Source: a virus
Reading direction: 5' to 3' (one strand)
IMG/VR virus record: IMGVR_UViG_3300002231_001577
Location: 1 to 42,286 of that record
DNA length: 42,286 nt
Positions 1 to 42,286 of the stretch are shown here, piece by piece. The notes under the pieces are model-generated. The model was not told the origin of the DNA. It ran no database searches and saw only the letters and a list, made by a program, of their open reading frames with translations. The translations under genes were made by a program, and so were the position numbers. Every line of letters begins with the position of its first letter. The stretch's first letter is position 1.

Positions 1-347
1 CCGCCAGCACCAGTATTTATAATACACTGATTTGTAGCGCTATTCACGTTAAACCAAAATGAAAATGAATACGCTCCTGTACCTACCTGCACCAACGCCC
101 CGTCTGTAGAGTTCCAGTACTGTGTAGCGCCATCTTGCCAATTACATAGTGCTTCTGGTGCGGCGGGTGCTAAACGATAATCATCAGTGCCGGTTCTGGT
201 AAGGCTAGAGTCAGTACCGTCAAATTTGTACTTAAACAGGTAATCCGATACGGGGTCAGTCCATACGTCTGTACTGTCTACCTCAAGGACAGTAGACGCA
301 GGTATTGTTAGCTCAGTAGCCGCTGGTATTGTGAATTGTTTGGCCAC
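1..347 (-). CDS. LamG-domain tail/appendage protein, N-terminal part (runs off left end)
   Basis: This is an open frame from a GTG at 347-345 to the left edge, 115 complete codons, with no stop. The start is chosen because GGAG lies 9 bases upstream inside the end of the preceding gene and its stop is adjacent. The protein begins AKQFTIPAATELTIPAS and later has FSFWFNVNSATNQ, which resembles the first strands of a concanavalin A-like/LamG jelly-roll fold. Such domains in phages sit on tail fibres or appendages and bind glycans. The two bases left over at the edge combine with base 42286 to give a glycine codon in frame with the partial gene at the right end, so both are probably one gene of about 440 residues or slightly more. 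The fold is recognised by pattern only. Confidence 0.7.
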   Translation of the reverse strand, partial: MAKQFTIPAATELTIPASTVLEVDSTDVWTDPVSDYLFKYKFDGTDSSLTRTGTDDYRLAPAAPEALCNWQDGATQYWNSTDGALVQVGTGAYSFSFWFNVNSATNQCIINTGAG

Positions 348-779
348 CTAGCCAAGCTCCACACTGTAAGTAGTTCCGGATTCTCTGCGTTCTATAAACA
401 TCTGCCCGCCTTCGAATCTGAACCACATAGTTCCGTTGACAGGTGCTACCGGCGCCGTAGTGAATACTGTCATAGCAATTGTGGTTCCCACTTCAGAGTT
501 AGGCTCCATGTGATCGTCAGATTCAATCTTCTGCCACAGGCTGACATTATCAGCCCAGAATAGAGCATCTCCTATATCAAAATAGGTTGAGGCCGGGAAG
601 ATCGAAGCATCGTCTTCAAAAGATCCAGCTACAGAAACTCTGTACATATCTCCGTCACTAGGAGAAGCTGGGAGGTTTGCTGCGAGAGTAGCGTCAAGTG
701 AGCCCTTGTAGTCAATACTACCAGGATCGCCGCCAGCTCCACCACCGCCTCCGAAAGGTAAGCTAAAAGGGCCAGCCAT
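348..779 (-). CDS. putative virion appendage protein, 143 aa
   Basis: The product starts MAGPFSLPFGGGGGAGGDPG, a glycine-rich flexible head. A segment GDMYRVSVAGSF followed by YFDIGDALFWAD and LWQKIES matches the small beta domain often seen in phage tail-fibre and appendage proteins. A C-terminal part with MWFRFEGGQMFIERRESG may be another beta unit. The ATG overlaps the stop of the upstream gene as TAATG, so the two are translationally coupled. The gene sits between the capsid block and the LamG tail gene, which fits a structural role. No enzymatic motif is seen. Function is inferred from context and motif style only. Confidence 0.7.
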   Translation of the reverse strand: MAGPFSLPFGGGGGAGGDPGSIDYKGSLDATLAANLPASPSDGDMYRVSVAGSFEDDASIFPASTYFDIGDALFWADNVSLWQKIESDDHMEPNSEVGTTIAMTVFTTAPVAPVNGTMWFRFEGGQMFIERRESGTTYSVELG

Positions 780-1126
780 TATTTTCTCCTTGCTGTGTAA
801 ATCGCTACGGACAGTGTATCAGCTGTGCCGACACGTACAAGTCTATATCTTCCAGGGCCATAGGAGGTTTGTGCTCTGGCTGGTGTTGATGCTTCAAGCT
901 CTATTCCTAAATCTTCCCACACATCATCACCATTCCCGTCAGGCACAGAAAACTGTACTTTGATGGTGTCAGCTACCAGGCCCCGCGCATAGATAGTAGC
1001 GGTGTGGTCGACAGTGAATGGGAGGGTAGTGAAGGCAGCGGTGCTGCTGATTATCGGCGCCTCTGTGGTTCCGTCAAAAACTTGGTGGTACTTAAAAGGT
1101 CCTAGTGCAGGAAGTGATGCTCCCAT
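779..1126 (-). CDS. small structural protein of unknown function, 115 aa
   Basis: A 115-residue acidic, beta-rich protein starting MGASLPALGPFKYHQVFDG. It has no membrane segment or known catalytic motif. It lies directly after the capsid gene terminator and before two appendage-type genes, a position used for head decoration or tail-attachment proteins in other phages. The sequence IYARGLVADTIKVQFSVPDG followed by VWEDLGIELEAST looks like a compact immunoglobulin-like or jelly-roll beta domain. It ends in the basic tail TARRK. Because a strong terminator precedes it on the transcribed strand, it is expressed either by read-through or from its own promoter, which I could not find. Confidence 0.65.
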   Translation of the reverse strand: MGASLPALGPFKYHQVFDGTTEAPIISSTAAFTTLPFTVDHTATIYARGLVADTIKVQFSVPDGNGDDVWEDLGIELEASTPARAQTSYGPGRYRLVRVGTADTLSVAIYTARRK

Positions 1127-1149
1127 TTATTTCTCCTATGGCGATACGT

Positions 1150-1188
1150 AAAAAGAAATCCCGCCCGAGGATACAGCTCGGGCGGGAT
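1150..1188 (-). terminator. rho-independent terminator after the capsid gene
   Basis: A perfect 12-bp stem (1158-1169 paired with 1177-1188, arm ATCCCGCCCGAG) with a 7-base loop is followed on the minus strand by TTCTTTTTA. It starts 8 bases past the capsid stop at 1196-1198. A terminator at this point separates highly expressed head genes from the downstream tail genes, as seen after capsid genes in many phages. Confidence 0.88.
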
Positions 1189-1195
1189 ATTCGGA

Positions 1196-2383
1196 TTAAC
1201 CTGCTGCTGTTGCGCCGGTTATAAGTGCGAGGGTAGCTTTAGAGCCGTACTCTAAGCCAATCTCAGAACGCCATACGTCAGAGCCACCATCAACGCCATC
1301 TTTGACAACGTCGGTTTCAAACTCAACAATGGGTGCGCCATTAAGAACGCGCATACGGACCTGGTCTTGGTCGTATATAATTCCACCATTGGCCAGGTTT
1401 CCAGTCTTTGGTGAATTGTTCGTGAATAGCGAAAGTCAAGTTTCCGAAGGGGCTCATGTATTCCATGACAGCCATTCCGTATTTCTTGTTTTCCATTGTC
1501 ACCTCAAGTTTGCCTTTGGCAAAAGTGTTGATAACAGAGATCAACCTGCGAGAAGCCAAACAGACTTTGTTCTGCGAACCATAAGCAAAAGCTTTGGTTT
1601 CAAGGAACTGGTCCCAAGCAGCTTCAGTCAAGGTTCCACCAGCTGCCAAAGTGTTGTCGATACCAGCTGTTTGAGCATCTTCGATGAACTCAAGCAGGCC
1701 AGACATTGACCGGCGAGGCTGAGAGCCACTTCCGTTTTCAATAGAACGGCGACCGAAAATGAAAGCTTTTTCCATCTTGCGCTTGTGTTCACGGGTTTTT
1801 TCGTCACGCCTGTTGTGGATGGCTTGGGGTCGACAATCAAATCGGTACGCATGAAAGTCTTTGAGTACTCAGTCACGGTACGGATAATTTGAGTGTAAGA
1901 GAAGTTGTCATTCAACTTCACTGCGATTGCCTGAGGCAGGTCGGATGCCTCAGTCTGCGCATCAGAGATATTGTAAACAATATCTTCGTCAGCTATAGCT
2001 GCTGCGGTAGTTCCGTCTACGCCACGAACGATGGTGAGGTTGTTGCCAGACACAGCTGTGATACGGATGTGTTCTCCGTATGCTCCAGTGGTCTTGTCAA
2101 CGATAATACAGGTTTCCTCAGGAAGGAACTTGGTGCCGTCGTCAACAACCAGAGTAGTGGTTACATTGTCAATCGCACCATTCACTGTGTCAGTATCGGG
2201 GCGATCATCGTTATCAAACCACTCAAACTTAGGCTGCATGCAGCTAGTTGAGGGAAGAGCTTGACTTAATGTCAAGAAGGGGGAAATCGATGGCCACAGT
2301 TTATAGATCTGTGGGCTTAGATCGATGGGGATATTCTTTTGGTTAATATTGCCGGTACTTTGACGGCCTACTATCTGGGTCAT
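1196..2383 (-). CDS. major capsid protein, SU10/DUF5309-like, with two frame breaks
   Basis: Forms the icosahedral shell (HK97-type fold family). The merged protein is 395 residues. It starts MTQIVGRQSTGNINQKN with AAAGGA 9 bases upstream. Family landmarks are TEYSKTFMRTDLIVDPKPSTTG, then KMEKAFIFGRRS, and a C-terminal part with IIYDQDQVRMRVL and VWRSEIGLEYGSKATLAL. As read, the frame breaks twice. A base is missing in the six-A run at 1796-1801, after about residue 196. A base is extra (or two are missing) near 1404-1412. The two errors compensate exactly: 1188 bases is 396 codons. Without repair the first frame ends at 1628. It follows the scaffold gene and precedes a terminator. A mid-protein programmed shift is unlikely because both parts are needed for the fold. 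Confidence 0.88.
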
Positions 2384-2403
2384 GTTACTGTCCTTTCATT
2401 GGT

Positions 2404-3396
2404 TTAAGTTGGAGTTTCTAGCCTCCTACCAAATATAGCCATCTCTTTCTCTGCTTCTGCGTCGGTTGGGCCTGAGCCGTTACTTAATGCTGAACCAGGT
2501 GACATGGGTACAAATGGCTGTTCCTCAGCTGGAGGCTTCTGCTGAGTACTCTTCATATCAATAGCATAGATTATCTTAGCTGCTTCAATAGGGTCCATGC
2601 CACCATAAAACAGCTTGTTATACGCTTCTGCTTTTGATCTGATTGCTTCTTCTGTAACCCCTGCTTCGACCAAAAAAGTCTTGGCGTTATTCAGCTGCCT
2701 GTTTTGAAGTGCTACTTTTTTCTGCTCCTCAGTCTGCTTGAGATTCTCTTCAAGCTTCGTTGTGGTCCCGGTAGCTTTAGCCAACTCTTGTTTGACTGCT
2801 GATAACTCGGATGCAGATTGCTCACTGAGCTGGCGGAACGCGGTAGCAATGTCATTCAGAACTCCTAGCTCTGGTTTGTCTTTTGCTATCTGCGCAATCC
2901 CATCAATCAGTTTGCTGGTATCATCATTCAAAATAGACGTTGGCTGTGTTTCCTGCGGCTTATCAACTAACTGCTTATTCATAGAATACATGAGCTCATT
3001 GAATTTAGCTGGGTCAGTGCTGCGAAGGTCCTGAAGCTCCTTTGCCTGCTGAAGAGTAATCTGGTCATAAGACTTCAATTGCTCTGCCTGCTGGAGTAGC
3101 TCCGCTTCCTTTTGCTTCAACTCTGCCTGGTTACGAAAAAACGTTTCCCCTTTACGAATCCGATCTACAACCTCCTCAGGTGACAAAGTGAGTTTGGCTT
3201 CTTCGCCATTAACTTTAGTTGTCATCTGCAACCTTCCATCCTCACTCACCGCGTACGGTATTTCCGGAACCTCTGGAGCTGCGGGTGTCGCTGCTACAGG
3301 TGCTGTAACCTGCTCGGACCAATGACTGGCTTCCGGAGCTGGTGCGGCTGGTGCGGCTGGTGCGGCTGGTGTTGCTGTGGCTGTCTCTTCACTCAT
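2404..3396 (-). CDS. capsid scaffolding protein
   Basis: A 330-residue, highly charged, mostly helical protein directly between the portal and capsid genes, the usual place for the internal scaffold that templates procapsid assembly. Residues 7-25 are an Ala-Pro low-complexity stretch. Residues about 85-115 and 190-235 are heptad-rich coiled coil with many Glu, Gln and Lys. The C-terminal region has the short basic sequence FGRRLETPT, a kind of tail that contacts coat protein in other scaffolds. The start ATG has AGGAGA 8 bases upstream. No protease motif (such as a Ser-His dyad) is seen. Assignment rests on synteny and composition and is good but not proven. Confidence 0.82.
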   Translation of the reverse strand: MSEETATATPAAPAAPAAPAPEASHWSEQVTAPVAATPAAPEVPEIPYAVSEDGRLQMTTKVNGEEAKLTLSPEEVVDRIRKGETFFRNQAELKQKEAELLQQAEQLKSYDQITLQQAKELQDLRSTDPAKFNELMYSMNKQLVDKPQETQPTSILNDDTSKLIDGIAQIAKDKPELGVLNDIATAFRQLSEQSASELSAVKQELAKATGTTTKLEENLKQTEEQKKVALQNRQLNNAKTFLVEAGVTEEAIRSKAEAYNKLFYGGMDPIEAAKIIYAIDMKSTQQKPPAEEQPFVPMSPGSALSNGSGPTDAEAEKEMAIFGRRLETPT

Positions 3397-3481
3397 AAAA
3401 AGTATCTCCTACTTTGACGCGACATTTTTGTCGTGGGTCCCAAATCGAAAGGGCGGAGTGCCTGGTTTCGAGCAACTTCAT
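3389..3481 (-). CDS. possible 30-aa peptide between portal and scaffold
   Basis: A short frame starts one base after the portal stop and ends inside the first codons of the scaffold gene (ATGAGTGA overlap). The peptide begins MKLLETRHSALSIWDP and continues with RQKCRVKVGDTFYE, a normal-looking composition. No good ribosome site is visible, the nearest GGAG being about 15 bases upstream, so translation would depend on coupling to the portal gene. It may only be a leader that couples portal and scaffold translation. Unrecognised. Confidence 0.35.
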   Translation of the reverse strand: MKLLETRHSALSIWDPRQKCRVKVGDTFYE

Positions 3482-3482
3482 A

Positions 3483-5421
3483 TTAGGCTACTGGCGGGGC
3501 TCCTGCAGGGGCGCCTTGTGCAGGGGGCGATTGCTGGCCCTGTACCTGACTTTCCAACTCTGCAATACGCTGCCTCAGCTTCCTACTCTGTCTTATGTCG
3601 CGTATTATAGCGCGACGGTTTGGCCAATCAAGTGCTTCAATCACATGAGGTAGCAAGTCTTGCCCTGCCTCCCCAGCATATTGAATCATGTTGGTCATGT
3701 CCTGCGCCAAGGCTTGCTTGTCCCTGGCCTGCATTGGGTGCACAGATACGCGGTATTTGTAGCGCCCCTCAAAAATGTTGTTCTTGAACTCAATAACTCC
3801 CTTCGCCTGAACTGCGCGCTTCGCATCATCAAGACTTTGAAACGTACCAGCTGCCTGAAGTGCATCAACTTCCTGTTGAAACTCTGGGTTGGGCTCTTGG
3901 ATTGTAATTTCACGGAATGGGGAATTGAGCTCTTTCTGTACTTTAGGATCGTTTAGGGCCTGCTGTACCAGTGGCGCCATGTTGGGATCTTCAAAATCTG
4001 TCACTCCCTCATCGTTCGATAGGTAGATAATTCTCCCAGCTTTGTAATACTGCTGCATGAGGTCAACCATCATTTCCCCAAGGACCTGCATAGCGGAATT
4101 GTTCATGCGAATCATCTCCCTCATTCTTCCCATGCTGGCCTCAAAGGCGGCCTTTACTGATCCTGGTCTTTGGCTGGCTGCGACTTGACCTGTGATCGCA
4201 TCCGTAATTCCAGAAGTTCTGCGTACATCTGCTTTCTTGCTTTCGAGGTGTTTGAATACATCACCGGATACGCTGGCTCCTTGTTCTGTTTTGATTGCTG
4301 TGTTGATATCCTCAGCTTCAACCTCAGTAAGAGACGCGGGAGCATTCGTGTACGTGTCAGTATCCACTGCGCCAGCGATAGCGTAGGTTTTTGGATTGCC
4401 CATAGACTTAATATTGTCCATAATAGCAGCCTCCAGCTCATTAACCTCAAGCTGTTGCAACTTAATTGGGCCAACAATCGAAGTCCCATAAAATTCCTCC
4501 ACGTTCTCAATACAATCGTATTTAACATATGGCCAGTCGCCTTCCTGACCCTTCGAATTTATACGGGTTTTTACGGTCTTCTAATTTCACTCTACCTGTG
4601 AATTTCACAACTCGCCCTCTCGGGTATTTCCTCATGCTCTTCTTAATATCTTTTTCGTCGGTTCCTGCCACGTCCTGCTCTACCATTGTAGAATCAATAA
4701 ACCAGACTTCCCACAGCCAAACAGACTGTGCATTTACTTCGTCTTTTCTGTCGTTGTGGTAGGCGTCATAGAGCTCGCGCCCAATATTTTGGCTGGAAGT
4801 TGCGCGCTTCAAGCGCTCATGCAGGTCAGGGTAGGTTTCAAGTAGCGTTGAAAGAGGAACTCTCTTTCTCTCAGCTACCCACCTAGCCTCATCCATATTG
4901 TCAGCAAATGGGTCAACAACCAGGTTTTGCGGTTTCACCACATCAGCTTGTATCTCTTTTTCTTTGGGGTCCCACCAAACTTTCCAAAATGCAGTGCCCT
5001 TCACCAGGCCATATCTCCACATCCTGGCGTTCTTTCTTTCAATTTCAAGATCATCAAATAAGAATCCAAGGTGGGATCCTATCATCTCAGCAACTTCCTG
5101 AGTGCCTCCCGCTCTTGGGTAGCAAAACGATTCTGGGGGCTGGTCGGTAACTACAGCGTGAATTGTCTCAACGGCCTCGTACACCATAGGCACAACGGGG
5201 AGTGAACGCCAAGTTGCGCGCTTACTTTGCTCTGTAGCGCTCCACATCTTGCCAAGGTAGAACTCATCGTTCTCCTGCCACTCATCCAACCATTCAGACA
5301 TACCATCCATGCCTATCTCAATCTGGCGATTTAGCCCAGCAATTAGGTCAGCATCAGCTCCTTGTTGCGCCGGAGAGTTTCCCACTTCTCCTGCAAAAGG
5401 GGCATCAAGTTTGCTGGTCAT
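3483..5421 (-). CDS. portal protein (one frame break)
   Basis: Dodecameric ring at the capsid vertex through which terminase pumps DNA and to which the tail attaches. The merged length is 645 residues, within the usual range for large P22-type portals. Conserved-looking regions are LNRQIEIGMDGMSEWLDEW followed by YLGKMWS near the N-terminus, PQNLVVDPFADNMDEARWV (crown/wing region), and SGITDAITGQ and QRPGSVKAAFE in the second half. The C-terminus is a Gln/Pro/Ala-rich tail after coiled coil. An extra G in the GGG run at 4549-4551 breaks the frame. Removing it joins KFEG to QEGDWPYVKYD, and 1939 minus 1 bases is exactly 646 codons. It lies downstream of the terminase and overlaps the preceding small gene by 17 bases. 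Confidence 0.88.
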
Positions 5422-5650
5422 ACTTAGCTTCTAGCCTTTTCTTTTTCTCTGAATGAGTCTCCATTTTCCTGGGAGAGGGTAGATTGTCAAGGGCTTTCTT
5501 CTCACTCGCTGCAATCTCTTGGGCTCTCTCGTTGGGCAAATGGGACCTTGCTTTCACAGAACGCGACTTCTTCAACACAGCCAAATCACGCTCCATCAAA
5601 GTAACGCGCTCAGTGAGCTCCAGTACCTTTTCAAGTAAAACGTTATCCAT
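5405..5650 (-). CDS. small coiled-coil protein between terminase and portal, 81 aa
   Basis: An 81-residue charged protein. Residues 3-28 form an amphipathic heptad pattern (LLEKVLELTERVTLMERDLA), followed by a Lys/Arg-rich tail. Its ATG overlaps the large terminase stop as TAATG and its stop lies inside the portal start, so it is tightly coupled to packaging genes. It could be a packaging accessory or a minor head protein. No family is recognised and no catalytic residue is evident. Confidence 0.65.
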   Translation of the reverse strand: MDNVLLEKVLELTERVTLMERDLAVLKKSRSVKARSHLPNERAQEIAASEKKALDNLPSPRKMETHSEKKKRLEAKYDQQT

Positions 5651-7230
5651 TATCTTCCAACTCCCGAACCTAATCCAGTGTTTAATTGTTTACGCCTGGC
5701 CTTCCTGGCGGCATTTGCTGCGGCTTGTACTTCATTTATAATAATCGTTCCCGGCCTTTTGTCCATAGCAAAATTTAGGGAGGCGTTTACGTACGCCCTA
5801 GATTTTGGGCTGCAGGCCCAGTAGCGTATGTTGTCCATCATCTCATCCTTCTCTTTCTTTGGCTGCCCAGAATTGTCCGGCTTCCAAGAATATAGGCTAA
5901 ATTCCTCCACAGTCTGCCTGCAATTGGCTGTCACGTAAAGAGTGGGTGCTCTGGTGTCATCAAAAAATAACATGCGCTTTATTGCGTTTATCCCTTTAGT
6001 TACTGTCTTTACACAGTTTTTACAGGCAATGCCATTGGCTCGAAACTCTTGAGATATGGATTTTCCGTCTGTCCTGGCGCGTTTGTTCCCTGAGTAATCA
6101 ATGATGTTTTCCACGATTTTGTGCTCATAGGAGATTGAGCGCCTCTTAATCCACTCCGCTACTTGAGACACAATCCCTTGCTCATTGAGCTCTTCAAATA
6201 TGATGGCCCTCCCATCTGGCATCCCAGCTACCCACAAAACAGCAATTGGTTTGGATTCGTGCGGGTCAATTATTCTCCAGACTTCCTTAGCTGTGTCCAG
6301 GCAAGTTTCCGTGAGCGGCGGAATCACATGCACTCCGCGATTGAATTTATCGTAAATCAATCCCTTTCGGATCTGCCAGGCACCATGCACACGCGCGTTG
6401 TACTCAACCTCATCTGCTTCGGTGATATCCTCCATCATGGAGTTTTTGGCTGCGTCTGTCATGAAGGTGTTGTCCTGCAGCGACATTTGCCACAGGCGGT
6501 ATTCTGAATCCGGCTTGTTTGCTTTCTCGTAAAGCGCTGTTTGCATCCAAGTGGTTCCCTCCAGGTTGGGGGTGGCAGTCATCCACAAATACAAACGCCC
6601 AGCCAACTTCTCATCCTGCTTGTAATCATCACCAGCTGGAACACGGGTTATCAACTCATTCCATTTCTTAGGCGTCGGGATACATTCCTCATCAATCCAT
6701 ATCCAATTGGCACGAACGCCCTGGTAGGTATCTCGTTTTGCTTTCGATGTTATGAACGTAATTGTTGATCCGTCTTTTCCATGAATAACACCTATAGCTT
6801 CGTCTTTAGCGTATACAATATTGGGTTGTCCGCTGCGTTTTTTAGCAATAGCATCGTCAGGCATATACTGGAGCAACTTGGATTGAGGACCACCAGGCAA
6901 CTTCTGCTGGTCCCTCGAAACCACCACAACAATGCCATGTGTAGGCCCCACCACAGAATTAACCCAAGGTTTATAAGGGTGGCTTTTCGTGAACCAGAAG
7001 ATTGCTTCGGCGCAACCACATAAAGTTTTTCCGGAAGAATTAGCTCCAAGCGCGAAGCGTATACGAGCGTTTGAGGAGTGAAACTCCAGCTGTTTGGGGT
7101 GTGGTGTGTAAGCATATATGTTCCTCTTCCCGACTGCTCTGAGTTGCTTGTCGCGTACATCTTCCCTCTCCTTTAATTCTTCCTCAAGTTCTGCTTTCCT
7201 TCGTAGCAGCGCCTCTTTACTAACAGTCAA
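5650..7230 (-). CDS. terL: terminase large subunit (packaging ATPase-nuclease)
   Basis: Motor that cuts concatemeric DNA and drives it through the portal. Numbered from the TTG at 7230, the Walker A motif GANSSGKT is at residues 62-69. Walker B WIWIDEE ends at about 182, and the coupling motif TATPN is near 218-222. The C-terminal RNase H-like nuclease half has acidic positions in RIIDPHE and NIIDYSGN. Its length of about 526 residues is typical. I prefer the TTG at 7230 because AGGAGG at 7240-7245 sits 9 bases upstream. An in-frame TTG at 7263 has no such site. The start overlaps the end of the small subunit gene. The frame is intact. Confidence 0.93.
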   Translation of the reverse strand: MTVSKEALLRRKAELEEELKEREDVRDKQLRAVGKRNIYAYTPHPKQLEFHSSNARIRFALGANSSGKTLCGCAEAIFWFTKSHPYKPWVNSVVGPTHGIVVVVSRDQQKLPGGPQSKLLQYMPDDAIAKKRSGQPNIVYAKDEAIGVIHGKDGSTITFITSKAKRDTYQGVRANWIWIDEECIPTPKKWNELITRVPAGDDYKQDEKLAGRLYLWMTATPNLEGTTWMQTALYEKANKPDSEYRLWQMSLQDNTFMTDAAKNSMMEDITEADEVEYNARVHGAWQIRKGLIYDKFNRGVHVIPPLTETCLDTAKEVWRIIDPHESKPIAVLWVAGMPDGRAIIFEELNEQGIVSQVAEWIKRRSISYEHKIVENIIDYSGNKRARTDGKSISQEFRANGIACKNCVKTVTKGINAIKRMLFFDDTRAPTLYVTANCRQTVEEFSLYSWKPDNSGQPKKEKDEMMDNIRYWACSPKSRAYVNASLNFAMDKRPGTIIINEVQAAANAARKARRKQLNTGLGSGVGR

Positions 7231-7668
7231 TGCTCGGTTCCTCCTCGGCCAATTGAGCGTCAATCATAGCAAGCTCTTCCTCAGGAGTAGGTGCCGGAAG
7301 TCTCTGCGTCCAGCTCCCCTCCCTCCTCAGAATCTTTCTTGCCACCATACTTAGCTTCAATTCTATTCAGAGCAGAAGCGCCAGACAATAGGTTTTTGAC
7401 TATTGTTGTTTGGTGCCAACATCAAATTGTACCACATGTCCAGCAACTTCTCTGCTGTCTTAACGTCCTGTTTTTCAAGGCAAGTGTCGAGCGTTGTCTT
7501 TACGTAACGTGCAAACTGGTCAGGACCTATGCCCCAATCTTCCTTTACATTGTCAAGAAATTTAGTAACCAGCTTGTGCCTGGTGTCAGAGAGTTTGGCT
7601 TCTTGTTTGGCCTCTTTCGTGGCCATTCGTAGCATCTCGTCAATTGTCTTCGTTCGTTGCTCGCTCAT
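7220..7668 (-). CDS. terS: terminase small subunit candidate (two frame breaks)
   Basis: Likely DNA-recognition subunit of the packaging motor, inferred from its position immediately before the large subunit, size and helical content. The merged protein is 148 residues. It starts MSEQRTKTIDEMLRMATKE with a strong GGAGAGAGGA site. An extra A in the run at 7393-7397 and an extra T at 7298-7299 break the frame. Removing both gives a smooth C-terminus, SALNRIEAKYGGKKDSEEGG then ETPAPTPEEELAMIDAQLAE, ending at the TAG at 7220-7222, and 449 minus 2 bases is exactly 149 codons. The acidic C-terminus overlaps the TTG start of terL. The family is not directly recognised. Confidence 0.72.
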
Positions 7669-7939
7669 AATCCTCTCTCCTTACATACTGTCCATCCGGT
7701 GTAAGGTGGAAGTGGTACTTTCCTACATTCCTATCCCAAAGCAAATTTCCAAAAGGGCCAGCATACTCTCCCTCCTTATAGTACTTGTACTCCACCATGT
7801 TTATAGTTTCAACCTCTCCTACAGAGAACGGGTCACTGTACCCGTCAACTACTGGACAGTATTGGATAGCCCTTCCACCGTCTGCCAAGTGCTCAAACAA
7901 CTCCTGGGCTGTCTTCAGTCTTTCACCCTTTATAGACAT
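7640..7939 (-). CDS. hypothetical protein, 99 aa
   Basis: A 99-residue protein starting MSIKGERLKTAQELFEHLAD, with a helix followed by a beta-rich aromatic part (VEYKYYKEGEYAGPFG, then KYHFHLTPDGQYVRREDYE). It overlaps the polymerase stop by 17 bases and the small terminase start by 29 bases, so it is part of the same transcript. It resembles small phage proteins of unknown role that sit beside polymerase genes. No catalytic or metal-binding motif is evident. Confidence 0.7.
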   Translation of the reverse strand: MSIKGERLKTAQELFEHLADGGRAIQYCPVVDGYSDPFSVGEVETINMVEYKYYKEGEYAGPFGNLLWDRNVGKYHFHLTPDGQYVRREDYERATNEDN

Positions 7940-9872
7940 CTAAGTACCCCATAGAATCAAAAACAGGTTCAGCTGATTTTATCCAGCGCTCAGTCAATGT
8001 GGATTCTACACCCACTGGCATTCCAGGCATGACCTCTTGCATACCAGTAACCATAGCAATCTCAAGCCCATCAACTATACTCTGCCGTCTCGCCTTATCA
8101 CTAAAATTAGGAATCTGAAAAAGAATTTCATCGTGTATGAAAAGTTTCTGGCAGCATCCAAAATACTCCGGATTCGTGTAGCAAAGCTCAAAGGTTTTAA
8201 TGATGCCACGCTTCGCGCCATCTGCAGCAAGTCCCTGAAAGTAGCTGTTACAAGCACTACAGTAACTAGCACCAGCGCGAATCCTATCTGTTGAAACCTG
8301 GTTAATAGTGAATCCATCTGCGTCTCCTTCCAGTGAAGAAATAAAATCAAAATAGCTTTCCATCTCTGGATACGTGCGCTTCATCCATGTGTCTTTCAGC
8401 ACCTCTGCTTTCTCTACAGTTATGTCTACGCCATAACCACCTCGCGCAAAGTCAACAAACGTCGCGGCTCCTAGTCCGCCAGGCAGCCCAAAGTTAACGG
8501 CCTTCGCCATTTGCCTATACTGCTTTACTGTCTTACATTTCTCTTTGTGTCCCGCAAGTATATCTTCGTACGTAGTGTACTCCTCCCTTCCCTCGGCTTT
8601 CATAATTTCAATAGCCGTCATAAGGTGAGGGTCTTTACCTGATAGAATAGTCTGGTATAGCATCAACTCGCTCTCTGGTTTTCCAAGCACCATTTTAGTT
8701 ACATAGGCCAGCGCCACCAACTCTATATAGCTGTAGTCAATGGCTAACAACAAATGCCCTGGATCCGGTACCAGGCATTCTCTGTAACCAGCCTCCCTCG
8801 GAAAGTTTTGTGAGTTGGGGTTTTTGCTAGAGGTCCTGCCTGTTTCCATGAGTATATTGAATTGAGAGTGCATTCTCTCTACAGACAACGGCTTCACGTA
8901 CTTTGACTGGTTTGAAAGATCAGCTGATACTTTCTGATACGTCTGTAATGTTTTTGAATAAGGAGCAAGTAAAGACACTGCGTCCTTGTCACAAGAGATA
9001 TTCCCCTCAGTCTTTCCAGCTGCGATCATCTTATCTGTAGGGTCTTTTCTCGGGACTGCAATATCAGCCTCTTCTGCTGCCAACGTTATTATTCTCTGAA
9101 ATACTTTCTTCTGTTGCTTGTAAGGAAAGTCTGGGTGCGTCTTTTCTTTCTTAGGATCATATGCGTACAACTTTGCGGTCTCTAGCTTTGGTAGGTTCTC
9201 TGCAATGTTCTCTTGTATTCTATGCTTGAGTGCTGTAAAGGCTTTTGGATCAGTAGCAAAACCTATAGTGGTCATCATCCGCAAACAAAAGTCTGCGTAT
9301 GCCTGGTAGTACATATCATCCATAGGCGCTCCGAACTTAGCAAGCTGTGCCTTGTATAACTCCAGTGTAACCCAAGGATCATCAAGTGCGTACTTGGTTG
9401 CATCAGCTGGCCACTCAGCCAAGGGTACACCATCAAGTTCATTGTACCTCAAACGCCAAATGTCGTCCCCTTCCTTAGTTGCGCTTATGTCTATGTTGGT
9501 ATGCCTCTCGTAACATGTTGCGAGATTAAACTTTAGCGTATTGAATAGATAAGAGTTACGAGCCAAATAGTTTAGCCTCTCATTTATCTGAGTACATACT
9601 ATGCGCTTACTCTGGTATAAATCTATTATTACTGGCAGTAGTTCGTTGTAATTAACAACAAGTACTGTGGTATCAAATGCTGCGTTATGCATAACAAACG
9701 TGTAATTAGTTTGCTCTGCCCAATACTTGAAATTCTCAACTACCCCATCTCTATCACAAATAGCGTCTTGCCTGCCCTCCATCTCCCACGCAAAAGTGCC
9801 ACAAACCAGCCTTGGTGTAGGCTGGTCTGGAGCAATTAGGTGGGTTTCAGTATCAAACCCTACTGCGTTCAC
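7923..9872 (-). CDS. polA: family A DNA polymerase with 3'-5' exonuclease
   Basis: Replicative polymerase of the phage. Of 649 residues, the N-terminal third is a DEDDy exonuclease: D7 and E9 in FDTET, HNAAFD at 62-67, and YALDDPWVT at 161-169. The polymerase part carries METGRTSSKNPNSQNFPR at about 342-359. Motif A is DYSYIE with D379, motif B is RQMAKAVNFGLPGG with R453 and K457, and motif C is HDE at 580-582. All catalytic residues are present and the frame is intact. There is no 5'-3' exonuclease domain, as usual for phage members. The start is GTG immediately after the preceding stop, with only a weak ribosome site, and is supported because exonuclease motif I begins at residue 6. Confidence 0.95.
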   Translation of the reverse strand: MNAVGFDTETHLIAPDQPTPRLVCGTFAWEMEGRQDAICDRDGVVENFKYWAEQTNYTFVMHNAAFDTTVLVVNYNELLPVIIDLYQSKRIVCTQINERLNYLARNSYLFNTLKFNLATCYERHTNIDISATKEGDDIWRLRYNELDGVPLAEWPADATKYALDDPWVTLELYKAQLAKFGAPMDDMYYQAYADFCLRMMTTIGFATDPKAFTALKHRIQENIAENLPKLETAKLYAYDPKKEKTHPDFPYKQQKKVFQRIITLAAEEADIAVPRKDPTDKMIAAGKTEGNISCDKDAVSLLAPYSKTLQTYQKVSADLSNQSKYVKPLSVERMHSQFNILMETGRTSSKNPNSQNFPREAGYRECLVPDPGHLLLAIDYSYIELVALAYVTKMVLGKPESELMLYQTILSGKDPHLMTAIEIMKAEGREEYTTYEDILAGHKEKCKTVKQYRQMAKAVNFGLPGGLGAATFVDFARGGYGVDITVEKAEVLKDTWMKRTYPEMESYFDFISSLEGDADGFTINQVSTDRIRAGASYCSACNSYFQGLAADGAKRGIIKTFELCYTNPEYFGCCQKLFIHDEILFQIPNFSDKARRQSIVDGLEIAMVTGMQEVMPGMPVGVESTLTERWIKSAEPVFDSMGYLDVYKG

Positions 9873-10568
9873 TTATCGGGCAGCTGGGGGTTGGGGAGCA
9901 ACTGGCGCAACGGGTGCTGCGGGTGCTGCGGGCGCGGCTGCTGGTGCTGCTGGTGCTGCTGGTGCTGCTGGTGCTGCTGGTGCTGCTGGTGCTGCTGGTG
10001 CTGCTGGTGCTGCGGGTGCTGCGGGTGCTGCGGGTGCTGCTGGAGTAGGTGCAGGCTGGCCTTGCTTCGCTGCAAAATATTCATTGACGATCTTATATGC
10101 GTCAATTGCTTGCAGTGGCGTTATCTCGTAGTTGGTGAAGTCCAACTCCGGTCTGGCCTTCTGCGGCTTGGTTGCGCTTATCACCTGAATGGGTATCCCA
10201 TCAAAAGCTCCGTCCAAAAATGCATCCACATACACAGGGTTTTCACGAATGTATTTATCATCTTGCCCCGCTATGTTGCAGATAATGCGCATGATCTTCC
10301 TTCGAGAAGAATCACTGTCTTTGTAGTAAAGGCCAAAGGGGGCCAACTCAATGCCAGCGTTAGCGGCATCCTGCGCCATCTTCTGCACTACCTCATTGTT
10401 TGAGGCGTTGCATACAAAGTCCATCACAACGGCTGGGCCACTGTGAGGAGTAATCTCTTTTACGGCTGCCAAGTAGCCGTGGTGTGTTCCGTCCATGCTC
10501 CGGTCGGATAAACGCTGACCCATGCCTCCTGCGGCTGTCTCGGTCTTTATCGAATCTCTCATTCCCAT
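9873..10568 (-). CDS. unknown replication-region protein with Ala-Ala-Pro repeat tail
   Basis: The product starts MGMRDSIKTETAAGGMGQRL. AGGAGA lies 6 bases upstream of the ATG at 10568, which is preferred over longer frames reaching back to 10655. The first 150 residues are globular (YLAAVKEITPHSGPAVVMDF; DDKYIRENPVYVDAFLDGAF), possibly an OB-like or nucleic-acid-associated domain. From about residue 170 it is a disordered tail of roughly 15 Ala-Ala-Pro units. The gene lies between the helicase and the polymerase with a clear promoter just upstream. The position and architecture (globular domain plus disordered tail) would suit a single-strand-binding or recombination mediator protein, but no family is recognised and this is inference. 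Confidence 0.72.
   Translation of the reverse strand: MGMRDSIKTETAAGGMGQRLSDRSMDGTHHGYLAAVKEITPHSGPAVVMDFVCNASNNEVVQKMAQDAANAGIELAPFGLYYKDSDSSRRKIMRIICNIAGQDDKYIRENPVYVDAFLDGAFDGIPIQVISATKPQKARPELDFTNYEITPLQAIDAYKIVNEYFAAKQGQPAPTPAAPAAPAAPAAPAAPAAPAAPAAPAAPAAPAAPAAAPAAPAAPVAPVAPQPPAAR
9913..10048. repeat. 9-base tandem repeat coding for Ala-Ala-Pro
   Basis: About 15 units of the 9-mer GGTGCTGCT (plus strand) with drift between GCT, GCG and GCC, in frame with the gene at 9873-10568. Such a repeat can gain or lose whole units without breaking the frame. Unit number may also be misassembled. Confidence 0.9.
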
Positions 10569-10627
10569 CTTTACTCTCCTTTGAAATTGAAGTTGAAATT
10601 GTAGGCGAAATTGCCTTGGGAAACTAT

Positions 10628-10655
10628 AGTATAATCTTGATAGTCTGGGTGTCAA
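10628..10655 (-). promoter_or_regulatory. sigma-70-type promoter
   Basis: On the minus strand, TTGACA (10655-10650) is followed by 16 bases and TATACT (10633-10628). It lies between the helicase stop at 10662 and the ATG at 10568, giving a leader of about 50 bases. Spacing and both boxes are the same as in the rightward early promoter at 19961-19988. Confidence 0.75.
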
Positions 10656-10661
10656 GAGTGA

Positions 10662-12527
10662 TTACAAAATATATTTCAATCTGCTTATATCCAAACCCTC
10701 TTTTGAGTTCCTGGCCGACTTTGCAAAATCGCTATTATCATAGTCAGCATAGAGCAATTTCTGTGCTCCAGCCCCCGTCTCTTCCATGTACCTGGCCTGA
10801 GACAAAGTCTTCAGGAACCGTAGCCTCTCCGCCCTCGTTGCACAGGATACGTGTACCCGTACTTCATCTGCTTCCTGGCCTGCTCTGTGGCACCTTCCGA
10901 TCCCTTGCTCCCACGCTGCTGCACCACTGGTCCATTCGAGATAGAGCTGTCGATTGTATTTCTGGAGATTTTTGCCAGTTCCATGAGCGCGTAACGCACA
11001 TACCAGAACGTTTCCGCTACCGGCAAAATTAGAATAATCGCAATCGGCAGGACAATAAAGTACACTATCAAACAGATTATCCAAATACTCATACAGCTTT
11101 TCTCCCATCAAATTCCAGTTATACCAAATGATACCGCCTGTAGCATCCAAATCCCTTACCCACTCTTCGGCTTGCTTCAACTTCCAGTCACTCAGCCATA
11201 CCTCTCTGCGGGACTTCTTAGGTTCATCCCCGTCATGGTATGCTTCGTCATATACTGCCTGAAGCCTTTTAACGTCTGGGGCTCTCGCACGTAATCCTTC
11301 CAGCACCAGGAACGGAGTATCAAAGTCTCTTTCCTTCCTGCGGTCTAAAAACTTTCTTAGCGCCTTTTTGAACTTAGTGTGTCTCTCTGCTTTTTCCAAA
11401 ACGTGTACCGGAGTATCCGGTGTAAAGAAGCATTCATAATAGAATCCGTTTATGAGCTGGTTCAAATACCTACCATACTCCAGTGCACTCTCTATGATAT
11501 TTCCATCCGGTGTCACCCACTTGTCAGTAAGGTTGTGTATGTGGTGGCTAATGTCATGCGGTACGTGAGTGAACATCTGAGTTTCAATACTCAATGCGCA
11601 ATCAACTGAACTGCCTGAGGTAGCTACCACCCCTGGGCAGGAGTGAAGTCTCTGAGCGTAGATCTTACGGAAGTGTTCTTGAGTTACTGCCTTGTATGGG
11701 AATAGCTCATTCTGCTGTGCCCAATCAACCAGAGACTGTACGTCGTGGCTTCTCTGGTTCCACATAGAGTTGAACATGTCTTCGGTGTCTGGCCTCAGCA
11801 ACTCATCCCACTCATTCAAAACTATCCAGGTATCCGGCAGTGGGCTCCTGGACTTGAGCGACATATCCAGCAAATGTTTATAGTCCTTAATGCTTCGCTT
11901 AGTCATTGTTCCAGACATACAACAAAACCTGGCTTCAGACTGCCATATCAAATATCTCTGTAGCCTCTTTGTCCTGGCCGACTTCTGGTTACCAATGTAG
12001 TGGCACTCATCAGCAATTACCAAATCAGCATCATCCATCATATCCAACATATCCTCAGCATCTTTGACTGACAGTAAACTATAAGGGAACACCATCAAAC
12101 CTCGCCAGTCTTTTGCTAGCTTGTCTCTCCTCTCTTCCCTCGTCAAGCCATGCAAACTATGTATCTCGTATAGCTCCCCAAACTCTGCAACAAATGCTGG
12201 CCAGTCTGCCTTTAGCAGCTGGTCACATATTCTCGGGGGAATTAAAAGTACTGCTCTGTCGGAATCCAGCACATGCGGCAAGAGTAGGGAGATTAGTGTC
12301 TTACCGTGACCTACTCCTATCGGTGCAAACAGGCCATCATACTCATACGCTGTAGCCAATGCGTCTGCTTGCACTGGCCACAGGTCCATATTCTCTCCCC
12401 TCAACAATTCTCTGAGTGCTGGGGCGTACTTATTTGTAAACTCTATGGGGGCCTGCTGTAGCTTGTGCTTATTCATAGCACCAAGCCCAGCGGCCTCACG
12501 AGCTCTCAGTATCTCGTCACTTATCAT
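10662..12527 (-). CDS. SF2 helicase, SNF2-like
   Basis: ATP-dependent DNA translocase or helicase of 621 residues. Motif I is GVGHGKT at 71-77, motif II is DECH at 173-176, motif III is SGT at 205-207, and motif VI is QGIGRCHRAGQ near residue 545. The last of these is the SNF2/RapA-style arginine-finger signature. The stretch LYLEWTSGAAAWEQGIGRCH corresponds to motifs V-VI. The frame is intact. The ATG overlaps the stop of the upstream HTH gene as ATGA. SNF2-like helicases in phage replication cassettes often accompany PolA and a resolvase, as here. The substrate (replication fork, recombination intermediate) is not deducible. Confidence 0.9.
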   Translation of the reverse strand: MISDEILRAREAAGLGAMNKHKLQQAPIEFTNKYAPALRELLRGENMDLWPVQADALATAYEYDGLFAPIGVGHGKTLISLLLPHVLDSDRAVLLIPPRICDQLLKADWPAFVAEFGELYEIHSLHGLTREERRDKLAKDWRGLMVFPYSLLSVKDAEDMLDMMDDADLVIADECHYIGNQKSARTKRLQRYLIWQSEARFCCMSGTMTKRSIKDYKHLLDMSLKSRSPLPDTWIVLNEWDELLRPDTEDMFNSMWNQRSHDVQSLVDWAQQNELFPYKAVTQEHFRKIYAQRLHSCPGVVATSGSSVDCALSIETQMFTHVPHDISHHIHNLTDKWVTPDGNIIESALEYGRYLNQLINGFYYECFFTPDTPVHVLEKAERHTKFKKALRKFLDRRKERDFDTPFLVLEGLRARAPDVKRLQAVYDEAYHDGDEPKKSRREVWLSDWKLKQAEEWVRDLDATGGIIWYNWNLMGEKLYEYLDNLFDSVLYCPADCDYSNFAGSGNVLVCALRAHGTGKNLQKYNRQLYLEWTSGAAAWEQGIGRCHRAGQEADEVRVHVSCATRAERLRFLKTLSQARYMEETGAGAQKLLYADYDNSDFAKSARNSKEGLDISRLKYIL

Positions 12528-12789
12528 TCCAGCTCAAGTCTTTTTGCTGTAGCTCTGGCCTTATCCAACCACGATTCTATCCGCAAAAGTCTGTCCCTGG
12601 TCAATCCTCTACGCACCTCACACATGAAACGACTGAACGCCGTCTCATGCATCTCAAGCAAATTAGCCATGTCTTTCTGGGTCGTACCCCATTACGCGGT
12701 AGGTACCTGTCCAAGTTATTCTTTAGTCCAACAAGGTACCTGGCTTTTACCTCATCAGCTTTCTTTTCTGCTGTCTTTAGGCGATCCAT
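12524..12789 (-). CDS. small helix-turn-helix protein (one frame break)
   Basis: The merged protein has 88 residues. It starts MDRLKTAEKKADEVKARYLV with GAGGA 8 bases upstream. A base is missing in the CCC run at 12679-12681. Restoring it gives VRPQKDMANLLEMHETAFSR followed by EVRRGLTRDRLLRIESWLDK, a typical XRE-like helix-turn-helix (Q-x-x-M-A-x-L-L-x-M-x-E-x-x-F-S-R). As read, the first frame stops at 12601. The repaired gene ends in the TGA overlapping the helicase start. It could be a small DNA-binding regulator or replication accessory protein. It overlaps the resolvase gene by 13 bases. Confidence 0.75.
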
Positions 12790-13244
12790 CCTTGTTTCCT
12801 CAAATAAAAGTCCCCTATCGCAATAGCGTCCAGGTAATCCTCAGGCCCAGACTTCTTGTCTATGTCGTACTTATCGCGAATCCTTTGGTGAATGACGCGC
12901 TTAGGCACGCCACCGTTCCACTCTGAAGGCGTATAAGTAACACATTCGCAACCCTTGAATCCATGCAGTTTGCATACCATAGAGAAGCAAACTGCATGTA
13001 AATCAAGTAGTTGCTGTTTCTGCATTCGTTCCCTTGATCCACGGTATGTTTGCACTTCTGCGACTATAGTTTCTATCCAATGGCCTGCAGGCATACTGTC
13101 GTACACTCTGCTGACCATCTCAATAATTGCGTCTGATCCCGTTATTCTACTGGGGACTTCAACATTGTAGTGCTCAACTAAGGTGCAGTCATTGAATATC
13201 GCTATTCCGGTGCAATGCATGGATGGATCAAGGGCGACAAGCAT
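12777..13244 (-). CDS. RuvC-like Holliday junction resolvase
   Basis: 155 residues with the RNase H fold layout of RuvC-type resolvases: ALDPSMHCTGIAIF (D6), IVAEVQ (E63), and a C-terminal acidic cluster GPEDYLDAIAIGDF (E135, D136, D139). These would coordinate two metal ions to cut branched DNA. Phages use such enzymes to resolve concatemers before packaging. The start ATG overlaps the preceding stop as TAATG. The frame is intact and the length is typical (RuvC about 170). Confidence 0.85.
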   Translation of the reverse strand: MLVALDPSMHCTGIAIFNDCTLVEHYNVEVPSRITGSDAIIEMVSRVYDSMPAGHWIETIVAEVQTYRGSRERMQKQQLLDLHAVCFSMVCKLHGFKGCECVTYTPSEWNGGVPKRVIHQRIRDKYDIDKKSGPEDYLDAIAIGDFYLRKQGWIA

Positions 13245-14251
13245 TATTTCAAACCTCTAATTACTGGGAATCCGATTCTCTCAAGCTCATCAACAACCAG
13301 GTTGTCCACTGGATCATTCCCGTTTGCTGAGATTAAGGAGTACTTACGGGCTTCAACTACTATCATACCAATCCTTCCAAGCATCTGCTTGACGGGCTCA
13401 TTATACTGGTGGCAACGTATATTTGGCAGCTTGTACTGTGCTGCTAGTTCTGCTTCAGCTGCAGCGTAGCATTCACTTAACGGCGATATAGGGCAGTTCT
13501 GTATGAAGCAATTCACTAAGATTGTAGTCTTTTCCTTCACCTGCTCATTCTGGGTGGGAGGAGCCACTGGCTGCTCTTTTACTGGGGGAGCCACTGGCGC
13601 GGCTGGTGGAGGAGTGGGAGCTGACTGCGCTGGGGGCTCAGGGACCACCAATTCATCGTCTACGTACACTTCGCCACCCTCAACTACCTCTACGTCCTCA
13701 GGTGGGGCAGGAGGGGCAGGAGGGGCAGGAGGCGCTACTGGTGCGGCAGGAGGCGCTACTGGTGGAGTGGGAGGCGCTACTGGTGGAGTGGGAGGGTTAG
13801 GCTGCACTGGCACCTCTTCACCTACGCTCTTTGCTGCTTCGGCTTCCATCTTCTGTAGTGCTGCTTCATAAAATTCGTGGAAAAGCTCCAGGTTGTTTGC
13901 GTCGCGCAACAGTGTTTCACGCTCTGCAGGGTAGGCTGTGCCCAGTGCTTTGAGGTTCTTCACCATCTGATAGCACTTTCTCGCCAGCTCTTTGCGGGTG
14001 TTCTTTCCTCCACCCTTCAAAACCTGATCCACGGTGGGTACGATTTGTACCTTCAATTCGTCGCGGCAAACATCTTCCATCTTCCTGTGGAGCATCTCCA
14101 CTTTGCGTTGGTAGTCTGCTGAGATATGTTCTTTCGCTGATAGACGGGTCTTGTCCCACTCTGCTTCGGTCACGCCAAGGTCAACTTCGTAAGCTGATAG
14201 GTCCAGCTCGGGGAAAGTTGCCTCAGGTTTAGGCACTGCGGCGGCAACCAT
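13244..14251 (-). CDS. unknown protein with Pro-Ala linker, 335 aa
   Basis: The N-terminal 145 residues are helical and charged (EAEWDKTRLSAKEHISADYQ; RKVEMLHRKMEDVCRDELKV). A long Pro/Ala/Val-rich disordered linker covers about 150-240, with PPTPPVAPPTPPVAPPAAP and an acidic insert EDVEVVEGGEVYVDDEL. A C-terminal globular domain (ILVNCFIQNCPISPL; NEPVKQMLGRIGMIVVEARK) follows. The gene sits between the Fe-S nuclease and the resolvase, so a DNA replication or recombination role is likely by context. No family is recognised. The ATG at 14251 lacks a strong ribosome site, so the start could be a few codons off. Confidence 0.7.
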   Translation of the reverse strand: MVAAAVPKPEATFPELDLSAYEVDLGVTEAEWDKTRLSAKEHISADYQRKVEMLHRKMEDVCRDELKVQIVPTVDQVLKGGGKNTRKELARKCYQMVKNLKALGTAYPAERETLLRDANNLELFHEFYEAALQKMEAEAAKSVGEEVPVQPNPPTPPVAPPTPPVAPPAAPVAPPAPPAPPAPPEDVEVVEGGEVYVDDELVVPEPPAQSAPTPPPAAPVAPPVKEQPVAPPTQNEQVKEKTTILVNCFIQNCPISPLSECYAAAEAELAAQYKLPNIRCHQYNEPVKQMLGRIGMIVVEARKYSLISANGNDPVDNLVVDELERIGFPVIRGLK

Positions 14252-14262
14252 AGTTGGGGGTT

Positions 14263-15237
14263 TTAAATCCCTTCCATTTGTTGCTTAAAGGGTTTTGCTG
14301 TCATTTTGCTTGCTGCTTGTAAAGGGCTCACAGGCTTGTCTAAATTCTCCATTGCTTTTTTCTCCAAATCAAAATTTTCACGTAAGCGTTTCACGGACAT
14401 ACCTCCATGACACACGGCTTGAAACGCACAGCCGGGGGAGGTCTTTGTTCTGTACTTGTTGCAGTGGTTGAGGTTCTGCTTAACCCCTCGCATTGCGGAA
14501 ATAAAATCGTCTGAGAAGCTTTCCTTGATCAACAACATCTTCGCTGATGCATCTTGGATTCGCTCCCAAACCATATCAATATGCTTATCAAGCATTTTTG
14601 CTTTCGCTGAACGTACCTCATTAGGCGACTTCTTTAGGTATTGAATGTGGCCAACAAACAATTTGTACTCTGCCAAGTCAGGAAGGGTTTTCCTGGTGTG
14701 TCGGCAGTACATGCCTATTTGAATATCGTTAACAAGGGTCTCAGGCGTTTCGCAATACTTGAAATTGCTGGTAGTCTTGTGGTCAAATATTAGTATTTCT
14801 TTTGCTGCATGGTTGATTAGGCGTAAATCTATGTAGCCTATATAATCAACGCCCTCTATGACTGAGCCTTTAATCTCAAGCTCTACGTCTGCGCTGTACT
14901 CAATCCAGGGCTGCAGTTTCTTTTTGGCATTGCGCACCAGTCGGGAAATTGTTTTGTATTCAATCTCAGTGCACTTCAACTTGAGTGTCTTTGCGATCTC
15001 ATCCTCATCATATTTGTCTACGTACTTAGCTACGAAGCGTACCTTCAGATCCTCAAAAGTATCTAAGGTTTCCCCACCACTGCGTATGTAGTATTCAACC
15101 GCCATGTGAAAGCAGCTCCCGAAATTCTGTGCTGGAGTGCTTGGGGGCTTTAGTTTCTGGACATACCCCAAGTACCATTTCATAGGGCAGTCCTCATACA
15201 TTTTAATTTGAGACGCTGAGGTTCTGATTGTAGTCAT
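14263..15237 (-). CDS. PD-(D/E)XK nuclease, Cas4/RecB-like, with probable Fe-S cluster
   Basis: 324 residues. Nuclease motifs in order are GSCFH (H44), GYIDL (D137), IFDHKTT (D152, K154) and DIQIGMY (Q173). Four cysteines are placed as in Cas4, AddB and Dna2: C17 in the N-terminal YEDCPMKWYLGY, and C259, C270 and C276 in a C-terminal HCNKYRTKTSPGCAFQAVC cluster, suggesting a 4Fe-4S staple. The family trims single-stranded ends. In phages such enzymes act in recombination-dependent replication. A clear promoter (15266-15293) lies just upstream. The ATG gives the start; its ribosome site is weak. The frame is intact. Confidence 0.88.
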   Translation of the reverse strand: MTTIRTSASQIKMYEDCPMKWYLGYVQKLKPPSTPAQNFGSCFHMAVEYYIRSGGETLDTFEDLKVRFVAKYVDKYDEDEIAKTLKLKCTEIEYKTISRLVRNAKKKLQPWIEYSADVELEIKGSVIEGVDYIGYIDLRLINHAAKEILIFDHKTTSNFKYCETPETLVNDIQIGMYCRHTRKTLPDLAEYKLFVGHIQYLKKSPNEVRSAKAKMLDKHIDMVWERIQDASAKMLLIKESFSDDFISAMRGVKQNLNHCNKYRTKTSPGCAFQAVCHGGMSVKRLRENFDLEKKAMENLDKPVSPLQAASKMTAKPFKQQMEGI

Positions 15238-15265
15238 ATTGCTTGAGTAAAGGTTAATGACTACT

Positions 15266-15293
15266 ATTTTAAACTATACACTCAGGATGTCAA
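15266..15293 (-). promoter_or_regulatory. sigma-70-type promoter before the Fe-S nuclease gene
   Basis: Minus strand TTGACA (15293-15288), 16-base spacer, TAAAAT (15271-15266). The -35 box overlaps the stop codon of the 38-aa gene upstream. It shares box and spacing with the promoters at 10628 and 19961. Confidence 0.68.
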
Positions 15294-15406
15294 GTGGTTT
15301 TATTATGTATTTTTTCCTCTTCCTCATCAAGCGCCATGAGCTCGGCTAGAAACACTGGGTCTTTCTCCAGCATTTCCAGCTCTTCTAGGTATTGCTCCTC
15401 AGTCAT
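15290..15406 (-). CDS. small acidic protein, 38 aa
   Basis: A short frame starting MTEEQYLEELEMLEKD and ending EEEEKIHNKTT, one acidic helix. AAGG lies about 11 bases upstream in a leader that is nearly repeated at 15955-15980. Length and composition are like acidic DNA-mimic or binding peptides of phages, but no function can be given. Confidence 0.5.
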   Translation of the reverse strand: MTEEQYLEELEMLEKDPVFLAELMALDEEEEKIHNKTT

Positions 15407-15431
15407 GTGCTACACGCCTTTATTTCTTGTT

Positions 15432-15818
15432 TTATAAATCAACTATCGGATTAGACGCTTTGTTTGCTGCCTCAAGTACTCCGCTCCAGTCAAGATACGG
15501 GCGCTTACCGCCCTCGCGTATGAGTGGCGCTCCGAAAGCTGCGTCATCGACATACAGCTCCGCGTAGCACTTGGGGCTGTTGGTCCAGTCAGTCTGCTCT
15601 GGATCCCTGTTGATGCCGCTCAGAGTAATATCATTATCCGCGAACCACTGAATGGCCTCAGCTAAATACTTACCGCTACGCATGGTGTATAGAAAAAGAG
15701 TATGCCCTTCGTCTACTAGTTGTTGCATCGTATCTACAGCGTCTGGCACATCTGGCCCTATCTGTGGAAACTGGTGTTCTACACAAGTCCCGTCAAAGTC
15801 TATTGCTATCTTCATCAT
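15432..15818 (-). CDS. HAD-superfamily hydrolase
   Basis: A 128-residue minimal HAD protein. Motif I is IAIDFDGT near residues 4-11 (two Asp, nucleophile and acid/base). Motif II is LYTMRSG (T/S with following R), and an acidic motif AELYVDDAAFG near 90-100 serves as motif IV. There is no cap domain. Such small phage HADs are predicted phosphatases; the substrate (nucleotide, polynucleotide end, sugar phosphate) is unknown. Two adjacent ATG codons (15818, 15815) follow AAGGA. The second has better spacing. It overlaps the upstream 53-aa gene by 26 bases. Confidence 0.85.
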   Translation of the reverse strand: MMKIAIDFDGTCVEHQFPQIGPDVPDAVDTMQQLVDEGHTLFLYTMRSGKYLAEAIQWFADNDITLSGINRDPEQTDWTNSPKCYAELYVDDAAFGAPLIREGGKRPYLDWSGVLEAANKASNPIVDL

Positions 15819-15954
15819 CAAATCCTTCGCACGTTAAAACATCACACAAAAACCCATCTACATGGGCGCAACCGTATTTCCTGTGAAAATCACAATGGCG
15901 TACTGGGTCAGGCAGTTTCCACAACTCCCACATTCTTTTAAGTAATCTAAGCAC
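15793..15954 (-). CDS. small Cys/His protein, 53 aa
   Basis: A GTG start overlaps the previous stop (GTGCTTAG), with AAGG 7 bases upstream. The peptide begins LRLLKRMWELWKLPDP after the initiator and then has CDFHRKYGCAHVDGFLCDV and one further Cys, a compact set of Cys and His that could bind zinc. It ends inside the HAD gene in another frame. Unrecognised, but well placed in the overlapping gene string. Confidence 0.5.
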   Translation of the reverse strand: MLRLLKRMWELWKLPDPVRHCDFHRKYGCAHVDGFLCDVLTCEGFDDEDSNRL

Positions 15955-16045
15955 TACAAGCCTTTATTTCTTGTTTACATAAAGGACACACCACTGTGCA
16001 ATTATCCTTCTCCTCCATTCTCGTTGAACATACTGGGCAAATCAT
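15947..16045 (-). CDS. 32-aa zinc-ribbon peptide
   Basis: MICPVCSTRMEEKDN then CPLCKQEIKAC: two CxxC pairs, the smallest complete zinc ribbon. The ATG overlaps the primase-helicase stop as ATGA, with GAGGAAG upstream. It probably binds zinc. The role is unknown but it fits the many zinc-ribbon proteins of this phage. Confidence 0.65.
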   Translation of the reverse strand: MICPVCSTRMEEKDNCTVVCPLCKQEIKACSA

Positions 16046-18302
16046 ACTTCCTCTCCATAAAGTCTAGCCTCAAGTTTTTCTAATTCCTCACGTCTTATCA
16101 GCTGCATGCGTATAGCGCTTCCCCCACCTTCTCTAACACGCTTGCGCTCAGTGTTCGGCATGGCGTGTCTTATTAATTTGGTTGCTTCGCTTCCGTCCCA
16201 CAATCCCTTTGTATAAGAATTGGTGTGCAGGTATTTCACCAGTTTGCTCGTGCTTATTCCTACTTCTTCCTGATTGGATATGGTGGTTTCATTGGAAACG
16301 ATAGAGCAATACTCAATCAATCCTGTCAAGAAGTTTCTATGCTCTGGTGATATGTTTAGCGTTTTCTTGTTTATGTATTTGTTTTCAAGAGGTGTCACGG
16401 CAATGCTTCCCTCAGCCTCTATCTCCCCCAAGCTCTTTCGTATATAGGCAACGTGCTCTGCAAACTGCCCATTCAACCATCCCTCTGTCTCTTTGAGAGG
16501 AATCCCCTCTAAGAATTTGACTTGGTCCTCACCAAAGTATATAGGCATCATTCTACGCATAAGTGCTCCCAGGTCTTCCTGGTCTGCCAATGGCAACTCT
16601 GGGGATCCTGCATTCTGTGTAGATAGAACGCGGTGGTACCCTTCAACTTTTGCCTCAGTCATTATACTTTCTGTTCACTTCTATTTACGTAGCTTGTCAC
16701 CAGCTTCTTTGTATTTTGTTTATGGTTGATTTGTTTGAAAATCGGTTTGCGGGAATCTGTTCGTCCATCAGCATCACTGGAGAATCCTCCCCAGCCAGTC
16801 TGAAAGTCGCCTCCGGTTATCGGGTTGAGTAGTGGTTGGCTGGTGAATAGAGTTCCTATCAACTGCGCCAGGAAAGTCTTTCCGGACTTGGCTACTCCAA
16901 ACATATGGAGCCACGGTAAGGCTTTTGTACAGTCGGTTGAGAAGTACAGGTACCTGCATATCCAGTCATAATCAATATCTAGTTGCTCTAGGAACTTGTG
17001 TATGTTCTCATGGTACTTTGGCTCTACCTGCTTTATGGCGTGATTTGCTTCATACACAAGCCTGCTCTCTGGGCAGTAGTAGTTCCCCTTAGTATCAGCT
17101 CCCAGGAACATTATGGTAGATTCTGGAGTGGCTCGGTACTTTGCTTTCAAATCACTATCAGCAAAAAAGTTGAAGCGTCCGTTCTCTTTGTCCTGGAAGC
17201 CTAGAATCTCTCTGGGCCAATAGGATTCAACCCAACCGGATTCTATGGCTGAGAGACAAACCTTGAACTCATTGCGCGTGGTGTCGAGTGGGTACAGCTT
17301 ACGCTCACCTCTCATCTCCGGGTCCTTGTCCAGAGTAATATAGTACCGGCCCCCGGTGCCAGGGGCCTCGACAAAGCATGGTACTATATTTTTGTCGCCT
17401 GGTGCTGCGCCAAATTGTCTGAGGTTAAGGACTGGCTTGTCTTTTTTCTCAAAGAGGTGAGTGTAGTATTGGTGTATGTGGGAGGTGTCGTCTTTCTGAA
17501 TCTCTTCATGAAGCTTGCTCCAGCGGATTGTTTCTTTCGCTTGGAAGTCATAGATCCCGTACCAATGTACCTTATAGTTTCCGGAATCAGAATCAAGGCG
17601 AAATGGGGAGTGAGGTGCGTGGCCTCCCAATGTCAAATCAAAAGTATTGAGGCCCCAGTCCCTCAATGCTATGTCCAGGTTATTAAGCTTGTATTCTTCG
17701 TCCTGGTATGATGGGGTTTCTGGGATCGCTTTGCGCTGGCGCTCGGTGTACTCTTCCTCAATAAACTCTATTGGTGAACCGTCTGGGCTGGCGCGGAAAG
17801 TTGCGAGCTGCGTTTCGGATGGGATATACATGAACCTTGCGGGGTCTATACATTGACTGTCGAAAGTAATGTAGGGGAAGTGGGCATTCAATGTTTTTAG
17901 GTAGCCACGCTTGTACGTTTCAACGTCCAGTACTTCTTTGTATAGTGGGAAATAGAGGCGTACCCTGGGCGCGTCCGGTGTTGAGCTGGGTGATTCAACT
18001 AACAAATATGCGTAGTTTTTTGATTCGAGGTCCTGTAGTAACTGGGCGTAAAGTGCTGAAGTGAAGTCGTGGTCAATGTCAGCATGTAGTAGTGTTGCGC
18101 CCTGGAAGTTTGCATTGCGGCGTTTGCTATCTGCGTAAACCCCTACGCAAATTGCTGTGAGCTGGGGTTTGGGTGTTGTGTGTGGGGTTCCGACAATCTC
18201 TTTTCTGTAAGCATCACAGAATGAGGGGAAGTCAATTGGCTGAGAAATTGGGTAGGCGTTGCCTAAATTGGCCGAATCAACGACCGAATATCGTATGCTC
18301 AT
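16042..18302 (-). CDS. primase-polymerase fused to SF3 helicase (three frame breaks)
   Basis: Priming and unwinding enzyme of replication, 753 residues after repair from ATG 18302 (an in-frame GTG at 18344 is possible). The N-terminal AEP-type primase has HADIDHD (D75, D77) and APRVRLYFPL, then DPARFMYIPS. The helicase has Walker A GVAKSGKT at 469-476, Walker B PVMLMDEQIP, then sensor-1 and arginine-finger region YHRVLSTQNAG and LMRRMMPIYF. Breaks are an extra G in the run at 16789-16792, a missing A at 16708-16710 and a missing base near 16660-16668. Walker B is only readable after the first repair. 2261 plus 1 net base equals 754 codons. The iteron array lies just upstream. Confidence 0.85.
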
Positions 18303-18346
18303 ATTAAAACTATTGCTAAAAGAGTTAAAAATTGGTGCCTCCACCA

Positions 18347-18442
18347 GCGCTCACAATTCGGTCCAGCTTGGAGGGGCTGGACCGAAAAGTCTCTTTTAGA
18401 TTATCCCGGCAAGGATACGATATTAGAAACTGCTGTGAGCGC
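18347..18442. repeat. inverted repeats in the primase-helicase leader
   Basis: An 11-bp hairpin with perfect arms (18357-18367 and 18376-18386, arm TTCGGTCCAGC, 8-base loop) lies inside a wider inverted pair GCGCTCACA (18347-18355) and TGTGAGCGC (18434-18442). They fall between the probable promoter at 18458-18485 and the gene start. An operator or an RNA leader structure controlling the primase-helicase gene is likely; no poly-U follows, so it is not a simple terminator. Confidence 0.65.
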
Positions 18443-18457
18443 AAGTCTCCGAGAGAT

Positions 18458-18485
18458 ATGGTATACAGGTCTCAGTGTGTGTCAA
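18458..18485 (-). promoter_or_regulatory. possible promoter for the primase-helicase gene
   Basis: Minus strand TTGACA (18485-18480) with 16 bases to TACCAT (18463-18458), 4 of 6 matches to the -10 consensus. A second TTGACA lies at 18498-18493. The spacing equals that of the other promoters here, but the -10 box is weak. Confidence 0.45.
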
Positions 18486-18545
18486 TACCCTTTGTCAAAT
18501 TTTTTCTTTTGGTGAGACAACTACAAAAAAAGTTGTAGCTCGGTG

Positions 18546-18836
18546 TGTACCACCGCTGTACCACCACCCGATGGTACAGATTTGATACCAGAAAACTCGG
18601 GTGATACCCTATTCTGTACCACGTGTACCACCGGAATTGACATTGTGACCGGCAGTGCTTACCATTACAGGTGTCAAGAATATTCAATATGTGCATATTC
18701 TTGACACCTGGTTCTTCAAAAATCTACAACATTATCAATTCCGGTGGTACACGTGGTACAGACACTATTGCACCGGGATTGATGGGGCAAATCTGTACCA
18801 CCCCCCCTGGTACAGTGGTGGTACAGCGGTGGTACA
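18546..18836. other. iteron array in nested palindrome, candidate replication origin
   Basis: Eleven copies of the 9-mer GGTGGTACA or close variants. Reverse orientation copies are at 18546, 18557, 18615, 18624 and 18794; forward copies are at 18570, 18743, 18752, 18806, 18817 and 18828. Pairs are spaced 9 or 11 bases. Three long inverted repeats share nearly one centre (about 18686-18691): 22 bp (18546-18567 with 18815-18836), 13 bp (18572-18584 with 18788-18800) and 27 bp (18614-18640 with 18735-18761). No gene is seen in 18345-18845. The position next to a primase-SF3 helicase suggests an origin bound by that protein. An operator cluster or partition site is the alternative. Confidence 0.7.
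18668..18710. repeat. 16-bp inverted repeat at the centre of the array
   Basis: Perfect arms CAGGTGTCAAGAATAT (18668-18683) and its complement (18695-18710) with an 11-base AT-rich loop. It forms the centre of the nested palindrome and could extrude as a cruciform or hairpin. Confidence 0.9.
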
Positions 18837-18845
18837 GTGCCATTC

Positions 18846-19244
18846 CTACAATAAATCTGAAATACTGCCAGAAGTTGTCTCAATCGCCTCCTCAACCGCA
18901 CTTTCAACCACCACTTTTGTTGATTTGGGTCCCACTTTTTTCTTCCTCATCGCCTTCCTCACCGCCACTTTCTTTTCAGGTTGAGTTGATTTGACCTCCC
19001 CCTTCTCTTCCACGGGCGCCGCTGTCTCGTAAGTTGATTCGTCCCTCACATCGTACACAGCACCACACCCTTTCTTCTTACAATTACCAGTAGGGAGTGA
19101 AACAGGTCCCCCATTCGGTTGAGCTGCAGTGAACATTGCTCTATTCTTAGGGTGCTTCTTCAGTACTAGCTCCCCACATTCCTTACAAAAGAGGTTGAAA
19201 CTGGCTGGCCCAGAGTTGAAATTGCCTCCACTAATGATATTCAT
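18846..19244 (-). CDS. zinc-ribbon protein with basic C-terminus, 132 aa
   Basis: First gene of the leftward unit. Residues about 20-65 contain FCKECGELVLKKH and then CKKKGCGAVYD, four Cys of a zinc ribbon. The rest is a low-complexity charged tail with KKVAVRKAMRKKKVGPKSTK, a likely nucleic-acid-binding segment, and an acidic end. A ribosome site AGGAGA lies 6 bases before the ATG and a TATAAT at 19276-19271 lies just upstream. It could be a transcription or replication regulator acting at the adjacent array; this is inference from position. Confidence 0.75.
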   Translation of the reverse strand: MNIISGGNFNSGPASFNLFCKECGELVLKKHPKNRAMFTAAQPNGGPVSLPTGNCKKKGCGAVYDVRDESTYETAAPVEEKGEVKSTQPEKKVAVRKAMRKKKVGPKSTKVVVESAVEEAIETTSGSISDLL

Positions 19245-19270
19245 GGTAGTCTCCTACGAGTAAAACTACT

Positions 19271-19276
19271 ATTATA
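19271..19276 (-). promoter_or_regulatory. possible -10 box of the leftward unit
   Basis: A perfect TATAAT on the minus strand, 27 bases before the ATG at 19244, without a good -35 box. An activator may be needed; two direct repeats lie upstream at 19317-19405. Confidence 0.4.
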
Positions 19277-19316
19277 CACACAATACCGCCCTTTCCTATA
19301 GATGAACGAGAAAAAC

Positions 19317-19405
19317 AAAGTGAACTTACCCACTCTCATGGTTACAAGTACTACAGGCCCCTACCTCAGAAAAAATAAAGTGAGCTTACCCACTCTCATG
19401 GTTAC
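19317..19405. repeat. two 29-bp direct repeats, 60 bp apart
   Basis: 19317-19345 and 19377-19405 differ at one base; the shared core is CTTACCCACTCTCATGGTTA. They lie upstream of the leftward start in the divergent control region, so they may be regulator sites. In 19245-20056 no convincing gene is seen, only these repeats, the 22-base tandem repeats, an alternating GC tract at 19515-19532 and promoters. Confidence 0.85.
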
Positions 19406-19625
19406 TATATACAATGACCCCGTACCCGTACTACCGCCCATTCCCCAGGCACCCCCTTATTTGTAATACTAATACACACATATAGTACGTGAATACGATA
19501 CATACCCGTCCTTATACGCGCGCACGCGCGCAAACTATTCCGCAACATACAATGCATTGGCATTCAGAGAATACGGGCGACGTATTGTAATTGTGTATAG
19601 CTGGCTATTGTGCGTTACCCCCTTT

Positions 19626-19704
19626 AATGTTTACTTTGACGGTTGCCTTTCAATGTTTACTATGACTGACTACAATGTTTACTATGACTGACTACAATAT
19701 AAAC
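19626..19704. repeat. 22-bp tandem repeats in the divergent control region
   Basis: Two perfect 22-bp units (19651-19672 and 19673-19694; core AATGTTTACTATGACTGAC), a partial unit upstream (19626-19640) and a degenerate one downstream (CAATATAAAC, 19695-19704). Tandem spacing of two helical turns suits a protein bound on one face of the DNA. Confidence 0.88.
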
Positions 19705-19960
19705 AAGAGAAGTTGTACCGTTGCAATAATGCGACTGTACAATAAAACACAAAATACAAACATAGATTCTATATAGAGTAAGGGATATACTTTTTGACAC
19801 TATAAGGAGACGATGGGTAATATTTACACACTTTCCAGGACTGCGCCCCCTACTATCAACCTTTAATAAATACAAAAATATTTTTCTGGCACTTTCCCCT
19901 AAAACTAGGGAGAAAATTGAATAACACAAAAATAACTGCATATTTTATTATATATTTTAC

Positions 19961-19988
19961 TTGACATAAAAAAGATCCCATATATACT
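19961..19988 (+). promoter_or_regulatory. strong early promoter of the rightward unit
   Basis: TTGACA (19961-19966), 16 bases, TATACT (19983-19988), preceded by an AT-rich stretch. It drives the small early genes from 20057. The start of RNA is expected near 19995. Confidence 0.8.
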
Positions 19989-20005
19989 GTCTCTCAGACT
20001 TCGGT

Positions 20006-20024
20006 CGCCCCTTGGGGAAGGGCG
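20006..20024 (+). other. small hairpin in the early leader RNA
   Basis: CGCCC (20006-20010) pairs with GGGCG (20020-20024) around a 9-base loop, near the 5' end of the predicted early transcript. It may stabilise the message. It is too short to be sure. Confidence 0.35.
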
Positions 20025-20056
20025 GCCATAACATTCTATTTTTAGGGAGTAAAGAC

Positions 20057-20335
20057 ATGAGCGTAACAACGAGACTAGAGCACGCTATAGCATACGACGC
20101 CGGGTACGGTTACTGGTTCGAGGCATTTATTAGCCATAGACACTTGGAGAACGAATTGCACAATGAAGGCGGCTATGATGCAGAGCAAAAAAGACGTATA
20201 CATGACGCTATGATGATATTATCTCGCAATTTGATGGAACATCACGAAACATCACATCTAATACGGGATCGTAATTGGATTGATAAGAGGCAAAACATGG
20301 TAATAGAGTACGACAAGCTAAAAGAACAATTATAA
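20057..20335 (+). CDS. early protein of unknown function, 92 aa
   Basis: First gene of the rightward early unit. It starts MSVTTRLEHAIAYDAGYGYW. The ATG at 20057 has GGGAG 8 bases upstream and is preferred to longer frames. Rich in His, Arg and Met with helical segments (RIHDAMMILSRNLMEHHETS), it has no transmembrane segment or Cys motif. As the promoter-proximal early gene it may act on the host at once, but there is no motif to support a specific role. Confidence 0.72.
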   Translation: MSVTTRLEHAIAYDAGYGYWFEAFISHRHLENELHNEGGYDAEQKRRIHDAMMILSRNLMEHHETSHLIRDRNWIDKRQNMVIEYDKLKEQL

Positions 20336-20367
20336 TGTCTAGTATCTTCAACAAAGGAGCGCATAAC

Positions 20368-20908
20368 ATGCAAGTTATAACCAAAAAAGAACTATTATTG
20401 TCGGATTCTCGCGGTATCTATATACCACGTTGATTTTTTAGACTTGGAAGTATTCAATTGTCAATTGTCGGAAGAAGATAAGGAGGTACTGAAGGACCCT
20501 GAACACGAGTGGTACTGGGAAACATGGTACAACGTATTAGAAGGAGAGTATATTGACAAAGATGGGGAAGTGTGGACACTAGAGCAAGATGGCGATCTAT
20601 GGGCCGTTCAGTACACTGAGGCTGAAGAAGTGTGTCAAGACTGTATAATGCTCATTGCCAATGGTGAATTGCCGGTTGATTGCAGTGAAGAAAGAGCGCA
20701 AGAGCTCGAAAGTATCTCAGGGGATTGGGCTTGTTGTTCACCCGTAGAAGGTGAACAAGATTATGATGCTTTTTCGTATAGCTCTTGTGATTGTTGCGGT
20801 AGTTCGTTGGGTGGTTCGAGGTATCCAGCTATCGAACTAACAAAGGAGCTACTCAAAGAGTGGAAAGAAGAGAAAGAGAAAAACATCGAACGTTATAAGG
20901 TGTCATAG
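20368..20908 (+). CDS. early acidic Cys-rich protein, 179 aa (one frame break)
   Basis: The ATG at 20368 has AAGGAG 8 bases upstream. As read the frame stops at 20431-20433. Removing one T at 20430-20431 joins KKELLLSDSRGIYIPR to DFLDLEVFNCQLSEEDKEVL, and 541 minus 1 bases is exactly 180 codons. The repaired protein has EVCQDCIMLIANGEL, WACCSPV, and a C-terminal signature FSYSSCDCCGSSLGGSRYPA. The last resembles a widespread but uncharacterised phage domain with a CxxC pair before a Gly-Gly-x-Arg-Tyr/His-Pro-Ala motif. It is strongly acidic. The role is unknown. Confidence 0.78.
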
Positions 20909-21008
20909 ATGACAATCGAGCAACAGAATACAGCCATTACTATTACTATTTTTTACATTACTTTCTACTAGTTACTTTTTTACTTTATTTACGAGGTTAG
21001 AAAAATGA
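20909..21008 (+). CDS. possible 32-aa membrane peptide (one frame break)
   Basis: The ATG directly follows the preceding stop. As read it ends after 20 residues. With one T fewer in the six-T run at 20949-20954 it continues as ITIFTLLSTSYFFTLFTRLE to a TGA overlapping the next ATG, giving one membrane helix. The overlap pattern supports the repaired version, but evidence is modest. Confidence 0.35.
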
Positions 21009-21373
21009 ATATTAAATACAAACAGTACTGGGACGAAGTCTCCGATCTATCAATCAATATAGTTGATGAGGCTATAGATCAAAACGCCGGCGTTTTCGAG
21101 AGAGACGAGGTAGAGGAGCTGATAAACGATAGAATCCTTCACGAAACTATTGACGGGCATGAGTGGGTTATCTATTACGCAAACAACCTCGATGTACTCA
21201 AACATACTAACAATGAAGACTACGCTGAAGACAATTTTGGAGGTGAGGGGTTAGTCAAGGCACTCAAAGAGGGGGGAGTGACAAAGCTACATACAAGCAT
21301 TGTATTTTGGGCATTGTATGCGGATGTGCAAGAGAACATTAATGAAGTATTGGAGGAAAAAGAGAGTGAATAA
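21005..21373 (+). CDS. early acidic protein, 122 aa
   Basis: It starts MNIKYKQYWDEVSDLSINIV, with GAGG upstream of the ATG. The block DRILHETIDGHEWVIYYANN followed by LDVLKHTNNEDYAED resembles a small protein family common in phage early regions. It is strongly acidic, with no Cys motif and no membrane segment. The role is unknown. Neighbouring genes overlap or abut on both sides, so it belongs to the rightward operon. Confidence 0.75.
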   Translation: MNIKYKQYWDEVSDLSINIVDEAIDQNAGVFERDEVEELINDRILHETIDGHEWVIYYANNLDVLKHTNNEDYAEDNFGGEGLVKALKEGGVTKLHTSIVFWALYADVQENINEVLEEKESE

Positions 21374-21467
21374 TATATTTTTAGAAAGTATACATATCAT
21401 AATACCGTCGGCATTTATGGCGGTATTTATTGTTTTTATAATCTTATTTGGGATGAAAGAAAGATGA
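21366..21467 (+). CDS. 33-aa single-pass membrane peptide
   Basis: A GTG start with GGAGG 8 bases upstream, inside the end of the preceding gene. It begins NNIFLESIHIIIPSAFMAVF after the initiator and continues IVFIILFGMKER: one hydrophobic helix with positive residues at the C-terminus (N-out, C-in expected). The stop overlaps the next ATG (ATGA). Well placed and likely translated; role unknown. Confidence 0.62.
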   Translation: MNNIFLESIHIIIPSAFMAVFIVFIILFGMKER

Positions 21468-21691
21468 ATAAAAAATACAAAATAACGGATTTTGTTTCTT
21501 TCGACGGCCAAAAGTGTGTCTTCTTAGATCTAACTTGTCCGGATGTCGCTATGGTGTGGGTTGTCGATGGTAGATACTCTGTTGAGGTAGACATAAAGAG
21601 GCTTTCTGAATACGTGGAGCCTAAAACACTATTTATACGGAATAAAGAAAGAGTTGAAAGTGTGGAGGTTGATCATGCTAAAGATTCCTAA
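21464..21691 (+). CDS. early protein, 75 aa
   Basis: It starts MNKKYKITDFVSFDGQKCVF, beta-rich, with KRLSEYVEPKTLFIRNKERV near the end. It looks like a small SH3- or DUF-type barrel often found in phage early genes. Its ATG overlaps the membrane peptide stop. No catalytic motif is seen. Confidence 0.68.
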   Translation: MNKKYKITDFVSFDGQKCVFLDLTCPDVAMVWVVDGRYSVEVDIKRLSEYVEPKTLFIRNKERVESVEVDHAKDS

Positions 21692-21857
21692 GTCAAACTG
21701 TTGCGGTTGTGCTGTCACTATGTTTACGCAGGGCACCTGGAGAGAAGACAAGAATTGCTTTATGAACGCAAAGACTTTTTACCGATGCCCTTTGTGTTTC
21801 AAATGGCTGGAAGAGAAAAAAGATTTTGAATGGGTTTCTGTTTTGGAGGGGAAATGA
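21675..21857 (+). CDS. zinc-finger early protein, 60 aa
   Basis: The ATG at 21675 has GGAGG 6 bases upstream. The sequence SNCCGCAVTM at the N-terminus and FYRCPLCFKWLEE towards the C-terminus give two CxxC pairs 28 residues apart, a zinc-ribbon layout. The gene overlaps both neighbours. It probably binds zinc; the target is unknown. Confidence 0.68.
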   Translation: MLKIPKSNCCGCAVTMFTQGTWREDKNCFMNAKTFYRCPLCFKWLEEKKDFEWVSVLEGK

Positions 21858-22063
21858 TGCTACTTGAACTACCGATACCGGATTCAGATGAGGAAGTGTG
21901 GTGCGAGCCGCGCGTTAAAATGCTGGTTGGGCCTAGATTAAAACACAACAAAAGAGCTGTAAAATTCTACGTGCCTACCAACAAAGGTTGGGAGCTGGCA
22001 AGCGCACGCGATTTTTTCAATCCCTCTAAGTCAGATTGCCTGGAGTGGTTTTATGGATATTAG
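21854..22063 (+). CDS. early protein, 69 aa
   Basis: It starts MMLLELPIPDSDEEVWCEPR; GGAGGGG lies just upstream of two adjacent ATG codons, the first overlapping the previous stop. It contains VKMLVGPRLKHNKRAVKFYV and ends CLEWFYGY. No motif is recognised. Confidence 0.65.
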   Translation: MMLLELPIPDSDEEVWCEPRVKMLVGPRLKHNKRAVKFYVPTNKGWELASARDFFNPSKSDCLEWFYGY

Positions 22064-22268
22064 AATTAATTTTGTTAGTTGTGATCATTGCGGCGTCGTA
22101 CTTGATGCAGATAAGCTCTGTTTTCCCGATATATACGACCATGACACAGGAGAAATCATAGAGGAGCTAGCTAAATGGGATAGTGAGCACGACAGGTACC
22201 GCCCCATTTTGCAATGCCCTGTTTGTGATGTTGATATATTCAGGAGAAACTCAAGTAATGGATATTAG
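22053..22268 (+). CDS. zinc-ribbon early protein, 71 aa
   Basis: It starts MDIRINFVSCDHCGVVLDAD and has a second pair in ILQCPVCDVDIF. The two CxxC knuckles are about 43 residues apart, with an acidic middle (YDHDTGEIIEELAKWD). Likely zinc-binding. It overlaps both neighbours. Confidence 0.68.
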   Translation: MDIRINFVSCDHCGVVLDADKLCFPDIYDHDTGEIIEELAKWDSEHDRYRPILQCPVCDVDIFRRNSSNGY

Positions 22269-22683
22269 TCAAGAAAAACTACAATACAGGCCAGACGAAG
22301 CAGCGGAAGTACTAGGCGTAAGCGTTAATTACTTAGCGAATAAAAGAAAGAAGCACCAAGCCCCAGCCTTTATAAAGCAGCATGGTAGGATTATGTACCT
22401 TCGCTCCTCCATTATTAAACACAAAGAGTATTTGCAGAAGAATGAAAGGCGCAGAAGACAGCTTAGGGAACAGAAGGACGAGAGAAACAAGAAAGAGGAG
22501 GAGCGTCGTTGGAAACAAGAGTACATTTTTCCAGAGAATTATAGGTATGAGGGGGTTGATGGAAGATGCCTCGTAGTCACTGGAGAATGGATCGTTGCAA
22601 ACTGCCGCGATTTCGAGGCCGGAATGGCGTACGTCAAACTACAACGCGGCAAGTTGCCGCCACGACACAATATACTATTTTAG
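22258..22683 (+). CDS. excisionase/MerR-like helix-turn-helix protein, 141 aa
   Basis: The ATG at 22258 has AGGAGA 10 bases upstream. The N-terminal YRPDEAAEVLGVSVNYLANK followed by APAFIKQHGRIMYLRSSI is a winged-helix DNA-binding domain of the excisionase/MerR type (residues about 9-55). A very basic-acidic coiled coil follows (NERRRRQLREQKDERNKKEE). The C-terminal part has GRCLVVTGEWIVANCRDFEA. It could regulate early transcription; no integrase is present, so excision is unlikely. Confidence 0.75.
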   Translation: MDISQEKLQYRPDEAAEVLGVSVNYLANKRKKHQAPAFIKQHGRIMYLRSSIIKHKEYLQKNERRRRQLREQKDERNKKEEERRWKQEYIFPENYRYEGVDGRCLVVTGEWIVANCRDFEAGMAYVKLQRGKLPPRHNILF

Positions 22684-22703
22684 AGTTTATTTTTTAGGGA
22701 GTA

Positions 22704-22964
22704 ATGATGAAATTACAGAAAATAGAGCTTGACGATGATGAATACCCGGAAAGTATCACTGTGCAAATGACCCTTGATGAGGCTGTGTGGATAGGCTTAC
22801 TTGCTGGAAAACAAAGGGGATCGTCCCCACACAATGGAATACATAGCTGTTTAATAGGTAATTTGTTCAACAGGTTTTTTGATAATGGTATAGTTGCAGT
22901 CAAGGAAGGTGTCGTTATTCCCCCTATTGTTTATAAAGCTGAGGAGAATACGGATGAGAGCTGA
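22704..22964 (+). CDS. early protein, 86 aa
   Basis: It starts MMKLQKIELDDDEYPESITV; a TTTTTAGGGAGTAA leader like that of the gene at 20057 precedes the ATG. The region VQMTLDEAVWIGLLAGKQRG is a helical segment, and FNRFFDNGIVAVKEGVVIPP follows. Unrecognised. The stop overlaps the next start. Confidence 0.68.
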   Translation: MMKLQKIELDDDEYPESITVQMTLDEAVWIGLLAGKQRGSSPHNGIHSCLIGNLFNRFFDNGIVAVKEGVVIPPIVYKAEENTDES

Positions 22965-23130
22965 ACAATACCAAATCAATATTTATAAACATGTAGATGA
23001 GGACAAAGGTAGCTATTCTACACTCCTAAATACTATCTATATATCAAATGAAAGACTACCATTGAATGATGTTATTCGTACACTACTAAACTTAGATGCT
23101 GCGGCAAAGGAGAACCATGAAAAGAACTGA
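22954..23130 (+). CDS. early protein, 58 aa
   Basis: It starts MRAEQYQINIYKHVDEDKGS at the ATG at 22954, with AGGAG 7 bases before it. It continues with TIYISNERLPLNDVIRTLLN. No motif is recognised. Confidence 0.62.
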   Translation: MRAEQYQINIYKHVDEDKGSYSTLLNTIYISNERLPLNDVIRTLLNLDAAAKENHEKN

Positions 23131-23293
23131 AATTAGAGCCGGAGATTTGAGGGTAGGGGAAGTGGTGCTGGGTCTGGGAAAGGTTGAAAGAATACTCTCC
23201 CTCTCCATGCATCACTTGCAGGTAGATGTTGAGGGAGGACATAACCCTGTGATTTTTAGTAGTTTAGATAAAGTGGAGGTGATGGAAAAATGA
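23117..23293 (+). CDS. early protein, 58 aa, small beta barrel
   Basis: It starts MKRTEIRAGDLRVGEVVLGL, a pattern (ageLrvGdvvlglGkVe) typical of small beta-barrel phage proteins. AGGAG is close upstream and it overlaps the previous gene. The role is unknown. Confidence 0.65.
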   Translation: MKRTEIRAGDLRVGEVVLGLGKVERILSLSMHHLQVDVEGGHNPVIFSSLDKVEVMEK

Positions 23294-23641
23294 GTCGTAT
23301 AACTTTTACTTGTTGTGGGTGGTGCGGAAAACTACTTGCGATAGGAGATAAGAAACTGGAGAGGAAACATGGTATGTGCATAACGTTAGGTTACAGCCTT
23401 AGTCATAATGGTTGGGGCCAGAGGAGAGATCATTTGGATTTTAGCGAGGAGGTTTGCGGTGAGTGTTATGCAGAATACGAGGTTGTCGTTGGATCAATCA
23501 AAGAATGGATCCAAGAGAGGGCAGGAATCAACGCCCCGCACTTTGAAGACAAAAACAACGTGCCCAAGGTGCCAGCTGACAAGCCACCATCCGGAGGACG
23601 TGGCCCAAAGGTACTGCGCAAAGTGCGGAATATTTTACTAA
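23290..23641 (+). CDS. double zinc-ribbon early protein, 116 aa (one frame break)
   Basis: It begins MSRITFTCCGWCGKLLAIGD, then has FSEEVCGECYAEYEVVVGSI and KEWIQERAGINAPHFEDK. An extra A in the run at 23551-23555 switches the frame. Removing it yields TTCPRCQLTSHHPEDVAQRY and CAKCGIFY, a common phage zinc-ribbon ending, and a stop at 23639-23641 just before the next ribosome site. The unrepaired frame runs to 23658 and has no Cys in its tail. 352 minus 1 bases is exactly 117 codons. Confidence 0.75.
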
Positions 23642-23654
23642 GGGAGGAGAATTC

Positions 23655-23939
23655 ATGAAAACATGGCAAGAGGAAATGGTGGATCCGAAGTGGAACGTCA
23701 ACAAGCCCAGCGCAACCGAGTGGCGGCGGAGGGTACAGGATTACAGCAATCTGTACAGGGAGATGAGGAAACTAAAGGATATGTATCCCAAGGCCCTAAA
23801 TGATGCGTTTAAGACAGAACAGAAGCTCGCCGGAGTTACAGAAGCCGTACGGGCTCTAGTAAAATTGGTGTTGGATAAAGACAAAGACATAGATTTTTTG
23901 AAAGAGACTTTAGAATTGGTAAGGGAGGATAATTCATGA
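23655..23939 (+). CDS. early coiled-coil protein, 94 aa
   Basis: It starts MKTWQEEMVDPKWNVNKPSA, with GGAGGAGA upstream. The rest is helical with heptads (YSNLYREMRKLKDMYPKALN; DKDKDIDFLKETLELVREDN). No catalytic motif is seen. The stop overlaps the next ATG. Confidence 0.68.
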   Translation: MKTWQEEMVDPKWNVNKPSATEWRRRVQDYSNLYREMRKLKDMYPKALNDAFKTEQKLAGVTEAVRALVKLVLDKDKDIDFLKETLELVREDNS

Positions 23940-24043
23940 GAGCACTAATGGAATGGCTAATGCTGCCCCTGGTATTTGTACTGTGGGTATTTTGTATGTT
24001 TGCTAAAAAGATTGAGGAGGTATCTAAAGATGACAGTAACTAA
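23936..24043 (+). CDS. 35-aa single-pass membrane peptide
   Basis: MRALMEWLMLPLVFVLWVFC then MFAKKIEEVSKDDSN: one membrane helix with a charged cytoplasmic tail. GGGAGGA lies upstream of the ATG at 23936, and the stop lies inside the next gene. Similar in design to the peptide at 21366. Confidence 0.6.
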   Translation: MRALMEWLMLPLVFVLWVFCMFAKKIEEVSKDDSN

Positions 24044-24494
24044 ACAGGAACTAAAAGAGCTTGAAGAACAGCGCAAAGAGTACAAGAGATTGTTTGAGGA
24101 AACTCACGACGGCTGGACAAAAGCTCTTGAAATGTTGAAGGAGGTTAAGAGGAATCCAGTTTGCCCTCACTGTGGGAAGAAACTCTCCCAACTAAAAGAG
24201 GCGGGGACTTTTCAGTGTCCTGAATGTTCAAAACCTAAAAGTAATCTGAACTACTGCGGCTACTGTCGAAAAGATTATTCGGGAGAAAGCTGTTCATGTT
24301 CAGCTTTTGAAGAGGAGCCAAGCGGATTTGTGAGGAGACTTGAAACCGCGCACTTGGCGCTTAGTTCTTGTTGTAATGCGACAATAGAATACCATACTAT
24401 AGTACATTGGAATAATAAATCCAGATTCAAAGAGCCGTATTGTATGAAGTGTGGCTGTGGTTGTACTGTAGATTTGAAGGAGGTAAAGGTATAA
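24030..24494 (+). CDS. multi-zinc-ribbon early protein, 154 aa
   Basis: The ATG at 24030 has AGGAGG about 9 bases upstream. The N-terminal 40 residues are a coiled coil (KQELKELEEQRKEYKRLFEE). Then come CPHCGKKLSQL and CPECSKPK (one ribbon), YCGYCRKDYSGESCSCSA, and a C-terminal SSCCNATIEY with YCMKCGCGCTVDLKE (another). In total there are more than ten Cys, so two or more zinc sites. The role is unknown; it could bind nucleic acid or host RNA polymerase. Confidence 0.72.
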   Translation: MTVTKQELKELEEQRKEYKRLFEETHDGWTKALEMLKEVKRNPVCPHCGKKLSQLKEAGTFQCPECSKPKSNLNYCGYCRKDYSGESCSCSAFEEEPSGFVRRLETAHLALSSCCNATIEYHTIVHWNNKSRFKEPYCMKCGCGCTVDLKEVKV

Positions 24495-24826
24495 TGGGGT
24501 ATAAAAAACTAACTTACTGTTACTATATACGTAGGTATAATGGTATGACAATGAAACAAGTTGAAGAGGTGGCGGCTGATGCTGGGATTCATATGCCCGT
24601 GTCCACTCTACGCTCACTAGAGATGGGGTCCAGGAGGCCGCAACGTACCACACTAATGGCTTGGTGTCAAATATTCGGCATCGACTACCTGGAAGCAATG
24701 AAGGGAGTTAATGGGGATATAGAGATAAAGCGTGGACAGTGGAAAAAGCTCGGAATTACTGAAGAGTTATTGATGAGAGAATTTGGAAAAGCAAAACCTA
24801 AACGTAAAAGAGTTAAATTGATATGA
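24494..24826 (+). CDS. XRE-type helix-turn-helix regulator, 110 aa
   Basis: The ATG at 24494 overlaps the previous TAA and has GGAGG and AAAGG upstream. The sequence NGMTMKQVEEVAADAGIHMP then VSTLRSLEMGSRRPQRTTLM is a classic XRE/Cro fold (helix 2 to helix 3, residues about 17-55). It is followed by an aromatic strand-helix part, and a basic C-terminus KAKPKRKRVKLI. Likely repressor of early or leftward transcription, with the repeats at 19.3-19.7 kb as candidate operators (inference). Confidence 0.75.
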   Translation: MGYKKLTYCYYIRRYNGMTMKQVEEVAADAGIHMPVSTLRSLEMGSRRPQRTTLMAWCQIFGIDYLEAMKGVNGDIEIKRGQWKKLGITEELLMREFGKAKPKRKRVKLI

Positions 24827-25035
24827 GAAAGATGCATACAATAATATTCCAAGAGCACGCTGACCTGGTAGTGCGAGACTATACGAAGCCGCAACCCAAA
24901 AGAAAGAGGGTGCGTTGTCTTAAATGTAGAGAGGAGTTCATAAGCGCTGGACCTGAGAATAAAACATGCGGGGCATGTTCAGCATACAATCAAACTACAA
25001 GTAGACGAGCGCAAGAGGGAGGTACTAGAGTATGA
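24823..25035 (+). CDS. zinc-ribbon early protein, 70 aa
   Basis: A basic stretch KPQPKRKRVRCLKCREEF followed by ENKTCGACSAYN gives two CxxC pairs. Its PKRKRV segment repeats the C-terminus of the upstream regulator, an odd local similarity. It overlaps both neighbours by 4 bases. Confidence 0.66.
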   Translation: MRKMHTIIFQEHADLVVRDYTKPQPKRKRVRCLKCREEFISAGPENKTCGACSAYNQTTSRRAQEGGTRV

Positions 25036-25259
25036 TGATGCTAATAATTATGACGCTAGGTTGGTGGGGTGCTGCGTTATTTTCACGTAACCCTTTGATT
25101 TATTTTTGGGTCTGTTGCCTGTACTATTTTATGTGTGGTATTATAATGAGAACACAACTATCATTTAACTTAAAGTGTACCGTGTGTGACAGGCCACTAG
25201 TGTGTGATGAAACACGAAAGAAAGATGCATTGAGTGTTGAGAATACGAGGCCCTGCTGA
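25032..25259 (+). CDS. small membrane protein with CxxC tail, 75 aa
   Basis: MMMLIIMTLGWWGAALFS and LIYFWVCCLYYFMCGIIM are two hydrophobic segments forming a hairpin. LKCTVCDRPLVCDETRKKDA then follows, a possible metal site on the cytoplasmic side. It overlaps the previous stop as ATGA. It may be an early membrane protein (superinfection exclusion or host takeover); this is inference. Confidence 0.58.
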   Translation: MMMLIIMTLGWWGAALFSRNPLIYFWVCCLYYFMCGIIMRTQLSFNLKCTVCDRPLVCDETRKKDALSVENTRPC

Positions 25260-25422
25260 ATTTTTAAAGTTCAAACCTAAAAATCTTACAGGTTGTGACT
25301 TCCACTACGCACCGCAACCATATGATGTTAGAATTGAGCACGACTGTGTCATATATGACAGTGGGTATTACAAGTATGCAGAACTGAAAGAACATTACTG
25401 GCTTGTTGAGGATGTAAGATGA
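25234..25422 (+). CDS. early protein, 62 aa
   Basis: The frame opens with a TTG and contains EFLKFKPKNLTGCDFHYAPQ and YYKYAELKEHYWLVEDVR. There is no clear ribosome site, so the start is uncertain, but the sequence looks coding and fills the operon gap. Confidence 0.45.
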   Translation: MLRIRGPAEFLKFKPKNLTGCDFHYAPQPYDVRIEHDCVIYDSGYYKYAELKEHYWLVEDVR

Positions 25423-25438
25423 GAACAAAAGGAGTATT

Positions 25439-25975
25439 ATGAATAGAATAAGATGCAGAACATGCGGGGATCCAATAGTGCCAAGCACTTCCCCACTCTA
25501 CGCAAAGTCTTTATGCTCCCAACTCTGTGCTGTTAAATATATTGATTTGATACATAGAAACAACAGGCTACTCAACCACAAGCTGAATGCTCAGGAAAAG
25601 CTACTTAACGAGCTACTTAACGAGGCAGATTCTCGGGGTTCGGGCGAGCGAAAAGCGTCGCAAGAGGGTCAATCTGATCCCCTTTCCGAACTCGACCTAA
25701 AGACTTTGCGGCACGCCGGGACTTCTCTGCGTGAAGCTTCTCTCCCTCCTGAAGAGCTTGTCTCAATGTCTCGGTGTTTACAGTATCACCGCGAGCGGCT
25801 TCGCGCTTGGCTTGCCGCCGAAGATCCCTCAAAGGTCTCTCTACGTTTCTATCAAACTGAAGCTGAGGATCAAGATTTGCCCGAACCTTCGCGCCACCAA
25901 ACACATTCACAAGAGCTGAAGTCGGGTCCTCTAACGGCAGGTCAGGACGGTCAGCCCTTGGGACCTGTGTCTTAA
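25439..25975 (+). CDS. last rightward early gene, Cys-rich N-terminus; end uncertain
   Basis: The ATG at 25439 has AAGGAG just upstream. The N-terminus MNRIRCRTCGDPIVPS and then SLCSQLCAVKYIDL form a zinc ribbon or zinc-finger, followed by a helix with LLNHKLNAQEKLLNELLNEA. Beyond about 25610 the frame lies opposite the end of the leftward giant gene, and its composition (Ser, Glu, Gln-rich) looks like antisense reading. If one A is missing in the AAAA run at 25596-25599, the gene would end at 25606-25608 after about 56 residues. I believe only the first part is real. Confidence 0.5.
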   Translation: MNRIRCRTCGDPIVPSTSPLYAKSLCSQLCAVKYIDLIHRNNRLLNHKLNAQEKLLNELLNEADSRGSGERKASQEGQSDPLSELDLKTLRHAGTSLREASLPPEELVSMSRCLQYHRERLRAWLAAEDPSKVSLRFYQTEAEDQDLPEPSRHQTHSQELKSGPLTAGQDGQPLGPVS

Positions 25976-28900
25976 CTAGCTTATCAACATCATTGAAAAC
26001 GCGAATCATCCTGAGGAGTTTGACCATACGGGCATCAACACCGAAGCCCCAAAAGTCACTCTCCTCACCTTCATATTCCTGAATCTTTTTCCCGAAATAA
26101 AAGTCGTGGTTCAGCGCTATCTCCAGGGGCAGTTTCAAAATAGGCGTGAGGTTTGCTGCGTTTTCTTTCATGAACTCAAAGAAAGCCTCAGTGGGTTTTA
26201 CCACATCCCCATCCTTCATGAACCTGGCAACGAAGTCGGCAGCTGGTATCCAGTTACTAAGCATGAAATATTCTACGGCCCCTGTCTCTGGGTTTCTGCG
26301 GAACGGAACGCCTAGTCTCTCCCTAATGAAGGAGGCTACCACCTCGCTGTCCTCAGGATCCTCAACTCCGCGCTCTACCTGTTGCAGAACGTGGCCCATT
26401 TTGTAATAGTTCCCGGTCCTCTCCATGAAGAGGCGTGAATCCCTGGCCAAAGCTTTTCTGAAATAAGTGTAGAAGGGGATGGTCCTCTTCATCACCGTTC
26501 TTTCAAAGTCTGAAAGATCGTTGTAATCAAAGTGAAGTTGCTTCACCTGTTGAATAGAATCAAACGCATTCTTGCCCTGCTTCCTGGCGTCGATGTAAGA
26601 CGCGAACCTAAAGGCATCATCAACATACTGACCAAACTCAAAGTTCATACGGTACACACCAAAGTTCATACTGACAGGGTTGGCTGATATGGCTGGCCTG
26701 TCAATCACACCTTGGAATCTTCCCACATCTCTCTGAATCTCAGCTAGTTGTCCTTGACCAGAGCCACCACCAGAAACAAATTCATTCCACCAACTGGCAA
26801 TCTTCTCCCCAGTCTTCTTGTTGTATCTCTGCTTCAACATGAAGTCCAGAGCCTCAGCGTGGGCACTTGGTTTGACGCCATGCATGAGGTTGACCACCAG
26901 GCCAGACACAGCATTCCTCACATGGTATGAGGGGGAAACCAGTATCTGAGACTTGAATATATTGGTGATGTAGTCGAGGTTGGCAGAGCTGAGTAGCCTG
27001 GAGCCAGCATTGCGCACCCCTTCTCCAACACCCTTAGGAAAGAACTTCTGGCCGAGAGCGCTACTTTCTAGGGCGTCGGCGCCACGACTTGACTGCAGTC
27101 GCGGCCTCAACATCGTTGAACCCTTTCACTACACGCCCAATCAACTTGCCTGATTGCTCGAAAGATTTACCCAGGTTTACTTCTGAGGTGCTCATCCATC
27201 TACTGAGTTCTTTGGGGGATCATCTTGCCGCGCATGGGCTCCAAGAGTGGGGGAACGGATCCCTTAGGGTTGAACTTCTCCCAGCCCTGCAGCTTGAGTG
27301 CCTTTAATTCTTCTTTCGTACGGAGCTTGGTGTCGAGCACCTTGTCATCCAGGGGCAGCTGTTGCTCGCCCTTCCTGAGTTGAGGAGTACCTCCTCTCTT
27401 CGCCTCAATCTCTTGAGTAATTTTCTTGAACTGAGGTGACTGTTCGAGAGCTCCAGCTGTGAACTCATCCACACCCAAAGCGCCAGCCAATTCTTTTTCA
27501 CTTATGTTCTTTTTCCCAACAAGTCTGTTGAGAGCGGCAGCTCTAGTTAGAGTGGGGGAGACTGCGGCGTCGGCAGTGTTGGCTGGCAATGCTTCCATCA
27601 CACGAAGCAATTCCGCCCTACCATCTACCGGCATCTTCTCGGAAGCCCTGAACAGCGTATCTCTCAGCTCAATATATTCTTTCGAGGTGAGGTCCTGCTT
27701 AGCTAGTAGCCGCAACCCATTCTCAATCTCATCTTGAGCTTTGAGTGAGGGGAACTTCCGGAGTACTGTGGCAATGTCGTTGGCTGCTTCTGGTTGAATG
27801 AATGCAGCGTCCAGGCTGTTGATGAGTGAAGCCTTTACTCTTTTGAGTAGCTGTTTCTCAGAACCCACAGCAATTTTGTCGATAGCTTTTATAACTCCAG
27901 CGGTCTCCACCTGGCCCAGGCTGCGCGCCATGTGCACTTTGAGGGTAGCGAGATTCGTTTCATACATTCCCCAGGGAATAACCTCATACGTCTCGCGTAT
28001 CTTTTGAAGAGAATTCCACGCTGGCGTACCAGGTTGGGCTATGGAAGACAGGTCACCACGATAGGTAAACTTACCATTATTGAATGAGCCCAGCTGCGCC
28101 AGCTCATCATACTCAGCATCACTCAAGATCCCCTTCACATAAGATTCATTCTTGGGATCAACGATAGCGGCAATCAAGTTTTGCTGTTGAGGACTGGTGT
28201 ACAGTGCCTGGCGTTTGCTTCCAGCCTTGGATATGTCAGCTGAAGTCAACGCCCCATAGTCATAGCCTGCCTGGCGTATCTGTTCAAAGGCGTCGCGGTG
28301 TTCATAGAGTGGGATGGGCACCAGGCCGTTGACTGATGGCTTCATTCCCAGGCCCTCAGGTAACATACCTGCAGCCTTGAGCTCTTTCATTGCGGCCAGC
28401 GCATCCTCAGCCAAAGAGTTTTTGGTGACTGCGCCCTTTGAGAGTAAAGTCTCGCCACCCTCAGCTCCAGCTTTACGAAGCTTCTCAAAATAGTTACCGT
28501 CATTCATGAATCCCAATATCTGTTTGTGGACATCATTGGATCTGAATTGTTTTCCGCGAATCATTCCCTCCATCATCCGGAAGAAACCGCGCACGCCATC
28601 AACTACTTTTCCCAGGAAACCACTGGTTGCCGCGTCGGCTTTGGCTTTGCCGTACTTGGCTGCTGAGTAGAATTGATCCTCGAAAGCTGCGCGTAGAGAC
28701 GCGGGGTCTGTCAGTTTGGGGTTGATCTTCTGCACCATCTCAGTGAAAGCGGCGTTCTTTCCAAACAGGTTGTCAAATACTGAGTTACTGATAGCATGGA
28801 AAGCATCGTCTATACCTGCGGCACCGTAGATATTCATGAACATGCCCATTGGTTTGTTCATGTCCCCTTGCTTGAAGTTAGTCACCAGCTGCACGGCAAT

Positions 28901-30706
28901 CTCGTTGGCTTCGTCTGTCCCTTCTCTGATTGCAGAGCCAGCATCACTCCAGAATGCCCTAATGTTTTCCGACATCTCTTTGCCAAACATGGTAGTGATG
29001 AGGTCTGCCATTCCCTGGCGCTCAACAGTATCTATCCTGTTGCCACCCTCAACCTTCCTAAGCTCCTCAGCGTAATCATCCATCTCTTTGTAGATATCAT
29101 CCAGCCTGGCGCCAATCACGTCGTTGCCAGCCTTGGCTCTGAGCTTCCTCAGAATATCTGCAGTCTGCTCAGTCGCCTCTACTCCCAGTCCGGCTGCGTT
29201 GGCTGCCAGCACCAGCTCAAAATGCTCTTCAGCGCCTATTTCTTTGGCTGTCTTTTTCAGAAACTTCTGGGCGCTGGGAGGTAGCGGAGCTAATTGCTCT
29301 CTTTGTTCCATCAGCCTATCTGCTTCCACAGAGAGCTGATTGATTTTAGTTTGGGTGTCTTTCCGTAGTGTGGTGTCGATGTTGGCATTCCTGCGCTGCA
29401 GGTCCATCTCAACATCATCCCTCAATCTCATATTGTCTTTCATGGTGGGCGCTTCAGCCTGTATGCGCGCGACCATCTCAGCGGGATCCTCAGCGGATAC
29501 TTTACGTACCACACTCTCATCCATAAAGCCCAGCTTACGTAGAGCGCTGGCCCCCTCAAGTTTAAGTAGGTTATCGTTGTCAAAGTTCTCCTGCATAACC
29601 TTGGCCGCGTCCTCTGCTGCCTTGGCTACACGTAATTCACCAATGTTCTCCATCTCGTTGACAAACTTCTGCAGCTTTTTAGCTGGGCTCAAGTCTGACT
29701 TGCGGATACTCTCTATCATCTCAGGGTACTTCTCCACGGCAGTATCCAAGACTGCGTCTATGTCCAGCTCACCGGAGTACTTACCTAATGCCAGCGCACC
29801 ATTCCTTTGGAAGAGGCCAGTCACTACAGGTTGAACTACCCTGGCATCAATCATTCCGGTGAAGGGGTTGGCTACATCTTGAACCCACTTCGCACCTGGC
29901 GCGTTTAGAATGCGGCCAGCGTTTTTCCCTACCAAATCAATAGGCTTAAATGCTGCGTCGAAGAATGCGTCAATAGGTTTTCCTAGCCCAAGACTACCCT
30001 CTAAATCAAAGATGGCTCTCTCGCCTTTGGCAATCTGTGTGAGGTAGCTGTCTGCTTTGGTTGCTCCCCGTAGTGCTTCAGTGCCCTTTCTTGTAGTCTG
30101 GAATAGGCGTAGCTTGTTGAGTGGGTCAACGAACACATCAGCAATAGAGCTGATTAAACCCTTACCACGGGCGGCCCCCTCTAGCCCAAAACCAACAGCG
30201 ATTCCTGCGGCTGGGCCAGCCAATATGCCTGACCCAATACCAACAAGAATTGCAGCCGGGATTCTCATATAGGGATTCTGTATATCAAGGCCGGGTATCT
30301 TAAAATCTAATTCATCCATATCAACAGACTTCAGGATATCATTGAATGTCATTGAGCCGCGCCCCTCAATGGCGTCCATCAATTCCTCACCAAACCTTTT
30401 GTTACTCAACTCTCTCCCCATTATCTCCTCGCCCAGGTTCTTTCCTGCAGTGTAGAGTACTTGTTGTGGGATAGAAACTACTGAGGCCAGCTGGTTAAAG
30501 AAGCCAGATTCAGTCTCTTGCTTCAATGACTGATTTGAGAAGAGCTGGTTGAGATTGAGTGGATCTGAAGGTGGAGCGTTAAGTACAGTCTTCGGACCAG
30601 GCTGCAAAGAAAACAGGTCGGCAAGGGGATCTATCTGCGTAGTGATATTCTTTGCAGCGTCATCAGTCTTCTTTGCGAGACCGAAGAAGTCAATGGGCTC
30701 GGCCAT
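25617..30706 (-). CDS. giant virion-associated protein, 1695 aa (two frame breaks)
   Basis: Probable internal or ejection-type virion protein; last gene of the leftward unit. The first 1160 residues are readable (27200-30706). An extra C in the five-base run at 27214-27218 and an extra base near 27085-27095 then shift the frame. Repair gives MIPKELSRWMSTSEVNLGKS then FNDVEAATAV, and joins the part containing SPSYHVRNAVSGLVVNL. 5090 minus 2 bases is exactly 1696 codons. A Gly/Ala hydrophobic segment at about 147-178 (IPAAILVGIGSGILAGPAAG) may insert in the host membrane during DNA entry. Long helical, Ala/Glu-rich regions follow. No lytic transglycosylase or protease motif was recognised, and the family is uncertain. 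Confidence 0.75.
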
Positions 30707-31797
30707 TTATAGTCCAGTAAATGTTTCTTGCGGGAGCGGTAGTTGCTCAATAGTCTGGGGCGCAGGGGCAGCTAAAGCGCCTACGTCTATGGGTTGAATA
30801 GCGGTGGACTGCTGAATGCCTGGCAGCGGAGCTGGTGCTGGCGTGCGCGGTAGTGTCTCCAGTGTAGGCATGCTGAACATACCTGGTTGCGATAGGGCTG
30901 GATCGTTTTTAGTTATCAGACTGGGAGTGCCTTTAACTTTCTTGTTGTAGCAATTGGATATATTGATCTTCTCCGGTAGTGATGTACTTCTGTGCAAGCA
31001 CGTCGTCTACTGGCAATCCTCTATTGGTCAAGTCAGCTTCTCTGCTTGCTTTACGCGAAGCGCCTGCGTCAGCACCACTTGAAAACAAAGAGCCGATTCC
31101 TTCAACTGCTTTTGTTGCAAACCCTCGAATCCCTTCTGAGATTCCCTCTCCCAAATCAAACCCTATTATCTCGTCTTTGGTTTCTTGAGGTAGTGCCTCA
31201 AAAGTCTCTAGTGCTTCCGTGTCTCCCTCCATAACTTTTGCTGTGAAAGCATCAACCTCAGCCTGACCTTTCTTGGCTGCCTCAATGTCTGCTACATCAC
31301 TCTTTGCTGCGTCGGTCACAGCTTTCTCTACAGCGGAAGCGTTGTTTGCTATCTCGCCTGCCATAGCGTTGGCTGCCTCGGAGCCTGGCGTCTCTGGATC
31401 TATTCCAAATGCTGCCTTAACGTGAGGTAGCTGCATCAATGGAGCCAAGGTCCTAGCGAGATTCTGAGCTGCGGCTGCACCATAGGTTCCGCTCGCCGCG
31501 AGACGTGTAGCATCCAGTATTGCCTTGCGAGCAAACTGAATATCACTATCTTTTCTGGTGTCATTTAGGGCTTGCTCAGTCCTACCCCTCACGATGGTGT
31601 CTTGAATTCCGATCAGCTCTTTCTGGTTTTCAAAAGCTTCGTCTTGCCTGGCCTGCTCAATCTCAGCTCGACGGTTCAGCATCTCCATATTCCTGTTGAA
31701 TTGGCGATCCTCTTTGGCCTTGGCTTCAGCTAAAGCTTTGCGTTCCTTCGACGCTCTGCCGGCGCCAATGATAAAATTAGTGAGTGCGCGTGGCCAT
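30707..31797 (-). CDS. virion protein, internal/ejection-type, 362 aa (two frame breaks)
   Basis: The start ATG at 31797 has GGGGG 7 bases upstream, directly after the preceding stop. An extra C at 31794-31795 and an extra T at 30935-30936 break the frame; 1091 minus 2 bases is exactly 363 codons. The repaired N-terminus is MARALTNFIIGAGRASKERK, followed by a long helical region (KALAEAKAKEDRQFNRNMEM). Later come SLFSSGADAGASRKASREAD and a Pro-rich tail (RTPAPAPLPGIQQ). Helix-rich, Ala/Gln/Glu-rich composition next to two similar genes suggests a set of three ejection proteins as in P22 and T7 (inference). Confidence 0.7.
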
Positions 31798-31798
31798 A

Positions 31799-33517
31799 TT
31801 AAATCCCCCTTGGTGCTATGGGAAAAGGTGAACTACTTACTGGGGCTGATGGGGTTGGTGTGGTTTCCGGCCCGAAGATGGGCGGAAGCTTAAAGCCCTC
31901 CTTAAACGTATCTTGAATCCCGGTAATCAACGCTTGGTTTTCTTCCCTGGCTGCTTCGTCAGCTAACTGTGATGCAGTCTGGCTGGCTGAGATTGCTTGG
32001 CCTGTCCCAGTCAAACCCAATTGTCCCAAGCCAGTCGCCCCACCGCTTATGTTGCTGAGTACCTGCTGCTCAATTCCAGGGCTAACTCTAGCGGCTTCGC
32101 CTGGTGCTGAGGTTGAGCGTACTGCTGTGTCTCTCTCCAGCGCTCCTACTTGCGACGCACCCTGCGTTGCAACATTCCCGCTACTCAAGGCGACATTGCC
32201 AGCTCCGGTTGCTGCTGTGCCTCTGGCCTGGGCTGCTCTCAATACAAGGTCTTGGCCCTGAAGTGCGCGGCCAGTCTGCCTATCAATCAAGTTGCCCTGG
32301 GAATCAATGAACGCTAGGCCACTCTGCAGCACTGCGTTCTGGGCTTGAAGTAAGTCAGCCCCTTGTCCAACTACCTGGGATTCAATTCCAAGTCTCTGTG
32401 CTTCAGTTGCTTCCGCGCCTTGGGCTATGCCAGCACCAGTGCCAGCTACATTCGCGGCGCCAGTCACTGCGCCAGTCTGAGCGCCAGCTGTGGCTGTCTG
32501 CTGTCCTGCAATCCCGGTACCCAACTGTAGGGCTTGGGCCTGCTGGCCAAACTGTTGTGCTTTGGCTTGGGAGCGTACCTGGTTTACTGTCGTGTTTCTT
32601 CTTCTCGCTTGGCTTTCTTGAAGCGCTCTGAGGGATTGTCTGGCTGCGCCACTATCAGCTATGCCCTGAGTGCCAAGGAGATTCAATAGTTCCTCTTGCT
32701 CCCTGGCCTCTTGTACCGCCAAGTCCTCTTCGGTTGCTGCCACCAAAGATTCCTCTAAGCTCCCGGCCCCAGTAAACAAGTCTTGAGCCTGACCACCTAG
32801 CCCACCTAATGTACTCTGAATGCCACCGAGAGTTTCAATGTTCTCTGTCGCGGCTGGAGTGAGGGCTGTCACTGAATCAATAAATTGTTGGCTTTGGCTC
32901 TGGATATTTCCTAGCCTGTTGGCTATGTCTTGGTTCTGTGCAACGAACTCTGGGAACTGTTGCGCTACTTGAGCCGAAGCTTGCTGCAGCTCATTGGCTG
33001 CTTGAACTAACCGTTCGTTCTCTGCGTCGGCTTGTACTATTATCTGTGGGGATTCCTGCTCAAGTCTCTGGAAGACTGCGGTTATTCCTTTCTCGCCCAA
33101 CAACTGGTCCATGACTGTTGAAAGGCTTTGGCCAGTCTGTTCTGATATGCGGCGTATCTCGTTTGCTTGGTTTGTGTTTACTGCGCCAACTCTCTCAGCT
33201 TCCTGAAGTATCGCTTGCTCTTGGGCCTGTACTGTATTACGTAGTGCGTCATTTGTTGTTTCAATTTGCGACACTACTTGACCGGGTAAGGCAGAAGCTT
33301 CGTTTGCTAAAGTCCTACGTAAGTTGTCCAACTCCGGTAGTCCAGTAGCTCCAGCGCCACCACCCCCAGCTGAACCGCCGTCACCTCCACCGAGCAGCGC
33401 GCTTCCTATACCTACGGCAGCGCCAGCTGGGCCTCCGGTTAGAAAACCAGTAACGCCTGACACTGCTGCACCAGGCAGTTTCTTGCCTACCTTCTTAACT
33501 TCATTCCAGAATCCCAT
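31799..33517 (-). CDS. Gln/Ala-rich virion protein, probable ejection protein, 572 aa
   Basis: The N-terminus MGFWNEVKKVGKKLPGAAVS is amphipathic, followed by a Gly/Ala-rich hydrophobic stretch (GPAAGAAVGIGSALLGGG-like, residues 25-50). The central 400 residues are low-complexity, rich in Gln, Ala, Glu and Gly with coiled-coil character, and the C-terminus is Pro-rich. This make-up is typical of podovirus proteins delivered into the host with the DNA to form a conduit through the envelope. The frame is intact. Two bases separate it from the next gene. Confidence 0.7.
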   Translation of the reverse strand: MGFWNEVKKVGKKLPGAAVSGVTGFLTGGPAGAAVGIGSALLGGGDGGSAGGGGAGATGLPELDNLRRTLANEASALPGQVVSQIETTNDALRNTVQAQEQAILQEAERVGAVNTNQANEIRRISEQTGQSLSTVMDQLLGEKGITAVFQRLEQESPQIIVQADAENERLVQAANELQQASAQVAQQFPEFVAQNQDIANRLGNIQSQSQQFIDSVTALTPAATENIETLGGIQSTLGGLGGQAQDLFTGAGSLEESLVAATEEDLAVQEAREQEELLNLLGTQGIADSGAARQSLRALQESQARRRNTTVNQVRSQAKAQQFGQQAQALQLGTGIAGQQTATAGAQTGAVTGAANVAGTGAGIAQGAEATEAQRLGIESQVVGQGADLLQAQNAVLQSGLAFIDSQGNLIDRQTGRALQGQDLVLRAAQARGTAATGAGNVALSSGNVATQGASQVGALERDTAVRSTSAPGEAARVSPGIEQQVLSNISGGATGLGQLGLTGTGQAISASQTASQLADEAAREENQALITGIQDTFKEGFKLPPIFGPETTPTPSAPVSSSPFPIAPRGI

Positions 33518-33535
33518 GTTTTTATTTTAGCTCCA

Positions 33536-33805
33536 TTACACAGCAAGCAAGCGCACAGCTACATCAGCTGACCTGTTGACAACAAATTCAGTATTGGTAA
33601 TCCCGGTTATCCACACGTTAGTATTACCTTCAATCAACACAGGGTACACCATTTCCGGTGTCCTGTCAAGTCTGTGTAGAATAGTCAAAGCTAAAGAATC
33701 TCCCACCTCAACCTGGAACACTCGAGCGTCTATGTCGGGGATTGCGCCAAGGTCGTAGGCTAGGGGCCGTAGGTCTTCAACAGTTTGCATGTTGACTATC
33801 TTCAC
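33536..33805 (-). CDS. small structural protein, 89 aa
   Basis: A GTG start with AAGGGGG 7 bases upstream. It begins KIVNMQTVEDLRPLAYDLGA after the initiator and has a beta-rich middle (VFQVEVGDSLALTILHRL; NTNVWITGITNTEFVV). No known family; probably a minor tail or head protein by position between lipoprotein and ejection genes. Confidence 0.65.
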   Translation of the reverse strand: MKIVNMQTVEDLRPLAYDLGAIPDIDARVFQVEVGDSLALTILHRLDRTPEMVYPVLIEGNTNVWITGITNTEFVVNRSADVAVRLLAV

Positions 33806-34245
33806 GCCAGCCCCCTTTCTTTAGCGTAAGTCTGCGATTCTTCCTTATCCATCTGGATGAGTTTCTTCGCGTCCTTCTTATGTTTGTTTGCCAACAGCCC
33901 TAATGCAATAGTAGTCAGAGTAGTAAGCGCCCCACCACCTATTCCTAATTGCCCTATCAGCCCGAGCCCACCCTTCACCACTTCCGCTGGCACCACAGGG
34001 GGGAGGTGGATCTGGGAGGGCAAGGGAACACTGACTATCTGTTTAGCATTTGAATAGTTAATAGCAGCCTGTGGGTTTGTTGGATCAGCTTCGTATGTAG
34101 ACTTGGTCATGTCATAAATGAGTTTTGAAATCTTGTTTGTCTGGTTGTTGTTATCTTCAACCGCTACCTTCACTGCCTCAGTCTGCTTCGTAGTACTCAA
34201 GCAGCCTACGCAAAGAAGTAAAGAGATTAGAAGCAGGTACCTCAT
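33802..34245 (-). CDS. lipoprotein with membrane segment, 147 aa
   Basis: The start ATG at 34245 (TAATG overlap, GGGGGA upstream) gives MRYLLLISLLLCVGCLSTTK, a signal peptide with a lipobox-like LCVGC. After a helical periplasmic stretch and a Pro-rich segment (LPSQIHLPPVVPAEV) comes a second hydrophobic region (GLIGQLGIGGGALTTLTTIA with ALGLLA) and a basic tail. It could be an outer-membrane-facing spanin-like lysis protein or a membrane lipoprotein of another sort. The C-terminal membrane segment is unusual for an o-spanin. A Gram-negative host would fit. Confidence 0.68.
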   Translation of the reverse strand: MRYLLLISLLLCVGCLSTTKQTEAVKVAVEDNNNQTNKISKLIYDMTKSTYEADPTNPQAAINYSNAKQIVSVPLPSQIHLPPVVPAEVVKGGLGLIGQLGIGGGALTTLTTIALGLLANKHKKDAKKLIQMDKEESQTYAKERGLA

Positions 34246-35816
34246 TAGGTCCCCCAATGGTCGTTATCAACAAAACCTAAAAAGTCTAGCTTCGTTCCCT
34301 CAAGGTCACTGGACACAACGTTTACGAATCCTAATGTGACGTAGGTTGCGCCCGATGTGGTTCTCGGGGTCATGGTTGATAAAGGATTATTAAAACCTAG
34401 CTCACTGAAGAAATTGCCTGTCGAACTGGCAGAAGGAATGGATGTGTAGCCGTGTATCCAAGAGTTCTGTCCACCGACACCAGTCGCATAAATGCCGTTT
34501 AGTTGGCAATGACTCTGCGCGCTGCCTGCAGATTTTAACCATCTTCCTGTTATGATGAAAGGGTAGTTGACCCCCACCGCGTTGAAGCTATAGTTGAAAG
34601 TAAAGTCAAACCATGCGGCGTCCCAGTTAGCTGCGGTTATGCTGGACTCCACATCAATGGAGGCTGAAACAGAAGCAGTGGTTCCTCCGTTATGGATGCC
34701 CTTGAACGTTGGCACAACAGGGGCATTGGCTGTCACGTAATCAACCACGGCCCCGGAACTAGGGACCTTAGTGTCATCGTCAGTAATAGTAGTTTGTAGC
34801 TGACTTGCCTTCAGCTGCGCATCGTTTGTTACGTTACTAAGCCCGACTTGCGTCTTGGTTACTGAGTGCGGGTTTGTTGTACTGATGCGATGAGAGTTAT
34901 TCAAAACTACATCACTATGGTCAGTCCCAGCACTCCCCCTATGAGTATTATTAAGGACTACATCGCTATGATTTTTACCATCACTTCCACGATGAGTATT
35001 GTTGAGCGCTACGTCTGAGTGATCTGCTCCGCTCCCAGTCAAGTGAGTATCAATCTCAGTGTGGGTCTTGGTTCCAATGTCGGAAAGGTCTAGATGACTT
35101 GTTATTATTACTGGCCGAAGCTCCCACGCTGGGGTGCCATCGTCAACAAACACTGCGTCTTTATTCTCATCATCAACGTACGTGATGTACCCCTCAAGAG
35201 GAGTAGTGGCTTCCCACACGCTACCGTTGAATTCAACTATATCATTCTGCGCTGCGCCATCCCACGCTGCGTTAGGTGCGCCACTAGTATCTAGAATGTA
35301 CCTATCTCCCAGAACCTCAGTGGGTGGGGGCGCGGTACTTATCGCTATTGCTATGACTGCAGTACGCCTGGAGTACCCTGTGGATAGTGCGGCAATCTCT
35401 GCGTCTTGTGTATTGTTCTTGGTCAACCACTGCTGATACTCAATAGCATCACCAGCCGTAGTACCGGCAGCCATGTTGACTGTCTTGAAGCCACCAATAT
35501 TGATATCCGCGGCCATATTCTGAGTACCATCAAGCAACATAGCTGCGGCGATAGTACTCGCTATTGACGCCTGCCACTGGTCATACTCAACTGAATCGCC
35601 AGAAGCGGTACCGTCTCCCAGGTTAGTCAGCTTGTTTCCACCCATAGGAAGGTTGCTCAACATAGCCTGCGTTCCGTCACGCTCTAGCTTATCAGTCACT
35701 AGTGAGTTATGGGCTGCCACTAGTTGATCTAGCTCCGCATCTACCTCAGAAGACTTGATAAGTGTCTGTGGTTCAAAACCATTACCAGGTACAATTCTAG
35801 ATATAGTACTACTCAT
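34245..35816 (-). CDS. tail fibre/appendage protein with HSDV repeats
   Basis: The ATG at 35816 with GAGGGAG upstream gives MSSTISRIVPGNGFEPQTLI. The N-terminus is a likely virion attachment region with two related blocks (NLPMGGNKLTNLGDGTASGD; INIGGFKTVNMAAGTTAGDA), a motif style common in phage fibres. Next come a small GDRYILDTSGAP beta domain and three tandem repeats based on DHSDVVLNNTHRGS (about residues 265-315), a trimeric fibre shaft motif. The C-terminal 170 residues are a beta-rich head that would contact the host surface. 523 residues, frame intact. Confidence 0.82.
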   Translation of the reverse strand: MSSTISRIVPGNGFEPQTLIKSSEVDAELDQLVAAHNSLVTDKLERDGTQAMLSNLPMGGNKLTNLGDGTASGDSVEYDQWQASIASTIAAAMLLDGTQNMAADINIGGFKTVNMAAGTTAGDAIEYQQWLTKNNTQDAEIAALSTGYSRRTAVIAIAISTAPPPTEVLGDRYILDTSGAPNAAWDGAAQNDIVEFNGSVWEATTPLEGYITYVDDENKDAVFVDDGTPAWELRPVIITSHLDLSDIGTKTHTEIDTHLTGSGADHSDVALNNTHRGSDGKNHSDVVLNNTHRGSAGTDHSDVVLNNSHRISTTNPHSVTKTQVGLSNVTNDAQLKASQLQTTITDDDTKVPSSGAVVDYVTANAPVVPTFKGIHNGGTTASVSASIDVESSITAANWDAAWFDFTFNYSFNAVGVNYPFIITGRWLKSAGSAQSHCQLNGIYATGVGGQNSWIHGYTSIPSASSTGNFFSELGFNNPLSTMTPRTTSGATYVTLGFVNVVSSDLEGTKLDFLGFVDNDHWGT

Positions 35817-35833
35817 AACTCCCTCAGCTACTC

Positions 35834-37367
35834 TCAAAGAATACCAAATTCGTATCCGTCCAAGTTAGTCTCGGAACTGGCGGATTCAGTGAACACTTTG
35901 ATCCTCCACCTGTGCGCATAGATCCCAGCTGGCAATACAACCCTGTGAAAGAATACATGCTGACCATCCCACAACGCATCATCCCATAAGGATTGATCCC
36001 AAAGGCTGGCATCCTCTTGCACTGCGAAGTCAACTTCGTAGGTCCCGGTAGTGGCGTCCAGCTCATACTGAATAGTTACCTTCAATTCCTCAATCGCCTG
36101 GTGAAAGTAGAGGTACATCACCCTCAATTCCTTTACCTGCCAAGAGTTTCCGGCGTCCTCCCACTTACTGGTAATAACTCCAGGCAGTAGGACTGCGGGG
36201 TTTGCTGTGTCTTGGTAGTAGGTGGGTGTGGTACCGTCGAGCCTGAGTACATTGTTGGTACCGGCCATGCAGCCATACCACTCTCCAGCATCAACAGCTC
36301 CATTGAATACAGCTGAGGCGGCTACTGGGAAATTGGTCACTGTGGATATAGCTGGGAACTGTAGCCCGTAATCTATAGCGTTAAAGTCAAGACTGAATCC
36401 ACCATTTATCTGCGCTTTGTCTGGGGTCTTTATGAAAATGTAGTACACTCCCTTGCGGAATGCAGAGCTGAACTCCCCATTCGCATTCGATACCAAACCT
36501 CTGAGCCTGGCGGCAGAGATCTGCGGCGCTATGTTCCTGGCACCAGCTGAAGTCAAAAGGTAAATAGCGGTCTCTCCCAAAAAGATCAAACCGAAGCGCG
36601 TCTTCTGTACTACGCCCTTACCGAAAGCGCCAACACCTGGCGATTCCGAGGGCACAATCTCTCTCGGTGGAGAGTTGACGAAGGTGTAAACCCTGCGCGT
36701 CTTGAAGACATAGAGATTATCACCCCAAGATTGAAGGGCTGTGATCCTATCCCCATCGTCATCAAATACGTTTATGTCACTCTCAAAGGGAGATTCAAAA
36801 ATAGCGGGGGTCAGTGGCTCAGAGTAAATGACGAGTCGAGGGCAGGGGAGTATCACCTGAATAATACATTCTTCCTTTGTGCTGCTCAATGATAGTGGGC
36901 GCGAAGTTTGTAGCTCCCACCACTGGCGTAGCCACGGAAGCGAAGGTCGAACCATCCCAGCTGTATACGAAGCCGGTACCATTCACGAAATACAGAACGT
37001 CCTGATAAACGGACCAGTCAGTAACGGGGGCCGAGAGCGCGGAAGTTATTACGGTTTCCGAAATGTCAGTCACTATGCTTATGCCATAAACGCCTACGTT
37101 ACTCCAGGCAACTATGGTTTGCGCGGATCCGTTAGACTGGTAGAATCGTACTATGTTGTCAGCTGAAATGGTGGTGCTATCTGCGGCACCCTGGACTGAA
37201 TTGAAAAACAAATTGCCTGGCATGTGGTCAAGTGCCCCTGGCCTTTGGCTCATCACCATATTTTCTAAAAGCCCAGTCTCCCCAATCTCAGCGTTCAACA
37301 GAAGATCAGCCCTATCCGGATTCATCCCGGCTAGGAAGTTGATCTGTTTAAGTTTTTCTGTGGGCAT
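35834..37367 (-). CDS. head-completion/DNA stabilisation-like protein, 510 aa (one frame break)
   Basis: Resembles the P22 gp10 class of packaged-DNA stabilisation proteins that seal the connector, by order (next to the adaptor) and beta-propeller-like repeats. N-terminal landmarks are LKQINFLAGMNPDRADLLLN and LENMVMSQRPGALDHM. Later there is LYVFKTRRVYTFVNSPP and SPGVGAFGKGVV. An extra C in the CCCC run at 36845-36848 breaks the frame. Repair joins MYYSGDTP to RLVIYSEPLTPAIFES, and 1534 minus 1 bases is exactly 511 codons. The C-terminus has a WDQSLWDDALWDG motif, a repeat frequent in such proteins. Confidence 0.78.
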
Positions 37368-37984
37368 TAGTGCTCAATGTTCCGTACGTTTTTACCTTCG
37401 CGTTCGTTTCTATATCGCTTGGCTTCAACCACACCAGTCTTAAATGCGGCTTCGTGGTAATTTGCAGAGTTGAATCTCTCCTGTTTCACCAGCCCCAGGG
37501 AGATAACCCCATTGATTATCACCTCAGCGAACTCATCCCCTAAGTCCGATTCAACAGCGAGATCCGCCACCTCATCAGTATAGGGCGTGGGTTTCTGGAT
37601 ATAGCTAAGTCTGAGAGTGGAGCCATCTGACATATCAGTCTCATCAGTCAAGATGATTTTGTTGTTGGGCTTGTCCAGCCGGTATCCGGGGTCCATCTCA
37701 GAAGTATCTGCTCTGGCCCTGCCTCCGCGCTTCTCAAGGTAGTCAGTGCTGTTCTCGCCAAACAGTAATACGAAGTCCACAGCAATAAAGTCTGAGGGTA
37801 GTAGTACGGAATAGCCATCTGTCTCCCAGGCTATGTCAAGCTCAGTAGTCAACCACTTTGTCTTCCGCGCAAACTCCAGCTCTTTACGGTTGATGTACCG
37901 CATGAGCTCTGCGTTTGTAAAGAAGGCTGGGGTTATTTCCCTAAGGCCATCTCGTATTTCTTCGATGTACTCAGCTAAAGTCAT
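37367..37984 (-). CDS. phage adaptor (head-tail connector), gp4/gp6-like
   Basis: 205 residues. The N-terminal helical bundle LAEYIEEIRDGLREITPAFF then LMRYINRKELEFARKTKW is the usual start of connector adaptors. The middle has a beta part (DGYSVLLPSDFIAVDFVLLF) and the end is again helical (EFAEVIINGVISLGLVKQER). It would bind the portal ring and support the stabilisation protein encoded next. Its stop overlaps the next gene start. Confidence 0.8.
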   Translation of the reverse strand: MTLAEYIEEIRDGLREITPAFFTNAELMRYINRKELEFARKTKWLTTELDIAWETDGYSVLLPSDFIAVDFVLLFGENSTDYLEKRGGRARADTSEMDPGYRLDKPNNKIILTDETDMSDGSTLRLSYIQKPTPYTDEVADLAVESDLGDEFAEVIINGVISLGLVKQERFNSANYHEAAFKTGVVEAKRYRNEREGKNVRNIEH

Positions 37985-37990
37985 TCGTCC

Positions 37991-38464
37991 TCACTTCAAA
38001 ATACTGACTACAAGAGCGGCCAAAGATATTAGTATTGTACAACCTGCCATCAAACCACCCCACAATTTTAACCCGCCTATAAACTTTGCCATACTCTTCT
38101 CCAAACTGCGAATCCTCTTTTCTTGATCTTCATTCTTGTCAAATAGTGTTGCGCACGTGCCACAATTTTTCTCTATATTGCGTATTCTGGCCTCTTGATC
38201 TACGGTTGAATCCGCTATAGAAGCAAGCTTCTGTACTGCGCCCTCAAGCACAGTACCTACTTTGCGGAGCTCATCAATATATGAGAATAGCTTCTCTGTT
38301 CTTTTCAATATGTCTTCGTTATCGGCCTTCAACGCGTCGGTAGCTCTTTCGAGATCGTGCGTTTTTTGGGTGTATCCCTTCTCTCTAGTCAGCGACTTGT
38401 TTTCAATCTGAGTTACAAGCATACTGAACTTTTGATCGAGAGCGTCTGACAATTCTTTATCCAT
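37991..38464 (-). CDS. coiled-coil membrane protein, XhlA/holin-accessory-like
   Basis: 157 residues. A long coiled coil (residues about 5-125) ends in a single C-terminal membrane segment (LWGGLMAGCTILISLAALVV followed by SILK). A CGTC pair in the middle could form a disulphide. Small proteins with coiled coil plus C-terminal transmembrane helix close to lysis genes are often of the XhlA type. It may be part of the lysis apparatus, but no endolysin is nearby, so this is inference. Confidence 0.68.
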   Translation of the reverse strand: MDKELSDALDQKFSMLVTQIENKSLTREKGYTQKTHDLERATDALKADNEDILKRTEKLFSYIDELRKVGTVLEGAVQKLASIADSTVDQEARIRNIEKNCGTCATLFDKNEDQEKRIRSLEKSMAKFIGGLKLWGGLMAGCTILISLAALVVSILK

Positions 38465-41012
38465 TAGGCAAGTTCTTCACTAACTCCAAAAATGTGAAGA
38501 TCCAAGGATTGGAAGGTATTCGCGGCGCCCGTAGTCACCCGAACCAAAGAACCCTCCGATCCATTACCATCTATGAATTGCGAAAGTCCGCTACGCTTAT
38601 ACGCCCCTTCCTCTCCGTTTTGAGATATCACCCGAGATCTGTTGATCTGTTGACTTCTGGCAAATAGCTCCGTCTCCCGGTACGAAGCCTGTAGCAGCGT
38701 AGGTCCAGCCAGTAGTCTTGTGGTGTAATAGCTCAATGTCTGCTGTCGTGTCATTCGCCCCACCATACCATACCGCTTCAAAAGTAGTAATGGTGAAGTC
38801 TATATTCCCGACATCTTCATACTTAGAATACCCGTAGTTGAAATCGAGAGAGTAAGTAGTCGGGGATCCAGAGGTTACATATAATTCAAAAGTCACAGTA
38901 CCACTGAACTTCTCCGCAGTCTCAGCGTACACATCTGCTGTCAGCGTAGTAATGTCAGTAGTTATGATCCCCTCTTGAGCTGCTGTTTGTACGCCAGTTT
39001 CAGAATCCAGTGTTCCAGTAACCTTCAGCCCTACGGTTCCAGTATCCACAGTACCTGGGCCGCTAGGCACTATACCAGCGTGTGCTGCGTATACTACATT
39101 AGCCGAGCCGTGTGTTACAGTGAGCGAAGCTTGAGAGAGGTTGGCAGCAGTAGTAGGAAAGTCATAAAATCCACCCCTATAGTAAGTTCCTGCCCCAACT
39201 CCCTGAGAAGGGAATGTATACGACTTAGAAGCTGATGTTCTAGTGAATCTCGCTAGGTCGAACTGCACTACTCCGCTACTAGCGTCTACTTTAGTGACGG
39301 AGCCAGCAATCAGAATGGTTGCTGGGTATACAGGCCTAGTACTCGTTAGGTCCCCTGCTGTTCCCAGGTACGCAACTCCTCCCAAACTCAATCCAGAAGT
39401 GTCTAGGTTTTCTAAGTCTACTCATCTTGGTAGCGTAACCAAAAGTTCCATTCGCTACGGCGGTAAGTGCTGCACCGATAACGGCTGAGGAAGTTGCGGG
39501 GCTTGTTGAATCAGCTAAAGTGCCTTTCAGTATCCTAGTTGCAGCGTCAACACCCGAAACATCTATCAACTTACCGCGAGCTATCTCTAACCCAGTATCG
39601 TTGTAGAAAGGTATCATGTTCTCTTTCAAAGAAAGTCTATGTGCTTCAACTCCATCGACCTCCGTATACAAGTCACCCGTCGAATCAAGAACACTTTTTG
39701 AGTTCGTAGTCTGAATAGAAACAGACTTCAATGTCTGCGCCAGTATTAGCCTAGTACGTATCGCGAGGTTAGTAGCTGCGGCAAACGTAGACGCGGGTAT
39801 CGCCTTAAACGCATTCAATGAAATCAAACTACCAGTAAACCCAGCGCCGTTGATGTTATAATCTAAGGTTATATTACCGTCAGTTATTGGGTTATCGTTT
39901 TCATCCAATGCCTCAAAAGTTCCGGGCGCGTAGTTGGTTGCGGCAGCGTTAAGTACTGTAGTGTCAACCGCACTATTACCGTCTGTAACCGCTACTACTT
40001 GTGGGTTGCCTGTTGTAATATACGAATAACTGCCCTCGCCATTAGGCAGATCCGCGTCATCCAGCCCTCTCGCGCATATCACCCTCAATAAAGCTGAGGC
40101 TTGTGGCGTCATTAAATACCATAACCCGTTGAAACCTGCATGTGACCCAACGTTGTTCTTATACATCTCAAAGTTGAGTACTTTGACATCTGGACCTACG
40201 CCACCTCTTCCCCCTAAAGAGAAACTACCATCTGATTGAGTACCTGTGTTCCAGTCTGCCGTTACAGAATGTGTAACGTCTGAAACGTTTGTCCCGTCTT
40301 TCAGCTCAACTCTTGTGTATATTTTTGAGTTTACATTGTCATAGGACACATACACACGGTAATCGGTGTCTATAGAAAGTGCTGCGGTTACGGGACCATT
40401 TGTCCCCGTACCAGCACTCTCAATAAATGTGAACATCTGACCGGAAGTGTTTATAAATAGCGCTATACCGTTCGTATTGGTGGCGGTATTTCCAAATAGC
40501 GAAACCAAAACCCCAGGAATAGCATTAAGCCTGAACTCAGTAATAAATGTCTGATCGCCACCATCACGCATAGCTGCATTGGACGTATCGAAATCATCAT
40601 TCCCATCAAAAATAGTAGCAGGTGAAGGAGCTATCAACTGGTAGTGGTCTATGGAATAAGTGACATTTGACCCTACATTTGTGAAGTCCCCTTCAATCAG
40701 TGCACTATAAGTAGTGAGGGCTGTGCCAGTCTCTAGGTTCTGTCCAGACTTAGGTCTGAGTACACCAGCAACCTGTTCGAGGTCATCCCTAACTCTAACA
40801 TTACCAGCACTGTTTTTAGAACTTAACAGCCCAATTCCTTGGTTGTCTAGGTTCTCTGAATCCAGGAATACATATTCAACACCCGCTGGAGGAGTGACCA
40901 CAGTGCTACCGGCTGCTGACTTAACGGCCAAGTTACCTGTAAGACCGGACTGGTCTATAGCGTCTGCGCCTCCTGAAGCGTGAGTTGACTGATGTAGTGC
41001 GTCATGTGGCAT
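38464..41012 (-). CDS. large tail protein with LamG-like domain, 848 aa (two frame breaks)
   Basis: The N-terminus HDALHQSTHASGGADAIDQS is the HxxxHxxGGxDA motif of phage tail fibres and spikes. A jelly-roll domain of LamG style covers residues about 150-295 (FITEFRLNAIPGVLVSLFGN; YRVYVSYDNVNSKIYTRVEL). The C-terminal half is beta-rich. Extra As at 39408-39411 and 38618-38621 break the frame. Removing them joins KMSRLRNLDTSGLSLGGVAY and then DISNGEEGAYKRSGLSQFID, and 2549 minus 2 bases is exactly 849 codons. The gene probably forms a baseplate or tail spike component; receptor or glycan binding is inferred from the domain. Confidence 0.78.
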
Positions 41013-41317
41013 TATTCTTCCTCACTTGGAAATGTGTATTCTATAATCGTAGCATCTGTTATGTAGTGTGGGCAAACCTGCACGAGCCATTTGCCAGTGT
41101 CGGGGTGTTGCCTTGGGTTATCCCATTTTTGGTTTGTTGTATTGTGCCACCCCTCACGTTTCGCGTGTACATTCGCCTCACAATAGGGGCGGTCTTCCTC
41201 GTCCAGCTCTTGACATTTTGATATGGCAAGATCAAAAAGATGAGTTTCGTTACATGCGCCCGTGTCAATTGCCAGAGCGTCAGCTTCTGTTTCAGTGGCT
41301 AGTTCGTAGTATTGCAT
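41012..41317 (-). CDS. small protein, 101 aa, between tail genes
   Basis: It starts MQYYELATETEADALAIDTG and has EANVHAKREGWHNTTNQKWD and KWLVQVCPHYITDATIIEYT. Four Cys and several His are spread through it, so metal binding or disulphides are possible. Its ends overlap both neighbours by a base or so. Similar small proteins follow LamG tail genes in other phages; role unknown. Confidence 0.65.
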   Translation of the reverse strand: MQYYELATETEADALAIDTGACNETHLFDLAISKCQELDEEDRPYCEANVHAKREGWHNTTNQKWDNPRQHPDTGKWLVQVCPHYITDATIIEYTFPSEEE

Positions 41318-42286
41318 TAACCTAGTCTCTTTGGAGGTGTGGTTTTGTATGGATGAGAAGCGTCAAGGTTTGCGGTAAGCCCGTAGACCCATGCAAAAAA
41401 CCCTTCAATCTTCTGTCTCGTCGCGTCCGTAAGATCCTCTGTAATGATTACGATACCGGCTGCGCCTATAACATTATTTACCCCACCTCGGTTAGACATG
41501 AGGCGAAAGACAACACTCCCTGTACTAAGCGTCGTTGTGTACGTTCCAGAATCTCTAAGAACACTATCCATATACCCTTTGACTGTAGAACTAGTCGCAA
41601 GGTCAAATACCAGCCCAGCTATCACAGCGCCGGAGTAAGGGCCACCAGAAAATATCAAGCTGTCATCGGGAGAGAATACTCCGCCGTTAAACTGAGAGGC
41701 GTTTCTGGCGTCAAACTGCCAGTCATTAGTAAAGTCACCAAATGTTGAGTGAAGACTGTCTGCTGCATTATCCACCGAATCTATTACATGGACACTGTAT
41801 ATAGCTATATCGCCCGAAACAGGGACGAAAGCATCTGTGCGCGTCAAAAAGTCTTCGTTATAGTCTAACACATTAAGGCCATTTAAATCTCTAGTTCCCG
41901 TCGTTGGCTGGCTTGCACCTGTACCCTGTGCAAGCGGAAGAGCGCCTGACGTGCCTTTGTCTGATAGGGCTGAGACCGCCCCGGCAAGCTCAGTTATATT
42001 AGAGGCGCTTATGTCTGATGGGTCGTAAACCGCGACTGTAGTTATCTGCTCATATGTCCAGTCGTTACGATAGTTTTTTAGAGCTGTCATCTCACCAACG
42101 CTCAAAACCCTATCGTAAAAACGAATATCATCAATTGCACCGTTAGGTATTTGCGAATTACTCCTGTGACCTACTTGTAAAGATACCCCTGTATTGTAGT
42201 TATATACTGGCATCGATCCCGTTCCATCCGCTACTCCGTCAAGATACCACGTATATGTGCCTTCTGAACCCGCTGAGGTGAAAACT
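41317..42286 (-). CDS. LamG-domain tail protein, C-terminal part (runs off right end)
   Basis: No start is present in the window; the frame is open from base 42285 and the first in-frame ATG (42213) is internal. The first residues TYTWYLDGVADG and GAIDDIRFYDRVLSVGEMTA are the closing strands of a LamG/concanavalin A-like domain. A second similar domain follows (VYDPSDISASNITE; NVLDYNEDFLTRTDAFVPVS; LVFDLATSSTVKGYMDSVLR). The frame fits the fragment at 1-347 if the molecule is circular. Such proteins bind surface glycans. Confidence 0.8.
   Translation of the reverse strand, partial: VFTSAGSEGTYTWYLDGVADGTGSMPVYNYNTGVSLQVGHRSNSQIPNGAIDDIRFYDRVLSVGEMTALKNYRNDWTYEQITTVAVYDPSDISASNITELAGAVSALSDKGTSGALPLAQGTGASQPTTGTRDLNGLNVLDYNEDFLTRTDAFVPVSGDIAIYSVHVIDSVDNAADSLHSTFGDFTNDWQFDARNASQFNGGVFSPDDSLIFSGGPYSGAVIAGLVFDLATSSTVKGYMDSVLRDSGTYTTTLSTGSVVFRLMSNRGGVNNVIGAAGIVIITEDLTDATRQKIEGFFAWVYGLTANLDASHPYKTTPPKRLG

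Follow-up and report, generated by a model that had tools for sequence, protein, structure and literature searches.

A nested mirror-image iteron array beside a phage primase-helicase gene as a probable replication origin

The viral DNA analysed here (the window; 42,286 bases, positions 1 to 42,286 of the IMG/VR record IMGVR_UViG_3300002231_001577) contains at 18546-18836 a mirror-symmetric array of short iterons, which is very probably a replication origin: the AEP-SF3 (DUF5906) primase-helicase encoded next to it would bind the iterons, each half of the array nucleating one hexamer. Several indirect observations give good support to recognition by the helicase that the phage itself encodes, among them the association of such arrays with DUF5906 helicases in other genomes. 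Binding, double-hexamer loading, bidirectional forks and autoregulation are inferred. The kind of origin is known from P4, SaPIs and PICIs; the one described here differs in its nested mirror form, the side of the gene on which it lies, the iteron word and the carrier.

Eleven TGTACCA/TGGTACA cores are present in the array, all inside one cluster of 291 bp, and only three further core matches (3964, 7428 and 20525) occur in the remainder of the 42,286-base window. The full 9-mer GGTGGTACA is exact in six of the eleven copies, the others being off by one or two bases (e.g. GATGGTACA at 18570, CGTGGTACA at 18615 and 18752, and CCTGGTACA at 18806-18814). The outer left arm (18546-18567, plus strand) holds two co-oriented TGTACCACC iterons, 18546 and 18557, 11 bp apart. 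It forms a perfect 22-bp inverted repeat with 18815-18836 in the outer right arm (18806-18837, minus strand), where three co-oriented TGGTACA copies (18808, 18819 and 18830) are likewise 11 bp apart. Further inwards, an opposed iteron on the left (18570-18584, minus strand; TGGTACA at 18572-18578) lies in one arm of a perfect 13-bp repeat (18572-18584/18788-18800), and its counterpart on the right (18788-18802, plus strand; TGTACCACC at 18794) in the other. The inner arms, 18613-18640 on the plus strand with an iteron pair at 18615 and 18624 and 18735-18762 on the minus strand with a TGGTACA pair at 18745 and 18754, each pair 9 bp apart, form a perfect repeat of 28 bp that extends to 34 bp at 94% identity. 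A fourth perfect repeat of 16 bp (18668-18683/18695-18710; 19 bp at 95%) lies in the middle of the array, and an outermost 10-bp repeat, TGAGACAACT (18513-18522, plus strand, with its partner at 18873-18882), has its centre in common with the others. The centres range from 18686 to 18697.5, with a common centre at about 18,689. The earlier note had described eleven copies, pairs phased by 9 or 11 bp, a central 16-bp palindrome and three repeats of 22, 13 and 27 bp around nearly one centre; all of this was found again, except that the third repeat measures 28 bp, and the outermost 10-bp pair comes in addition to its list.

The array is real and its coaxial palindromes lie far above chance. Summed, the coaxial perfect repeats amount to 89 bp, whereas the highest sum among 300 dinucleotide shuffles is 13; 400-bp tiles of the window free of array overlap likewise did not exceed 13. 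Nested inverted repeats around one centre also occur in protelomerase sites and some centromeres. By this resemblance the array could be a partition (centromere-like) or a recombination or telomere site, but we regard this as highly improbable, since no partition, protelomerase or resolvase gene was found among the ORFs searched with profiles, the linkage found is to the helicase and an 11-bp spacer interrupts the centre.

The central spacer (18633-18742), which contains the 16-bp hyphenated palindrome, is a candidate melting region. Its AT content is moderately enriched (63% compared to 53% in the window overall), and its weakest 50-mer belongs to the top 2.5%. Read as the reverse complement, the order and spacing of the iterons is >11>11>20<34>9>127<9<37>21<11<, where > and < give the orientation and the numbers the anchor-to-anchor distances of the iterons. 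The array sits in a stretch without credible genes (18345-18845) between a zinc-ribbon-like ORF (18846-19244) and the primase-helicase gene, both on the minus strand. The first possible start of the latter (GTG 18344) is 0.2 kb and the ATG at 18302 is 0.24 kb away from the array, in agreement with the 500-base gene-free stretch about 200 bases upstream of the gene reported before. Rfam and tRNA searches gave no matches. The earlier note had proposed to look for a GC-skew inflection at 18.7 kb; the minimum lies at about 20 kb and is uninformative, because the genes change strand at the same place.

The primase-helicase gene (18344-16042) is split over three frames in the contig. Its first part (16662-18344, minus strand) comprises an AEP-like primase, recognised by eye from HADID and later motifs, and a Walker A motif (GVAKSGKT), after which the frame is lost (break region 16665-16760). 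The N-terminal part has PHROG primase/helicase matches and no Pfam match; a Zn-ribbon/Toprim primase was not found there. The C-terminal part (16042-16662, minus strand) continues in another frame with the motif C region and a predicted winged helix (residues about 105-203). In the relative G001 (locus L005) the gene is frameshifted at other places (5636-5668 and near 6426), and because the two genes are broken at different positions, the frameshifts in both probably stem from indels introduced by assembly or sequencing. The C-terminal ORF of the relative (L005:6366-7307) combines Walker A, Walker B and motif C within a single frame and has a 42-bit Pfam match to DUF5906 (PF19263), while Pfam gave no Pox_D5 match for this helicase. 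The window's C-terminal ORF is 43% identical to it. In the window's own frameshifted gene the DUF5906 motif was not detected, and its assignment is taken over from G001. A winged helix of the order a-b-a-a-b-b-a was predicted for the window protein's final 100 residues (pLDDT about 80 in the domain, mean 58) with a model built from a two-sequence alignment. The structural matches listed for it are generic winged helices, without the P4 structure 1KA8 among them, and hhalign of the two-sequence C-terminal profile gave no match to either the Lentibacillus helicase (L222) or P4 alpha.

G001 (IMGVR_UViG_3300002231_000013, 40,389 bp), the only close relative found, is mostly syntenic with the window's 42 kb and keeps the zinc-ribbon ORF with about 50% identity. 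In the same intergenic slot, between this ORF and the primase-helicase gene, it carries eleven copies of a different word, TGTCCC[A/C], which departs from TGTACCA at the fourth base; the helicase parts are about 43-52% identical. The spacing in L005 is >8>11>30<37>8>167>29<8<38>, to be compared with the reverse-complement string of the window given above. Ten compact G001 copies follow the order > > > < > > | > < < >, compared to > > > < > > | < < > < < in the window in the same direction, and in the half adjoining the zinc-ribbon ORF the spacings are 8, 11, 30, 37 and 8 in G001 vs 11, 11, 20, 34 and 9 in the window. The G001 plan differs by the loss of the outer right arm and by one extra copy in the centre. 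Its spacer is more extreme than that of the window and holds the weakest 50-mer of the whole 40 kb. The two arrays were compared by the order of their elements, as a MAFFT alignment of the intergenic regions misplaces them. The array is nearly conserved, with a changed word, in the one relative; the check named in the earlier note, whether it is absent beside close homologues, thus found it present in the only one obtained. In both phages it lies 5' of the primase-helicase gene.

Further relatives were not obtained. Among 50,697 phage records, a DNA similarity search with the primase-helicase gave no match and a protein search one weak match. Viral contigs scanned with primase, C-terminal, DEAD-helicase and polymerase queries returned G001 only, the scan of bacterial and archaeal genomes no relative, and none of 29 contigs with related terminases matched the primase profile. 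In MW202816, the nearest by polymerase and DEAD helicase, the place of the primase-helicase is taken by a DnaB-like helicase that includes a primase domain. The outermost repeat also has a copy in L005, on the primase side: AGTTGTCTCA, an A-rich run and TTTGACAA are common to both phages there (L005 about 4761-4770). In the window the AGTTGTCTCA site at 18513-18522 is mirrored on the array's other side at 18873-18882; it is perhaps the site of a second protein. In G001, three tandem 42-bp repeats (L005 3392-3517) precede the zinc-ribbon ORF.

The word itself is more widespread and recurs in unrelated phages and prophages. In viral contigs, at least 119 stretches matched CTGTACCACNTGTACCAC, several of which are convergent arrays; many other matches were set aside because they are coding repeats, in frame and spaced at multiples of 9. 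Scans for the symmetric pattern gave three stretches in bacterial and archaeal genomes and eight in viral contigs. DUF5906 genes are followed immediately by convergent TGTACCA arrays in L157, L222 (Lentibacillus), L224 (a Thermotogaceae MAG) and L225-L231; in L207 the array comes 1.3 kb after such a gene. In L188 the array follows a gene matching PHROG DNA primase, and in L223 (a Methanosarcinaceae MAG, JAFGOO010000103.1) a DnaG-type primase with a P-loop precedes it by about 0.6 kb. L223 has a DUF5906 match on another contig than that of the array and was counted as negative; its array contig is binned as archaeal. Counted by lineage in our own grouping, and with several array contigs being fragments, DUF5906 was found on the same contig for 6 of 11 convergent arrays, whereas among 41 contigs whose matches were not convergent it occurred in 3 (p=0.0014). 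The earlier note had proposed to look for clusters upstream of related genes; convergent arrays do stand beside DUF5906 genes, but mostly 3' of the helicase. A nearly matching plan is that of the phage group L225-L231, closely related loci with Zn-ribbon/Toprim primases. Their array, >9>12>23<40>9>128<9<, is near the window's >11>11>20<34>9>127<9<, the word being identical and the half-module and centre nearly so, but it is situated 3' of the helicase.

The linkage also appears independently of the word. We drew 23 DUF5906 loci from 149 Bacillota genomes blind to any motif and examined flanks of up to 700 bp. Downstream, 6 of 23 flanks contained clusters of one 7-mer in both orientations at a level unreached in 60 shuffles, compared to none of 21 upstream (p=0.014). 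These counts refer to exact 7-mers and understate the true number of clusters. A Bacillota locus, L284, has a fully mirrored array of the word CTGCTAC (<9<12<19>47<9<103>9>47<19>12>9>), the nested plan of which resembles that of the window, whereas the word differs and the array lies 3' of the helicase.

Terminase small-subunit genes adjoin the convergent TGTACCA arrays in L118/L210, L127/L200 and L207, which could be expected if the terminase used the array as its packaging site (cos or pac). This seems very unlikely for the window, as its large terminase gene (5650-7263) is more than 11 kb away from the array, the G001 array likewise stays with the primase-helicase, and the arrays of L157, L222 and L224 follow directly behind the helicase. 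In L118/L210, L127/L200 and L207, origin and packaging site may be neighbours. The array of L127/L200 also adjoins a gene resembling, by eye, an HNH nuclease, and L231 encodes HNH, TerS-like and TerL proteins.

The DUF5906 helicases near TGTACCA arrays vary in their N-termini, which are of the Zn-ribbon/Toprim type, of the RepB type or without a detected domain. Because one word stands beside helicases with unrelated N-termini, recognition is most likely exerted by the C-terminal winged helix of the helicase and not by the primase domain. The earlier proposal of a P4-like origin recognised by its own primase is thus largely right as to the origin and the P4 analogy, while the recognising domain is probably another. 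Alternatively, the words might be start sites at which the AEP primase synthesises primers, the helicase recognising something else. AEP-type primases can favour particular start sequences, and priming by the SCCmec CCPol-MP maps to the iteron region (PMC7581432). We nevertheless consider this very unlikely, since some of the helicases beside the same word carry Toprim or lack any detectable primase domain, and since mirror polarity, 9-bp phasing and opposed copies are more readily explained by an array of bound protein than by dispersed sites of priming.

The origins of SV40 (T antigen) and papillomaviruses (E1) contain inverted sites and are associated with double hexamers. Both proteins are helicase initiators recognising their own origins (PMC7581432). 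Their recognition domain is N-terminal, unlike the C-terminal one proposed here. Nearer to the window is satellite phage P4. Its alpha protein comprises Zn_Ribbon_Prim, Toprim, D5_N, DUF5906 and Pox_D5 domains and thereby shares the SF3-type ATPase DUF5906 with the L005 helicase and with the Pri-Rep of the E. coli PICI EcCICFT073 (D5_N, DUF5906, Pox_D5). P4 iterons (TGTTCACC) are arranged <10<11<15>50<10< in ori1 and, with annotated variants, >9>50<18<7> in the crr repeat. Spacings of 9-11 bp and convergent copies 50 bp apart around AT-rich DNA resemble the window array, in which iterons are also paired and convergent around an AT-richer centre. The statement that a mirror-image arrangement is unlike P4 was therefore too general: the crr repeat is already convergent, and what P4 lacks is a nested full mirror in one place. 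Furthermore, the P4 type I iteron is GGTGAACA and the window word GGTGGTACA, the Zn-ribbon/Toprim primase fused to the SF3 helicase in alpha contrasts with an AEP-like N-terminal part, and the P4 origin is split into ori1 and crr about 5 kb apart, whereas the window has a single cluster. P4 alpha has a C-terminal origin-binding winged helix (Pox_D5; its last 100 residues are solved as 1KA8), compared to a predicted one with generic structural matches in the window. Equating P4 ori1 with half of the window array was abandoned once iteron polarity had been checked.

PICI origins consist of two iteron sets around an AT-rich region, were functionally tested and have been called unique to PICIs (PMC6092414), so that the word 'novel' used for the window's origin in the earlier note was too strong. 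In EcCICFT073, TGTCTACC iterons lie convergent around AT-rich DNA behind the DUF5906/Pox_D5 Rep, and this ori was tested via plasmid maintenance (PMC6092414). SaPI Rep reportedly appears to bind in the form of two hexamers (PMC7581432). The window resembles EcCICFT073 and SaPIbov1 in the two iteron sets flanking AT-rich DNA and the iteron pairs 9 bp apart. PICI initiators are SF3 helicases of the D5/DUF5906 type with a C-terminal DNA-binding domain; here, DUF5906 is found in L005 and the winged helix of the window is predicted with moderate confidence. The differences are that the word is TGTACCACC instead of TGTCTACC, that the halves are nested mirror images and that the array lies 5' of the initiator gene, whereas origins of the PICI/SaPI type follow immediately 3'. 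Moreover, PICIs are phage satellites without full virion genes, but the window, with large terminase and portal, represents a tailed phage.

For an origin of this kind, the C-terminal winged helix of the primase-helicase would bind the TGTACCACC iterons, and one mirror half, i.e. a co-oriented iteron run, one opposed iteron and then the 9-bp pair beside the centre, would nucleate one hexamer. Two hexamers placed face to face over the AT-richer centre could melt it and depart as two forks, with their AEP domains supplying the primers. Against the reading as an origin count the position of the array, 3' of the helicase in most relatives and 5' here, the terminase genes adjoining arrays in several other phages, the missing outer right arm in G001 and the only moderately AT-rich spacer of the window.

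Promoter-like sites occur in the central spacer (18637-18665, plus strand) and, weakly, between array and gene (18485-18458, minus strand; TTGACA, 16 nt, TACCAT), where L005 has a similar stretch, TATTGACA. Together with two HTH proteins encoded by the phage (22183-22683 and 24440-24826), they would suit an operator complex, in which cooperative binding of a phage repressor or activator to the words would control the primase-helicase operon, perhaps along with a second promoter in the array centre, while replication starts elsewhere. We consider this unlikely, if less so than the other alternatives: the promoter-like matches barely exceed expectation (5 vs 3.7 in the region), word and plan accompany DUF5906 helicases in unrelated phages mostly behind the gene, making control of the gene unlikely, and the homologous arrangement acts as ori in EcCICFT073 (PMC6092414). 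Operator and origin roles could coexist. Because a promoter-like site and a structured leader lie between array and gene, an initiator acting at this origin may also regulate its own synthesis.

Compared to the known origins of this kind, it is new that full-size tailed phages are the carriers, that the form is a nested mirror, that the array lies on the 5' side of the gene and that the word has changed. Searches of papers for the words gave unrelated sequences only, and phage origins of this type may have been reported before. In a general class, DUF5906/D5 helicases of tailed phages, prophages and satellites would start at nested dyad-symmetric iteron arrays with one hexamer per half, the word drifting along with the winged helix but spacing and polarity staying constant, with any primase and on either side of the gene; this generalisation may equally well hold or fail. 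If true, the PICI-type organisation (Fillol-Salom et al.) would also serve full-size tailed phages and prophages, which bears on the source of satellite replicons, and a sequence rule would be available for locating origins in unannotated phages. Two natural words (TGTACCA and TGTCCC[A/C]) with initiators 43-52% identical would make a recognition code testable, and the nested mirror would do the same for double-hexamer loading by SF3 initiators in a compact system. What makes the array interesting is chiefly how broad the class is and that the word has changed between two sister phages.

The leader of the primase-helicase transcript (window 18310-18400, minus strand; L005 4930-5010) is predicted to form an 11-12 bp hairpin inside a second stem in both phages. 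In the window this hairpin is at 18357-18386 (minus strand) with the loop CCCUCCAA. The letters differ between the two phages, with 7 of 11 pairs changed on both sides, and the loop of 8 nt contains CCUCC, which could pair with a downstream GGAGG resembling a ribosome-binding site. Two ORFs of the window's replication region (9873-10655 and 13244-14251) contain long Pro/Ala-rich repeats (PAAPAAPAAP).
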